In this document: positions 1 through 64,000 of the stretch, piece by piece
How positions within the stretch are numbered: position 1 is the stretch's first letter
How the letters are laid out: each line of letters opens with the position of its first letter
DNA from: Meghimatium bilineatum
Taxonomy: Eukaryota > Mollusca > Gastropoda > Stylommatophora > Philomycidae
Direction of reading: 5' to 3'
Length of the DNA stretch: 64,000 nt
Assembly: GCA_034231615.1 (NCBI GenBank)
Contig: CM067311.1
Coordinates: forward strand, 27,432,015 to 27,496,014
Translations under genes and position numbers: made by a program
Notes under the pieces: generated by a model
The model's input: only the letters and a program-made list of their open reading frames with translations
Databases searched by the model: none
What the model was told of the DNA's origin: nothing

Positions 1-1812
1 TTCAGCTAAGAAGAAAAGGACACTTGATGAAGAAAGGCGAGTATTTCAAGAAAAATGGGAACTACATTATTTTTGTGCAATAGTAAATGGAAAGATACAT
101 TGTTTAGTATGCAATAATAGCATTGCCACGCCAAAAGAGTACAACTTAAAAAGACATGAAACCAACCATCGATCTTGCGATAAACATGTGTGCTTAATGT
201 GTGTTTCAGGACTCCAGGAATGGAAGACTAACTTGATACAGCAACAGACATGTTTTACAAAAATAGATCAAGCCAATGTCGCTTCCGTTACTGCAAGCTA
301 TGAACTCAGCCGAATGGTCGCCATGAGTGGGAAATCTTACAGTCAAGAAGATTTCGTAAAGTATTGCCTTGTAAAAACTGCTGACATTGTGTGCCCACAG
401 AAAGCACAGTTATTTAAGGGTATTTCGTTAACCAGGAATACTGTTGCTGGACGGATTGATGAAATGCCAGATGATTTGAAACAACAGTTGAAGGCTGCAT
501 CATCCAAATTTGAACATTTTTCTATTGCTATTGATGAGACCGTTGACATCACTGGAATAGCACATCTTGCAGTTTTTATTAGGGCATGTGACAGTGAATT
601 TAATATTTATGAAGAACTAATTGAACTAATCCCAATGCATAAGACAACAGCGAGCGAAGACATCTTTGAAAAACTCGAGCGGATTCTGCATGACTATGAT
701 TTTGATTTGAGTAAACTTGTATGTTTAATCTACTGACGATGCTACGAATATGGTTGGCAGACATAATGGTGTTGCTGCCAAGTTGCCAACAAAAATTGAG
801 ACCTCGTATCCAGATTCATCATTTGCACATTTTCACTGCATTACTCATCAGCAAAATTTGTGTTCAAAGATTTTAAAATTGAATCATGTGCTTAGTGTGG
901 TCACAAAAACTGTGAATTTTATCAAATGCAATGCTCTCAACCATCGTCAATTCAGTCAGCTATTAGAAGACATGGATAGTCAGTTCACCGATGTTCCGAT
1001 CTACACAGCAGTCCGTTGGTTGTCGTGTCACAAAGTGCTTAAAAGATTTTATTTGCTGAGACCAGAAATTACTTTATTTTTGGAGATGAAAGGTAAAAAC
1101 ACAGATGAAATAAAATTGGGTCCAGGATCTAGATTTTGCTGTGGACATTACTGCACATTTAAGTGATCTTAATTTGAAATTACACGCCAAAAACAAACTC
1201 ATCACTCAGTTGTACGACGATATCAAATGTTTCATTACAAAAATAAGCTTATGGAAGACACAGTTGTCACGTGAAAATTTGATTCATTTTCCTAACTGCA
1301 AAGAACTGAAAAACCATGCCAATTCTGAATCTGTACTTACCTTTGCAAAATATGAGAGTCACCTAGATTTATTGTCAAAAGAGTTCCAGGAAAGATTTAG
1401 TGATTTCTCATCTTTTGAATACCATTTTGCATTATTATCTGCACCATTCAACTTTGATGTTGTTAAAGGAGAGGAAAACTTGCAGATGGAGCTATTAGAA
1501 ATGCAGTCTGATTCTACACTCAAAGCAAAGTATCTAGAAGTCGGGATACCTGGCTTCTATTCATACCTTCCTGAAAAGTTTACAATCTTCAGAAAGTTTT
1601 CAACTAGGATTATGGCAATGTTCGGTTCCACCTATGTGTGTGAACAGTTATTTTCCTTCATGAAATTAACAAAAACTTCTCAGAGAACAAGGTTGACCGA
1701 TGAACACTTTTCATCCCTGATGAAGATCGGAACTGCAAATACATTTCAGCCAGATATACGACAAATTGTCAGGAAAAAGAGGCATCAAACCTCAGGACAA
1801 AACACTGATTAA
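1..1812 (+). mobile_element. hAT transposon copy A, transposase body (GTF2IRD2-like), broken
   Basis: This is a cut-and-paste transposase of the hAT superfamily, resembling the domesticated GTF2IRD2/Charlie8 type. The reading frame is open from base 2, so the 5' end lies outside the window. In order I see a BED-type zinc-finger region (CLVC, then H..TNH, about bases 100-170), the catalytic-core motif FSIAIDETVDITG near 520, the core motif TDDATNMVGRH near 735, CITHQQNLCSKIL near 840, and the C-terminal hAT dimerisation block CEQLFSFMKLT near 1640. Two frameshifts break it, near 730 and near 1110-1140. The coding region ends at the TTAA of 1809-1812 and the normal 3' terminus is missing there. 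It resumes at 21565. Compared with copy B at 27107-28888, the C-terminal 110 residues differ at about six positions. The family call is confident; the subfamily is by recall. Confidence 0.88.
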
Positions 1813-2203
1813 CTCATTGGGGACCGATCGCCACTATAACGGCTTTATAGTATGAGTCTACAGGACCTTTCACCACTTTAACGGCTTCAATTTTAGATCG
1901 ATCATATATTGATCAGTTATATTTCGTTTTGCCCAGTTCAAGTTTTTATGGTAACCTCTTAACATCCAGGAAACCACTTCCTTTAGAAAACTGAAGATGA
2001 CTCGCGTGGCTGCAAAAGAAACCATTTCTTTGATCTCCATACCCTGCGTTTGTTATTTCCGAAATTCTGAAAAAATGGCAACGCCCACTTCTTCTAGATA
2101 CAGTGCAGAACAATCTATGGTTATGTTTCAGAGCTTGCTAATTAGTGAATCTGATAATGATGATTCCGATAGTGATTATAGTAAATGTTTACAAGACCTT
2201 TGA
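1813..2203 (+). mobile_element. piggyBac-like left end with N-terminal transposase remnant
   Basis: Just inside the left TTAA lies a terminus-like stretch with two imperfect repeats of an ACCxxTxxAACGGCTT motif. It is followed by a 68-codon open frame at 1997-2203. From the internal methionine, the peptide has RYSAEQSM and then the acidic run SESDNDDSDSDYS. An acidic Ser/Asp N-terminus after an 'aEqa' helix is typical of PGBD-type piggyBac transposases. No DDD catalytic core follows in any frame I could read, so at most the first 45 or so residues survive. The TTAA context supports the call. Alone, the peptide would be too short to name. Confidence 0.42.
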
Positions 2204-2404
2204 CACTGCCTGGCACAAATTCAAAATTATAACACCAAATATGATTTTAATATGATTGTGACCAAAGAATAGGACCATATCTCAATGCCTAGATTATTTT
2301 TTTAGCATGAAATTTAGAAATGTTTAAGAATATACATGAGAATAGAGAATAGGACTACTTCAAAGTTTCATGGAAGTAAAAGCTTTGATAAAATAACATG
2401 TAAC

Positions 2405-2460
2405 TACAGTGCCGTTGCATGCAACCTTCGTTGCGGAGACGGTACTTGATGATAATGACA
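2405..2460 (+). mobile_element. RTE-like LINE 3' tail, tiny fragment
   Basis: The stretch CAACCTTCGTTGCGGAGACG followed by GTACTTGATGATAATGA matches the 3' end of the RTE-like LINE seen intact at 26580-26625 (CGGAGACGGCACTTAATGATG). Only the last 50 bases or so are present. The rest of 2210-2930 shows no recognisable gene; it has a T-run joined to a G11 run at 2809-2819. Confidence 0.4.
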
Positions 2461-2934
2461 GTGTAGAGAACTACGGGAAACTACAGGAAGACAACAGCAA
2501 CAAATTGAGCAGCAATAAACAAGTCGAAAATTTTCGACTGTGAACGGGACTTTGCCGTCTAAATGCACATTTACACCAAATCGATCGTCATCAACACTCT
2601 GCGACTTGCATCTGCCCAGGAATAACATAGGGGACCTATAGGGGCATTCACCAGAACCAGGGTCATAGATACGTCTTCGATAAGGGGGAGGGGAAAATGT
2701 ACCGAATTAAAATGGTTATATCTTCGATCTCATGAGTCATTCCTTCATCTTCCTTGAGTTTTCTTTTCTATTTTTATTTTTAGACAACCAATTATATATT
2801 TTTTTTTTGGGGGGGGGGGTCTACTCTTTTTTGGCCTTTTTTTCCTAGTACTAAGTGTCATGATCTGACTTCTTAAGCGAAAGAAACACACACTGCCCCC
2901 TTATCAACGGACTTGACCCCAAATAAAACATTCT

Positions 2935-3170
2935 ACGGTAGAAGACCTCTGTACGTAATTAATTAGGACTTCATTCGTTACGTTTTAAAAAAAAATATTA
3001 TTGTCGTGATTTTCATTGGCCATTATTTGTATACTTGGCGTCGCATGCCAAAAATAGCCAGACGACTCCAAGTATATAAATGGTAGCCAGCGATATAGTG
3101 CGGTAATAATAAAACACGTAACGAATGACGTCCTAATTAATTATGTAAAGAGGTCTTCTGTACCATATAA
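2935..3170. mobile_element. Palindromic hairpin MITE with ~50-bp terminal inverted repeats
   Basis: The left arm reads GTAGAAGACCTCTGTACG and continues through TAATTAATTAGGAC to TTCGTTACG. The right arm reads, on the opposite strand, the same with only a few changes. The arms are about 50 bp with about 130 bp between them. The core includes TTTCATTGGCCATTATTTG and CGCATGCCAAAAATAGCCA, which recurs at 34757-34805 and in part at 14741. No coding capacity. The superfamily is not assigned and I could not fix a target-site duplication. Confidence 0.65.
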
Positions 3171-3269
3171 GGTCATTTCCCAGAGCACATACTACAGAAC
3201 TGTTTCAGTTTGTGACAAATACTCGGCGCAAAATATTCACGAATTTATGTATTTAATTAACAAAGTTAC

Positions 3270-4970
3270 AACTTTTTTCCCATCACAAGCACCAAAAATA
3301 TGGAAACGATTGCGCGGAAACAATAATGAAAACGTCGGAATCGCTTGTAGTTGCAGCATCTTCATGTTCTACTAAGACGAATGAACAAGTGAAATATAGT
3401 TGGCCGTCCTGTTGGAGAATGGAGCAAACGAATGATTTCTTGGAAAGAAATGTTTGGTTACTAACAACGGATTGGAAAATATTTTGCAGTACTTGCAGCA
3501 TAATTCAAACACTCGGAACGGAGGCTAAAATGGAATCTAAGATTTCAAAAGAATGAGCAAACAGTGAAGAAACTTATTTTATCAAAACTCGGGAACAACA
3601 TCTTTACAAATACAAATATTGAAACATAAAGCAAACGATGGTCACACACTTTTCATAACAATATTAGAAGACGCGAAGAAAAAGACACTTAAACGGTATC
3701 CCTAAAATTGCAATCACGCCAAAAAGAAACAACTACAAAGGTGTTTCACAAAGTCATTCAATACTTTTGAAATGGAAATTAATCTGCAAGAAATTAACGG
3801 CGTTGATATGGGGCGGATACTTCGCTCTACAAATGATTGCGTTAATATTATACATCATATTAGCAAGGAGATGAAAACTAAATTGATCAATACAATTGTA
3901 AATATAAAATCAAGATTTTCATTCATCATCGACGAGGCGATAACAATCAGAATATCTACATTATTTTGTATATTCGCGCAATAATTTCAGGTTGTGAAAT
4001 GATCAGACTAGTTTATTTATTTATTGGCTTAGCTGAACTAGAAGATGTACCATCCGCCGGAATCTTCTCCGCTTTCATTAGATGTCTTCATTCTATTGAA
4101 TTGACGAAGGAGTGCATGAATGAATGTTTAATTTCTGTTGCTTGTGATGATGTAGCAATAATGTTGGGTTCTCGTAGTAAAAAAAAAGTTATTAAAAGAT
4201 AAAATTCCATCATTAATTGTTTGATACTGTGCTAAGCATAATCTGGAATTATCAGTCCACGATGCTGATAAGAAAGTTTCTGAAATTAATAGATTGAAAT
4301 AATTTATTGACAAGTTATAAGTTTTTTATCATGCATCGACCAAAGAATAATCGCGAACTCCATGCATGTGCCAGTTCACTGGAAGCGCAGTTGTTGAAAA
4401 TTAGACGAATATTAAGCATTAGTTGGGTAGCATCCAGTTTTCGCTAAGTATCTGCAGTTTGGTTGGACCATAAAGTAGTTTGTCATGTTAGAATGCTTAA
4501 GATGATAATTCCAGAGATAAAAAAAAAAGATAGGTGCACATATCAGGGATTGATGAAGAAGATTACTATTGTGGAGTTTATTTTAGACTTAGAATTAATG
4601 TGTAATGCACTTCAAGAGATTTCTGTACTGAGCCTGATATCGCAAGAACGAAACATATATTCAAATGATGCCAATAAAGCAATTAAGCGCACTATACATT
4701 TGTTTGTAGGGAGGCGATTATAACCCGGACAGTACTGCCAGAAAGCTCTACAAGTTGAAAAGTCTCTAATTTTGCAAGGAATTCCTATTTACAATAGAGA
4801 TAGAAAAGATGATCAAATAATATGTCCCTGTTTCTTTTCACGGCAGCTTGGAGGCTTCACTAAAACAACAACGGCTTTTTGGGCACCAGGCAGCAACAGA
4901 TTAAAATAGCAAGGAAAGAAATAGAAATATTGAACTTTATAAAGGCATGAACAAATTATGGTCTTTATTA
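3270..4970 (+). mobile_element. hAT transposase relic, KIAA1586-like
   Basis: Pieces in all three plus-strand frames read as one decayed hAT transposase of the type domesticated as KIAA1586. In order: a short Cys-containing N-terminal region (near 3480, FCSTCS), KISKEWAN-like text near 3540 (its Trp is now a stop), LQEINGVDMGRIL at 3778, FSFIIDEAITI near 3915, RAIISGCE near 3975, ISVACDDVAIMLGSRS near 4130, SRELHACA-like text near 4350 and AIKRTIHLF near 4680. I count at least eight stops or frameshifts, so this is an old non-functional copy. It lies inside the TTAA-bounded interval. No terminal inverted repeats were identified. Confidence 0.75.
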
Positions 4971-5083
4971 TAAACCTGGTTAAAGTAAGCATTATATTAG
5001 TGCATGTATGTCGTTATGTAAGTATGTATGTATGTGTGTCTGTATATCTGTATATATCTCTGTATGGGTCGAGGTTGTGAGGC

Positions 5084-5205
<122 letters not shown>

Positions 5206-5636
5206 GAAGAGCTATTTTTACACGGTGTCAACCTGTTACAGTCGATGTGATATTGGGCGACACACTGTAGCTCTTATGGACACTCACAGTGCTAAGAAAT
5301 AAGCCAACCTAGCATTGTTAACAAAGACTTTGTCTATCTTGAAAAGTCTGCGGCGAAATACTCGGAAGAAGTTGGCAGATAACTCAACGGGTACATAGGC
5401 GCTAACAGCAGAGCTGTGTGGACAGCATAGGACACAGTTAGACACATAGTACTCTCTGGCCATCCACTGCACCTGATCTTCTCCCAGTTGTCTCGACTTT
5501 GTCTTGCCACTGGACCAAGATAAAACTCAGGAGAGAGAGTGTGATTGACGATTAGCGCAACTCTTCCACACTATAAACCAACTTCAGCGATAGTCATTTC
5601 TCAACACAATCATTTACTTATCTTTACTAATGAAAT
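5206..5636 (+). other. Probable LINE 5' untranslated region
   Basis: Sequence of balanced composition with no useful open frame lies directly upstream of the endonuclease start at 5637. It is most simply the 5' UTR of the following LINE. Nothing else is recognised. Confidence 0.35.
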
Positions 5637-7975
5637 ATGAAGAGAACAAAGTGTGAATCAATCCTAGTTGGTTCATGGAATGTTCGGACACTTACGGATA
5701 TCTCAGATGTAAACAGACCAGAAATAAGAACAGCACTAATTGCTAAAGAATTGGCCCGTTATAATCTGGATATTGTTGCACTTAGTGAAACGCGGTTTGC
5801 AGATGAGGGTCAGTTGACAGAGAGAGGTGGAGGGTATACATTCTTCTGGATAGGACGTAAAAACACAGGCGTGAATCAGGTGTTGATTTTTCTATAAAAC
5901 CATCTCTGGTGCAGAAACTTCCAGGTCTGCCTCGAGCAATTAGCGATCGGTTGATGTCGTTGCGATTAAAAGTGAGCAAAAATACATTGGATCACCACCT
6001 CTATTAAATGCCGATTCGTCGAAGCTTCTCACTGACAAAAATGACATCTTAAATGGTTGGGCTGAACATTTTGAAGAAATCCTAAACAAACCATCAGTAA
6101 TAAATGAAGAAGTCATAAACAGAATGCCACAACTTGGGATAAAAGAAGAACTCGATATACCTCCAAGCAGTCAAGAGGTTATGATAGCGATTAAACAAAG
6201 ATCAAATGATAAAGCTCCTGGTTTGGATGCCTTACCTGCTGAAATTTATAAAAATGGCGGACCACTGCTGATTAAAAAAAAACTAACTGACATTTTTGGT
6301 ATTTTCTGGAACTCAGGTACATTGCCTCAATATCTAAAAGATGCTTCTATAGTACACCTATATAAAGGCAAAGGTACCATAGTCTTGCGATAATCACAGG
6401 GGCATATCACTTTTGTCTATAGCTGGTAAAATTCTTGCTCGTGACATACTCAATAGATTAAATAACTCACTATTAAACGAGCTACTCCCAGAGAGTCAGT
6501 GCGGATTTCGTGCAGGTCGTGGTACAGTTGATATGCTATTCGCTGTACGACAAATTCAGGAAAAGTCACAGAGCAACATAGTGAACTCTTAGCAACATTT
6601 GTGGACTTAACTAAAGCATTCGATACCGTTAACAGAGAAGGACTGTGGAAGGTGCTTACAAAGTTCGGATGTGCCCCAAAACTTGTCACCGTGATACAAT
6701 TTCATGACGGTATGATGGCTAGTGTTATCTGCGACGGAGGAGTATCTCCTGCATTCCCTGTCACAAATGGTGTAAAGCAGGGATGTGTGCTGGCCCCTAC
6801 TCTTATCAGCCTGTTATTTACGTCCATGCTAACGGAAGCACACCATAGTAATGAAACAGCTGGCATAATGATCAATTACAGAACAGATGGTGGTCTTTTC
6901 AATTAACGTCGTCTAAAAGCAAAAAAGAAAACTAAATATGTTAGAGAATTACTTTAACCTGACGACTGTGCATTGTATGCTGACTCTGTCGTAAACATGC
7001 AGAGCACCATAGACCGCTTCTCACATGCCTGCAACAACTTTGGTCTCACTATTAACACCCAAAAATAAACCACATACGCCATGCACCAAGCAACATCAAA
7101 TAGCCAACATACTGCTATTTCTATAATCGTCAATCAGGAAAAACTGCAGGTAGTCGACAATTTTACTTATCTTGGAAGCACTCTCTCTCTCGCGATGTCA
7201 ACATTGATGTGGAAATTAACAAAAGACTGGCAAAAGCTAGTGCTGCATTTGGCAGATTACGCAACAATGTATGGGACAGAAGATGTATAAGAACAACCAC
7301 CAAACTTCAAGTATATCATAATGCTGTTATACCAACCCTACTATATGCTTGTGAAACATGGACAGTGTATGCTAGACATGCAAGAAAATGAAATCATTTC
7401 CATCTTACCTGCCTACATAAATTACTAAACATCCATTGGTGGGACAAAGTACCAGACTACGAGATCTTGGAAAAATCAACCCCAATAAGCATCGACACAA
7501 TACTTATGAAGGCGCAGACACGCTGGGCAGGCCATCTTGTGCGTATGGAGAACTCACGTCTGCCAAAACACATATATTATGGATCACTCAAGGCAGGATT
7601 TCGAAAAGCTGTTGGACAGAAAAAGCACTTCAAAGACACGCTCAAGTCATCACTGAAACATCTTAATATTGACGTAGGCGTTTGGGAGAGCCTCGCTCAG
7701 CATAAAACAGCATGGCGTTACAGCATTAGAACGGGAGCACTAGCGGCGGAAGAGTCCAGACAAGACAGAAGCGGGCATGTAGAAAAGAAAAAAACATCTC
7801 AACCTCACATAGATACCCTGTATTGTTGTCATTCTGTAAAAGAACATTTTGTGCGCGCATTGGATTTATTAGTCATTTAAAAATGCACTATTAACTTTAT
7901 TATTTTTATTATGTATTGTTATTATGGTTGAGTTTTTGGTCATCGTCCATTACGACGGACGAACATCATCATCAT
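5637..7975 (+). mobile_element. LINE with AP endonuclease, reverse transcriptase and C2H2 tail, broken
   Basis: Non-LTR retrotransposon in its natural order. An apurinic-type endonuclease N-terminus (GSWNVRTL, then ALSETRF) covers 5637-5895. After a deletion of most of the endonuclease comes a reverse transcriptase: NDKAPGLDALPAEIY at 6205, ESQCGFRAGRGT at 6490, VDLTKAFDTVNREGLW at 6602 and NGVKQGCVLAPTL at 6768. The catalytic YADD box is damaged (PDDCALYAD near 6960). Then come LQVVDNFTYLGSTLS at 7147, LLYACETW at 7341, RWAGHLVRM at 7530 and a worn zinc-finger tail near 7820. The 3' end has GACGGACGAACATCATCATC at 7951. At least six frameshifts or stops. Related fragments lie at 31525 and 33754. 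Clade is RTE-like but unsettled. Confidence 0.88.
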
Positions 7976-8034
7976 GTATGGGAAGGTTTGATTGGTTCTT
8001 TTTGTTGCTAGTTGTCATGCTCAACACTAACCTC

Positions 8035-8120
8035 ATACAATTATTAGTCTCTTATGACATGCATGGCAGATCAGAGCGTTAATATTCTTTGCTCCTCCTT
8101 CTGACACTGTCAACACACGA
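8035..8120 (-). mobile_element. SINE-like family A, short fragment
   Basis: ATTCTTTGCTCC and GTCAACACACG match the right part of the family A unit at 49768-50035. Only about 85 bases remain. Confidence 0.4.
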
Positions 8121-8449
8121 AATGATTGAACCCTCCCTCTTTAGGTAACGTAACCTCATAATTAACGCTACGGAGAATACACAACAAACCACACCGCCGC
8201 CCGTTTTTTAATATGACAGTAGAACTATAAGAAAACTATTTGATTACTCAAAATGTTTCATACGTAAGCTTGGTTTTTTTCCCCCTTCAATACTTCCTAT
8301 GTGCAAAAAAGTATGACGGCAATATATGGGGGGGGGGGGGGAAGGAGGAGAGGTGGTGACCATTCATGTTGAAGTACTGACCATCCACTTCCATAAACGC
8401 CGTATACCCACCTTTTTCCTAGAAAAAAACCCCTGTATTTATGTATATA

Positions 8450-8712
8450 TATATATGACGCCCTACAGTCCAAAAGAGCGCATCATCTTGTGAAAAGAGG
8501 AGAAATATTGCAGCCCAACAGCGGAGAGTAGCTAGAAAGTCACGGATAGATCAAAATCCGTCTACGGTGGTCATTCCATGCTCGAACTGCCCAAAAACAT
8601 TTACGTATCGTATAGGGCTCATTAGACATCTACGAACTATTAGACATGGTCATAATTCTAACTGAATTTTCAAAAGTGGATGTAAAAATGGTCATCATCA
8701 CTTGTGATGGAC
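8450..8712 (+). mobile_element. LINE 3' end encoding a C2H2 finger
   Basis: One plus-strand frame reads a basic stretch (RRNIAAQQRRVARKSR), then CSNCPKTFTYRIGLIRHLRT. This is the C2H2 finger that ends the LINE type at 5637-7975, but from a different subfamily. It ends in CATCATCACTTGTGATGGAC, the usual 3' tail of the group. 5'-truncated to about 260 bases. Confidence 0.6.
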
Positions 8713-8715
8713 GGA

Positions 8716-8760
8716 CATACACACACAAACACACCCACAAGCGCACACACACACACAGAT
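8716..8760. repeat. CA-rich microsatellite
   Basis: Imperfect (CA)n directly behind a LINE 3' end. It may have grown from the LINE tail. Confidence 0.85.
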
Positions 8761-9011
8761 ATGTATGTATTAATTATTAACATGATGGTCAAGCAGTCCC
8801 TTGTGTAAACGTAAATTTATGTGTGCGTGTCATCAAGGAATAATTTTGATCCCAATATGTTTATGTAATAAATCTCTATTTTGGCATCCTCATGTTTCGT
8901 TATTACCTAACCCTTGTTGGTACCACAAACTATGATATTATTATAATTAATTTGATTTAAGGTACTATTATGGTGAGGCACGTTTTTTTCAAACGCGGAC
9001 ATGGTCCAATT

Positions 9012-9300
9012 TCTCTCTTCTTCTGCGTTCGTTTTCAGACTCCTGAATATTTGCATTATGTAGTCTGGAGAACGAAGTGCATTGTGTCATAGCTTATATC
9101 GTAGCTGCGATATCTGCGCTTTTCGGTCTGACACATCCTATTACTTTGACCTTTTTGGGGATGAAACAACCAACGCGAGCCCAAGACCTGCTTAGTCGCA
9201 TCTTACAACATAATTGGCAGGTAATAATGTCGCAATTGTTTACCCCCTCCCCTTTCTGTCCACTGGCAACACACGGGCGCCAATTTGGTTATATCATAGT
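9012..9300 (-). mobile_element. SINE-like family A copy
   Basis: Matches copies at 14042 and 49768 along most of its length: TCTTCTTCTGCGTTCGTT at the left, a GGATGTAGTCTGGAGAA-type module, CTGCGATATCTGCG, then GACACATCC. The A/G-rich tail would be at the left on the minus strand. Non-coding; the 76-codon open frame here is incidental. Confidence 0.6.
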
Positions 9301-9948
9301 TTTTTAACCATAAAATAATAATAGAGTTATGGTAATCCAGCCACCACGAGTTCGAGAGTAGGCCTATGTATTTAAGGGAGTGGTGCAGAACCATAACCAC
9401 CGAATTATATATTCAATACGTTTGTGTCATCGCAATGTTAATATTGGAATCATGGTGCATAAATTCATAAATTATCTGTAACAGTAACCCCCCCCCCCTT
9501 TTTGTGTGGCTGAAAGGCGCATACCTCGCCATAAGATAGGCCTACTTTCTTTATTTAAAAAAAGAAAAACTGAAGAATGGTGATTATTTCGGTAAACAGT
9601 GAATATACTATATATTCACAAATATATTCATAACTTTCGTATTGCAGGAATGGCAAAGAAACTAACAATATATATGGTGTCCCTATAAGCTACAGTTTAC
9701 TCAATGTGTGTACTTTGAATCGCAGGTGCTTAACATGACTAGCATACCACCTAAGGACAAAGATGGTGCCATAGACCTCCCACTCTAACATCCACGCTAC
9801 CTTTTCTCACTTACTGTCATTGGAATAAATGAAAGTGATAATTTGCCATGTGTATCACGTTACAGAAAACCCAAACTTATCATCCATTACTCAATAAATT
9901 ACAGCGACCATGACTAACCCTTATACATACTAATACTAGACAACACAC

Positions 9949-10097
9949 TGTTAAAGTTATATTCCTTACAACTCTCCCACCTGTGTTAAAATTATATCCC
10001 TTACAACTCTCCCACCTGTGTTAAAATTATATTCCTTACAATTCTCCCACCTGTGTTAAAATTGTATTCCTTACAACTCTCCCACCTGTGTTAAAAT
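9949..10097. repeat. 35-bp tandem repeat, 4 copies
   Basis: Unit TGTTAAAATTATATTCC plus TTACAACTCTCCCACCTG, four near-identical copies. No unit length divisible by three and no frame of interest. The stretches either side (9300-9948 and 10098-10559) show no gene; 9488-9498 is a C11 run. Confidence 0.95.
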
Positions 10098-10559
10098 GAA
10101 TAAATGGTAGAAGTTTCTCTGGCAAAGAATGCCGCAATAAAAGCGAGCACAGAGCTCAAAAGAAACAATAGATTAATGTTTTTGAGATTGTTGAATAGTC
10201 CAATGTCAGATGAATAACTTCTAAATCAATAAATGTCTTCCATAAATGTCCAGTGAATCCAAGGTGGAGAAAGTGAACAATGTATAACCCAAGTATGTAA
10301 TTATTGAGCACTGTGAACATTCTGCAGTTATGTTGTATTGTGTACAGGATTTTTGATTTATTTAAGATCAAAACTTGCAAAATGCAATGCCCGAAGATAG
10401 CCATTGGAATCACCAGACTCAACCAAAATGTGCAATGAGAACATCAGAAAGATAATAGATAAAACACCATGCATATAATATATATATAAACAACCGATAA
10501 AATAGTTTGGACAATGGAGGGAGGGGGTTTAAATTTAAGTAATTATTACTAATACGGAC

Positions 10560-11460
10560 GTTTTTATAAGAATTGTCTATTGTCATAACGTCCACACTTG
10601 CCGCTGAGCGTAGAGGTTTGTACAGAAGATATAGTCTGTGTTTCAGAGCCAGGTGTGTTGCTATGGTTATAGTGCAGTCATGTTTATTCAGGATGGTTTT
10701 GAATGTTGTCTATTTATCTTTTCCTAGGTCTGCCCTTGGCTTTGTATCATTATTTAAATCTTGTTATAAGCTCTTATGGGACCGTTCATCCTCATAAGAC
10801 GTCCAAACAATTTTATCTGTTGTTTCTCTATATACTTGATGCACTATGTTATACTTAGTATCCGTCTGATGTTCTAATCGCGCACCTTGTCGAATCTGGT
10901 GACTCAAATAGCCTAACTTAGACATTTCGCAAGTTTCGATCTTTCTCTTACGTGTTGCCAAGTCTGGCATTGGTAGCATAGTGTTGGCACAAAGATGATC
11001 TTACTTATGTGTAGGTGTTAGTTGCCAAATCTGACATTGGTAGCATAATGTTGACACAAAGATGATCTTACTTATGTGTAGGTGTTAGTTGCCAAGTCTG
11101 ACATTGGTAGCATAGTGTTGACACAAAGATGATCTTACTTATGTGTTTCTTTACTTCCATGTTGTTGTTTTTTTACGTGATAAAGCAAAAGTGACATCTG
11201 GTATATCAAAATATTTGCATTTTGACATCTTGTTTCTATCTCTCAATTGACTCGTCCGTCTTCTGTGAAGATACTTCGTAGGTACTTGAACTCTTTGACT
11301 TGTATTATTTTTGTGTTCTCTATTTGAATGTTTAAATGCTCTGTTGATCTCGTTATTTGCATAGTTTGTGCCTTTTGTCTATTGATCCGCTTGTTGTATT
11401 TATTGCATATTCTTGATAGTGAGTTATGTGAGTGCAGTTTTTCTTCATCATCATACATGA
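10560..11460 (-). mobile_element. LINE reverse transcriptase 3' part, broken
   Basis: On the minus strand, 11458-11243 reads a post-YADD reverse transcriptase region (INRQKAQTMQITR, then IIQVKEFKYLRSIFTEDGR). Further along, 10979-10764 reads LINE C-terminal text (CEMSKLGYLSHQIRQGARLE, then ETTDKIVWTSYEDERSH). A 67-bp tandem repeat sits between the two parts. The order is right for one 5'-truncated LINE on the minus strand. Clade not assigned. Confidence 0.6.
10954..11141. repeat. 67-bp tandem repeat, ~2.8 copies
   Basis: Units start GTTGCCAAGTCTGGCATTGG at 10954, 11021 and 11088, with a few substitutions. They interrupt the LINE coding region, so they expanded after or during its decay. Confidence 0.95.
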
Positions 11461-11559
11461 TGTTTTTATCGTCAGCGAAAAGCAGTTATTTGAGTTTGTT
11501 TTTACGTTGTTCATTCTCTGTTGTTTCATAAATCAGAAGTTGCATAAGAATACGCATAT

Positions 11560-12410
11560 AAATTCTACTACATATGACTATGTAAAAATAAGATGACAGC
11601 TATGTTGATGGAAAAGATCTAAAGATAGTAAGAAACATGTATTGGAAACAAACAGCTGTGTCGAGGGTTTACGGTAATGTAGGAGAATTTCAAAAGATAG
11701 AGATCGGCATCAGACAAGGATGTGTAATGTCACCAGATCTTTTCTTTCTGTATACAGAGGATATTATGTGAGACTTAGAAAACATGCTAGGAATAGGAAT
11801 AGCAGTTGGAGGTTACAAAATCTGAATAATCTAAGATATGCTGACAATACAGTTCTGATTACAGGGAGAGAACAAGAAATTTAAAGCTTGTTGGACATGG
11901 TAGTAAAAAAAGTGAAAACAAATCTCTCAGTCTAAACCAGAAGAAACCAGAAGTAATAGCTTTTTCAAGAAATACACACCGCCAGAATACAGCATTACTA
12001 TCTATGTTATGTTATATTCCTCCAGGGCCATAGGCGGCGCATAGGGCAGAAACCATAGCTTTCCATTTCTGTCTGTGTTGCCAGGTCTTTCAATTGTTGC
12101 GTGTTGTTTAGGTTCATTGACATGCCTTCTCTATTAATGGTTCTTCGTAGAGTTTCTCTAGGTCTCCCTCTTCTTACTCTAGGTGGCACCCAATATAATG
12201 ACTGCTGGGGAATTTTTAGGCTGTTCATTCTGAGAACATGGCTGATGTAAGTCCAACGCCTTTGTCTAATGAAGGAAGATATATACTATCTATGATTCAG
12301 CATTAAATCATGGGGATAAAGTCAAGTATCTTGGCACCATTTTAACATCAGATGGCAGGTGCTCCAATGAGTAACAGTAATTACAGTAAGAGTAACCGTA
12401 ACAATGAAAC
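11560..12410 (+). mobile_element. LINE reverse transcriptase fragment, interrupted by another LINE
   Basis: The plus strand reads KIVRNMYWKQTAV, then IEIGIRQGCVMSPDLFFLYT at 11700-11760, a worn active-site region near 11840, and after the inserted segment 12006-12283 it resumes with HGDKVKYLGTILTSDGRC near 12313. That is the standard order of reverse transcriptase palm and thumb. It has several stops. It is a different LINE from the minus-strand one just to the left. Confidence 0.65.
12006..12283 (-). mobile_element. LINE 3' end inserted with an 11-bp target duplication
   Basis: The minus-strand frame reads RGRPRETLRRTINREG, then QQLKDLATQTEMES and FCPMRRLWPW, the typical C-terminus of a LINE ('RGRPR...LA.DR..W...LCP'). 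TACTATCTATG flanks it at 11995-12005 and 12284-12294. It is a short 5'-truncated insertion into the LINE at 11560-12410. Confidence 0.75.
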
Positions 12411-13079
12411 AGTAACCATATGATTTTTTCAAGTTGATAGAACAAGGGGATCTCATCCAAATTTCTCGTTTTTGTATATAGGAAACAATAATTTGTTAAA
12501 ATATTTTAGACAGATGCATACAATTAAAAATAGAACATACTAATTGGTAAACGCAAGTTTAAAGTGAAAGTACACCAGGAGTAGATTTTTCAACTTTGTT
12601 TTGACACAATAATTAATTAAAACAAATCTGTTGACAACTGTGCATATTATCTCCCCTTCATTGCAAACGTAAAACCACCTTCTATAAATTGAAAACCACC
12701 TTCTATAAAGTGGGAAGTTCTCTGTTTACTGTGACTAAATTATATGTTATTAATGAAGCATTATGTTTAGTCAGTGTGACTATCTAAGACACAATAGTCA
12801 AGTTTTCTTCTAGTAAACAGAGCCCTATTTCTATCTCGTGAACACAGTTCACGAAAGTAAGATTGCTCTTGAAATGTCAACATTAGGACTAGTAAGAAAA
12901 ACCAAAACACAAACAATGCGTGATGTGGACTGTGCTATGTGGTTTAGATCAGTGGTGCCAATGTGGTGTGGAAAATCAAGCAAAGTTAGTGGTACTGTTA
13001 TTGTTGCCTATCATGCACATCGTAAAATGTGACTAAGAAGGTTTTGGGTGGTTGAGTTGGCTCTCCTATTCAATAGAGG
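12411..13079. other. No recognised gene
   Basis: AT-rich. AAACCACCTTCTATAAA occurs twice in tandem near 12670-12708. A 64-codon plus-strand frame at 12838-13032 has no recognisable family. Confidence 0.6.
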
Positions 13080-13240
13080 ATCATGTTATCCAGAAGTCAT
13101 GCTGAAGTTGGGTGTGTTAGAAAGAAAGGCGCAGATATCGCAACCACGATGTAAATTATGACATACCACATTCCATTCTCTGGATTACATCCTGATAACA
13201 TACAGGAGCTAGAGGACGAACGCATAAAAAGAAGAAGCAG
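13080..13240 (+). mobile_element. SINE-like family A copy, 3' part
   Basis: CATTCCATTCTCTGGATTAC, then CATCCTGATAACAT and GAGGACGAACGCATAAA with an AAGAAGAAG tail match the reverse complement of the left half of the copies at 9012, 14042 and 49768. Confidence 0.55.
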
Positions 13241-14041
13241 ATAAAGATCAGTGGTTCTCAAAATGTAATTAGGTCCACGTTTGGGGCTATATATTTGAAG
13301 GGAGGGGGATAATTGCACCAAAAAATGAAACTATGGCGCAGATTCTTCCAGATCTGCGACACAAAAATATGTTTTTGAATACTTCTATTTTTTTACAAAA
13401 CTGCCCACAAATATCACAGCACAAGGGGGAAACGATGGCTATCTGAAACAGCTCTGGCGGAAAGCGCTACTGCACTGTCTAACTACTGCACTGGAGCTGC
13501 TAACTACAGAACAGTTCTTTGATGGAATCCATATCAGCATCTGACCTGTAGGAAAACGAGGAAGAAGGAGAAAAGAATTATGCGACGCATAAGATATACG
13601 CTAATAATAATCCTTGAGAAAATATGACAAGCTTTTATCTGGTGTATAGGAATTAATCTCTAGTGCTTGGAACAACACATCGGCTGGAAATACGAGGGCT
13701 GGGGCAACACAATGCAATATAAGGAAAAACGGATTTAGATACAAATGGTGTCAATATGTATACACACGATATACTAGCGAATAGACGCAAAGACATACGA
13801 AGTTTTGAATAAGAAACCATCATCAGGACAAACGATAGCTGACTAGCATTAAATAGAAAGACACATATGACGAAATGGGAGGCAAGGGATGATGGAAGTG
13901 AGAGAGAAAGAAGTGAAGCACAAGTGGGTAGTAAGGGAGTGATATTACGGACGATGTGATCAACCCTGGTAACAGGAGATAAAAAGGACATTGAGATCTG
14001 GTCAACAAGACATAGATGCTTTCTATCTTAGTTCTCACTCT
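13241..14041. other. No recognised gene
   Basis: Two overlapping minus-strand frames of about 100 codons (13653-14116) are serine/leucine-rich with no motif and are probably chance. TGTCTAACTACTGCACTGG and its near-copy lie around 13475. Confidence 0.55.
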
Positions 14042-14325
14042 TGATAATTGAGTTTCTGCGTTTTTTCTCAAACTCCTGCAGATTAGCAGGATGTAGTTCA
14101 TAATGCTTTTTGTCATGGTTCACAACATTGATGCGAGATCTTCGCTTTTGACCTAACACATCCGACTTCAGAATGGCACTGGATCATTTTGACCTTATAT
14201 AGGATGGGACAGCCAACTCCACCATATAACCTCCTTAGTAGCTTCTTAAAATGTACATGGAAGGCAAACAGTATTGCTATTCTTTGTTCCCCTCTCGAGG
14301 CTTTAAAAAAAAAAACTAATGGTGT
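14042..14325 (-). mobile_element. SINE-like family A copy
   Basis: Close to full length. Left edge TTTCTGCGTTTTTTCTC, then AAACTCCTGCAGATTAGC, GGATGTAGTTC, ACACATCCGACTTCAG, ATGGGACAGCCAACTCC, CATGGAAGGCAAACAGT and TTCTTTGTTCCCC. Same order as at 49768-50035. Confidence 0.7.
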
Positions 14326-14651
14326 GTGACTTTTTAAAAACAATGTGTTGTCTAGTGCTTTTGACGGAACGAGTTGGTAGCACTTGCCTAAACACAATAC
14401 GTATTAAAAGATGGTTATTATGTGCATCAATCATTCAGGGCAATATACTGCTAATTTTCCCAATCAACTTGCATATCATATATTAATAAAAGAAAAGTGT
14501 GAAAACCGGAATACTTGTTTCATTAGTTATTATAAAGATAAAGAATGCAACAGATCGCATGTAACCCCTGTCTGCTGAACGACATAGTACAAATAGAAAT
14601 GACCGGAATATACCGGTGTGGTATCAAAAATTCCCCATTACACATTGTTTA

Positions 14652-14868
14652 CTACACTGTATAATCGTGTCTCTCAATTAGTTGTGTGGACTATTTGAAA
14701 ATACTCCATCTGAAGTCACATTATTTAACTATTACAGTGATTTTCATTGGTCACTTTTGTATACATTGTGTCGACAGCCAATGACAAATCAACGTCAAGT
14801 AAAGTCATTTAGAAGAATGAGTTCACGTGACTGTATTTGACGAGAGACACGGTACAGTAAGTCGATAT
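14652..14868. mobile_element. Hairpin-type MITE, decayed
   Basis: Ends resemble each other in inverse (CACTGTATAATCGTGTCTCT against the reverse of GAGAGACACGGTACAGT). The core GATTTTCATTGGTCAC plus TTTTGTATACA matches the core of the MITE at 2935-3170. Confidence 0.45.
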
Positions 14869-15464
14869 GACCTAGCAAAAGACAATCTCATAAAACGTTT
14901 ACAAACAAAAATGTAATAGTCATGATTGAATGATTGTCCAAACAAATGTCAAGTGTTTTGTTTTTGCGAAAACTAATTGTACTTGAATTAAACTCACAAC
15001 ATAAAAACATGACTCTTTTTGGAACTTGACGTTTTAAAAACATAAAAACGTGATTGCAATGCAAAAATAGGATAAAAACTGAGGCTCTGTATGGAAAAAT
15101 AATTTTGTGAAATATATTTTGAGGCTCTGTCTAGGATAGCAGGGCTATAGAGAGTGGGTATTTCCATTATTCATTAAGGGTCATAACCCCGCAGATACTA
15201 TCAGATAAGGGGATGTAATACATGTGAAATGTATTAATATGTGAAAATGTATTAATAAATCATAAGAACACAAATATTTTGATCTGATCATGTGGTAATA
15301 TAATTTAAATAAACAACTCTCATTTATTTTGAGTGATTTTATGTAACTCTTCCCCGTTCTACTATTTATAAAAACGTTTTTTTGAAAGCAATATGCACGA
15401 CATTCTTCCCTAACTGTTGACATGGTGAACAAAAGTGTGGCACATAAACTTTTGGATGTTAAGG
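14869..15464. other. No recognised gene
   Basis: AT-rich. AAACATAAAAACGTGA-like phrases and GAGGCTCTGT (15083, 15121) are repeated, suggesting degenerate repeats. Confidence 0.5.
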
Positions 15465-15850
15465 GATAATGTCCGTATCAGGTTCAAGTTCCCCGCGGAA
15501 CTTTATACAAAAGTTGGCTCTTGACTTTGTATGGGAACTAGTGTCAGTAGCCCGTTCACATGTCTTAGACTCCACCGCGGGGTCAAGGTTCAGCCAGTGT
15601 CGAGTCAGCTCGCTCGTCACAGTACCGCTTGGGATCTAGGCTGGTTCCTCCCCATATGACATGTTAAGACAGGACGAAGTCACCGGGGTGAAGTTTTCGG
15701 TCGTACGGAATGTTAACAGCATAAACGTGCTCAGCTGAGTGGTGAGCTATACTTAGCGTCCGAGTGGCTTTCGAATGTCGGCGCCTGCTATGTCATACCG
15801 CCTCGAAAGAGGATTACGGGGGTATAGGAGAGCTGCTTAGAAAGTGCTTC
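15465..15850. other. GC-rich, CpG-bearing island of unknown nature
   Basis: This block stands out from the AT-rich surroundings: GTTCCCCGCGGAACTT (a near-perfect GTTCCxCGCGGAAC palindrome) at 15488, CACCGCGGGGTCAAGG at 15571 and TCACCGGGGTGAAG at 15679. GGTTCAAGTTCC resembles a tRNA B box with one mismatch, but no A box was found at the right distance. No open frame of note, and I do not recognise it as rRNA. It could be an unusual repeat, a promoter or an RNA gene. Confidence 0.4.
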
Positions 15851-17664
15851 ACTCGACTTTTTTGTCATGAAATTATCTAAATTTTAGTATTATTTGTATT
15901 TACAGTATTTTCCACTTAAACGTATTTTTGATACTGTTATTTATTGGAAAGAATAAACAATTTTGATACAAAGTAATAATATAGTCTTACAGTTTTTATG
16001 GCCATAGTTCTTCATTCGTAATTTAAAAGATCTAATTATAATTTCGTTAACACAAGAAAATAAATTTAGTATTCACGAGAAAAAAAATGGGATTGCAATT
16101 TGTGAGTTTTAAAACGCTTCATTTTTGAGAGAAAATTTACTTTCAACAATAACGCAATTCCACAATATATGTCAATATATGTATATAATTCCACAATATG
16201 TGTCAGCTGAGTTTAAAAAAAATGTAAACTCAAAATATTTTGACTTGATACATTGCTTACTAAAATTGCGGAAATATACATTTGTTTATGTTAATGGCAC
16301 GTATGTATTGTACTTGTATGTATTGAGGGCAAAGATGTGTCCAGGTCTCACCAAGATTGTCTTGGTTTTATAACACTGACTTATATCTCGCCCTGTTTTG
16401 CCTATGTCCCAGTTTCTATAACAGTTTACAAATACAAGAAATGTGTTACGTGTTCAAATCAACACACTTGGTCTCGCTTTGTTCAATCGAATAAACACGC
16501 TTGGTAATCCTAAATGCGGTAGAGCGTGAAGACTTTGATTTATTTATACATAGATCAGTGGTCATAAGGTATTTTCTGTAGAAGTATTAATTAATTCACA
16601 GTATTATGTGATTGCCATGTGTCTTCTGTCACGGAGATTATCCAATAAATAAATTAAATTTCCATCACAGCTGACCTATGTTCTTTGATATAATTAAAAA
16701 GAAAGAATCTCTTTCTAGTAAACAAAAATCTGAACGTAGTGATAGTTAGATAAACTTAATTTCCAATAGAAATCGTCCTTGGTTGGCGGGTCTGAAAGGG
16801 GAGAATGGGGAGCTAAACTGTTACCTGTCAAGCATATCGTAAGCAGCAACTAAGAGGAATTTAAGGTGGAGTTTGTTGTCCCATAAAGGCCCGTAGATAA
16901 GGAGGTTGTAGGGTTGAGATATTCAATTTCCCGTCCTTTACCAAATCAGAATAGGTCTATGCCTTTTAGAATTAGAAATTTGGCCAAAATGCAGGTAAAA
17001 AGTCTCCCCCCCCGTAGAGATTTTCACAAAAGGAACATCACATGAAGAAGATCTGATACACGAAAACACACGAATGACTTTTTAAAGGGAATTACTCCTC
17101 CCTCTACTTATATGACCTATAACATATTTATAACACTGGTCTCACCCCACAGTGTCAATATGACCTAGAGGCTATGCTGAAGTTCGATTTGTCAGTTAAG
17201 CTGTCAATTATGGCACAACTTTTATCTGGACTATATCCTGCTGATCTGCAGAGCTTGAGAATGGATATAGAAGATAAACAAGAAGTTGAAAAAGATGTTT
17301 ACACCAGAAGGCATCGATCTTGAACAGATGTGTGCACCAGAAGGCATTGATCTTGGTGAAGAATGAATTATCTTTTCAAGACTATCTTTGCAATCACTAG
17401 AGAGCTCATTGATAAACATATGCATGTGAATGAATGCTGTGTTCACGGAGTTCATCTCCGAACATTTTCATGACACGGATGATGTGAGACACAGACGATC
17501 AAAATAATCCACAATCAGTGGTTCGAATGGACTTTTACCCCCAGATCACGTGGAAGAACAGTTCACGAAGTCAGTGGAGCCTTCACCAAACATCAAGCAG
17601 CCTAACGATGTGTGTGTTTGCTGTAACGCAAGTACACTTGCTAAAAATTGAAGCCTATTTCTGC
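15851..17664. other. Long stretch without recognisable gene
   Basis: Mostly AT-rich. CACAATATATGTCA recurs at 16160-16206. ACTATATCCTGCTGATCTGC plus GAGCTTGAGAATGGAT at 17231-17268 resembles the shared module of the SINE-like units. GCACCAGAAGGCAT(T/C)GATCTTG repeats at 17303-17357. A C8 run sits near 17007. Confidence 0.5.
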
Positions 17665-17895
17665 TAAAACGATATCATCATCAGGTGCCAAGCCGACTGG
17701 CGTAGGCGATCATGGCTCTCCACAGCTCTCTGTCTCCAGTGTTATATATCAAGTTCGCTGTTGTTTCCCTGCCATGCCAGGTAATCAAACTGTCTAATGT
17801 TTTCTCACATTGTCGCCTTCTGTCTCTGTCGCCTTCAATCTTGCCTGTTGTGATTATGTTCTCCAAACCTCCTTGTCTCATGAAGTGGCAAAAAA
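17665..17895 (-). mobile_element. RTE-like LINE 3' end, second subfamily
   Basis: The minus-strand frame 17881-17681 reads GGLENIITTGKIEGDRDRR, then RQCEKTLDSLITW and DRELWRAMIAYASRLGT before the stop. That is the C-terminus of an RTE-type LINE ('GKI.G.RgRGRqr...lI..W'). The tail CATCATCAGGTGCC lies at its left. Short relatives occur at 19265 and 40100. Confidence 0.7.
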
Positions 17896-18339
17896 TATGA
17901 AGATTGTCTTTTTCTTATATTATTGATTAAAGTCCGTTTCACATTTGACTCTTTCAACACTTCCACGTTAGTTTTTCTGGTAGTCCATGATATCAACATA
18001 CCTTAACCAAAATGTTTTAATCCCTTATCGACCAATCATGAACTAAGGAGACATTTATTCATGCACTGTAAATGTCACGTGAATATGTCTCCTGTGTATA
18101 TCGTTATTACACGTTTTAGAGTATTCCTGTATTTCTGTTTTTTTTTTTTTTTTGGTGTTGGTGGGGAGAGGGGGTGGGGGTTTACCGTGAGGATAAAATG
18201 AGACGATTGAACAGGGCTACGTCTGACCTATTTATTCGAGATTCTTAATCAGGGTTGGTACGTACTTTAAAAAAAAAAGAAAGTGACATTTCCCCGTAAA
18301 CATGACAGAAGTTTAACATTAAAATAGGCTATTCATTTA

Positions 18340-18412
18340 AGATGAGGTGCCGTCTTCGCATGAAAGGTCAGCAACAATCCCCATTTACCTCATGTTTCTT
18401 TCCCTGCTATCG
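18340..18412 (-). mobile_element. RTE-like LINE 3' tail fragment
   Basis: GATGAGGTGCCGTCTTCGCA and the following CAGCAACAATCCCC-type text match the reverse of the 3' end at 26560-26620. The flanks 17896-18339 hold only T and G runs (18140-18180), and 18468-18477 is a G10 run. Confidence 0.5.
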
Positions 18413-18834
18413 CACCATACTATAAGCTTATAACCCGTTGTTGTGGCACACGCCCCACACGTGGAAAGGGGGGGGGGAATTTCATTGTTTAGGGGGACAC
18501 TACGAAAAAAGAATTTTGTACTTGAGATTTGTCTATTATATGTTTTGAAAATTTAGCCTACTTAACTGTTTTTATTCTTTTAATAATTTTCTAGTGCTTT
18601 CTTCCTAAAACCTAAGTCTTGTGTCCTGAACAAGTTATAATTAGGTTTCATTTATGGAATAAGTCAATTTTTGAATAGACCTATAAAAAATGTAGGGACC
18701 CTTCATATCATCACAAGTCCACAAAAAAACCATCAGGGCCGTAGATAAGTTTTCATTTAGGAAGGGGAATAATAGTGTGAAAAAATAAAATAATGTGAAA
18801 AAAAGGCATTCGTCAATTTTTGTATTTAATTCCC

Positions 18835-19040
18835 TCTTTTTGATGCGAAAACTGATGACTTTTTTAAATATGAAAACTGATGACTTTTTAAATTTTAAAA
18901 CTGATGAATTTTTTATGTGAAAACTGATGACTTTTTAAATGTGAAAGCTGACGAATTTTTTGATGAGAAAGCAGATAACTTTTTTGATGCGAAAGATGAT
19001 GACTTTTTAAATGAGAAAGATGACCTTTTTGTGAAAAATC
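18835..19040. repeat. Degenerate 25-30-bp tandem repeat, ~7 copies
   Basis: Variants of GAAAACTGATGACTTTTT recur seven or eight times with unequal spacing. Old and diverged. Confidence 0.85.
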
Positions 19041-19264
19041 GTTAATGTAGGGGTTTCACCCACCTTTTGACTAAATTCCTAGCAATAAAAAACATGTTAT
19101 GATTTCCTAAGGGTGGGAGGGGGAAGTTGAACACCCACCTCCCTTAACAACAGATATATAAACCATGCTAGTAGGTATATTTGTCGCTTTACTATTGGCA
19201 GTAATGATTCTTATAGACCTGTATGAATCTATTTTATTTCCAACGTACACATTTGTCGTTAGAT

Positions 19265-19385
19265 GGACTAGTATTGTGGCTTGGTAAAAGCTCACCAACC
19301 AAGCTTATTGACAACATGAGAGGCAGAGAGTCGTGGAAAAACATGATCGCCTATGCCATTCGGCATGGCACTTGATTGATTGACA
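19265..19385 (+). mobile_element. RTE-like LINE 3' end, short fragment
   Basis: AGAGAGTCGTGGAAAAACAT, then GATCGCCTATGCC and CGGCATGGCACTTGATTGAT. The same 3' end is seen in reverse at 17668-17720 and again at 40100-40180. Confidence 0.55.
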
Positions 19386-19439
19386 CATTTGTCTCATGCT
19401 CTCTATAGGATATGCGCAGAATTCGTCTGTAACATTTGT

Positions 19440-19800
19440 ATTCGAAGGTTTATAACCTCTCTCCATGACTGCAGTGAGTGTTCAGCTTTCAACACAAAAG
19501 ACAACATAAGTGAGTTTCAAAGTTAGTTTTTCACATTAACAATGATTTTGCTTTTCCACATTAAAGTTAACCTTGACATATCCGCTACATCAATATCCAG
19601 CCGTATGGACCTATCTCTAAGTCTATTTTGCGTTTTCCATCAGCCTATGCAGGATCCGAGGTATTCGAAAATATTCAAGTCCTCAAATGTATACCAATTT
19701 ATCATGTTGTTGGTTTGTGCTTCTGTACCTTCGCTGTTAACCAAGAACATATTTCATTCAGCGTTGATTTTGGTCTCCTTGCTAGCACAATGTGAAAACA
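19440..19800 (-). mobile_element. LINE reverse transcriptase fragment
   Basis: Minus strand reads ETKINAE, MFLVNSEGTEAQ and FEDLNIFEYLGSCIG, the segment after the reverse transcriptase active site ('..leyLGs.i...'). The adjoining minus-strand frame up to 20050 has no family I recognise. Confidence 0.45.
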
Positions 19801-20291
19801 ATTCTGACAACACTGTGTATGAAAAAAAATTATGGTGCTTTATGGGGAGATGTGGCCACATCACGTGTCCATAGTCCAACTTTTTAATATTGTTGAGTAA
19901 GAAAGACATCTCCAAATAATCACATGTATATTTTGATAATTTTGTGTTTTTTGTTCCAAATTTCTGTACCAAATTTATCAATGTGACACTCCTACGACCC
20001 TGACGGACTATGGGTTTTATTACTATATCAGTATCTTTTGCCCCCCTCATCTTCTCCTACCACTGCCATTTAACTATGATCAAATTAAATGACGCGACTA
20101 ATGCATGCAATGACATAGCCAGTACAATGTGAACGATTGGCTTTCATCCAATCATATCGCACGTACAACGTGAACGATTGACTTTCAAACCACAAGCTAA
20201 TTCAACCAAGTTGGGTCTGTGAAGTGAACCAAAAAACCCCTCTACCACCGAGCCAACATATGGAGAAAATGTGTGTTTTCAAACAGTGTTC

Positions 20292-20451
20292 CTCGCCGAA
20301 GACGAGTGTTGGGCCATTGGCGCAAATAAAACGGCGACACAACGCATTTCCAATCTCTGGACTACATCCTGCTGGAAATATAGTAGGACCATTGTCCTGT
20401 TACAAGAGATATCCAGCGGGAGATTGAGAATGAAAGCTGAAGAAGAAGAAG
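20292..20451 (+). mobile_element. SINE-like family B copy with target duplication
   Basis: Unit of about 160 bases: CTCGCCGAAGACGAG, GGCCATTGGCGCAAATAAAA, CTCTGGACTACATCCTGCTG, then GAGATTGAGAATGAA and a (GAA)n tail. AAACAGTG(T/C)TC flanks it at 20281-20291 and 20452-20462. It matches the minus-strand copy at 33096-33256. I could not place a clear tRNA promoter in the head, so the class is by structure (tail plus duplication). Confidence 0.75.
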
Positions 20452-20783
20452 AAACAGTGCTCAGAACAGAATAAACTTCTAGAGATAGTGCCCACTGCAA
20501 TTGTTTGATATTCAACACTGAATCAACAAATTTTTACTTCCAAGGCAGGAAGTCTCCATCTCCTGATGTTTTTGGCAGTTGGTGAAAACTGTGACTTTAT
20601 TGGCACTTCATAGAACTAAAAGGTTTAGCTTGATGTGTAATTTTAAATTTAGCTAGCTGACAAAATTAGGTTTGCCTCTTCTGCTATAGATGTAAAACTG
20701 GTTACCAAATAATGTAGCAAATGTTTGTAGTGCTTAGATGGCAGGAGTAAGTTCAGCCTACAACTTACAGCTGTATATTTCCA

Positions 20784-20930
20784 TGTGACAAGACTAAAAA
20801 ACCTTGGCGGAGATATCCACAGAACTGTAAGTCAATAAATATTCCATTCTTACTGTGAGTTCTAAATATGACATGACTGAAAAAATCTTGGCGGAGACAC
20901 AGAATTGTTAAGTCAATAAATTTAAATTAA
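20784..20930. repeat. Tandem duplication of ~85 bp
   Basis: CTTGGCGGAGA(T/C)A followed by CAGAA(C/T)TGTAAGTCAAT-like text occurs twice. Confidence 0.7.
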
Positions 20931-20934
20931 TTTT

Positions 20935-21515
20935 TTTTTCTTGTTTTGTGTCTTATTAACTATAACCTTGTGAAGTAATCATATATGATCAATGTACTTA
21001 TATATACATATTCTGTATCCATTCCTCTTTCGAATGATATATTACACATACACTATTTATCAATATTAGTATGTCAAGTGATACAATGGAAAACACATGC
21101 AGGAAAATTTTTTTACTCATGAAATATTTTTCTATTTTTATTGCTTCTGGTGTCAATCAGAAAAATGTACATAACATTAACATTTATTGATATAAATTCA
21201 TCAAATAAAATGCATAATGAAGAGAATTGGATATACTTGTGTAAACATTCTTGAAAAATGGATATCATCAATGACAAGTATGGATACATTTGGATAAGTC
21301 ACAATATTTATACTAATAAATTAACATTTTCATTTTCTTGTTTTGTGTTTTACTAACTCTAACCTTGTGAAATAATCAAATATCATAAATATACTTATAT
21401 ATTCATATTATGTATCCATTCCCCTTTCCAATGATATATTACACATGCACTATTTATCAATATTAGTATCTCAAGTGGTACAATGAAAAACACATGTAAG
21501 GAAATTGTTCTACTC
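20935..21515. repeat. Direct repeat pair, ~180 bp each
   Basis: Blocks at about 20935-21112 and 21333-21510 share TCTTGTTTTGTGT, ATGATATATTACACAT, CACTATTTATCAATATTAGT and ACAATGRAAAACACATG. They are separated by about 220 bases. They sit just inside the right TTAA of the large insertion and could be subterminal repeats of that element or a local duplication. Confidence 0.85.
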
Positions 21516-21564
21516 CTGAATATTAATTTGGTCCAAACCTAAAAATAATAAATTACTGAAAGAG

Positions 21565-21789
21565 TTAAACAGTAAAAATGATTGAATATTCTTAAATAAA
21601 TGTTGCATTACAATTGTTATATTTGGCGTTGTGTGGCATTAGCTTAATAAAACCATTGTAGTAGGCGTGCAAATTAATTAAATATAATTCAATAAGATTA
21701 CAGTGTTTCTCAGATTTGTTAGTGTGGCCCGCCGGTATACTCAAAGTATCTTATACGGCCTATGGTGCTTTTTGAGTTTGACACACATG
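21565..21789 (+). mobile_element. hAT copy A, detached 3' terminus
   Basis: From the TTAA at 21565 this matches the reverse of 27107-27331 in copy B almost base for base, including AATTAATTAAATATAATTC and GTGTTTCTCAGATTTGT. It ends in the terminal inverted repeat GAGTTTGACACACATG. The following eight bases are TATTAGAA. It is the continuation of the element that stops at 1812. Confidence 0.9.
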
Positions 21790-21872
21790 TATTAGAAGAT
21801 GCGATCAGTGAAGTCAGTACTAAATAAATAGTCACACTCTGCTATAATGATGCCTCAATACATGATCTCAAG

Positions 21873-22378
21873 GAACTGGATATACATTCAGCGAGTTGAG
21901 ATGAACTGGACATACATTCAGCGAGTTGGGAGGAACAGAATATACATTCAGTGAGTTGGGAGGAACTGGAGATACATTCAGCGAGTTGAAAGGAACAGGA
22001 TATACATTCAGCGAGTTGGAGGAAACTGGATATACATTTAGTGAGTTGAGAGGATCAGGGTACACATTCAGCGAGTTGAGAGGAACAGGATATACATTCA
22101 GCGAGTTAGAAGGAACAGGATATACATTCAGCGAGTTGAGAGGAACAGGATATACATTCAGCGAGTTAGAAGGAACAGGATATACATTCAGCGAGTTGAG
22201 AGGAACAGGATATACATTCAGCGAGTTGAGAGGAACAGGATATACATTCAGCGAGTTGAGAGGAACAGGATATACATTCAGCGAGTTAGAAGGAACAGGA
22301 TATACATTCAGCGAGTTGAGAGGAACTGGATATACATTCAGCGAGTTAGAAGGAACAGGATATCCATTTAGCTAGTTG
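21873..22378 (+). repeat. 30-bp minisatellite, ~17 copies, open in one frame
   Basis: Unit GGAACAGGATATACATTCAG plus CGAGTTGAGA. In one plus-strand frame it reads GTGYTFSELR repeated, open for 149 codons. The unit is a multiple of three, but there is no upstream coding context or flanking exon signal. A repeat-derived frame is the likelier reading. Confidence 0.95.
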
Positions 22379-23170
22379 GGATGAGATTATACAGTTGTTA
22401 GTAAACAATGTGAGCATGTCCGTAAACTGAGGAAATGCAAATACGATGGATGATTGACAACAGATAGCCTAACAGTAAACTGAAACGTGTCCGAATGAGT
22501 TGTACACAATGGTGTTCATTAAAATTATTTCTTGAGAATGATGGTATCCCACTATGAATATAGTCAATGTCCAGTTTCATATTTAGTCGCATGCATGTAT
22601 TATTGAATCATCTGATGGTTGTCGGTGAGAATATGTCCACGTTGAGGCATTATTCGGAGAATCTTGTTATTTATGTATGAATAGGTAACATCATTTTTTG
22701 CCTGCAACGAACCATGTGAACAAATGTGCTATTATTAATTGATACAAACTAAGTTCATTTCTTTGTTTGACTGTCAAAATTGTGGAAATTATTTGCCTTC
22801 TCTATTCAAGTGTTGGTGTTGGCGTACACACAAATGGTTGACATTTTCCTGGCGACATAATGTCTGTGAAGGTTTGACTGTTGTCATTAAAAATGCTGAT
22901 CCGGTCTTTTAACTGCTGATTCTGAGCAAACATTTTATGAAATATCGCAAAATTGTCAAGCCATCAGTGTCGAAGTACGCTATTTTTATGAGCATTATCT
23001 TTGATGATTAATGTTACGACATTTCAACTTAGAGCTTCAATTGGTTGCACAATGGGATGAGATGTTGCCAACATTATTTCTATATGTTTATTAATGTGTG
23101 GAATAATAATTCATTCATTCTCTTGGAAATTACAGACTGAATCATTTCGCCAAGTTTTCATGTACATCTT
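22379..23170. other. Unique-looking DNA without recognised repeats
   Basis: No transposon match was seen here, unlike most of the window, and it leads into the candidate exon at 23206. It could be the 5' flank of a host gene. No long open frame. Confidence 0.4.
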
Positions 23171-23177
23171 TATATAA
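23171..23177 (+). promoter_or_regulatory. TATA-box-like motif
   Basis: TATATAA lies 35 bases ahead of the first ATG of the candidate signal-peptide exon. A start site about 30 bases downstream would leave a very short leader, so this may be coincidental or translation may begin at the second ATG (23215). Confidence 0.25.
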
Positions 23178-23205
23178 CGTAATTTCACGAGTCTTGTATC
23201 AAAAG

Positions 23206-23257
23206 ATGACGAAGATGTCTTCTTGTATTGCTGTGTTGTTAGTTTTACTTGTAGCAG
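23206..23257 (+). CDS. Candidate first coding exon: secretory signal peptide
   Basis: ATG at 23206 opens a frame reading MTKMSSCIAVLLVLLVAG, a compact basic/polar start followed by an eleven-residue hydrophobic core. This is the look of a cleavable signal peptide. The exon can end at CAG|GTGGGT (intron from 23258), giving a phase-1 junction right after the hydrophobic core, the usual gene structure for small secreted proteins. Without splicing the frame runs only 14 more codons. The next exon was not found: a LINE fragment begins about 220 bases downstream, so the intron may hold it and exon 2 may lie beyond. Function unknown. It could be chance, since short hydrophobic frames occur in T-rich DNA. 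Confidence 0.38.
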
Positions 23258-23479
23258 GTGGGTATACACTTAGAACTTTTGTCTTAATGTTACATTTGTA
23301 GAACATGTTATATCATGAGAATTAGTGATGACACAGTTTCTTGTCTCGTTTATAATTTTTTTTTTCTTTGGACTTTGTTCCTGGTGTATTATCATCCGGA
23401 GTTTGTTTTAAAAAATATATGGCATTGTTTATTCAAATGCTGAATGTTATATTAAGTTTTATCTATGTTCAACTTGAAC

Positions 23480-23905
23480 ATTTAATGCAGGAGGTATTAC
23501 AAGATCTCTAGATATCAATACCTATTGGCGGTAAACCACTTTGTAACATGAATTATGCCGATTATATCGAACTCGTAGCTTGTTCTGTATCCGAGCTCCT
23601 GGAACTCACCTCAAAGTTTGAAAAAAGGTAGTTGAAAGTATGACATCAATGATAAAAACAAGATATTTGTGACTAGTGATACCAAGAAGATTCTAAGAAT
23701 ATCCAGTTAAACAGTCACATTCTTGAAGACGTTATCACCTTCACATAAAGGGGTCTCAAAATATGTGAAGATGGTAACTTGGGAAATAAGATTGATGGCA
23801 ATGACTGCCATGACAATGTTAAATACGATTTGGAAAAGAAAAATCAGTATTACAGTTAAGATCAATCTTTTTATATCGCAGGGGCGCAAAGGGTCTGGTA
23901 TTGCT
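23480..23905 (+). mobile_element. LINE reverse transcriptase fragment
   Basis: Parallels 53240-53660 at the DNA level (TATTGGCGGTA, ACCAGTGATACC-like text, AAGATCAATCT). With stops it reads fragments of the segment from the YADD region to the connection domain. Several stops and frameshifts. The C-terminal part of the same LINE type reappears at 25230, after about 1.3 kb of foreign DNA. Confidence 0.6.
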
Positions 23906-25137
23906 CTAGTGCGGACCAAGGTTAGCAGATAACCAAGATTCTAAAAATACCCCCTCGTGGTGCACCACGGAAATAGAAATACAGCTGCTCTTACTGTATT
24001 CCTGGCTAACACTTTTGTGCCCGTGGATGAGGGTTCTGCAGATGGAATGAGAACTGGCTACAGAGAGACAGGAAATATCTCTGAAACCTCTACACCATTA
24101 CATACAACATATGCATGGCATCTACGCTTTCCGACTTGGCCAGCTTAAACTCAGAAACATTGGATGGGCGGCCAATGCCAATGCCCCTAACATACAGTGA
24201 TTTTACGAGTACACGTCACCTGTAAAAGGTAATGTCGCTAGAGGGCAGCGAAGTGTACGTGAATCAATTCAGTGGCAACAGAGCTAGAATAATCCAGCAC
24301 TAGACCGACTGGCTAAGTGCTGTTCATGCTCGAGAACTCACATAAGCCAACATGCCCCATTACAAGTGACCCCCATTCAAAGTAGGAGTCATGACTCAGG
24401 TAATGGATACGTCAACTTGAACATGCACTTCTGGGTATGGAAGAAAGCTTTGAATACAAGTCACCATTGCACACATGATAAGCACTGAACAAATGTTGAG
24501 GAGTGCATTGTTCAAATATCTGACCGAAGCAGCGTCGGGACTCGAAAACCTGACACTGAGGCCAACGTAGAGGGGGGCGCAAGTCTCCAAAGACACGGCA
24601 AACATATCCCAACTCGACTATCAGCCATTGCCCAACACGACTCATACACAGAGAATGAGGTTCAGTACCCAAGGGCCCACTGCGATGCCCCTCGTCCAAG
24701 ATTCGTATTTTACCAGTCTTTAGGTAATATACGCAATGGAGAAGAATCAAAGTACACAGACCACGCTTGACGATGGATTGGAAGGTCATCTCAATCGGAT
24801 GTGGTGAATGAGTGAGGAATGCATAGGTCATATCCCAGATCCCCCACGTGTTTGGCAAAGCAGCGCCTCATCTAGGAAGATGTAACAACCATAGTCTATT
24901 TCGACCATCGCCGTTACCCAACACGGCTCATACGGAAGAAATTAGGTCTAGGACCTAGGCACACAAACGGTGGTAAAGGAATGGTCTTCCTACACGAGGA
25001 ACAGCTCTCTGGCTACGAAGAGCCTAGTCAGAGGATAGACAAACAATGGATGACCCAAACACAGCATCAGCTCGCCTAATCTTGACTCATGTACGCTCGC
25101 CCCCCCCCCCTCCTTGAAGAAAAGCGCTACAGATGTT
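23906..25137. other. Unassigned 1.2-kb GC-richer block between two LINE halves
   Basis: More balanced in base composition than its flanks. CCCAACACGACTCATAC at about 24634 and CCCAACACGGCTCATAC at about 24919 lie within two similar blocks of 60 bases or so, about 285 bases apart. A minus-strand frame of 148 codons at 24412-24858 and a shorter one show no family I recognise. It may be an inserted mobile element of unknown class. A C11 run lies at 25100-25110. Confidence 0.4.
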
Positions 25138-25216
25138 TGTTCATCATCATCACGTGCCGTCTTCGCAATGAAAGATCGCTGCAACAGATCTCCAACATCC
25201 CCTGTCTCGTGTTTGT
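25138..25216 (-). mobile_element. RTE-like LINE 3' tail
   Basis: TTCATCATCATCACGTGCCG, then TCTTCGCAATGAAAG and CAACATCCCCTGTCTCGTG: the reverse of the 3' end at 26556-26625, truncated to about 80 bases. Confidence 0.65.
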
Positions 25217-25229
25217 TAAGAATTGACTA

Positions 25230-25485
25230 TAATCCACCAGAAAATAAACCCACATGCAGGTTATCAAACACCAGATTTGATAGTGGTGAAACGTCGTATA
25301 CATGTTTGGTTTGAACATGTATCAAGACGCGACTCGCTGTCTAAACATATTTTGCAAGGAACCGCCCATTGTGGAAAGAGAAGAGGAGAAAATATATAAT
25401 CCTGGATTGATAACATCAAGGAATGATATAGACGTGGTTCTTCTACAATTCTCTGAATGGCTAAAGACTGAGCGGTTTGAAGGTC
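25230..25485 (+). mobile_element. LINE C-terminal fragment
   Basis: Frames read VVKRRIHVWFEH-like text near 25275, then ILQGT near 25345 and a DNIKEW-like motif near 25415. The same region at 53840-54010 reads VVKRRKLVWFGYVTRHD and ILQGTVEGGRRRG. It is the 3' end of the LINE type whose reverse transcriptase lies at 23480. Confidence 0.6.
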
Positions 25486-25489
25486 TTTA

Positions 25490-25705
25490 CCCACAAGATA
25501 AAGTCTTGAACAAGTTGTCATGTCTTTTAATGTGTCCAAAATATTGTATTTATTTGAAATTTATTTCCTGTAAAAATTATTTCATACAAATTTCTATTAG
25601 AAATTCCTTGTTGATTTTCTTCTCTTTCGAGGATGCTGTCCATATTCTTCTATATATCACAGATCAAAGTCATCAATTCTGTATTCTAATTATTTGTTTA
25701 CAAGA
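25490..25705 (-). mobile_element. RTE-like LINE fragment
   Basis: The minus strand reads EIIFTGNKF and a decayed version of YFGHIKRHD then LFKTL. The sister copy at 26350-26440 reads LPREIKIRR and YFGHIKRHD. Heavily decayed. Confidence 0.5.
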
Positions 25706-25769
25706 TTACAGCATATGCCAATTTAAACGTCTCGATATTACTTATTTAACAGAGTATATGTTTTAATGT

Positions 25770-26626
25770 CTTTAAAAATATCGAACAAATGCCAGGACTC
25801 AAGATCAATGGGAAAATAATAAACAACCTTAAATATGCAGATGACACTGTTCTTTTAGCAGAAAGTGAACATGAACTACACAGACTAATAGACCAAGTCA
25901 ATAAATCAAGTAATGAATAAATATGGGCTGGATATAAATATCCAAAAAAAACAAAAACCATGATAATCAGCAAAGACACAGAAGAACAAGAGCTAAACAT
26001 AAACAGACATGCAGAGAAATTACAACAAGTAAGGCATTATCAATATCTTGGACACATAGTCACAAATGATGGCAGATGTGAAACAGAAGTTAAAAGGAGA
26101 ATAGGAATGGCTAAAAGTACCGTCAATGACATGAGGAAAATATTAACATCTAAACAAATTACAAACAAGTTAAAAATGAGAATTTTAAAATGCTATATCT
26201 ACTCTATATTAATGTATGGCTCAGAAACATGGACACTAAATAAACAATTAGAAGATAGAATTGATGCCTTTGAGATGTGGGTATATAGATGAATAGGGAG
26301 AACATCATGGAAAGAGAATAAAACAAATAAAGAGGTGTTAAAGACACTTAATATGAAGAAAGAACTACCAAGAGAAATAAAGATCAGGCGAATAAAATAT
26401 TTTGGACACATTAAAAGACATGACACCTTATTGAAGACCTTACTTGAGGGTAAAGTCAAAGGGAAGCGAGCAAGAGGTAGGAAGAGATACAAGTGGGAGA
26501 ATAACATCACACGATGGACAGGTTACAGTCTAGCAGAATGCACCACCAAGACAAGAGACAAGGGATGTTGGAGATCCGTTGCAGCCAACCTCCTTTGCGG
26601 AGACGGCACTTAATGATGATGATGTT
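25770..26626 (+). mobile_element. RTE-like LINE, 5'-truncated, best copy in the window
   Basis: Begins within the reverse transcriptase palm. It reads MPGLKINGKIINNLKYADDT with the YADD catalytic box at about 25836, then VLLAESEHELHRLIDQV, a stop, HYQYLGHIVTNDGRCETEV near 26035, SILMYGSETWTLNKQLEDR near 26200, RRIKYFGHIKRHDTLLKTL near 26388, GKRARGRKRYKWENNITRW near 26460 and CWRSVAANLLCGDGT at the end. The 3' end is CGGAGACGGCACTTAATGAT with a TGA microsatellite, as in RTE elements. About two stops and a frameshift. Relatives lie at 2405, 18340, 25138, 25490, 37160, 37595, 38031 and 46118. Confidence 0.85.
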
Positions 26627-27106
26627 AAGTTTTTACACTGTTGCTGCTGATGTGTTAGGGAATATGTTTAATGTTTCCATTGATGTCAAGATTTCGGTCA
26701 AGTTATATTTCTTACTGTCAGCCTCTAGACCGGGTAGTAGATTTCAGTGTTTATTTCTATTGGAATATGTGATTTCTACATCTGAATGTGATAGATTAGA
26801 ACACATTGTTTTTTAACACATCCGAAATTATGACGGATTTCATAACAGTCACACACGTTCATCCGGTAAGGTAAGAGACATGGATTGTTAATTTCGGCAC
26901 AAACTATTGCTTCTTAATGTAAGTTCTTTAGACGTGATGTTACCATGTGATTGTACAGCTGTACACTAATTTTGTTACTATTCCTTTATGTAAAAAAATA
27001 CTTTTTAAATATGTTGAATAATAATTTATCAAAGAACCGTTTATTCTACATCACAATGATTGTTGAAATAAAGTCCAGCAGCTATAGGTCGATTGATCAT
27101 ATACAG
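26627..27106. other. No recognised gene
   Basis: AT-rich spacer. A 100-codon frame overlapping its left end continues from the LINE tail and has no motif. Confidence 0.5.
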
Positions 27107-28888
27107 CAGGTGTGTCAAACTCAAAAAGCACCATGGGCCGCATAAGATACTTTGAGTATGCCGGTGGGCCACACTAACAAATCTGAGAAACACTGTAATC
27201 TTATTGAATTATATTTAATTAATTTGCACGCCTACTACAACGGTTTTATTAAGCTAACGCCCCACAACGCCAAATATAACAATTGTAATGCAACATTTAT
27301 TTAAGAACATTCAATCATTTTTACTGTTTAATCAGTGTTTTGTCCTGAGGTGTGAAATCCAACATTTATTTAAGAACATTCACTTATTTGTACTCTTTAA
27401 TCAGTGTTTTGTCCTGAGGTTTGATGCCTCTTTTTCATGACAATTTGTCGTATATCTGGCTGAAATGTATTTGAAATTCCGACCTTCATCAGGGATGAAA
27501 AGTGTTCATCGGTCAGCCTTGTTCTCTGAGAAGTTTTTGTTAATTTCATGAAGGAAAATAACTGTTCACACACATAGGTGGAACCGAACATTGCCATAAT
27601 CCTAGTTGAAAACTTTCTGAAGTTTGTAAACTTTTCAGGAAGGTATGAATAGAAGCCAGGTATGCCGACTTCTAGATACTTTGCTTCGAGTGTAGAATCA
27701 GACTGCATTTCTAATAGCTCCATCTGCAAGTTTTCCTCTCCTTTAACAACATCAAAGTTGAATGGTGCAGAGAATAATGCAAAATGGTATTCAAAGATGA
27801 TAAATCACTAAATCTTTTCTGGAACTCTTTTGACAATAAATCTAGGTGACTCTCATATTTAGCAAAGGTAAGTACAGATTCAGCATTGGCATGGTTTTTC
27901 AGTTCTTTGCAGTTAGGAAAATGAATCAAATTTTCACGTGACAACTGTGTCTTCCATAAGCTTATTTTTGTAAAGAAACATTTGATATCGTCGTACAGCT
28001 GAGTAATGAGTTTGTTTTTGCCTTGTAATTTCAAATTAAGATCACTTAAATGTGCAGTAATGTCCACAGCAAATGCTAGATCCTGGACCCAACTTCCATC
28101 TTTTATTTCATCTGTGTTTTTACCTTTCATCTCCAAAAATAAAGTAATTTCTGGTCTCAGCACATAAAACACTGTAAGATTTTCCACTCATGGCGACCAT
28201 TCGGCTGAGTTCATAGTTTGCAGTAACGGAAGCGACATTGGCTTGATCTATTTTTGTAAAACATGTCTGTTGCTGTATCAAGTTAGTCTTCCATTCCTGG
28301 AGTCCTGAAACACAAATTAAGCACACATATTTATCGCAGGATCGATGGTTGGTTTCATGTCTTTTTAAGTTGTACTCTTTTGGCGTGGCAATGCTATTAT
28401 TGCATACTAAACAATGTATCTTTCCATTTACCATTGCACAAAAATACTGTAGTGCCCATTTTTCTTGAAATACTCGCCTTTCTTCATCAAGTGTCATTTT
28501 CTTCTTAGCTGGAAGTGCTGTAGCCATTTTAAACGGAGTCAGTTTATGCAGTACTTCATTAAAACAAATAATATAATTACCGGCACGATTCCACAAGATA
28601 CAATTTATTATTGTTTTAAAATTTTAACATGGCAATAACAATCTGTTTGCTACTTCTGGTGAATGTTGCCAATTGTCATAGATAGAAAACCCTTACTATC
28701 TTAAAACAGCCGTATTGTTTTACTATACGTGGCACTATGCCAGATTTATGTTTTATACACCCAGTTTAAAGTATTAAAACTGCAATTTTCGCCATTAAAT
28801 GAGACAATTACAGTATTCTTTGTGTGGTCCGCACACGTGCTTGCAAAGGGCCGCATGCGTCCCATTTTCTGCACGTTTGACATGCCTG
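27107..28888 (-). mobile_element. hAT transposon copy B, internally deleted, with both termini
   Basis: Both ends are present: CAGGTGTGTCAAACTC at 27107 and, reverse-complemented, CAGGCATGTCAAACGT ending at 28888. The minus-strand coding parts match copy A: KRHETNHRSCDKYVC with a BED-like finger near 28350, LLEMQSDSTLEAKYLEVG near 27700, and CEQLFSFMKLT near 27560. About 700 bases are missing relative to copy A (its 345-1047), joined after the GKSYS motif, so the catalytic core is largely gone. Flanking octamers ATATACAG and TGCTAGAA both carry central TA but do not match each other, so the duplication is lost or an end has been replaced. Confidence 0.9.
27292..27425. repeat. 69-bp duplication at the 3' end of hAT copy B
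   Basis: AACATTTATTTAAGAACATT through TCAGTGTTTTGTCCTGAGGT occurs twice, at 27292-27360 and 27361-27425. The duplicated part includes the transposase stop region. Copy A and the 21565 fragment show one copy, so this arose in copy B. Confidence 0.85.
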
Positions 28889-29163
28889 TGCTAGAATAAT
28901 CAGTGTCCAATAAAGCCTTGGCCTACTTGCAATGTACAAGCTGTCCGAATTGTGAAAGCTTGCGTATTTTTGAATCTATCTTTGTGTACATATATGCCCG
29001 TTAACCGCTATCATCATGCACTGTAAGTTAGGATAATACCAATTTGTGCTCTCATATCCTTTATATAACAGGTAGAACTCTGTAGTGAGGCATACCATCT
29101 CACTAGCGTTGGTTGCTGGGAAAAAATCCAACAAAAATTTAGATTTCTTTATACCGATGAGTA
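28889..29163. other. No recognised gene
   Basis: AT-rich; nothing identified. Confidence 0.5.
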
Positions 29164-29285
29164 GTAAATTTAAATATATTTTAGAGGTAATATTTGTTTA
29201 AATATATTTTAGAAGTTATATTTGTTTAAATATATTTTAGAAGTTATATTTGTTTAAATATATTTTAGAAGTTATATTTGGTCTT
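29164..29285. repeat. 28-bp tandem repeat, 4 copies
   Basis: Unit TTTAAATATATTTTAGAA plus GTTATATTTG. The last three copies are identical. Confidence 0.95.
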
Positions 29286-29529
29286 TAAAATGTTGATGTC
29301 TTTTGTATCTATTGATATGCATTTTCAAATTTTAAAAACTGTATACTTCCGGTGCTATGTGAATGCAGGTCCTACGAACTTGACGTATGTCTGTGATATG
29401 ACTAAACATTTCACCGACATCTGAGGTCGAAGGTCAATTTCTGTACTTTTCTAACGTTTGATTATAACTCATTCTATGTACAAGCAGTCAAGACCGAATC
29501 AACGTTAAGTATTGGACACATAGGTGATA

Positions 29530-30222
29530 TAATTATATATACAGATGGGTCGGTTGAGAGACACATCAGGAGTTCCTGGGCTTTCACGGCTCAAAGGTGG
29601 GGGAGACTATCAGAGAGGAAAGTGGTGCATTCGTTCAGACGACAAGCAGCTTGACAATGGAGATTATGGCGGTGACCAAGGCTTTGCAATGGGTCTGCTC
29701 ACAGACTGTCTGCGAACATGCCTGTATCCTCAGTGACTCCATGAACATGATTGTGAAAGTTCAGACGGGGTACGTTCGAGAACAGTGGCTGGATGCAGTG
29801 AATAATCCCTGTGTGCGTACAGTGACTTTTATTTTTGTGCCGGGACACGCGGGAGTCAGGGGTAATGAAAGAGCAGATAGGTTGGCCGCCCACGCTGCTA
29901 CTACGGCTGTTGGAGGAGCGATGGATCGGGCAGACATTTTGAATGCCCTACGTGAAAACGCACGAACAAATGACTGTACAAGTGACGATGACTCTTGTTC
30001 CATGATTAGAATAAAGGAACTTGGTTTGAAATGTGGTGTCGCTAGAAAGGAGAGTTTTCGTGGGCGAAAAAGAATGATGGTCAATCAACAACGTACTGGG
30101 ACTGTCAGTCAACGTGTAATGGCGGATACATCCAAGGAAAGATCTGATCACCTATGGACTTGTCCGGAGTGCAATGACGATGATCCAACGACTAACTAGC
30201 TAACTAGCTAACTAACTATTGG
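29530..30222 (+). mobile_element. LINE 3' part encoding RNase H
   Basis: A retrotransposon-type RNase H domain that removes RNA from RNA-DNA hybrids. Acid residues are in place: YTDGSV at 29537, MEIMAV at 29656, LSDSMNM at 29730 and FVPGHAGVRGNERADRLA at 29834. One frameshift lies near 29590; after it the frame is open to 30199. The C-terminus is LWTCPECNDDD, a worn Cys tail. The 3' end has CTAACTAGCTAACTAGCTAA, a short repeat tail as in I-group LINEs. A second copy lies at 52072-52720 on the other strand. The reverse transcriptase is missing (5' truncation). Confidence 0.82.
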
Positions 30223-30232
30223 ACACGTTCTG

Positions 30233-30335
30233 TCTTTCTAGACTATAGGTTCCCAAAGTTGGCGGTTCACACCCCAGTGGGCGCTGACGATTTCTACTGA
30301 TAAGGGGGGGGGCGATAGTAAGTTTAGAAGTAATT
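30233..30335 (+). mobile_element. Single hAT-type terminus
   Basis: TATAGGTTCCCAAAGT and the following GTTGGCGGTTCACACCCCA fit the hAT terminal pattern CAGTGGTTCCCAAA. It is preceded by TTCTAGAC, matching the nTCTAGAn target preference of Buster-type hATs. The matching other end was not found. G runs of 9 and 11 follow at 30304 and 30336. Confidence 0.4.
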
Positions 30336-30399
30336 GGGGGGGGGGGCGTTCAGGCAGTCAAGAGATTGGTGGCTCCTTATAGAAGAAATTAATCTATAT

Positions 30400-32240
30400 A
30401 TCTATGTATTGTCATTTCCAGTTGTGCCGTTAAGCATGGGGGGGGGCGGAATCGAAATTTCTGTCGTTGGTCATTTAGGTTGCATAGGCCATGGTAATCC
30501 CGTATCTATTGAATGTTTCTTTGTTTGTCTCTGCCGATCTAGTTCTTGGTCTTCCGCGTGCTTTGTAGCCCGTTCTTCTGCTGATGTATGCACGAAGGGC
30601 TAGTTGTGCAGGTTCCATTCTCATGACGTGACCAAACCATCTGGTTTGTTGCCTCTCAATGTAGTCTTGATTTGAGATAGTCTTTACTTCTTTCGTGATA
30701 TCTTCATTCTCCGGCGACCTCTTCTCGTAACATTTATAGCTTTCCTCAAACATCTCATTTCACAAACTCTGATCTTTTTCGCTAGTGTTTTTATCAATGG
30801 CCATGTTTGACATTGGTAAACCACAGAGTTAGTATTAAAATACTGTTTATAAATTGTCGTTATGTATCCAGGCAGATTGATGGGTTTTTAAGAATTGGTG
30901 ACATCTGCTAGGTCACAGCATTGGCTTTTTTTGCACATTGTTTCAATCTCTCTGTCGAGTTTGCTATCATCCATAAATATGTTTCCTAGTTATTTCAACT
31001 CTGGGACTACCTATAGTTATGTACCATTGAGAGATACATTTAACTGGCCTTGCATTCTGCTTATTTTCATAGTCTCTTGTTTAGGTGTGTTTAGTTTCAT
31101 ATTGTGTTGTTCGCTGGTTGTATGGAGTAAGTGTGTGTGCCGCAGTCATTCGTTTTCAAATTCGTATATTAAACATTGACCATCTGCAAATAGCAGTTCG
31201 TTGAATGAGCTGTGATCTTCATTTGATGCATCTGCAGGTATGAATTTGTTTCTTGGTTTCTGCTTCTTTTGTTATCCTGTCCATGTATGTTACGAACAGA
31301 AGTGGTGATAGTACTTGTCTAATGCCTGTTTTTATTTCAAATGGGCATGTTGTGCCCTCAGTAGTCTGATTGCGTTATGGCAGTTTTGTATAAAGCTCTT
31401 ATTTTGTATAATAATTGTCCATTTACTCCATAGTTCTCCAATATTAGCCACAGAGTCGACTTCGTCAAATGTCTCTTTTTTTTGGTTGATGAAGGCGATG
31501 TTGAGTTGTGGGTCGTATTCAAGTATCGGCACTAGGGGCGGAAGAGTACAGACAAGATACTGCAAGACAGAAGCGGGCACGTAGAAAAGAAAAAAACATC
31601 TCAATCTCTATTGTTGTCAATTTTGTAAAAAAAACATTTTGTGCGCACCTTGGATTTGTTAGTCATTCAAAAACGCACTATTAACTTTCTTATTTTTATT
31701 ACTTATTGTTATTATTATTATGGTTGAGTTTTTGATCATCGTCGATTACGACGAACGAACATCATTCAAGTGTCTTTTCGCTCAGCTGAAGTAGCGCAAA
31801 AATAGCATCTGTGCATCCTATACCTTTCCTGAAATAAAATTGTCTTATTTAGCTGGGGGTTCTATTATCAGTCTTACTCTCTGTTCTATGATTTTTTAGT
31901 ATATCTTTTCTATGTGGCTAAACAGAGATATGCCTCTGTACGTCTCACACTTTCTTTTGTTGCCCTTGTTTTGTCCATATGAGTACAATTATTGCTTTCT
32001 GTCAGTCTTCTAGTACTTGTTTTTCTGACCATGCTTCTATAAATATTCACTATAGTCAACTTACACCAACGTCTTTGCACTCCAGGATGGCTTAGGTTGT
32101 TATGCCATTAACGCCAGGTGATTTGTTTCGCGGGTTGTTCTTTTTATATTCCTCTATTTCACGGACTAGTATTTCTGGTTCTGGAACACGTGAGTATCTT
32201 AGAGTGAGAGTTTCCTGTGTTGGTTGATGGGCTGTACAAC
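30400..32240 (-). mobile_element. LINE reverse transcriptase and C-terminus, split by another LINE
   Basis: Read from right to left on the minus strand: LVREIEEYKKNNPRNKSPGV near 32150 (the 'KSPG' motif), a middle block to 31772, then after the inserted piece 31525-31763 it resumes as LEYDPQLNIAFINQKKETF near 31510, then GIRQVLSPLLFVTYMDRITK near 31300, LLFADGQC near 31180 (worn YADD) and RQQTRWFGHVMRMEPAQLA near 30640. The C-terminus reads GRPRTRSAETNKE. Numerous stops. Its 3' end also occurs alone at 41740. Confidence 0.75.
31525..31763 (+). mobile_element. C2H2-LINE 3' fragment inserted with an 8-bp duplication
   Basis: GGCGGAAGAGTACAGACAAG and GCGGGCACGTAGAAAAGAAA match 7744-7790 of the LINE at 5637-7975; the tail is GACGAACGAACATC. 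ATTCAAGT flanks it at 31517-31524 and 31764-31771. The frames of the host LINE close up when the insert is skipped. Confidence 0.8.
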
Positions 32241-33095
32241 TCTTTAGAATGCTCTAGCCACCTTGTTTACATATCTTTACATATTATCATTAGTTGCCAT
32301 TCACGTAGAAAATATCAAATGGCTCGAAGTAGGAAAAATTATATAATTTGGTTTGCTTGTGAGTGGGGGGTGGACGTTACAACATTTATACATTTGTGTC
32401 TTGCAAAGTGGGCGATGACCTAAAAAAGTCTTGCAAAGTGGGCGATGACCAAGGCGATGACCTTGGTTCTAGACCAGCGGTTCTCAGCCTTCCTAATGCC
32501 GCGACCCTTTAATACAATTCCTCATGTTGTGATGACCCCCCCCCCCAACCACCAACCATATAATTATTTTCGTTGCAACTTCATAACTATAATGTTGCTA
32601 CTGTTATGAATCTTAATGTAAATATTTGAGATGCAGGGTGTATTTTCATCGTTACAAATTGAACATAATTAAAGCATAGTGATTAGTCACAAAAATAATA
32701 TGTGATTATATATTGTGAAATATTTATTTCTATTTACAAATAAATGAAATTGTGATGAACTCCTCTTGTGCTTTCTCGGGAACATATTCAACTTTGACTG
32801 TGAATAGGCTTTTGACATGTGCAAATGGGGTGTCTGTTAAATTTGGAAAGTACGAAGACTTTCTTTCAAGCATGTGCAGGTTTTATTTCACAGAAATTAT
32901 TATCGTAATCCTTTTGTCTGGTTCAATGTCATGTTCATCAAAGAAAGCAGATAAGGTTGGCAACATGTAAATTCTATTTTCATCCTTTTTTTTTTTTTTA
33001 ACAACAGCTGAAGTTTCATTTGGATTGATCGGATATTTTGAGACAAATCGAAGCATGTTGCATTTGGTCCTTGCAGTGATAAATCTAACTCATTC

Positions 33096-33256
33096 TTCTT
33101 CTTCTTCATCGTTCATTCTCAAACTCCTGCTGGATCTCCCTTGTAGCAAGACCATTGTCCTACTAGATTTCTAGCAGGATGTAGTCCAGAGAATGGAAAT
33201 GCATTGTTTCGCCGTTTTATTTGCGCCAATGGCCCGACACATCCGTCTTCGGCGGG
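33096..33256 (-). mobile_element. SINE-like family B copy inserted in the hAT
   Basis: Flanked by TAACTCATTC at 33086-33095 and 33257-33266. On the minus strand the order is GCCGAAGACGGA, CATTGGCGCAAATAAAACGG, ACTACATCCTGCTAG, GAGTTTGAGAATGAA and a GAAGAAGAA tail. The hAT frame reads through if the insert and one duplication are skipped. Confidence 0.85.
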
Positions 33257-33753
33257 TAACTCATTCAAGATGGCAAAGATGTCAACCAAGTAAATTATGT
33301 TCTGCAGTTTACTTTTATAGCTGAAGCGTGCTTCGAATTGCGGTCTTGCTTTCTGATTAAAAAATGATTTGAGTTCATCACGAAGCTCAAAATCACTTAA
33401 AAAATCTTTTCCTCTCAACAACCATTTCACTTCAGTGTGAAATAGCAGAGCGTTGTTCGGCGCATCAAACTTGTAGCACAGTTGCGAAAACAATCGACTG
33501 TTTAAAGTAGTCGCCATTACTAAATTGACATAACTTATGACGCTTTTCATTACTTCTTGTAACTCTTGTGGTAGCGCCTTCGCTGCTAATATTTGTCGAT
33601 GAATCATACCGTGAGTTCCGATGACATTTAGTGACTCAATCTGTACCAAACGTTGAAATCTAGATCGACATCCTAACATAGCCGGAGCACCATCTGTGCA
33701 AACACCATAAACTTTTTCCCACGACAAGAGATCTTATGCTCTTTCAGAAATGT

Positions 33754-34257
33754 GATGATGATGTTTGTCCGTCGTGATCGACGATGACCAAAAACTCAAC
33801 CATAATAATAATAACAATAAATAATAAAATAATAAAGTTAATAGTGCGTTTTTAAATGACTAGCAAGTCCAATGCACGCACAAAATGTTCTTTTACAGAA
33901 TTGACAACAATAGAAGGTATCTGTGTGAGGTTGGGATGTTTTTTGTTTTCTACGTGTCCGCTTCTGTCTTGCAGTTTCTTGTCTGAATTCTTCCGCCGCT
34001 AGTGCTCCCTTTCTAATGCTGTAAGCCATGCTGTTCTATCCTGAGCGAGGCTCTCCCAAGCGCCTACGTCAATGTTAAGATGTTTCAAAGATGACTTGAG
34101 CGTGTCTTTGAAACGCTTTTTCTGTCCACCAGCTTTTCGAAATCCTGCCTTGAGTTCTCCATAATATATTTGTTTTGGCAAACGCGAGATGCTTATTGAG
34201 GTTGATTTTTCCAAGACCTCGTAGTCTGGTACTTTGTCCCACCAATGGATGTTTAGT
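33754..34257 (-). mobile_element. C2H2-LINE 3' fragment inserted in the hAT
   Basis: Minus strand reads IHWWDKVPDYEVLEKSTSIS, GELKAGFRKAGGQKKRFKDT, LKHLNIDVGAWESLAQDRTA, then FYCCQFCKRTFCACIGLASH, a well-kept C2H2 finger. Same family as 5637-7975 and a better-kept C-terminus. The tail is GATGATGATG at 33754. AAATGT flanks at 33748-33753 and 34258-34263 look like a short target duplication. Confidence 0.82.
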
Positions 34258-34739
34258 AAATGTACCAGCTCTGCCAAATACATCACGTGCAGTAGTTATC
34301 GTTTCAAGCGGTTTAAAAAAAATAAAAATAAAAAAAAAAAAAAAAAAAATGAAATATAAAAGTAGAAACTCATCTTTAAAGTCGCCATGAATAATAAACC
34401 TCACGTAAACCAGTAACTGTGAACAGTTTGCAATGTCTGTAAATTCAATAAGCTGGATACTAAATATTGGAAGTTGGGCAGATTTCATTTCCTGGATTAC
34501 CTGATCAAGAATATCAGCAGGCATGTCGTCTATTTTTCCTCGGCCAATGGCGTTAGATAAGGACATTGATCTCAGTTTCGTAACAAATTCATCTCCGATC
34601 ATAACTGTGGGTAATACTATTACATTTTTTTAACATACATGTTACTATCACCGGGGGGGGGGGGGTAGTATCGTAATTGATTGGCAGTATAGAAGACTTG
34701 TTCGCTAAATTAAGTTAGATCTCCATGCGCTACGTGTTT

Positions 34740-34810
34740 TGATTATTGTTTGACTTTCAATTGGTTACTATTTATATACTTAGAATCGCATGCCAAAAAT
34801 AGTCAAGGAT
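34740..34810. mobile_element. Hairpin-MITE core fragment
   Basis: TTTCAATTGGTTACTATTTA and CGCATGCCAAAAATAGTCA align with the core of the MITE at 2935-3170. Arms not recognisable. Confidence 0.4.
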
Positions 34811-34820
34811 GCTCTGTTCT

Positions 34821-34955
34821 AAAGAATCAGCCTGTCCAAGACATCATGTCTCTTTAAGTGTCCAAAAAAATCAGCCTGTCCAAGACATCATGTCTCTTTA
34901 AGTGTCCAAAAAAATCAGCCTGTCCAAGACATCATGTCTCTTTAAGTGTCCAAAA
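34821..34955. repeat. 44-bp tandem repeat, 3 copies
   Basis: Unit AAATCAGCCTGTCCAAGACA plus TCATGTCTCTTTAAGTGTCC. Copies nearly identical. Confidence 0.95.
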
Positions 34956-35273
34956 GACCGTATCTTCCTTTTTGTGATTGTATTTAGAAGTCATTTTTAA
35001 AATTAAATTCAGTATTTTAAAAACACTTCAATGTTCTTTTTTTCTGTCCATGATATTTGTTGAATCTTTTTTTCAAGCATTTCATTTCAAATTGATTTAC
35101 CCTTCATGATGTTGTCTTGTTTAAATCTCTTAAAGGCCGAAATAGTTGGCTATATATACATCACTGTAGCGGCCATTCTCGTCCGATTGACACACGGTTA
35201 TTTCGGTTGATGTCTGTTACCAGTTCCATATGAATAGACATGCTAAATTTTAATGCTGACATTATTACCGGTA

Positions 35274-35420
35274 ATGGCAGCAACCAGTGTTGTTTTTCGA
35301 TCGTTTTTAACAGCTGTGATTTCCGAACTGTGCAAGGATTATTATGACGTTCAATTTTGGTCAAAACTTTGTAAAAATGGACCGGCCTATGATTCAGATG
35401 ATGTTGATATGCAATTTTAA
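35274..35420 (+). CDS. Possible host coding fragment, 48 codons
   Basis: Reads MAATSVVFRSFLTAVISELC, then KDYYDVQFWSKLCKNGPAYD and SDDVDMQF before a TAA. The amino-acid mix is protein-like and not repeat-derived. It lies in a CpG-bearing stretch (35165-35350, 35540-35560) that shows no transposon match. The same frame after the stop (NGIQENVNASDFDG) also looks coding and ends at a G|GTAGTA possible donor. This could be a first exon with an error, or a pseudogene. No family recognised. Chance is possible at this length. Confidence 0.25.
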   Translation: MAATSVVFRSFLTAVISELCKDYYDVQFWSKLCKNGPAYDSDDVDMQF

Positions 35421-36534
35421 AATGGAATTCAAGAGAACGTGAATGCATCAGACTTTGATGGGGTAGTAGGTCAGTACTTCACTGTTTAGCATGCCTAGTT
35501 GAAATTAGCGGGCATTGTGTAGTGTAGGCGTAGTTGATGATGTGCGCGTCTCGCCCACACACCATAGACCTAGTAATGATTGAAAATAGTCAACACTTCC
35601 GATCTATATCAATATTGATCAATTTCACGAGAAATCAGGTCCTGAAAACGACATTGATCAAGATTACTCTGTTTTTGAGACTAGGCCTAGTTTTCACTAT
35701 TTCTACGTGAGTCATTCTTTAGGGGTGCGCGCAGAACACACGTTGTGTATGTCGGTATCACAATTTTCAGAAAAACGAGATCCGTTTTGGAATGATGTTT
35801 CACTAGATATCTAGGACTTTCTTTATGTGAACTAGGCTTATATGTATGGAGTAGTTAGCAGTTACAGAATGATGTTGTCATGATATGTAAAGGAGACTGA
35901 TTTAAGCTTTCGTTTGAAGATTTATCAGCTAACATATTGACACAAGTAAATGAAGCCGACATGAAACTGGTACTCATTTTTCCCTCTCGCATGTTACATG
36001 ACAAGTAAACTTATCTTACATGACATTGACAAAGATATATTCACAGGTCTGGACCTCTTCCATTTATCTGTTAATCGAACTTTATTTTCATATCATAAAA
36101 ATGGATAGCAAATTGTATTTTATATTAATTTTCTTGCACAATCACTTCTGAATTGTGCGGAGTTAACCCCCTTGCCCTGGGAATTAAGCCCGTAGTTTAT
36201 CCTGAACGGCTGGGATTCAAAGTCCAGGTCTCGCAGCCTATATTCCCACTGATTATTTTAGTGTCACCTGTGATGGACGAACAACAAAAAATCAACGAAT
36301 TTCTCAGTGCCTATTTTATTTTGTGTTTATTTATGACATGTTATTTATATAAACAATATCTCCATACTTGTCACCTTATGAGAACGAAACGAAACCAAAT
36401 ACCAATAAGAAAATTTAACAAAAGAACATCCGGATATAGAGTCAAAGGTAGACCATGAAAATGGTGTATAGAAAACATGAAGATAATCTTGAAAAAACAT
36501 GGACTCAATGCAACCGAGGGAACACATCTGGCAT
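35421..36534. other. No recognised gene
   Basis: Few repeats seen. GGGATTCAAAGTCCAGG near 36210 is B-box-like without a matching A box. A 101-codon plus-strand frame at 36153-36458 has no motif. Confidence 0.45.
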
Positions 36535-36766
36535 TGGAATGATCAACGCAAGTGTGGATACGTTAAACGCAAGTGTGGATACGCTCAACGCAAGTGTGGA
36601 TACGATCAACGCAAGTGTGGATACGCTCAACGCAAGCCTGGATACGATCAATGCAAGTGTGGATACGCTCAACGCAACTGTGGATACGTTCAACGCAACT
36701 GTGGATACGCTCAACGCAAGTGTGGATACGCTCAACGCAAGTGTGGATACAATCAACACTAATTCA
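36535..36766 (+). repeat. 21-bp minisatellite, ~11 copies
   Basis: Unit AACGCAAGTGTGGATACGCTC. Plus-strand frames read NASVDTL repeats and, in other frames, QRKCGYA and RSTQVWI repeats. All three plus frames stay open because the unit has no stop, so openness is not evidence of coding. Confidence 0.95.
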
Positions 36767-37159
36767 TCTGAGGAAAGACAATAGAAAACAGACAACCACT
36801 GTTTAGATTGGATGTAATTATACAATAGAGTAGTTTGAATTTTATGGAAATGCGATGACAGTTTCATGATATACACGGATTTGCTATTGTTATTATTCGA
36901 TCTCAGGAATTACGAGCAATTAACTCTTACTTCCTATGTGCAATGAGATTTCTCCTGAGCTTTATTTCCTTCCTAGAAGACTCCGAAACATAGGCAGGTT
37001 ATTCCCTGAGAAGAACCCTCGTACTCAGGGTGGGTAAATATCAGGGTAAACAAATTAATGAAGAAAATATAAGCAGATAAATAAAATAATTTGGATATAA
37101 AATGGCTTATCCCTTTAATGTTCTCACTGGAGTAGAAGATTGGATGGTGGCTTGCGAGA
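36767..37159. other. No recognised gene
   Basis: AT-rich; nothing identified. Confidence 0.5.
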
Positions 37160-37285
37160 TAAAAGTGACAGGGAGACGCCAAAAATATGGACAGATTACA
37201 GTTCGCCAGAGTGCACGATCAGACTGGAGGTGGAGAGTGCTGGAGATACGCGGTTGTCAATCTTCAGTTACCGAGGGTGTTTGAT
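37160..37285 (+). mobile_element. RTE-like LINE 3' fragment
   Basis: GGACAGATTACAGTTCGCCA, GAGTGCACGATCAGAC, GTGCTGGAGATACGCGG and GTCAATCTTCAGTTACCGAG parallel 26515-26605 in order and spacing. Confidence 0.6.
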
Positions 37286-37339
37286 ATTTATAAAATATCT
37301 TTTATTAGTAGTATTTCCGTTGCACATTTTCTAGGTTTC

Positions 37340-37590
37340 TAGGTTAACTTAGTTGTGCTTTTATGTAGCCAAGAAATACAATTAAACTCTTCTGCGAATC
37401 TGAGGTGTACAGTTAGTATGTTCCTTTGGTGTCATGGGCGGAAAATAGGGCTAAGTCATGTTTCTCCATGCTTTCTGGTTCGTTGCAACAAGCTGTTGTT
37501 GTTCTTGGGTGGTATTAATACCCATTGTCATTGTCTCATTCTTGATTGTTCTTCATGGTAGTGTACAGTCTATGCTTCCATTTATTCTTG
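37340..37590 (-). mobile_element. Possible LINE reverse transcriptase fragment
   Basis: Minus strand near 37420-37380 reads LTVHLRFAEEFNCIS, like the helix behind a YADD box. Too decayed to place. Confidence 0.25.
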
Positions 37591-37594
37591 CCAG

Positions 37595-38030
37595 TAGTTA
37601 GATCAACGTCTTCGACAGAGTTCAACATGAAAAATTAATTGAAAACCTCTAAGAAATAAGCGTGCATTGGAAAGACATCAGACTACTAATTAGAAATGTA
37701 TGTTATGAACAATCTACATTAGCAGCTACTCACCATACATAAAGATACAAATAGGAGTAGACAAGGATGTATTTGATCACACAACCTATTTAAAAATAAC
37801 GTTTAGACAGAGACAGTTTTTAAACACATAAAAGGAATGTCAGGGCTCAAGATCAAATGTGGAAATAATAAAGAGTTTACGATACGCAGATACACAATCT
37901 TTTTAACAGAACGTGAATAGGAGTTCACAACTCTGTCACACCCCCCCCCCCCAATTTTTTTTGTAAACCACACAAAAACCCCCCAAAAAAACTGAATAGA
38001 TCAAGTCAACAAACCAATTAGAAAATCAAC
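37595..38030 (+). mobile_element. RTE-like LINE fragment, plus strand
   Basis: Pieces read VQHEKLIENLKEIS-like text near 37620, DIRLLIRNVCYEQ-like text near 37680, SRQGC near 37758, then a worn YADD region near 37885 and DQVNKP near 38005. Corresponds to the part of the RTE element upstream of and overlapping 25770. It carries a C12 run at 37941-37952. Confidence 0.6.
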
Positions 38031-39140
38031 ATAATCATCAAATAACGCATCCGCATCGACGATTGGCCGCAACGAACCTCTAACATCTACCTTTTGTCGT
38101 GATGGTTCACTTTCCAAGACTGTATGTCCATCACGTGATATTTCCCATCTCACTTGTATCTCGACCTATCACTTGCCGCCCCTGATTTAATTCAAATAAG
38201 GTCTTCAATATGGTATGTCTTTTAGTAATTCAAATGTGTAATGTGTATAATTTTTATATATATTAATAATATATTGTTTTATATTGTGGAATTCGTATGC
38301 AGTGTTGTAAGAACGTCTTTGTTTCTTTCCTTTTCTTTCTATAAAGTTATTCCTATTCTTTTATATATCAACATCTCAAAGACATCAATCTGTCTCTCAT
38401 CTTTGTTTGTCGTCAATATTTCTGAGCCATACATTAATATAAAGTAGGCTATATAGAATTTCACAATTCTCAGTTTTTGTTTGTAATATGTTTGGATGTT
38501 AGTAGTTTTCCCATGTCATTGAACGTATTTGTAGACATTTCTATTATCTGTTAAACATCTGTACATCTACCATCACTTGTTACTATGTGTCCGATATATT
38601 GGTAAAGGTCTTCCTGTAGTATCTCTCCATGTATTTTTTATGCTTATAATTTCTTCCACTTTGATTTTGCTTGTTATCAGTGTTTTTGTTTACATGATAC
38701 TAATATATAGTCCGTAGTCTTCACTTGATATGTCTAACTCAGGGGTTCTCAACTATTTCAGACGGCGAGAACCGCCGACATGTAATCGTTAGTGCTCGCG
38801 ACTACTTGTTAACTCGCATGGGGCGAGCACATGCCCTTACGAGAGCAGAAATGTGCCACCAAGCACCATGTTGAGAACACATGATCTATTTGATATATTA
38901 GTTTCTATAGTCCCTGCTCACTCTCTGATAGGAGGACTGTTTCACCTGTATATTATAGATTGTTTATTATTTGTCAATTGATCTTGAGCCCTGGCTTTGT
39001 TCTATCTGTTTACATATCTTTCTGTGCAGATGTTAAATAGACTGAATGATAAAATACATCCTAGTCTTACTCCTTGTTTTAATTAATGTGTAGTGAATGG
39101 CTCCCCTCGCACCTTACTGATGCAGTTTGTTTGCAATATA
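38031..39140 (-). mobile_element. RTE-like LINE, minus strand, with a MITE inside
   Basis: The reverse strand has the 3' tail CGATGCGGATGCGTTATTTG at 38040-38060, a YIGHIVTSDGRC-like text near 38590, LMYGSEI near 38430 and GVRLGCILSFSLFNICTERY near 39060. It is the same family as 25770-26626 but extends further upstream. A hAT MITE lies at 38740-38883. Meets the plus-strand fragment 37595-38030 tail to tail. Confidence 0.7.
38740..38883. mobile_element. hAT-type MITE, 144 bp
   Basis: Termini CAGGGGTTCTCAACTATTT and, in reverse, CATGTGTTCTCAACATGG. Flanking octamers GTCTAACT and ATCTATTT share TCTA in register, an eroded hAT duplication. It splits the LINE 38031-39140. Confidence 0.7.
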
Positions 39141-39838
39141 TTTCTGACCTACTAAACATGTTTTCTTTTGCAGAAAAAATACGAAAAAAACTACATGATT
39201 TTTCGAGAAAAAAAATTTCAAATGCAAATAATTAATTCGTATATTAAAATTGTCTTCGTTAACATCAACCAACCCCTTTTTCGTAAAATGTCGGCACCTG
39301 TCAAACTTTTACAGACCTTCTCAATCCTAATTGTTGACGTTTTTTATAGACAGCCTACTTACCCCATGGTAATGCAAAATGAGATAAAAAGGTTACTAGA
39401 AAACATAACTACAAATTTTAAAAAAATATATAAAAACATATAATAAAACAAAACAGGACAGTTTTCCAAGTATCGATCCAAACGGAACCCTTTTCAAGAA
39501 ACTAATAACATTAAAAATAAACAAACCCTGTTTTACCTTTCTCCAGAGTAGCCATACATACTAAGATCCGTCTTGTTCATTAACAGGATGGCCATATCAG
39601 GGGCATAAATAAAGAGAGATTAAAAAAACGTATTTTGTTTCAATGTTTATCATATGTGAATCAAATCCTGTTAATAAATTATTTTACAAACATCTCTTGT
39701 GCAAAGGTTGCCAGATTTAAATTGTCATTTTAAAGAGAAATAGTACTAGAGCAATAGCCAGAAAAAAAGACAAAGAAATTTGAGGAATATAGCATAGCCG
39801 TGTCTTACAGGAAACAGGAACGCATTTCTTGTCAAGCA
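39141..39838. other. No gene; repeat shared with 43880
   Basis: CAGGACAGTTTTCCAAG and CCCTTTTCAAGAAACTAATA at 39453-39508 match 43935-43990 (CAAGGACAATTTTCCACG, CCTTTCTCAAGAAACACATA), each behind an A-rich stretch. The class is unknown. The 91-codon frame at 39168-39443 is A/T-rich filler. Confidence 0.5.
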
Positions 39839-40095
39839 AGTACATACGCCGAAGTCGGAGGTACCAGACCAATAGGCGCACCAGTAAAAGTATCTACTGC
39901 GCCATCAATGTGGTTACAGACATTCAGTTGAAATGGTAAAACACTGAAGGTATTAGTTACCAAACCCGAAGTCATATGTGTCGGGATATTGGAGCAACTA
40001 AAATGGCGGCGGCGCAATGCATTTCCGTTACCAGGACTACCTCAAAATGGAAATCTTGTAGAGATATGGTGGGAGTTTGAGAACGAACGCAAAAA
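39839..40095 (+). mobile_element. SINE-like unit, family B relative
   Basis: CGCCGAAGTCGGAGGTACC at the head, then GCGCAATGCATTTCCGTTAC, GGACTACCTC and GAGTTTGAGAACGAACGCAA. The order matches family B and the tail of family A, with about 110 extra bases in the middle. Confidence 0.45.
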
Positions 40096-40099
40096 CATA

Positions 40100-40182
40100 T
40101 AATAATAGATTCTAGAAATAGAGAGTTATGGATATTCATGATTCACTATGTCAATCGGCGCGGCACCTGATGTTGAGGATCA
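40100..40182 (+). mobile_element. RTE-like LINE 3' end, second subfamily
   Basis: AGAGAGTTATGGATATTCAT, then CGGCGCGGCACCTGATGTTG, as at 19265 and the reverse of 17665. Confidence 0.55.
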
Positions 40183-40739
40183 TATATAGATTTACATTTT
40201 GTTGATGTTACGGTCAATAGTGAAATTAATGTATACAATTTCACAAATTTTTTATATTTAGCATAGAAAGTACATTCCAACAAACAAAAAATCAACATTG
40301 ACTTACAAATACATGATCATCAATGATGCAATATCTAAACAAACGCAGGAATTTCTGTTGGTTTGTAGCGCAACGTATACCATTATCTTGTCTCGGAGTT
40401 AAACTTCCATCAGCCTGCAGTAATTGCGAGAATCTTTTATAAGTATTTATTTGTAATGTTTAATTATATATGTCAAGAAAACCCACCATAACTGTTATTT
40501 ATAATTATCGAGAGAAACCTAAATTAGAAATGTTTTTGTCCCAGAAATACTTTTCTCTAGGCACAGCTTACGCTATTTGGAAAAACCCCAACATAAACCT
40601 GCTACACCAAGGACAACGTAACAATTATAATTTCTAGTACTTGTTACCAAAAACTCATTGGTGGTAATAACCCTGTTTCGGGCTTCTGTAAAATTTATTG
40701 CTAGTAGTTCGTGATTTCAATATAAGTTAATTTTGTCAG
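40183..40739. other. No recognised gene
   Basis: AT-rich; nothing identified. Confidence 0.5.
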
Positions 40740-41215
40740 TTCTTCTTCTGCGTTTAATAATCTTTTGGTCTGGCTAGATCTTCAGGTCAATCGCCAGTAC
40801 GAAGCTCCCAGTCATCTCCAGGTCAGAGCAGCTGCTCAAAAGTTTTCGCCTCAGTTCGATCCATTCTTACCATGTCTTGCCTCGCAGTTCTTTGTATTCT
40901 GGACAGTCTTGGAGCATGTGTTCAGAGGTTTGTATGCCTGTTCCGCATGGACATTCATTTGTGTACCACCCTGATCAGGTACAGGTGACTCTATAGCCTG
41001 CAGTAGTCAGTTCTTCTTAGTCGAAAGATGATCGTCTGTTGTTGCATATTAAGTTAGTGTATGGGGGGGGGGTATGATTTCTAGTTATCCATATCTTTCT
41101 TCCACTGTGATGTATAAAGGTTGCGAATTAGTGTTTTGGCCTCATTTAACAACAGCGGACAGCTAAATTGTTCCATTTTACCTACTGCTTTTGCCAGAAC
41201 ATCAGCAAAAGGAAA
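40740..41215 (-). mobile_element. RNase H LINE, 3' end
   Basis: Minus strand reads LLLNEAKTLIRNLYTSQWKK near 41130, then NECPCGTGIQTSEHMLQDCP near 40935, the Cys/His tail that follows RNase H in this LINE. The plus-strand relative at 51310 reads DECPCGSGTQTPEHILQ. A G10 run at 41063-41072 interrupts it. Confidence 0.65.
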
Positions 41216-41739
41216 GAACAAATTTTGGCAGCGATAATTAGCTGTAGGTTATTGTAAAACTCACAATATTGCTTTTTAATAAACGTTGAGTTATATCTAC
41301 AATATTATCGTGTCCCTTATTTTAAGCTCAAATAAGGAATTGAGAATTACTTCTGTGCATCACCTTTTTTAAAAACTTGGAAAAAGTCAAATGAGCCGAG
41401 TCAATTTTTGACACAAACTAAACTTGCATTTTGTCTTCAGGAAATTTGCTTAAAATGTACCAGTATGGCAACCTTCGTTGTGCTGTTTAACCTCTGCTCA
41501 CACTCTCTGTTAGAGATACCAGTAATAGGGGAAGCAAGTTTTTCTAATCTAAATGAGATTAGATAAACTTCTGAGTAAAATTACAAACACAGAACTTTGG
41601 TTATAGAACAAGGATATTATACTCTCTGTGCGCTTATATGCAACTGTGTTCATAAAATCTGTGTACTGAGTGCCATGTTGTATGCGAGTATGTCATAGGG
41701 CTGTTGATATGCTTACCATTAAGGGGGGGGGGGGAACTA
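41216..41739. other. No recognised gene
   Basis: A plus-strand reading near 41465-41560 (LFNLCSHSLLEIPVIGEASF) vaguely resembles a transposase end but is not assignable. G12 run at 41723-41734. Confidence 0.4.
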
Positions 41740-41988
41740 TCTATCTATCTTTATGTCTGCCTGTCTATCTATTGTCATTTTCACGTGTGTCGTTAAGCAT
41801 CGTGGGAAGAGAGGGAGGGCGGATTTGGAGTCGTCTGTCTCTGGCCATATGGGTGGCATTGGTCATGGTAACCACGTGTCTCTTTTAAGGTTCCGTTGAT
41901 TGTCTCCACCTATCTGTTTTCCTCGTCCCTTGTAGCTTAATCTTCGGTTATTGTATGCACTAAGGGCTGGTTGCGTTGAGAATATACA
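41740..41988 (-). mobile_element. LINE 3' end, same family as 30400-32240
   Basis: TTGTCATTTTCACGTGTGTC, GTTAAGCATCG, CATTGGTCATGGTAACCACG and ATGCACTAAGGGCTGGTTG parallel 30410-30605 in the same order. Only the terminal 250 bases. Confidence 0.65.
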
Positions 41989-42232
41989 ATTTGTGTAGGC
42001 CTATTATCCTACAGCAGGGATTCACTGTGTGTGTGCGCGTGTGTATGTGTGTGTGTGTGGTTGCTTGGGGGGAGGGTGTTTTATCTATTTATAACATGTT
42101 TATACATGTCATTTGTTTATGTACATATCTATTATCTATTCATGTTCTATAACTCTAAACTATAACATAATATCTGCGATGTACGGTTTTTTAAATATTA
42201 TAATTGATAGATATAAAAGAATTTGGTAGAAA

Positions 42233-42702
42233 TGTTCTTTCACTAACTCTCCAGCAATTAACTGGTACAGTGTAACTTCTTTCACTAACTCTCCAGCAAT
42301 TAACTGGTACAGTGTAACTTCTTTCACTAACTCTCCAGCAATTAACTGGTACAGTGTAACTTCTTTCACTAACTCTCCAGAAATTAACTGGTACAGTGTA
42401 ACTTCTTTCACTAACTCTCCAGAAATTAACTGGTACAGTGTAACTTCTTTCACTAACTCTCCAGCAATTAACTGGTACAGTGTAACTTCTTTCACTAACT
42501 CTCCAGCAATTAACTGGCACAGTGTAACTTCTTTCACTAACTCTCCAGCAATTAACTGGTACAGTGTAACTTCTTTCACTAACTCTCCAGCAATTAACTG
42601 GTACAGTGTAACTTCTTTCACTAACTCTCCAGCAATTAACTGGTACAGTGTAACTTCTTTCACTAACTCTCCAGCAATTAACTGGTACAGTGTAACTTCT
42701 TT
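42233..42702 (-). repeat. 42-bp minisatellite, ~11 copies
   Basis: Unit TTCTTTCACTAACTCTCCAG plus CAATTAACTGGTACAGTGTA and AC. Two minus-strand frames stay open throughout (14-residue units KEVTLYQLIAGELV and ERSYTVPVNCWRVS). Two adjacent units share a C-to-A change (AGAAATTAAC), showing spread by neighbouring duplication. Confidence 0.96.
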
Positions 42703-44089
42703 GGTACGGCTGTATCACTTTATAGCTCTTCTGCAGTAGTTGTTTTCTATAGTTATTGTTTCGTTTGTTAATGTTATATTCTGTGGTTCAATTTCTTTCT
42801 TCTCCATATAGTGTTTCCAAATCTGGAATTTCTGTTGATGTTATAAGTACTTTTTCTAATGTTCGTTGTGAGACTGTGAACAAAAAGAGACTGGTCCCAT
42901 CTGAAACCTTAACCAAGTCTTAACTTCTAACAGGAAGGAAACTGCATTACACATAGCTATCTTTAATAAAAACTTTCTTACATGGACATAAATTACCTGA
43001 GGACAATCTATGTTATGATATATAACGCATTTTGCAGTCTTTATACTCATAGGAAAGGAGGCAGTTGATTTCCTGGTTATAGGCTGACCGCCTATTTTTT
43101 ATAACATAAAATCAAGGGGTCTACCCAAGATATCCGCTCTAATTATCACTAAAAATAGTTCAAAAATTGATTGAAGTCACTATAAATCTATCATTCAAGT
43201 CAAAAGTTCGCAGTTGCCGAGGTTAATTATATGATTGGCCCGGTTATCCAAATAAAATCGAAAATAACGTTGGTGGTGAAATTGATAATGTAATGTTCAC
43301 TGTTCATAAACTTGGCGCATCCATTGGCTAGTGAATTTACACAACTTTAACACGGGGTGTGATTTTGATAACGTTGTGTTTACAGTTTATTCACTAAGTC
43401 ATCCCATTGGCTTGAAAACAGACATCTCGCACTCCTGAAGACGATTGCTCCCAAGGTAACGTTGACTGGCTGGGTCTTCAAGAAACTACAGCAGGTCCAT
43501 CCAAGACCTCCGACTGGTTGTATCCCGAAATAGACTTGAAAATTTAGCAACCCTTCACACACTTTCACTCGGTAAATAAGGCTTCAAAAAGGCAGGAACT
43601 CTGGTAAGACTTAATAAAAATAAATGGCAATTTCCATCGACAACACTTCCAATAACTCCACTGCAAATTTAGCTCTCCTTTTGGTTAATGCAAAGACACC
43701 AAATGCAATATTATATAACACTGATCGATCAATCACGTTGGAGAGATCTAACAACCTCTCTGAAACTTAACTAATAACTAAATATAAATAACCAAAATAT
43801 CAAAGGATGTCCGACAAAAGGAAGAGTGCTGCAGTAACCAAACGAAAAATTGGTAAATACTAAATAAAGTAAAAAGGTTACTATAAAATCTTAACTATAA
43901 ATGCTAAAAATATAAAACTAACAATAAAACAAAGAACAAGGACAATTTTCCACGCTACGGTCCAACAGGGACCTTTCTCAAGAAACACATAACAATTTGT
44001 ATGTTTCTCTAATCATGAACTCTAGACTCCTGGGAAGTCACTCTGCTGTAGCATGTGACACATCTAGTTGAAGAGAATGGCACACACAT
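42703..44089. other. No recognised gene
   Basis: Contains the partner (43880-44000) of the repeat at 39420-39530. A 62-codon minus-strand frame at 43380-43568 is unrecognised. Confidence 0.45.
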
Positions 44090-45222
44090 CTAACTAGGAT
44101 CAGTTGAGGAATTTCAGACTTTAATTTTGTGCACATTCCATTGTTTACACCTGTCATGACAGAATGCATTATCAGTGCTTAGTGCAAGTAGTCTTTGCAA
44201 CTCAAGTCAATTATTCTTCAAACATTCTTTCAGAGCATTGCATATTGCTTCAGCGTTACAGTCACACAGTTCTACTAAGTCTAAAAAAGTAACAATAAAC
44301 TGTTTTCTTTTCAAGGAAAAATATCTTATTGCTATATCAAGTAGCTTAGTTGTAGTAATATCACTGCTTTCATCAATTAATAAGCTGAATTTGCTGTTTC
44401 AAATATCAGAAATATCAGAAATATCAAGTCTTTTTGGGAAATATTGTGCGAGCACATTTCAAATAACTGAACTAAACTTTGATCTTCTAAGCTTTAGGTT
44501 CTTGCATCCTTTACTGTCCCCAAAGTGTACCATACAGAGTTCCTTTAAATGATCGACTACTCTTAGGGAACAATGTCCAGCTACGAACAAAAATATGCCT
44601 GCTTCTGTTGCTTTCACGTCATTGCTGAGAGTGTTAAATGAACGTTGTGTTTGTTCATGGAATTTATGTTTAGCTTTCTTGTATTTTGTTGTCTCAGCGT
44701 GTCTCTCAATATCTTTTACCCTCGCGACTATCGTACATTTACAATACGTACAATAACACTTCGTGCCATCTCTTTCAACTCCTAATTAACCATTTTTTAA
44801 ATATCGAATAATTTAGCCACTGTGCCCTGAAATGCTGTGGGTAGTTCTTATTCATTATGATACACATATGTAAATTAAATAGTATTGTAGTCACAGCAAA
44901 GATCCAGGAATTATTGTGGATATGCAAATGAACAATGGCAATTTTAAATTTTGGCTCTGTTTACCACTTATTACGAGTTCGACTTTTTAGTGTTCACAGA
45001 AATGTATAAAACAATAAACCAAAGTTTTTGAAGAAAATAAAATAAATTATTTGACGAGTTGAAAAGCATAAAAAAGCACTCAATAATGACAAAATGCACT
45101 AAAACGTACCAGGAAATTTTTGAGAAACACTAAAATAGTGCGGCTGCGCTATTTCAAAATTTTTGGCACCAGATGATATGAAAAAGCACCAGATCTGGTG
45201 CGAAAAGCACCAAATTGGCAAC
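44090..45222 (-). mobile_element. hAT transposon, ZNF862-like, N-terminal half
   Basis: On the minus strand a BED-type finger reads CYCTYCKCTIVARVKDIERH near 44740, followed by FHEQTQRSFNTLSND. After a few breaks comes the core: FSLLIDESSDITTTKLLDIA near 44370, FLDLVELCDCNAEAICNALK near 44270 and LLALSTDNA near 44190. This is the hAT arrangement of BED finger then DDE core, as in the domesticated ZNF862/ZMYM-like group. The outer end is marked by GGTGCGAAAAGCACCAAATT then GGCAACCCTT at 45197-45222 (reverse AAGGGTTGCCAA), with an inner hairpin of GCACCAGA repeats. The C-terminal half was not found. The opposite-strand 125-codon frame at 44175 is a shadow. Confidence 0.75.
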
Positions 45223-46117
45223 CCTTCATACTGCAAACTGACAGAAATGCAAATGCAGAAGAAACGACATAAATCTTTTTACACATTTTAAACTTTCAGA
45301 ACTTAGACGCTGTCGACTCACCGCGAAAACAGCAAAACATTCAAATACAGTACGGAAAGATCTCTTCGCACTAAAAACTGAAGTTTTCCTGTGAAGATGT
45401 GCAGGGGGGTTTTCACGGCTGTGGAAAGATGTGCAGGGGATGTGCACGGCTGTGGAAAGAAAGGCCGCTTTGCAGGCGCCGCGATATGTACAGGGAATTT
45501 TTTTTATTGTACCTCCGAAAGAAACAAAATCGCTGCAATATTTGGAAGAAATTCTTAACACTGAAAGAAGTTCGTTTAGGCTTGTCAATTTCGTCTATTG
45601 TCTTTGCTTAGGTGAATGGTAATTGGTAGTATTCACACTTGTGATTTATTAAAGGTCAGATGCGTCACAATGACTAAACCGAACTACACGGCATATTTGT
45701 CAATGTCTTCCTACGCCATTTTACTCTATTCAGTATGGGTTAATGTTTCTTCATCTGGAAGATCGGTAAGCAGACTGGAAAATTATTTAAAAACAAGGAA
45801 TAGAACAAAAACTAATGCAGTGAGATTTGCTGATCTAGTTCAGAGGTACTAAAACCTAAAGTTTTTTTTCGACCGCTGTCTTTTCCAGGACACATTTTAT
45901 CCGTACGGCGGGCACTGAGAAATATGCCCACAACCTAGCAAAAATTAGTCAACTAACCTTTCTGTGCTACCGTCATGTGGTGCCCCAAGATGAATCAGGT
46001 GTACCCTCTTTCTAAATTAATTTTGTTCTTCGTCCCCCCCTTTCCCCACATCGTGGTCCGAAGCTGGGCCATATGATTCAGTTTGTGAACCATAGAGAAA
46101 GCTATATTGTGTATCGA
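45223..46117. other. Unassigned, with possible coding scraps
   Basis: GATGTGCAGGGG and CACGGCTGTGGAAAGA repeat near 45390-45460. One plus frame at 45495-45610 (VPPKETKSLQYLEEILNTER) and one at 45680-45852 look protein-like but match nothing I know and lack clear splice sites. Confidence 0.35.
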
Positions 46118-46300
46118 AAATGGTTTCATCATCATCATCATCAGGTGCTGTCTCCTCATAAAGCGCTGCAACTGATCAATATCAGTTTTATTGTGTATCT
46201 TGCCTTGATATTGTACTCTGCTAGACTGTATCCTGCCCATCTTTTGATGCCCCCCCCCCCCACATTTGTACCTCTGCCTACCTCTAGTTCTCATAAGATT
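46118..46300 (-). mobile_element. RTE-like LINE 3' end with a C12 expansion
   Basis: Minus strand reads RTRGRQRYKCGGGGHQKMGR, then IQSSRVQYQ. The better copy at 26462 reads KRARGRKRYKWENNITRW. The tail is (CATCAT)n at 46125. The run C12 at 46250-46261 sits where the intact element has a short G run. Confidence 0.75.
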
Positions 46301-46369
46301 TAACTAAGTGAAGCAGATGGACAAACCTGATCATATTCCGTAGAAATGTCCGAAGTATATGAACAATTT

Positions 46370-46545
46370 GTTAAAGACTTTATATATGGACGCATGTATG
46401 TGTATATGTGTGTGTATGTGTATATGTGTGTGTATGTGTATATGTGTGTGCATGAACAATTTGTTAGAGACTGTATATATGGACGCATGTATGTGTGTGT
46501 ATATGTGTGTGTATGTGTATATGTGTGTGCATGATGCTGATAAAA
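46370..46545. repeat. TG-rich imperfect minisatellite
   Basis: GTGTATATGTGTGTGTATGT units and two copies of ATATGGACGCATGTATGTGT. CACAC/TGTGT frames on both strands are by-products. Confidence 0.9.
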
Positions 46546-46694
46546 TAATCACTCCAGTTATCAGGTGGTAGCTTTTTACAGTCAATAGCATTTCTGACAA
46601 AAGCACATGTCCTCCTCAGTTGAGTAACCGAGATGACACCCAAACGCGTAAGGTTTGCTTTCTCAAAGGCATGTTTAGTCTCCAAAGGAAGGCA

Positions 46695-47568
46695 CTTGAG
46701 TGAGGCAGTATCACATAACGTTCTGTCAGGAGTGCAGCATATATGTCTGTGCCAACTAGTTCATCATTTCAGTGTGGCAGTATCACATAACGTTCTGTCA
46801 GGAGTGCAGCATATATGTCTGTGCCAACTAGTTCATTATTTCAGTGTGGCAGAATCACATAACGTTCTGTCAGGAGTGCAGCATATACGTCTGTGCCATC
46901 TAGTTCATCATTTCAGTGTGGCAGTATCACATAACGTTCTGTCAGGAGTGCAGCATATATGTCTGTGCCATCTAGTTCATCATTTCAGTGTGGCAGTATC
47001 ACATAACGTTCTGTCAGGAGTGCAGCATATATGTCTGTGCCATCTAGTTCATCATTTCAGTGTGACAGTATCACATAACGTTCTGTCAGGAGTGCAGCAT
47101 ATATGTCTGTGCCATCTAGTTCATTATTTCAGTGTGGCAGTATCACATAACGTTCTGTCAGGAGCGCAGCATATACGTCTGTGCCATCTAGTTCATCATT
47201 TCAGTGTGGCAGTATCACATAACGTTCTGTCAGGAGTGCAGCATATATGTCTGTGCCAACTAGTTCATTATTTCAGTGTGGCAGTATCACATAACGTTCT
47301 GTCAGGAGTGCAGCATATATGTCTGTGCCATCTAGTTCATCATTTCAGTGTGGCAGTATCACATAACGTTCTGTCAGGAGTGCAGCATATACGTCTGTTC
47401 CATCTAGTTCATCATTTCAGTGTGACAGTATCACATAACGTTCTGTCAGGAGTGCAGCATATACGTCTGTTCCATCTAGTTCATCATTTCAGTGTGACAG
47501 TATCACATAACGTTCTGTCAGGAGTGCAGCATATACGTCTGTTCCATCTAGTTCATCATTCTTTCAGT
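46695..47568 (+). repeat. 72-bp minisatellite, 12 copies, open over 315 codons
   Basis: Unit CAGTATCACATAACGTTCTG plus TCAGGAGTGCAGCATATATG and so on, period 72. A frame from ATG 46633 to 47580 stays open across all units, giving 24-residue repeats with the core SHNVLSGVQHICLCHLVHHF. Variants are mostly single-base. Cys and His recur regularly, but no known fold matches. The unit length is a multiple of three. Openness of this one frame over 12 units is expected once one unit lacks stops. Treated as a repeat, with a coding possibility noted. Confidence 0.95.
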
Positions 47569-48124
47569 CAAATCTGTTGACTCATTTTCAGTGATGGCAC
47601 ACCTAGCATTCCCCGTCACATAGAAATCACACATAACAACAAACAACCGTGACCCTCCATTTCTAAACACCACACAAAACATATTGTTTACAATTTAAAA
47701 AAACACTAACAATCTACGTGATTACAGTTTAGAACATCTGAAACACACACACGAAACTATTTTTATACTCCATTTTAATCTATGGGTGGAGACGTGACAA
47801 TGTCAACCAATTTATCAACGTAAGAAACATTTTCGTTTGTTTTGAGTTAGGAATTGTTTGTGTTACCTGCGAGATAATAAATGAAAACATTCATACTTTT
47901 TGTACTCTTTTGGTAGGTATGTTTTAATTTTTCCATTGTTGAACATACAGATACAATTTAGATGCAATCAGGATGTAGACTTGATGGCGTAATACTTGGT
48001 GTTATTGTTTAAGGGTAGTCCATAATTTACAGGCACAACTATATGGGGGGGGGGGGGGAACTGAAAAAGTGTAACAGTTGTTGACAAAGAGGGGGGGGGG
48101 GGTTCGCAAACGTTGACGTTAATA
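47569..48124. other. No recognised gene
   Basis: AT-rich. G14 at 48045-48058 and G12 at 48091-48102. Confidence 0.5.
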
Positions 48125-48159
48125 TATTTGTATACATCAATCAAAATGTTTGAATGTGA

Positions 48160-48290
48160 TATATTTGCTTAAATATATGAAACAAAACATGTTTTTTGTT
48201 GTTGTGATGTTTGGCTTACATTTGTTTAGATATATGAAACAAAACATGGTTTTTGTTGTTGTGATTTTTGGCTTAACATTTGTTTAGGGT
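48160..48290. repeat. Tandem duplication of ~64 bp
   Basis: AATATATGAAACAAAACATG and TTTTTTGTTGTTGTGATG, then TTGGCTTA, occur twice with small changes. Confidence 0.8.
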
Positions 48291-48429
48291 CGACGCTTTA
48301 GACATAATTAACCATAAATTCTTGACAGTTGTTAACACGAGGGTGGGGGGAGGGTAGATAAACATTATTGACGTAATTTATGGACAGCACTTACAACTTG
48401 TCTTTGATTTCTACACTTTTTTATTTGAA

Positions 48430-48600
48430 ACATCCGACTTCAGCATGACTTCCGGGTTACTTTCACCCACAATGGGATGGAAAAACCAATTCCACCCCAA
48501 ACTTGATTAGTCGCCTATTGCAGCATGCATGGAAAGTTAAGGTTTTACTATTCTATACTCTCCTTTTGTGTCTCAGCAACACAGAGGTGGATCGGGGTAA
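48430..48600 (-). mobile_element. SINE-like family A, partial
   Basis: ACATCCGACTTCAGCATGAC, ATGGGATGGAAAAACC, GCATGGAAAGTTAAGG and CTATTCTATACTCTCC follow the right two-thirds of the unit at 49768-50035. Confidence 0.5.
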
Positions 48601-49007
48601 TCAGAGAGGATCGTAGTTTAGAATTTGGAGAAAGATGTTAACGGTCAGTGTTGAAAGTTACATGTGTTTGTACCTGAAGTCGACGTGGAGTGTATTGTGC
48701 GTATGATGTTCTGATGGGTATGGAGATAAAGTTGGAGTGAATGATGAGTGCGGTGTATAGGTTAGGTCTTAGATCACGCAGTGAGAAGATAAGTTATGCA
48801 CATGTTAGCTATCTGTTTTACTGGTTTGGCTTGTGTAGATACGACGCTAACGTTGCAAGAATTAATGTATGATATATTAGGATGATATTTTTGATGATGC
48901 ATTAGATGACGTTTATGCGATTGTAGATAGATCTGAGATGATTTAAGGACAAGTGATGTATGATCAAGATTATTTAGTTGTAGAGAAATCTGAGATATTG
49001 TTAATTT
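48601..49007. other. No recognised gene
   Basis: GATAGATCTGAGATGAT-like phrases (48925, 48985) repeat loosely. Nothing else. Confidence 0.45.
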
Positions 49008-49160
49008 CTCTCCTGTTCATTTCGCTATTGTTCACACCCCTTTTGTTCATTTCCCTTTTGTTCATTTCCCTTTTGTTAATTTAGCTATTGTTCTTTCTTG
49101 TTCATTTCGATTTTGTTCATTTCGATATTGTTCATCTCCCTCTTGTTCATTTCTTTCTTA
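49008..49160. repeat. Imperfect ~15-bp tandem repeat
   Basis: Variants of TTTTGTTCATTTCCC, about nine copies. Confidence 0.9.
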
Positions 49161-49767
49161 TTCTGTGTTATATCTTATATGTCCGTATTACTTTTGTCAT
49201 TTATTCATGTTAGTTTAATTTTCACTGGACTCCATTTTACACCAAAGCTGTCACATATTCGCATTTCGTTTTCGAGGAACATCAGTTTTCAGTTAGAATT
49301 TTGTGTATATTTGCATTTATAACTTATAGCATTCACCAGCACATATGCGTTTGTAAATATGTTTTTTACTTATGATAGATTTACAACTGTCAAACTCGAA
49401 CTGAAAATACTGTTACATCCGCTTTTACGGTCCTACAGTTTTCTGAACTTATTTCCTTGGATAGCAATTTCAGATAAAAAAGAAATTTCCATGAATTCAA
49501 ATAAAGGATCTGTTGTATCTGTTATTACGCTTTAACATATCACCATCTGGTATTTTCAAATATTAAAAAAAAATTATGTCCGATGTAACACTGTTCGTTA
49601 ACAGAAATTGCATAAACAATTCGTTTCGCTTCCTAATTTGTATTTTGCCAAATTAAGTTGTTGCTCGCTGATCGCGTCGTAAAGCTAATATATATATATA
49701 TATATGTATGTATGTATACTGACGTTACGCAGATCCAAACTAAATCTCACAATTCATATGATATGAT
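49161..49767. other. No recognised gene
   Basis: AT-rich with a short (TA)n at 49688-49705. Confidence 0.5.
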
Positions 49768-50035
49768 TCGTCTTCTTCTGCGTTCGTTCTCAAACTCCTG
49801 CAGATTGACAGGATGTAGTCTGGAGAATGGAATGCGTTGTGTCATGGTTTACAACATTGCTGTGATATCTGCACCATTCGGCCTGAAACATCCGACATCA
49901 GCATGGCTTTGGGTCATGACCCTATGTGGGATGGGACAGTCAACTCCATCCCATAACCTCCTTAGTGGCCTCTTACGATATACATGGAAGGTAAACAGTG
50001 TTACTATTCTTTGCTCCCCCTAGGACGCCGTCAAT
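49768..50035 (-). mobile_element. SINE-like family A, best copy
   Basis: TCGTCTTCTTCTGCGTTCGT, TCTCAAACTCCTGCAGATTG, GGATGTAGTCTGGAGAATGG, GTGTCATGGTTTACAAC, CCTGAAACATCCGACATCAG, ATGGGACAGTCAACTCC and CATGGAAGGTAAACAGTG. About 270 bases. The tail on the minus strand would be AGAAGAAGACGA. The left end shares GAGTTTGAGAACGAACGCAG (reversed) with family B, so the two families share a 3' module. Confidence 0.7.
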
Positions 50036-50039
50036 ACAC

Positions 50040-51560
50040 GGGAGGTTCTAGTATGTATGTTGATGACCTTGCACTGCTAAGTACAGAAGCATACGTGGGC
50101 ACATCACACTTTTGTCTGCATGATACGATAGGCAACCTAGACAAATGTCCAAAGAATAGGGTATGTCAATAAGCAAAATAAACAATAAAATGCACCATGT
50201 ATTCACTATCACCAAAACCTCAAAAGGCAAAATTGCTCAAAAGTGGCCACACCTAGTGAAAGAAATTCACCGTTTTATCTTAGAATCACTTGTAATCTCA
50301 GACTGACGTGGAATAACCAGATTGAAAAACATCAAAGGAAAAGCATGAAACAATTAACCCTAATGAAGAAATTGGCTGGAACAGATTGTGGGGTCAACTC
50401 ATTGGTCCTAAAGAAAACTTACACAATCTACGTTAGAAGTGCTTTGAAATTTTTTTGTTAAAGTTTGAAGAGAACCAGCTTCTGTCACATCTCCAACCAT
50501 ATCCATGAGCATCATAAAGATATACTCACAAACCACCCAAATGAAACTGAAACACTAACGGATTTTGAAGAGCCAGACAATAGTCTCAAAAAGCGTCTCC
50601 ATAATAACACAGGTTCCTTGAATAATACATAAGGTATACCAGACTCCACCTCAACTAAAAGCATTGACACCCGAGATGATAGAAATAAAATACAATCTCT
50701 AGGAATGGACACATGTCTACACAGATAGATCGGCAGAAGGAGCAGTAAGGAATGGAGGAGGTGGAATTTTTATAAGACTCAAAGATGGGAAGACAATATC
50801 AAAAGCTTTTCCAACCGGGAAATACTGCTCTAATTTTAGAGCAGAAGCAGTTGCACACCATCAAGTGCTCACAGTCTTCACCGAACCAGGACTGCCAAGA
50901 CCAAAGAAGATAGCCATATTCACAGATTGCAGATCCCTACTAGAATCAATCCAGAGCAACAGAAACGAAAGCCTTCTGCACAACATCAGACAAGAGCTAC
51001 GACAGATCCAAAAATCATCAGCTATCGCCCTTCAGTGGATACCATCGCACTGTGGAATCATGGAAAATGAGAAAGTGGATGCTCTGTCAAAAGCAGGAAG
51101 CGAAATGGAGCAACACAGACATCCACTGTCCTACGGAGAAGCAAAAACAATAATCCAGAACACATACACGGTAATTGGAAGAAACAAATGGAAGTGGAAT
51201 ACAAACATGATGCAATACATGTCCTCAAAAGATATCCACAGACCACAATATTTCGCCTAAGAACAGGCTACTGCAGACTGTTGGGTCACCTTTACCGATT
51301 GAGGATCTTACGTACAGATGAATGTCCATGTGGATCCGGAACCCAGACTCCAGAACACATACTTCAGGCTGCCCAACATACAAAGAGCAGAGACAGCAGA
51401 CCTGGCCAGATGATACAAACTTGAGGCAAAAGCTATGGGGCAGCCGCTCTGACTTGGAGAAGACAGTGGACTTCACCCTGACGACAGGCCTGATAATATA
51501 ACATGACCACAGATGCTGAACGCAGAAGAAGACTCCGAATTGAGTCAACTGAAAAAAACA
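50040..51560 (+). mobile_element. LINE with reverse transcriptase end and RNase H, 5'-truncated
   Basis: Starts inside the palm domain: MYVDDLALLSTEAYVG at 50053 (active-site VDD), then RLTWNNQIEKHQRKSMKQL at 50303 and LVLKKTYTIYVRSALKF at 50404. RNase H follows: a YTD(R)SAEGAV start near 50720, FRAEAVA near 50840, IFTDCRSLLESIQ at 50917 and LQWIPSHCGIMENEKVDALS at 51030. The Cys/His tail is ECPCGSGTQTPEHILQ at 51320. Ends near AACGCAGAAGAAGACTCCGA. Three or more frameshifts. It is a different family from 29530 and 52072. The minus-strand relative is at 40740. Confidence 0.82.
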
Positions 51561-51749
51561 TGGGTACTTAAACGTTTTGTTTAAGGAAATTATTAGGACA
51601 GAGCTACTTTATATATAATATGCTCTATCGTTTATAATTTGAAAAATTTGTAAAAAAAAACAACCTAACAATTATGGAGACCTCTCAGTTGCATAACAAT
51701 ATAATCCGTTTAATTATCTAGTTTTGAAGTTCTTACTGCGAAATTATTG

Positions 51750-51960
51750 TCCGGCCCTGTGGCAGAGAGGTAAAAAGCGAGATTCATACGATCAAGGTAA
51801 CAGATTCAAAACCCAAAGACTGCGAAGGAGAGGAGATGGCTACCGCCCTCATATAGCAGCAGAGTCACTGAAATGTGAGATCGCTAGCATCTCACACCCC
51901 TACTGCGTTAATAAATGCAATGGGTTAACTTTACATCAATTGTGCATTCGGAAACTTCAG
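51750..51960 (+). mobile_element. tRNA-derived SINE, decayed
   Basis: TGGCAGAGAGG at 51760 fits a polymerase III A box (TGGCnnAGnGG). AGATTCAAAAC at 51802 sits 42 bases on, the tRNA spacing, and is an eroded B box (GGTTCGAATCC). The text between (AAAGCGAGATTCATACGATC) is tRNA-like. The body after it has no recognised module. Confidence 0.5.
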
Positions 51961-52071
51961 AAGCAATGACAACCTAGTAAACGTATTTATATTGAGTAGA
52001 AAATCAATACTTTAAAAATATGATGGGTTGATTTATCGCCACCTCCTTAAAAGGTCATATCACCAATATCG

Positions 52072-52720
52072 ACAAGATTGGAAAATAAAGCACATGGACG
52101 TTTGTTAGTTAGTCTTCAGATCATCATAACTGCAAATTGGACTCGTCCATTGTTGCTCCAATCAATCCCTGAGTGTATCCACCATTACACTTCTGCTGAC
52201 AGTACCGGTTCTTTGCTGGTTGATCATCATTCTTCTGCGTTCTCTAAAATGTTCACTTTTAGCAACACTGCATTTCAAACCCTGATCTTTAATCCTGGAC
52301 ATTGAAAAGAAATCATCATCCACACTAGTCTCACTCTCGCTTGCTATATCTCTTAAGGAGTTCAAAACGTCAGCTTGATCCATTGCCCCATGACCATTTG
52401 ACACAATCGCACATGACGCCAGTTGATCTGCTCTTTCATTGCTTTGAATATCCACATGTCCCGACACGAAAATAAATGTAGCCACTTTCAGTCTCGCCTT
52501 TCTCAAGGCCTCAATCCACTGTTCACGAACAAGACCCACTTGTACCTTCCTAATCATATTCATAGTCACTCAAGATGCAGACCCGTGTTACTTTCTGCAA
52601 GCGTACCCACTCAAATACCCTGATCACCGCCATAATTTCAATGGTAATGCTACTTGTAGTCACAGCAAAGGCCCCACTCTCCTCCCTGATCGTTTTACCG
52701 TCGTGCTGAGCTGTGAAGTC
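52072..52720 (-). mobile_element. RNase H LINE 3' end, second copy
   Basis: Minus strand reads MTMNMIRKVQVGLVREQWIE near 52560, TFIFVSGHVDIQSNERADQL near 52470, MSRIKDQGLKCSVAK near 52290 and RMMINQQRTGTVSRSVM near 52210. The copy at 29530 reads FVPGHAGVRGNERADRL and MMVNQQRTGTVSQRVM. The upstream YTDGS segment lies past a frameshift near 52570. Tail GACTAACTAAC in reverse at about 52105. Confidence 0.8.
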
Positions 52721-52989
52721 TCAAGCACTGCGAGCATGTCTAATCACCGTGCAACTGTGTGTGATTAGCTCAAGGAAGAAACCGATTTCTAAAATATGAC
52801 TGCATTCTGAAACCTCTCCATAGCTATACGTGCTGCTCTTGTCAATAAATATCTTGAAGTAGTTGATGAAGTTTTTCTTTTTTTCTATCATCACGTAGCT
52901 AGATGACCTTCTTTATTGCGTGGCTTGTAATATTTCTAACCTGGAGATATAGATAGAAAAGGACTACAAAGTCAAAGTGCTTTGTAACA

Positions 52990-54050
52990 AAATTTTATTG
53001 ATTTCACAAAGGCATTTGATCGCGTGTTGCATCAATGTCTTTGACAGATACGTAGACATAATTTCGACACAAACATCGTAGAAGTCATTAAAGCGCTGTA
53101 TAAAGATGTAAGTAGTGCTGCTTTCATAAACAATGTCAATTGTACATTCTTCAAGGCGGATATAGAAGCGCGTCTGGGTTGCATGCTATCTCCAGTAACA
53201 CGTATCTTGACACGTATCTTGAATATATAAAGCAGGAGGCTTAAGAAGATATCCAGACATCAACAGATATTGGCGGTACACTTTGTAGCTTGCGTTATGC
53301 CGGTAATATCGGTAATATATATATGCCAAATGCTAGCACCGAATCGGAGCTCCAGAAACTAACTTCAAAGTTGGAAGAATTTTAGTCGGAAATATGGTAT
53401 GGAAATTAGCATTAATATGAGCAAAATATTGGTGACCAGTGATACCCCAAACAAGATCCCATGAATATACAGTTAAGCGGTCACACACTTGATGACGTTA
53501 CCGCCTTTAAATACTCGGGTCGCAAATATATGATAAATGGCAGCTCGGAAAATGAAATTAAGCCAAGACTCGAGATAGTGATGGCTGCCGTGGCAAGATT
53601 GAATACGATTTGATAAAGTGAGATCGGTATTAAAATAAAGATCAATCTATTCAGATCGCTAGGACTACGTATACTTTTATAAGGTTGTGAAAGTTGGATA
53701 CTCAATGCAGACACAGAAATAAGGATTTAGATATAAAAAATAAAAAAAAAAAAACAACAACAAGCGCAATAGATGTGTGTGTAGAAATATAAAACACAAG
53801 ACAAATAAATTTGTCCTGCAGCAAATAAACAAACTTGCAGGCTATCAAGAACCACTTTTGGCAGTGGTGAAACGGCGTAAACTTGTTTGGTTTGGATATG
53901 TAACGAGACATGACTTACTTTCTCAAATTATTTTGCAAGGAACAGTCGAGGGAGGACGGAGAAGAGGCTATAGAAAAATCCTTGAATGATAACATCAAAG
54001 AATGGTCTAAGCATAATTTTTCAATACTTCGAATGGCTGAGGCCATATAT
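52990..54050 (+). mobile_element. LINE reverse transcriptase to C-terminus, broken
   Basis: Reads IDFTKAFDRVLHQCL at 52999, NIVEVIKALYKDVSSAAF near 53075, a mutated GCMLSP near 53180, SELQKLTSKLEE near 53345, MNIQLSGHTLDDVTAFKYSG near 53463, INLFRSLGLRILL near 53645, KTNKFVLQQINKLAGYQEPL near 53800 and VVKRRKLVWFGYVTRHDLL near 53862. Four or more breaks. Same family as 23480 and 25230. The 3' end lies near 54050, about 50 bases before a MITE. Confidence 0.8.
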
Positions 54051-54099
54051 GTTTGGATAGTTTTTTGTGCTGGTGTATTCAGTGCGATACCCCTACAAC

Positions 54100-54169
54100 C
54101 AGGGCCGGCCCTAACAATTGAGGGGCCCAATGCGGCCGCATGGGTTGCAATGGCCTAAGACCGTCCCTG
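54100..54169. mobile_element. 70-bp hAT MITE with 8-bp duplication
   Basis: Termini CAGGGCCGGCCCTAACAATT and, reversed, CAGGGACGGTCTTAGGCCAT. Flanked by CCTACAAC (54092-54099) and CCTACGAC (54170-54177). It is an internally deleted relative of the 167-bp element at 60111. Confidence 0.85.
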
Positions 54170-54334
54170 CCTACGACATTGAAGTGTTATGGATCTGTTT
54201 AGTACAAGAAGTGGTAGAGTTTTTATATAGGAGAAAGGAAAGGGATTTGGGGGGTGGGGGTGGTTGTGTAGCTAGCTGTCCCTTTCTATATAGGGGAAAG
54301 TTTTCCAGAAGCCGTGATGTATCACAGAAGACAG

Positions 54335-54455
54335 GATGGGTCGAACCGATAAGCGCATATATCGCGCAGACAAGCTATAAACCATGAAACAATTTATACT
54401 TCTCTGTACTACATCTTGCTGATGTTCAGAAGTTTGAGAATGAACACAATTTGAG
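54335..54455 (+). mobile_element. SINE-like family B, diverged
   Basis: GATGGGTCGAACCGATAAGC, ATCGCGCAGACAAGC, CTACATCTTGCTGATGTTC and AGTTTGAGAATGAACAC follow the family B order. Confidence 0.45.
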
Positions 54456-54845
54456 GCTCTCTCTGTCATTATGGTGTGTTCGTTTACTGCAATCATTTAA
54501 TCTGGTAATTAATGAGTAATATACACACCACAATTGAATATCTTTGTAGAACTTCTCTTCCACCTCTCCTCCTCCTCCACCCCCCCACCCGCTGCTGTAT
54601 GTCATTATTATAACTGCTTGTTGAAAATATCTCCAAATTGCAGTAATGCCATTTGTAACCTTTAATCTAAACAGTTGTCTCAATTTAGACTCACAAACGA
54701 GCACATTATCTCATTCTGTACAGTCTGGTATACTTATATTTTTCTGTAACCCTCTGTGTTTGTATCCATGGGTTGATAAACACATGTTGGTCGAAACGTC
54801 GGTTCTGTGTATATTTTAAACAATTTCTTTGCTTATGTTTATTTA
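54456..54845. other. No recognised gene
   Basis: Pyrimidine-rich stretch near 54565-54595. TTGGTCGAAACGTCGGTTCT near 54789 is a phrase common in invertebrate retroelement ends, but the class here is not settled. Confidence 0.4.
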
Positions 54846-55152
54846 CTATATAGTTGTAGAAAAGTAAAAGTAGTAATAGTAGTAGTACTTGTAGTAGTAA
54901 TTAGCAGTTGTAGTTAGTAATAGTAGTATTTGTAGTAATAGCGGTAGTGGTAGTAGTGGCAGTAACAGTAGTAGTAACAGTAGTAGTAACAGCTTTAGTA
55001 GTAGTTGTAGTAGCTGTAATAGTAACAGTAGTAGTAGTAGTAGTAACAATATTAGTAGTAGTAGTAGTATTAGTAACATCAGCAGTAGTAGTAATAGCAA
55101 CAGCAGCAGTAGTAGTAGTAACATCAGCAGTTGTAGTAATAGCAACAGCAGC

Positions 55153-55183
<31 letters not shown>

Positions 55184-55257
55184 ACATCAGCAGTAGTAGT
55201 AATAGCAACAGCAGTAGTAGTAGTAGTAACATCAGCAGTTGTAGTAATAGCAACAGC

Positions 55258-55288
<31 letters not shown>

Positions 55289-55419
55289 ACATCAGCAGTA
55301 GTAGTAATAGCAACAGCAGCAGTAGTAGTAGTAGTAGTAGTAGTAGTAACATCAGCAGTAGTAGTAATAGCAACAGCAGTAGTAGTAGTAGTAACATCAG
55401 AAGTTGTAGTAATAGCAAC

Positions 55420-55459
<40 letters not shown>

Positions 55460-55572
55460 ACAGCAGTTGTAGTAATAGCAACAGCAGCAGTAGTAGTAGT
55501 AACATCAGAAGTTGTAGTAATAGCAACAGCAGCAGTAGTAGTAGTAACATCAGCAGTTGTAGTAATAGCAAC

Positions 55573-55603
<31 letters not shown>

Positions 55604-57829
55604 ACATCAGCAGTAGTAGTAATAGCAACAGCAGCAGTAGTAGTAATAGCAACAGCAGCAGTAGTAGTAATAGTAGTAGCAGTAACAGTTGTAATAGCAG
55701 TGCAGCAGCTGTAATAGTAGTAGTAGTATTAGAAATAGTAGCAACAGTTGTAGCAGTTATAACTTTTATCGTGGTAGTAGTGATAATAGTAGTAGTAATT
55801 GTTGTAATAGTATGATTAGCAGCAGCGACAGTAACAATAGCAGTAATAACAACAGCAACAACAGTCGTAGTAGCAGTAGCATTAGCTGTAACAGTAGTAG
55901 TAGTTGTTGTTGTTGTAATATTATGATTAGCCGCAGCAACAGCAGTAACAGTCGTAGTAGCAGCAGCAATAATAGCAACAGTAGTAGTAGTAGTATCAGC
56001 AGTAACAGTAGTAGTAATATCAGTAGTAGTAGTAATAGTAGCAGCAGCAGTAACAGTGGTAGCAGCAGCAGTAACAGTGGTAGCAGCAGCAGTAACAGTG
56101 GTAGCAGCAGCAATACCATTAGTAGTAGTAGTAGTAATAGTAGTAGCAGCAGCAGCAGCAGTAACAGTGGTAGCAGCAGCAGTAACAGTGGTAGCAGCAG
56201 TAGTAATAGTGGTAGCAGCAGTAGTAGTATCAGTAGTAGTAGTTATAGCAGCAGTAACAGTGGTAGCAGCAGTAGTAATAGTGGTAGCAGCAGCAGTAAC
56301 AGTGGTAAGCAACAGCAATACGAGTAGTAGTAGTATCAGTAGCAGTAGTAACAGTAGTAGCAGCAGCAGTAACAGTAGTAGCAGTAACAGTAGTAACAGC
56401 AGTAACAGTAGTAGCAGCATTGACAGTAGTAGTAGTAGTAGTAGTAGCAGCAGCAGCATCAGCATCAGTAGTAGTAGCAGCATCAGTAGTAGTAGCAGCA
56501 TCAGTAGTAGTAGCAGCATCAGTAGTAGTAGCAGCATCAGTAGTAGTAACGCCAGCAGTAGTAGCAGCATCAGTAGTAGTAGCAGCAGCAGTAGTAGTAG
56601 CATTAGTAGTAGTAGCACCATTAGTAGTAGTAGCATCAGCAGTAGTAGTAGCATTAGTAGTAGTAGCAGCATTAGTAGTAGTAGCAGCAGCAGTAGTTGC
56701 AGCATCAGCAGTAGTAGCAGCAACAGTAGTAGTAGCATCAGTATTAGTAGTAGAATCAGCAGTAGTAGCAGCATCAGTAGTAGTAGCACCATTAGTAGTA
56801 GCAGCAGTAACAGTAGTAGTAGCAGCAGCAGTAACAGTAGTAGTAGCAGCAGTAACAGTAGTAGCAGCATCAGTAACAGTAGTAGTAGCAGCAATAACAG
56901 TAGTAGCTGCATCAGTAACAGTAGTTGCAGCAGCAGCAACAGTAGTAGCAGCAATAACAATAGTAGCAGCAGTAATAACAGTAGTACTAGCAGTATCAGA
57001 AGCAGTAACAGTAGTAGCAGCAGCAGTAACAGTGGTAGCAGCAGCAATACCAGTAGTAGTAGTATCAGTATGAGTAGTAATAGTACCAGCAGCAGTAACA
57101 GTGGTAGCAGCAGCAATACCAGTAGTAGTAGTATCAGTAGCAGCAGTAACAGTAGTAGCAGCAGCAGTAACAGTAGTAGCAGCAATAACAGTAGTAGCAG
57201 CAGCAGTAACAGTAGTAACAGCAGTAACAGTAGTAGCAGCATTGACAGTAGTAGTAGTAGTAGTAGTAGTAGCAGCATCAGTAGTAGTAGCAGCATCAGT
57301 AGTAGTAGCACCATTAGTAGTAGTAGCAGCAGCAGTAGTAGTAACGCCAGCAGTAGTAGCAGCATCAGTAGTAGTAGCAGCAGCAGTAGTAGCAGCATTA
57401 GTAGTAGTAGCACCATTAGTAGTAGAAGCATCAGCAGTAGTAGTAGCATCAGTAGTAGTAGCAGCATCAGTAGTAGTAGCACCATTAGTAGTAGTAGCAG
57501 CATCAGTAGTAGTAGCAGCATCAGTAGTAGTAGTAGTAGCATCAGTAGTAGTAGCACCATCAGTAGTAGTAGCAGCATCAGTAGTAGTAGCAGCATCAGT
57601 AGTAGTAGCAGCATCAGTAGTAGTAGCAGCATCAGTAGTAGTAGCAGCATCAGTAGTAGTAGCAGCATCAGTAGTTGCAGCATCAGCAGTAGTAACAGCA
57701 AGAGTAGTAGTAGCATCAGTATTAGTAGTAGCATCAGTAGTAGTAGCAGCATCAGTAGTAGTAGCACCATTAGTAGTAGCAGCAGTAACAGTAGTAGTAG
57801 CAGCAGCAGTAACAGTAGTAGTAGCAGCA

Positions 57830-59709
57830 GTAACAGTAGTAGCAGCAGCAGTAACAGTAGTAGCAGTAGCAGTAACAGTAGTAGCAGCAGCAGTAACAGT
57901 AGTAGCAGCAGCAGTAACAGTAGTAGCAGCAGCAATAACAGTAATAGCAACAGCACTAACAGTAGTATCAGTAACAGTAGTAGCAGCAACAATAACAGTA
58001 ATAGCAGCAGCACTAACAGTAGTAGCAGCAGCAATAACAGTAGTAGCAGCAGCAATAACGGTAGTAGCAGCAGCAATAGCAGTAGTAGCAGCAGCAGTAA
58101 CAGTAGTAGTAGCAGCAATAACAGTAGTAACAGCAGGAATAACAGTAGTAGCAGCAGCAATAACAGTAGTACTAGCAGTATTTGCAGCTAACAGTAGTAG
58201 CAGCAGCAATAATAGTAGTAGCAGCAGCAATAACAGTAGTACTAGCAGTATTTGCAGCTAACAGTAGTAGCAGCAGCAATAATAGTAGTAGCAGCAGAAA
58301 TAACAGTAGTAGCAGCAGCAATAACAGTAGTAGTAGCAGCAATAACAGTAGTAGCAGCAGCAATAACAGTAGTAGCAGCAGCAATAACAGTAGTAGCAGC
58401 AGCAATAACAGTAGTACTAGCAGTATTTGCAGCTAACAGTAGTAGCAGCAGCAATAACAGTAGTAGCAGCAGCAATAACAGTAGTACTAGCAGTATTTGC
58501 AGCTAACAGTAGTAGCAGCAGCAATAATAGTAGTAGCAGCAGCAATAACAGTAGTACTAGCAGTATTTGCAGCTAACAGTAGTAGCAGCAGCAATAATAG
58601 TAGTAGCAGCAGAAATAACAGTAGTAGCAGCAGCAATAACAGTAGTAGTAGCAGCAATAACAGTAGTAGCAGCAGCAATAACAGTAGTACTAGCAGTATT
58701 TGCAGCTAACAGTAGTAGCAGCAGCAATAATAGTAGTAGCAGCAGAAATAACAGTAGTAGCAGCAGCAATAACAGTAGTAGTAGCAGCAATAACAGTAGT
58801 AGCAGCAATAACAGTAGTAGTAGCAGCAATAACAGTAGTAATAGCAGCAGTAACAGTAGTAGCAGCAGCAGTAACAGTAGTAGCAGTAGCAGTAACAGTA
58901 GTAGCAGCAGCAGTAACAGTAGTAGCAGCAGCAGTAACAGTAGTAGCAGCAGCAATAACAGTAATAGCAACAGCACTAACAGTAGTATCAGTAACAGTAG
59001 TAGCAGCAACAATAACAGTAATAGCAGCAGCACTAACAGTAGTAGCAGCAGCAATAACAGTAGTAGCAGCAGCAATAACGGTAGTAGCAGCAGCAATAGC
59101 AGTAGTAGCAGCAGCAGTAACAGTAGTAGTAGCAGCAATAACAGTAGTAACAGCAGGAATAACAGTAGTAGCAGCAGCAATAACAGTAGTACTAGCAGTA
59201 TTTGCAGCTAACAGTAGTAGCAGCAGCAATAATAGTAGTAGCAGCAGCAATAACAGTAGTACTAGCAGTATTTGCAGCTAACAGTAGTAGCAGCAGCAAT
59301 AATAGTAGTAGCAGCAGAAATAACAGTAGTAGCAGCAGCAATAACAGTAGTAGTAGCAGCAATAACAGTAGTAGCAGCAGCAATAACAGTAGTAGCAGCA
59401 GCAATAACAGTAGTAGCAGCAGCAATAACAGTAGTACTAGCAGTATTTGCAGCTAACAGTAGTAGCAGCAGCAATAATAGTAGTAGCAGCAGCAATAACA
59501 GTAGTACTAGCAGTATTTGCAGCTAACAGTAGTAGCAGCAGCAATAATAGTAGTAGCAGCAGCAATAACAGTAGTACTAGCAGTATTTGCAGCTAACAGT
59601 AGTAGCAGCAGCAATAATAGTAGTAGCAGCAGAAATAACAGTAGTAGCAGCAGCAATAACAGTAGTAGTAGCAGCAATAACAGTAGTAGCAGCAGCAATA
59701 ACAGTAGTA
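57830..59709. repeat. Recent ~860-bp direct duplication inside the satellite
   Basis: Blocks 57830-58689 and 58850-59709 correspond at a constant offset of 1020 bases. I found only one difference (58458 against 59478). Markers such as TACTAGCAGTATTTGCAGCT recur at 58169/59189, 58239/59259, 58415/59435, 58485/59505 and 58555/59575. Confidence 0.9.
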
Positions 59710-60110
59710 GCAGCAGCAGTAACAGTAGTAGCAGCAATAACAGTAGTAGCAGCAGCAGTAACAGTAGTAGCAGCAGTAACAGTAGTAGCAGCAGCAGTAA
59801 CAGTAGTAGCAGCAGTAACAGTAGTAGCAGCAGTAACAGTAGTAGCAGCAGTAACAGTAGTAGCAGCAGTAACAGTAGTAGCAGCAGCAGTAACAGTAGT
59901 AGCAGCAGCAGTAACAGTAGTAGCAGCAATAACAGTAGTAGCAGCAGCAGTAACAGTAGTAGCAGCAATAACAGTAGTAGCAGCAGCAGTAACAGTAGCA
60001 GCAGCAGTAACAGTAGTATCAGTAACAGTAGTAGCAGCAGTAACAGTAGTAGCAGTAACAGTAGTAGCAGCAGTAACAATAGTAGCAGCAGTGACAGTAG
60101 TAGTAGTAGT

Positions 60111-60277
60111 CAGGGCCGGTCTTAGGCCATTGCAACCTATGCGGCCGCAATGGGCCCCGCATTTCATAGGCCCATAAATTCATATTAGAATTTATTTTAT
60201 TATTCTCTTCCCTACCCAGACTGGGCCCCGCGCAATCCGTTTCGCATTGGGCCCCTCAATTGTTAGGGCCGGCCCTG
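60111..60277. mobile_element. 167-bp hAT MITE inside the satellite
   Basis: Termini CAGGGCCGGTCTTAGGCCAT and, reversed, CAGGGCCGGCCCTAACAATT. Flanked on both sides by GTAGTAGT, which also fits the host repeat, so the duplication is suggestive but not decisive. The two ends are those of the 54100 element in the opposite orientation. Confidence 0.88.
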
Positions 60278-61600
60278 GTAGTAGTTTTAGTAGCAGCATC
60301 GGTAGTTGTAGCACCATTAGTAGTAGTAGTAGCAGCATCAGTAGTAGCAGCATCAGTAGTAGTAGCATCAGTAGTAGTAGCAGCATCAGTAGTAGTAGCA
60401 GCATCAGTAGTAGCAGCATCAGTAGTAGTAGCAGCATCAGTAGTAGTAGCATCAGTAGTAGTAGCATCAGTAGTAGCAGCATCAGTAGTAGTAGCAGCAT
60501 CAGTAGTAGTAGCATCAGTAGTAGCAGCATCAGTAGTAGTAGCATCAGTAGTAGCAGCATCAGTAGTAGTAGCATCAGTAGTAGTAGCAGCATCAGTAGT
60601 AGTAGCAGCATCAGTAGTAGCAGCATCAGTAGTAGTAGCAGCATCAGTAGTAGTAGCATCAGTAGTAGCAGCATCAGTAGTAGCAGCATCAGTAGTAGTA
60701 GCAGCATCAGTAGAAGTAGCATCAGTAGTAGCAGCATCAGTAGTAGTAGCATCAGTAGTAGTAGCAGCATCAGTAGTAGCAGCATCAGTAGTAGTAGCAT
60801 CAGTAGTAGTAGCAGCATCAGTAGTAGCAGCATCAGTAGTAGTAGCATCAGTAGTAGTAGCAGCATCAGTAGTAGTAGCAGCATCAGTAGTAGTAGCAGC
60901 AGTAGTCTTAGTAGCATCAGTAGTAGTAGCAGCATCAGTAGTAGTAGCACCATTAGTAGTAGTAGCAGCAGTAGTAGTAGTAGCAGCAGTAGTAGTAGTA
61001 GTAGCAGCAGTAGTAGTAGTAGCAGCAGTAGTAGTAGCAGCATCAGTAGTAGTAGCAGCAGTAGTAGTAGTAGCATCAGTAGTAGTAGCAGCATCAGTAG
61101 TAGTAGCACCATCAGTAGTAGTAGCAGCATTAGTAGTAGTAGTAGCAGCATCAGTAGTAGCAGCATCAGTAGTAGCAGCATCAGTAGTAGTAGCACCATT
61201 AGTAGTAGTAGTAGCAGCAGCAGCAGTAGTAGCATCGTCAGTAGTAGTAGCAGCAGTAGTAGTAGTAGTAGCAGCATTAGTAGTAGTAGCAGCATCAGTA
61301 GTAGTAGCACCATTATTAGTAGTAGCAGCAGCAGTAGTAGTAGCATTAGTCGTAGTAGCAGCATTAGTAGTAGTAGCAGCAGCAGTAGAAGTAGCAGTAA
61401 TAGTAGTAGCAGCAGTAACAGAAGTAGCAGCAGCAGTAACAGTAGTAGCAGCAGCTATAACAGTAGTAGCAGCAGAAATAACAGTAGTAGCAGCAGCAAT
61501 AACAGTAGTAGCAGCAGCAATAACAGTAGTAGCATCAGTGACAGTAGTACTAGCAGTATCAGCAGCGGTAGTTACATAAGAATATTCACATTTACTACTG

Positions 61601-62368
61601 ACAGTAACTAAACAACAGTAGGTGGTGAGTCTTGTAACTATGTACCCATTAAATGACAGAACTAGATTCCCAAGGATCAAGTGTGTGTAAGGGCTGATTT
61701 GAATATACCGTGTGTTCCCTTATCACAATGTGAAATATGTGGTATCGTTGTAGCCTCGCTGACTAGTTCTATCCATCGCGCGTCTAACGCCCACTTAGCT
61801 GTGGTTACGTTTTCTGTTCATTGACTTCAGTGAACGACACACGAAGTCTTGCTTTTTAATCTGCTTAGATAGTTTGTTTTTGTCAAATGGTCGGAAGTAG
61901 TTTATTGAGAAATTTATGTTTGAATCATTCAACTTGGTTTCACGCCATCAATAGCGGACAATCAATTAATCATACCTCTCTTGGATATTTATTCTTGAAA
62001 TAGGTAAGTCACCCTACTAATTTTACTTTACTTCATTACCCTGTTACACTCTGTTTTACTTCATTACCTTGCTGTTACACTTTACTTTATTACCCTGTTC
62101 CTAGCTTTACCTGTTGCATTTCAGTTTTGCGTTGTAAGTAAAGGGGACATATTATCAATCTTCCAACTTTACTAATAGTTAGGCCTATTTTCTGTTGGTT
62201 AATATACATGGAAGGTGAGAGTAAAGGGGGTGTGTGTTTGACATCCCTTTGATGAAAAATTTAATGATCTTTTTTTGGTAAGAAAATTGCTTGGTTGGGG
62301 GGGGGGGGGTGGCGCTTTGTCCTACTATTTGGCTAAGTTTCTAGTAGTAAAAGTCATCTTCCTATCTC
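61601..62368. other. No recognised gene; splice-site-like pair
   Basis: AATAG|GTAAGTC at about 62003 is a consensus-quality donor and TTGCATTTCAG near 62126 a good acceptor, with TTAC-rich filler between. No coding frame supports them. G13 at 62297-62309. Confidence 0.35.
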
Positions 62369-62445
62369 AATTTGCTAAAAAAAAGTAGTGTGGGATATTA
62401 CAATTTGCTAAAAAAAAAGTAGTGTGGGATATTACAATTTGCAAA
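62369..62445. repeat. 37-38-bp tandem duplication
   Basis: CAATTTGCTAAAAAAAAGTA followed by GTGTGGGATATTA, twice, with a third partial start. Confidence 0.85.
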
Positions 62446-63840
62446 GATGTATCTACGGGCCTACTAATATACTTCGTTATATTTGAGAAAAGCGATTACT
62501 ACATTGTTAATGAAGTAATTTACCATAGTTTCACATAAGAAGTGACACATGTTGTTATGTCCGTATTTTTCATTGACCAACGACACGCCACGGTATACCA
62601 GCATTACGACAGCCGACTTTTTTCTTTTCTTTTTTCAGATCTGGTACTCATTTCCTCATGCTGGATCGACTTAGTAGTTGTTGGTAGTTTTAAAATATTG
62701 ACATTTGACATGAGAATGGAAAATGACAAGCTAACACATGAGGTATATCTACCAATGTCAACTATTTTTTACCACCCCCCCCCCATTGTCAACAACTGTC
62801 CATAATTTAGGGACCAGTCCCCCTGCTTAATAATGTCAAAAGAATGTTAAAGGTAAAGGTGGGTCCTATTTCAGCAACCTGTCGTCGCGAATAAATATAT
62901 CCCTCCCCCCGAAAAAAATAAATTAAAATAATAAATTAAAAATAATAAACTGTTAGCATAAAAAGTGCGAAAACAAGAAATGTTTATGACATTTATATGG
63001 GGGGGGGGGGGGGGGGGGTGGAGGTAAGAGGAGGTTTCAAATTAAAAAAAAAACTAATTGGTGTATAAATACCATTTTCTTGGTGTCGACTTTTGTCAAC
63101 CCACATCCCCTTCCTCTTGTCAGCAACAGTCAAACTTTCTCAGACACCACCCTCCTTAATTCTTAATTGTGTAAACACATTATGTACAACATCTGAGTGC
63201 CCCACTCTCACAACCACGCAGTATAATGGATATCACTAATGAGTTATATATTATAACAGACCTACAAATAATACTGATTGACCTGTGATAGTATTGGATA
63301 GCCATGCAGTGGATGTCATCTCACCGTGGAGTATTAGGAAAAGAGAGAGGAGATGAAAAACCAGATGTACCAGTCACTTACTATCGGAGAAAAATTACGG
63401 ATAAAACAATCAGCAAAGCCACGATCACCAACACAAGACAACTATTAAATTAGGAGCAGTCAGACGAGTTTCAAGTCTACTCCCTAACCCAATGCCTAAG
63501 AATAATCCTAAGTCTGGCCCTAACCCTGAGCCCCAGAACAGGACACAACCACAAATTCAAGAATGGCAGCACAGTCATGCATACATGTAAATAAATCGTA
63601 CCGTTCATGGTGATACTTTCAAACGTGGACGTTAGTTAAATTCGATTATATCGACAGACGAAATGCAAGGGAATAATCGAAAACATGACCCAAAAAGGCT
63701 TGATTGAATTCTACTGCTAGTTCTTCTATTGGCAAAAGTCACTCTTATATCAGTGTTTTTAACCATACAAAGGAGGTGACGGTTTTGGTAATCCAATCGC
63801 CATGAGCTCACCTCCTCCTTCCCCAGATCTTTTACATTGG
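62446..63840. other. Low-complexity DNA, no recognised gene
   Basis: C10 at 62775-62784, G20 at 62999-63018, A-rich blocks. CCTAACCC-like phrases near 63485-63525 are not telomeric arrays. The 87-codon frame at 62542-62805 has no motif. Confidence 0.5.
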
Positions 63841-64000
63841 TTGACCAATAATGTGGACAGACACAACAAAAACCACATAACATATATTTGACCAATAATG
63901 TGGACAGACACCACAAACACCACATAACATATATTTGACCAATAATGTGCACAGACACCACATAACATATATTTGACCAATAATGTGGACAGACACCACA
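63841..64000. repeat. 47-bp tandem repeat, 3.5 copies, running off the window
   Basis: Unit TTGACCAATAATGTGGACAG plus ACACCACAAACACCACATAA and CATATAT. The third copy lacks nine bases. Confidence 0.95.

What the first reader, a model, noticed from the sequence alone, without database searches (positions are those of the whole stretch)
32467..34640. SPIN-like hAT in an invertebrate genome: horizontal-transfer candidate
The terminus from 32475 (CAGCGGTTCTCA, AATGCCGCGACCCTTTAATA, TCCTCATGTTGTGATGACC, ATTATTTTCGTTGC) reads almost like the SPIN family I remember from tetrapods. It is preceded by TTCTAGAC and joined to a Buster-type transposase. SPIN is a textbook case of transfer between distant animals. 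Non-coding terminal similarity this high across phyla would be hard to explain by descent.
Basis: partly seen in the sequence, partly recalled or inferred. Interest (0 to 1): 0.85.

Follow-up and report, generated by a model that had tools for sequence, protein, structure and literature searches.

The report
Decayed SPIN-type jumping gene copy
This stretch is a broken, dead copy of a SPIN-type jumping gene, a family already known for having moved between distant animals, so it adds one more example and not a new phenomenon.

Summary
On the minus strand, 32475 to about 34605 is a remnant hAT transposon: one terminal inverted repeat and its non-coding terminus joined to transposase fragments. 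Among the 120 hits listed (of 241), every named protein at 70% identity or more to the best fragment is tetrapod, led by rattlesnake (79%), gecko (78%), frogs and bats (up to 76%); four unnamed proteins score 72-74%. A tunicate follows (67%), then named animals at 50% or less. In a 98-row tree the fragment joins a 48-row, mainly tetrapod clade (100/96), but AU tests on 54 rows reject no alternative. The copy is dead: both coding ends lost, stops, frameshifts, two retroposon insertions. The terminus matches a rodent URR1/SPIN end in 140 of 153 positions, but those letters are recalled. SPIN-like hATs in snails are in print: about 1,000 copies in Biomphalaria glabrata, and Lymnaea. Verdict: a real SPIN-type element and probable horizontal transfer, of a published kind.

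The parts
32467..32474 (.). TTCTAGAC, possible 8-bp target-site duplication; no partner found
32475..32489 (-). 3' terminal inverted repeat CAGCGGTTCTCAGCC of the element, read inwards on +
32475..32757 (-). 3' non-coding terminus; 140 of 153 aligned positions equal the recalled rodent URR1/SPIN 3' end, plus one 13-nt C-rich insertion
   Evidence: reference letters recalled
32758..33091 (-). transposase fragments in two frames; 62 of 79 and 26 of 33 residues equal to the tetrapod-type consensus; contains a stop and a frameshift; the 92-97 last residues of six relatives checked are absent downstream
33096..33256 (-). 161-bp SINE-like retroposon inserted in the transposase, flanked by exact TAACTCATTC repeats (33086-33095, 33257-33266); relative at 20288-20453, 87.5% over 168 columns
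33257..33753 (-). best-preserved transposase fragment; the 155 aa of 33263-33727 used for the tree, 124 of 155 equal to the tetrapod-type consensus
33754..34257 (-). 3' piece of a LINE inserted in the transposase, flanked by AAATGT (33748-33753, 34258-34263); relatives at 7422-7974 (88% and 97% in two pieces) and, inverted, 31529-31765 (84%)
34258..34314 (-). transposase fragment KPLETITTARDVFG...
34315..34350 (-). A/T-rich stretch interrupting the transposase reading
34351..34605 (-). most N-terminal transposase fragment kept, starting MIGDEFVTKL; 63 of 80 residues equal to the tetrapod-type consensus; about 130 N-terminal residues of 600-aa relatives and the 5' end are missing

Best explanation
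The feature is a dead, truncated copy of a SPIN-type (hAT, Buster/Charlie-like) DNA transposon in a genome that is probably not a vertebrate's. Shown: a terminus with one TIR, joined to decayed transposase fragments whose closest named relatives are tetrapod proteins. Inferred: an active SPIN element entered the host germ line from another animal, directly or through a parasite or other vector. Its transposase bound the ends, cut and pasted copies, and left 8-bp duplications. This copy then lost its 5' end and C-terminal coding part, took two retroposon insertions, and decayed. With one end missing it should not be able to move, even with transposase supplied from elsewhere.
For:: 241 proteins at E<=1e-10 among 331 candidates, 120 listed. 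Named: Crotalus 79%, Euleptes 78%, Pantherophis 78%, Bufo 76%, Myotis 76%, Xenopus 75%, Nycticebus 73%, Meriones 72%; then Clavelina 67%; Palaemon 50%, Melanaphis 49%, Watersipora 47%; 48-row clade at 100/96, star-like inside, window on a long own branch (0.24); tetrapod-type residue at 31 of 40 columns diagnostic against the sister group and 41 of 49 against the far group; terminus 140 of 153 to the recalled URR1/SPIN end. CpG o/e 0.69; nested insertions with target duplications. SPIN-like hAT, ~1,000 copies, in Biomphalaria glabrata.
Against: AU tests on 54 rows did not reject the window grouping with the Clavelina-type rows (p 0.117), with the Palaemon-type rows (p 0.116), or lying outside the tetrapod-type rows (p 0.301); that smaller tree had no starred set holding the window among sets of up to half the rows. 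In one search the bootstrap had not settled. No source name visible in the list says SPIN. Four unnamed-source proteins also reach 72-74% (P0016, P0018, P0020, P0028), and Rhinophrynus and Rana rows fall outside the 48-row clade. Some vertebrates are as distant as the invertebrates (Myxine 48%, Chelydra 46%, Pelodiscus 44%). The diagnostic groups were drawn after seeing the tree. No database DNA reference for the terminus was found (all empty).
Confidence: 0.75

Rival explanations
1. It is an old hAT lineage inherited vertically in the host's phylum, and resemblance to tetrapod SPIN reflects constraint on the transposase and ends.
For: hAT transposases of this group occur in many invertebrates (Palaemon, Melanaphis, Watersipora, Homarus, Pycnogonum). 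AU tests do not formally reject other placements.
Against: Named invertebrates other than Clavelina (67%) are at 50% or below, while squamates, frogs, slow loris and several bats reach 70-79% and muroid rodents 65-72%, to a decaying copy (some bat pieces are 56-65%). Diagnostic columns favour the tetrapod type 31 of 40 and 41 of 49. Non-coding identity over 153 positions (recalled reference) would not come from protein constraint.
Confidence: 0.07
2. The window is from a vertebrate, or is vertebrate contamination in an assembly, so no phylum was crossed.
For: Best named hits are tetrapods. The host was never identified because the genome search did not complete. A frog, Ranitomeya, is the second hit of the neighbouring hAT.
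Against: CpG o/e 0.69 over 1-54000 (0.57-0.81 in nine 6-kb blocks), whereas vertebrates are recalled at about 0.2-0.4. The element is nested with retroposons that recur elsewhere in the window, so it is resident in this genome. The LINE ORF search gave 5 hits, all without a name, so it says nothing either way.
Confidence: 0.07
3. It belongs to a sister hAT family next to SPIN, not to SPIN itself.
For: No SPIN-labelled reference was available. Unnamed-source rows (P0018, P0020, P0028) are 89-92% identical to the tetrapod-type consensus and 72-73% to the window, so close sister families exist.
Against: The window follows the tetrapod type over the sister type at 31 of 40 diagnostic columns and the sister at 1. 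The distribution of close rows (Xenopus, Anolis, Myotis, a lorisiform primate, muroid rodents) is the recalled SPIN distribution.
Confidence: 0.11

Closest known systems
SPIN (SPACE INVADERS) hAT transposons of tetrapods and Rhodnius prolixus
   Same: transposase in the same clade as frog, squamate, bat, lorisiform and muroid rodent proteins; TIR CAGCGGTTCTCA; 3' terminus close to the recalled sequence
   Different: this copy is truncated, internally deleted and decayed; identity at DNA level to a curated consensus was not measured; host not a typical vertebrate by CpG
SPIN-like hAT of snails (Biomphalaria glabrata, PMC5440852, passages seen; Lymnaea stagnalis, cited in PMC4344730, passage seen; Gilbert 2010 itself not held, recalled)
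   Same: a SPIN-like hAT in an invertebrate genome; the Biomphalaria paper also reports no intact transposases of DNA elements in its assembly
   Different: the window's host is not identified, so it may be the same case or another host
URR1 hAT-Charlie elements of rodents (URR1B named in PMC10458454, passage seen)
   Same: recalled 3' end equals the window at 140 of 153 positions
   Different: recalled as short non-autonomous elements; the window copy still carries transposase fragments
GTF2IRD2-type hAT, two copies in this window (1-1812 and about 27397-28623)
   Same: hAT superfamily
   Different: three of four pieces match proteins of the SPIN-type search, at 27-36% among the best three each; the fourth piece matches none; a separate family

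Membership tests
SPIN (hAT) | transposase falls in the SPIN clade | tested here: met
   48-row clade 100/96 of 98 rows; 31 of 40 and 41 of 49 diagnostic columns. Caveat: AU tests on 54 rows not significant, and no row is labelled SPIN; the clade is called SPIN-type from its recalled distribution
SPIN (hAT) | terminal inverted repeats at both ends | tested here: inconclusive
   3' TIR present at 32475; the other end is missing
SPIN (hAT) | 8-bp target-site duplication | tested here: inconclusive
   TTCTAGAC at 32467 without a partner, because the 5' end is missing
SPIN (hAT) | subterminal non-coding sequence shared with SPIN | tested here: inconclusive
   140 of 153 to a recalled rodent URR1/SPIN 3' end; score 118.5 against a maximum of 17.5 in 200 shuffles; no database reference found
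SPIN (hAT) | consensus DNA about 96% identical between distant hosts over 2.9 kb (recalled from Pace 2008) | not testable with these tools
   no DNA of vertebrate SPIN was found; own genome unreachable, so no copy consensus
horizontally transferred transposon | patchy host distribution | tested here: inconclusive
   named hits at 70% or more are scattered tetrapods, but four unnamed ones are also at 72-74%; the search sees proteins, not genomes, and lists 120 of 241
horizontally transferred transposon | lower divergence than host genes | not tested
   no host gene was recognised among 22 frames scanned with Pfam; host genome search unanswered
functional or domesticated transposase gene | intact reading frame | tested here: not met
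   stops, frameshifts, two retroposon inserts, 92-97 C-terminal and about 130 N-terminal residues missing

The most novel reading that the evidence does not exclude
The host is an invertebrate lineage in which SPIN has not been reported, so SPIN crossed into more than the known snail lineages. The same genome also carries a second, younger hAT (GTF2IRD2-type, two copies 96-97% identical) whose best named relatives are in a pig whipworm and a poison frog, which would mark the host as a recurrent exchange point between vertebrates, parasites and invertebrates.
Probability: 0.2. Interest if true: 0.5.

Novelty: new member of a known kind. Interest (0 to 1): 0.27.

Why it matters
If the host is confirmed as an invertebrate, this copy is a further record of SPIN crossing phyla. 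The nested insertions allow it to be ordered against the host's own LINE and SINE-like activity. The general point, that SPIN moved between vertebrates and snails or bugs, is already published, so the gain is one data point for dating and mapping transfers.

Tried and rejected
Vertical descent, vertebrate host and sister-family readings were weighed and kept as rivals. A domesticated gene was rejected because the frame is broken. Other TIR-like 12-mers with up to 2 mismatches (13249, 21701, 38740, 38766, 27184) were considered as further copies; at E up to 1 the recalled SPIN 3' end matches the window at 32475 and, over 13 bases only, at 13249. Pfam gave no transposase domain in the SPIN-type fragments. 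Collection scans for the terminus or transposase were empty. The host was sought through homologs of a LINE ORF (5 hits, none named) and of the neighbouring hAT (36 hits, named ones from Trichuris, Ranitomeya, Octopus, Procambarus and Cryptotermes, no host identified), and through Rfam and tRNA scans (nothing). AU tests did not reject alternatives. Two of three fragments were read in the wrong frame and gave no rows; they were redone.

Full report
What was checked. The quoted strings are present at the stated place. CAGCGGTTCTCA occurs once exactly in 64 kb and is expected about 0.003 times by base composition.

Anatomy. The element lies on the minus strand. From 34605 down to 32758 the minus strand reads as pieces of a hAT transposase, followed by about 280 bases of non-coding terminus ending in the TIR at 32475. 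The coding part is interrupted three times. A 161-bp SINE-like retroposon at 33096-33256 is flanked by exact TAACTCATTC repeats and has a relative at 20288-20453 (87.5% over 168 columns). A LINE 3' piece at 33754-34257 is flanked by AAATGT and has relatives at 7422-7974 and, inverted, at 31529-31765. An A/T-rich stretch lies at about 34315-34350. Homology stops at about 34605 in the stretch compared (34251-35400). The first kept residues correspond to residue 128-134 of the relatives P0004, P0018, P0020 and P0035, so about 130 N-terminal residues and the 5' end are gone. After the last kept residues, six relatives go on for 92-97 residues, which the window lacks. Stops and frameshifts occur. 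With one end gone, TTCTAGAC cannot be tested as a target duplication; its only other occurrence in the window is at 30236.

Relatives. The best fragment (region 285-440 of the frame translated) found 241 proteins at E<=1e-10 among 331 candidates; 120 were listed. Among those 120, the named proteins at 70% or more are tetrapods, for example Crotalus 79%, Euleptes 78%, Pantherophis 78%, Protobothrops 76%, Bufo 76%, Myotis 76%, Xenopus tropicalis 75%, Ranitomeya 75%, Nycticebus 73%, Meriones 72%. Four unnamed-source proteins are also there at 72-74% (P0016, P0018, P0020, P0028). Muroid rodents run from 65% to 72%, and some bat pieces are lower, 56-65%. The tunicate Clavelina is at 67%. Other named invertebrates are at 50% or less, for example Palaemon 50%, Melanaphis 49%, Homarus 49%, Watersipora 47%; so are a hagfish (Myxine 48%) and two turtles (Chelydra 46%, Pelodiscus 44%). 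No source name visible in that list uses SPIN as a family name; the link to SPIN rests on the recalled host list (Xenopus, Anolis, Myotis, bushbaby, murine rodents, opossum, tenrec) and on the terminus.

Tree. Of the 120 listed proteins, 2 were dropped for short coverage (P0072, P0094) and those numbered above P0100 were left out, giving 97 proteins plus the window. The window falls in a 48-row clade supported 100/96 with snakes, geckos, Anolis, frogs, bats, slow loris and muroid rodents and a few unnamed rows. The Rhinophrynus and Rana rows lie just outside it. The clade is star-like inside, and the window has its own branch of 0.24 against a median of 0.075, as expected of a decaying copy. 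The bootstrap had not settled. In a smaller tree of 54 hand-chosen rows, AU tests did not reject grouping the window with the Clavelina-type rows (p 0.117), with the Palaemon-type rows (p 0.116), or outside the tetrapod-type rows (p 0.301), and no starred set of up to half the rows held the window. This is a result against a firm placement; 155 columns may be too few.

Diagnostic columns. Groups were drawn after seeing the tree: 46 tetrapod-type, 14 sister and 29 far rows for the best fragment, fewer for the others. Rhinophrynus, Rana, one Myotis row (P0064) and proteins numbered above P0100 were left out of the groups. The window has the tetrapod-type residue at 15 of 17, 6 of 10, 8 of 11 and 2 of 2 columns that separate that type from its sister group. 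The total is 31 of 40, with 1 sister and 8 neither. Against the far group it is 15 of 18, 9 of 9, 10 of 14 and 7 of 8, total 41 of 49, with 3 far and 5 neither. Of 31 differences from the tetrapod-type consensus in the best fragment, 8 are seen in no other row.

Terminus. No database copy of the terminus was found. blastn on the same recalled letters gives 84.9% over 159 columns, gap included. The recalled SPIN 5' end agrees in 26 of 33, recalled MER3 in 18 of 22, and recalled MER5A and MER20 only across the shared TIR, 13 of 15 each; these four recalled stretches were short, 34-66 bases, so the comparison is uneven. This is a lead that needs the real consensus.

Host. No host gene was recognised among the 22 frames scanned with Pfam; a full gene search was not made.

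Mechanism. SPIN is recalled as a cut-and-paste hAT. The transposase binds the ends, excises the element and inserts it with an 8-bp duplication. This copy has one end and a broken transposase and should be inert. The order of events is readable from nesting: SPIN inserted first, then the LINE and the SINE-like element inserted into it.

Literature. PMC5440852 (passages seen) reports a hAT of about 1,000 copies in Biomphalaria glabrata with significant identity to SPIN, and no intact transposases in that assembly. PMC4344730 (one passage) cites transfer of hAT transposons between Lymnaea stagnalis and vertebrates. PMC11614815 (passages) describes SPIN in Rhodnius as horizontally transferred. 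PMC4054807 (passages) reports 385 SPIN elements in painted turtle. Pace 2008, Gilbert 2010 and Gilbert 2012 were not held and are recalled.

Verdict. A real, dead SPIN-type copy, probably in an invertebrate, and a probable old horizontal transfer of a published kind. On checking, the odds of the four readings were rescaled to sum to 1, and the best reading was lowered from 0.80 to 0.75 because four unnamed close proteins had not been counted.

Noticed in passing
1-1812 (+) and about 27397-28623 (-): Two copies of a separate, GTF2IRD2-type hAT, 96-97% identical to each other over 774 and 341 columns. The first copy's protein is 74% identical to a Trichuris suis protein, 71% to Ranitomeya and 88% to an unnamed-source protein over 66% of its length; Octopus and Procambarus also hit. 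A younger element and a second possible transfer candidate.
   Followed up: partly
54869-61562: About 6.7 kb of trinucleotide-based tandem repeat (AGT with 18-45-bp higher-order units), open in several frames on both strands.
   Followed up: no
46699-47560 and 42235-42702: Minisatellites of 72-bp units (12 copies, 97%) and 42-bp units (11 copies, 99%), both open as long repetitive reading frames.
   Followed up: no
31529-31765 and 33758-34005: Two LINE 3' fragments in inverted orientation, 84% identical, one just before and one inside the SPIN-type copy.
   Followed up: no
proteins P0039, P0042, P0044, P0047, P0048, P0049, P0053, P0054, P0055, P0058, P0060: Nine named muroid rodent proteins and two unnamed rows form one clade (100/95), 610-757 aa long. 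In 7 of 11 the KPQC motif could be placed, and in 6 of those it lies at residue 167-188, against 34 in P0020, so these 6 have long added N-termini. They look like one SPIN-derived gene kept in the lineage, as recalled from Pace 2008.
   Followed up: partly
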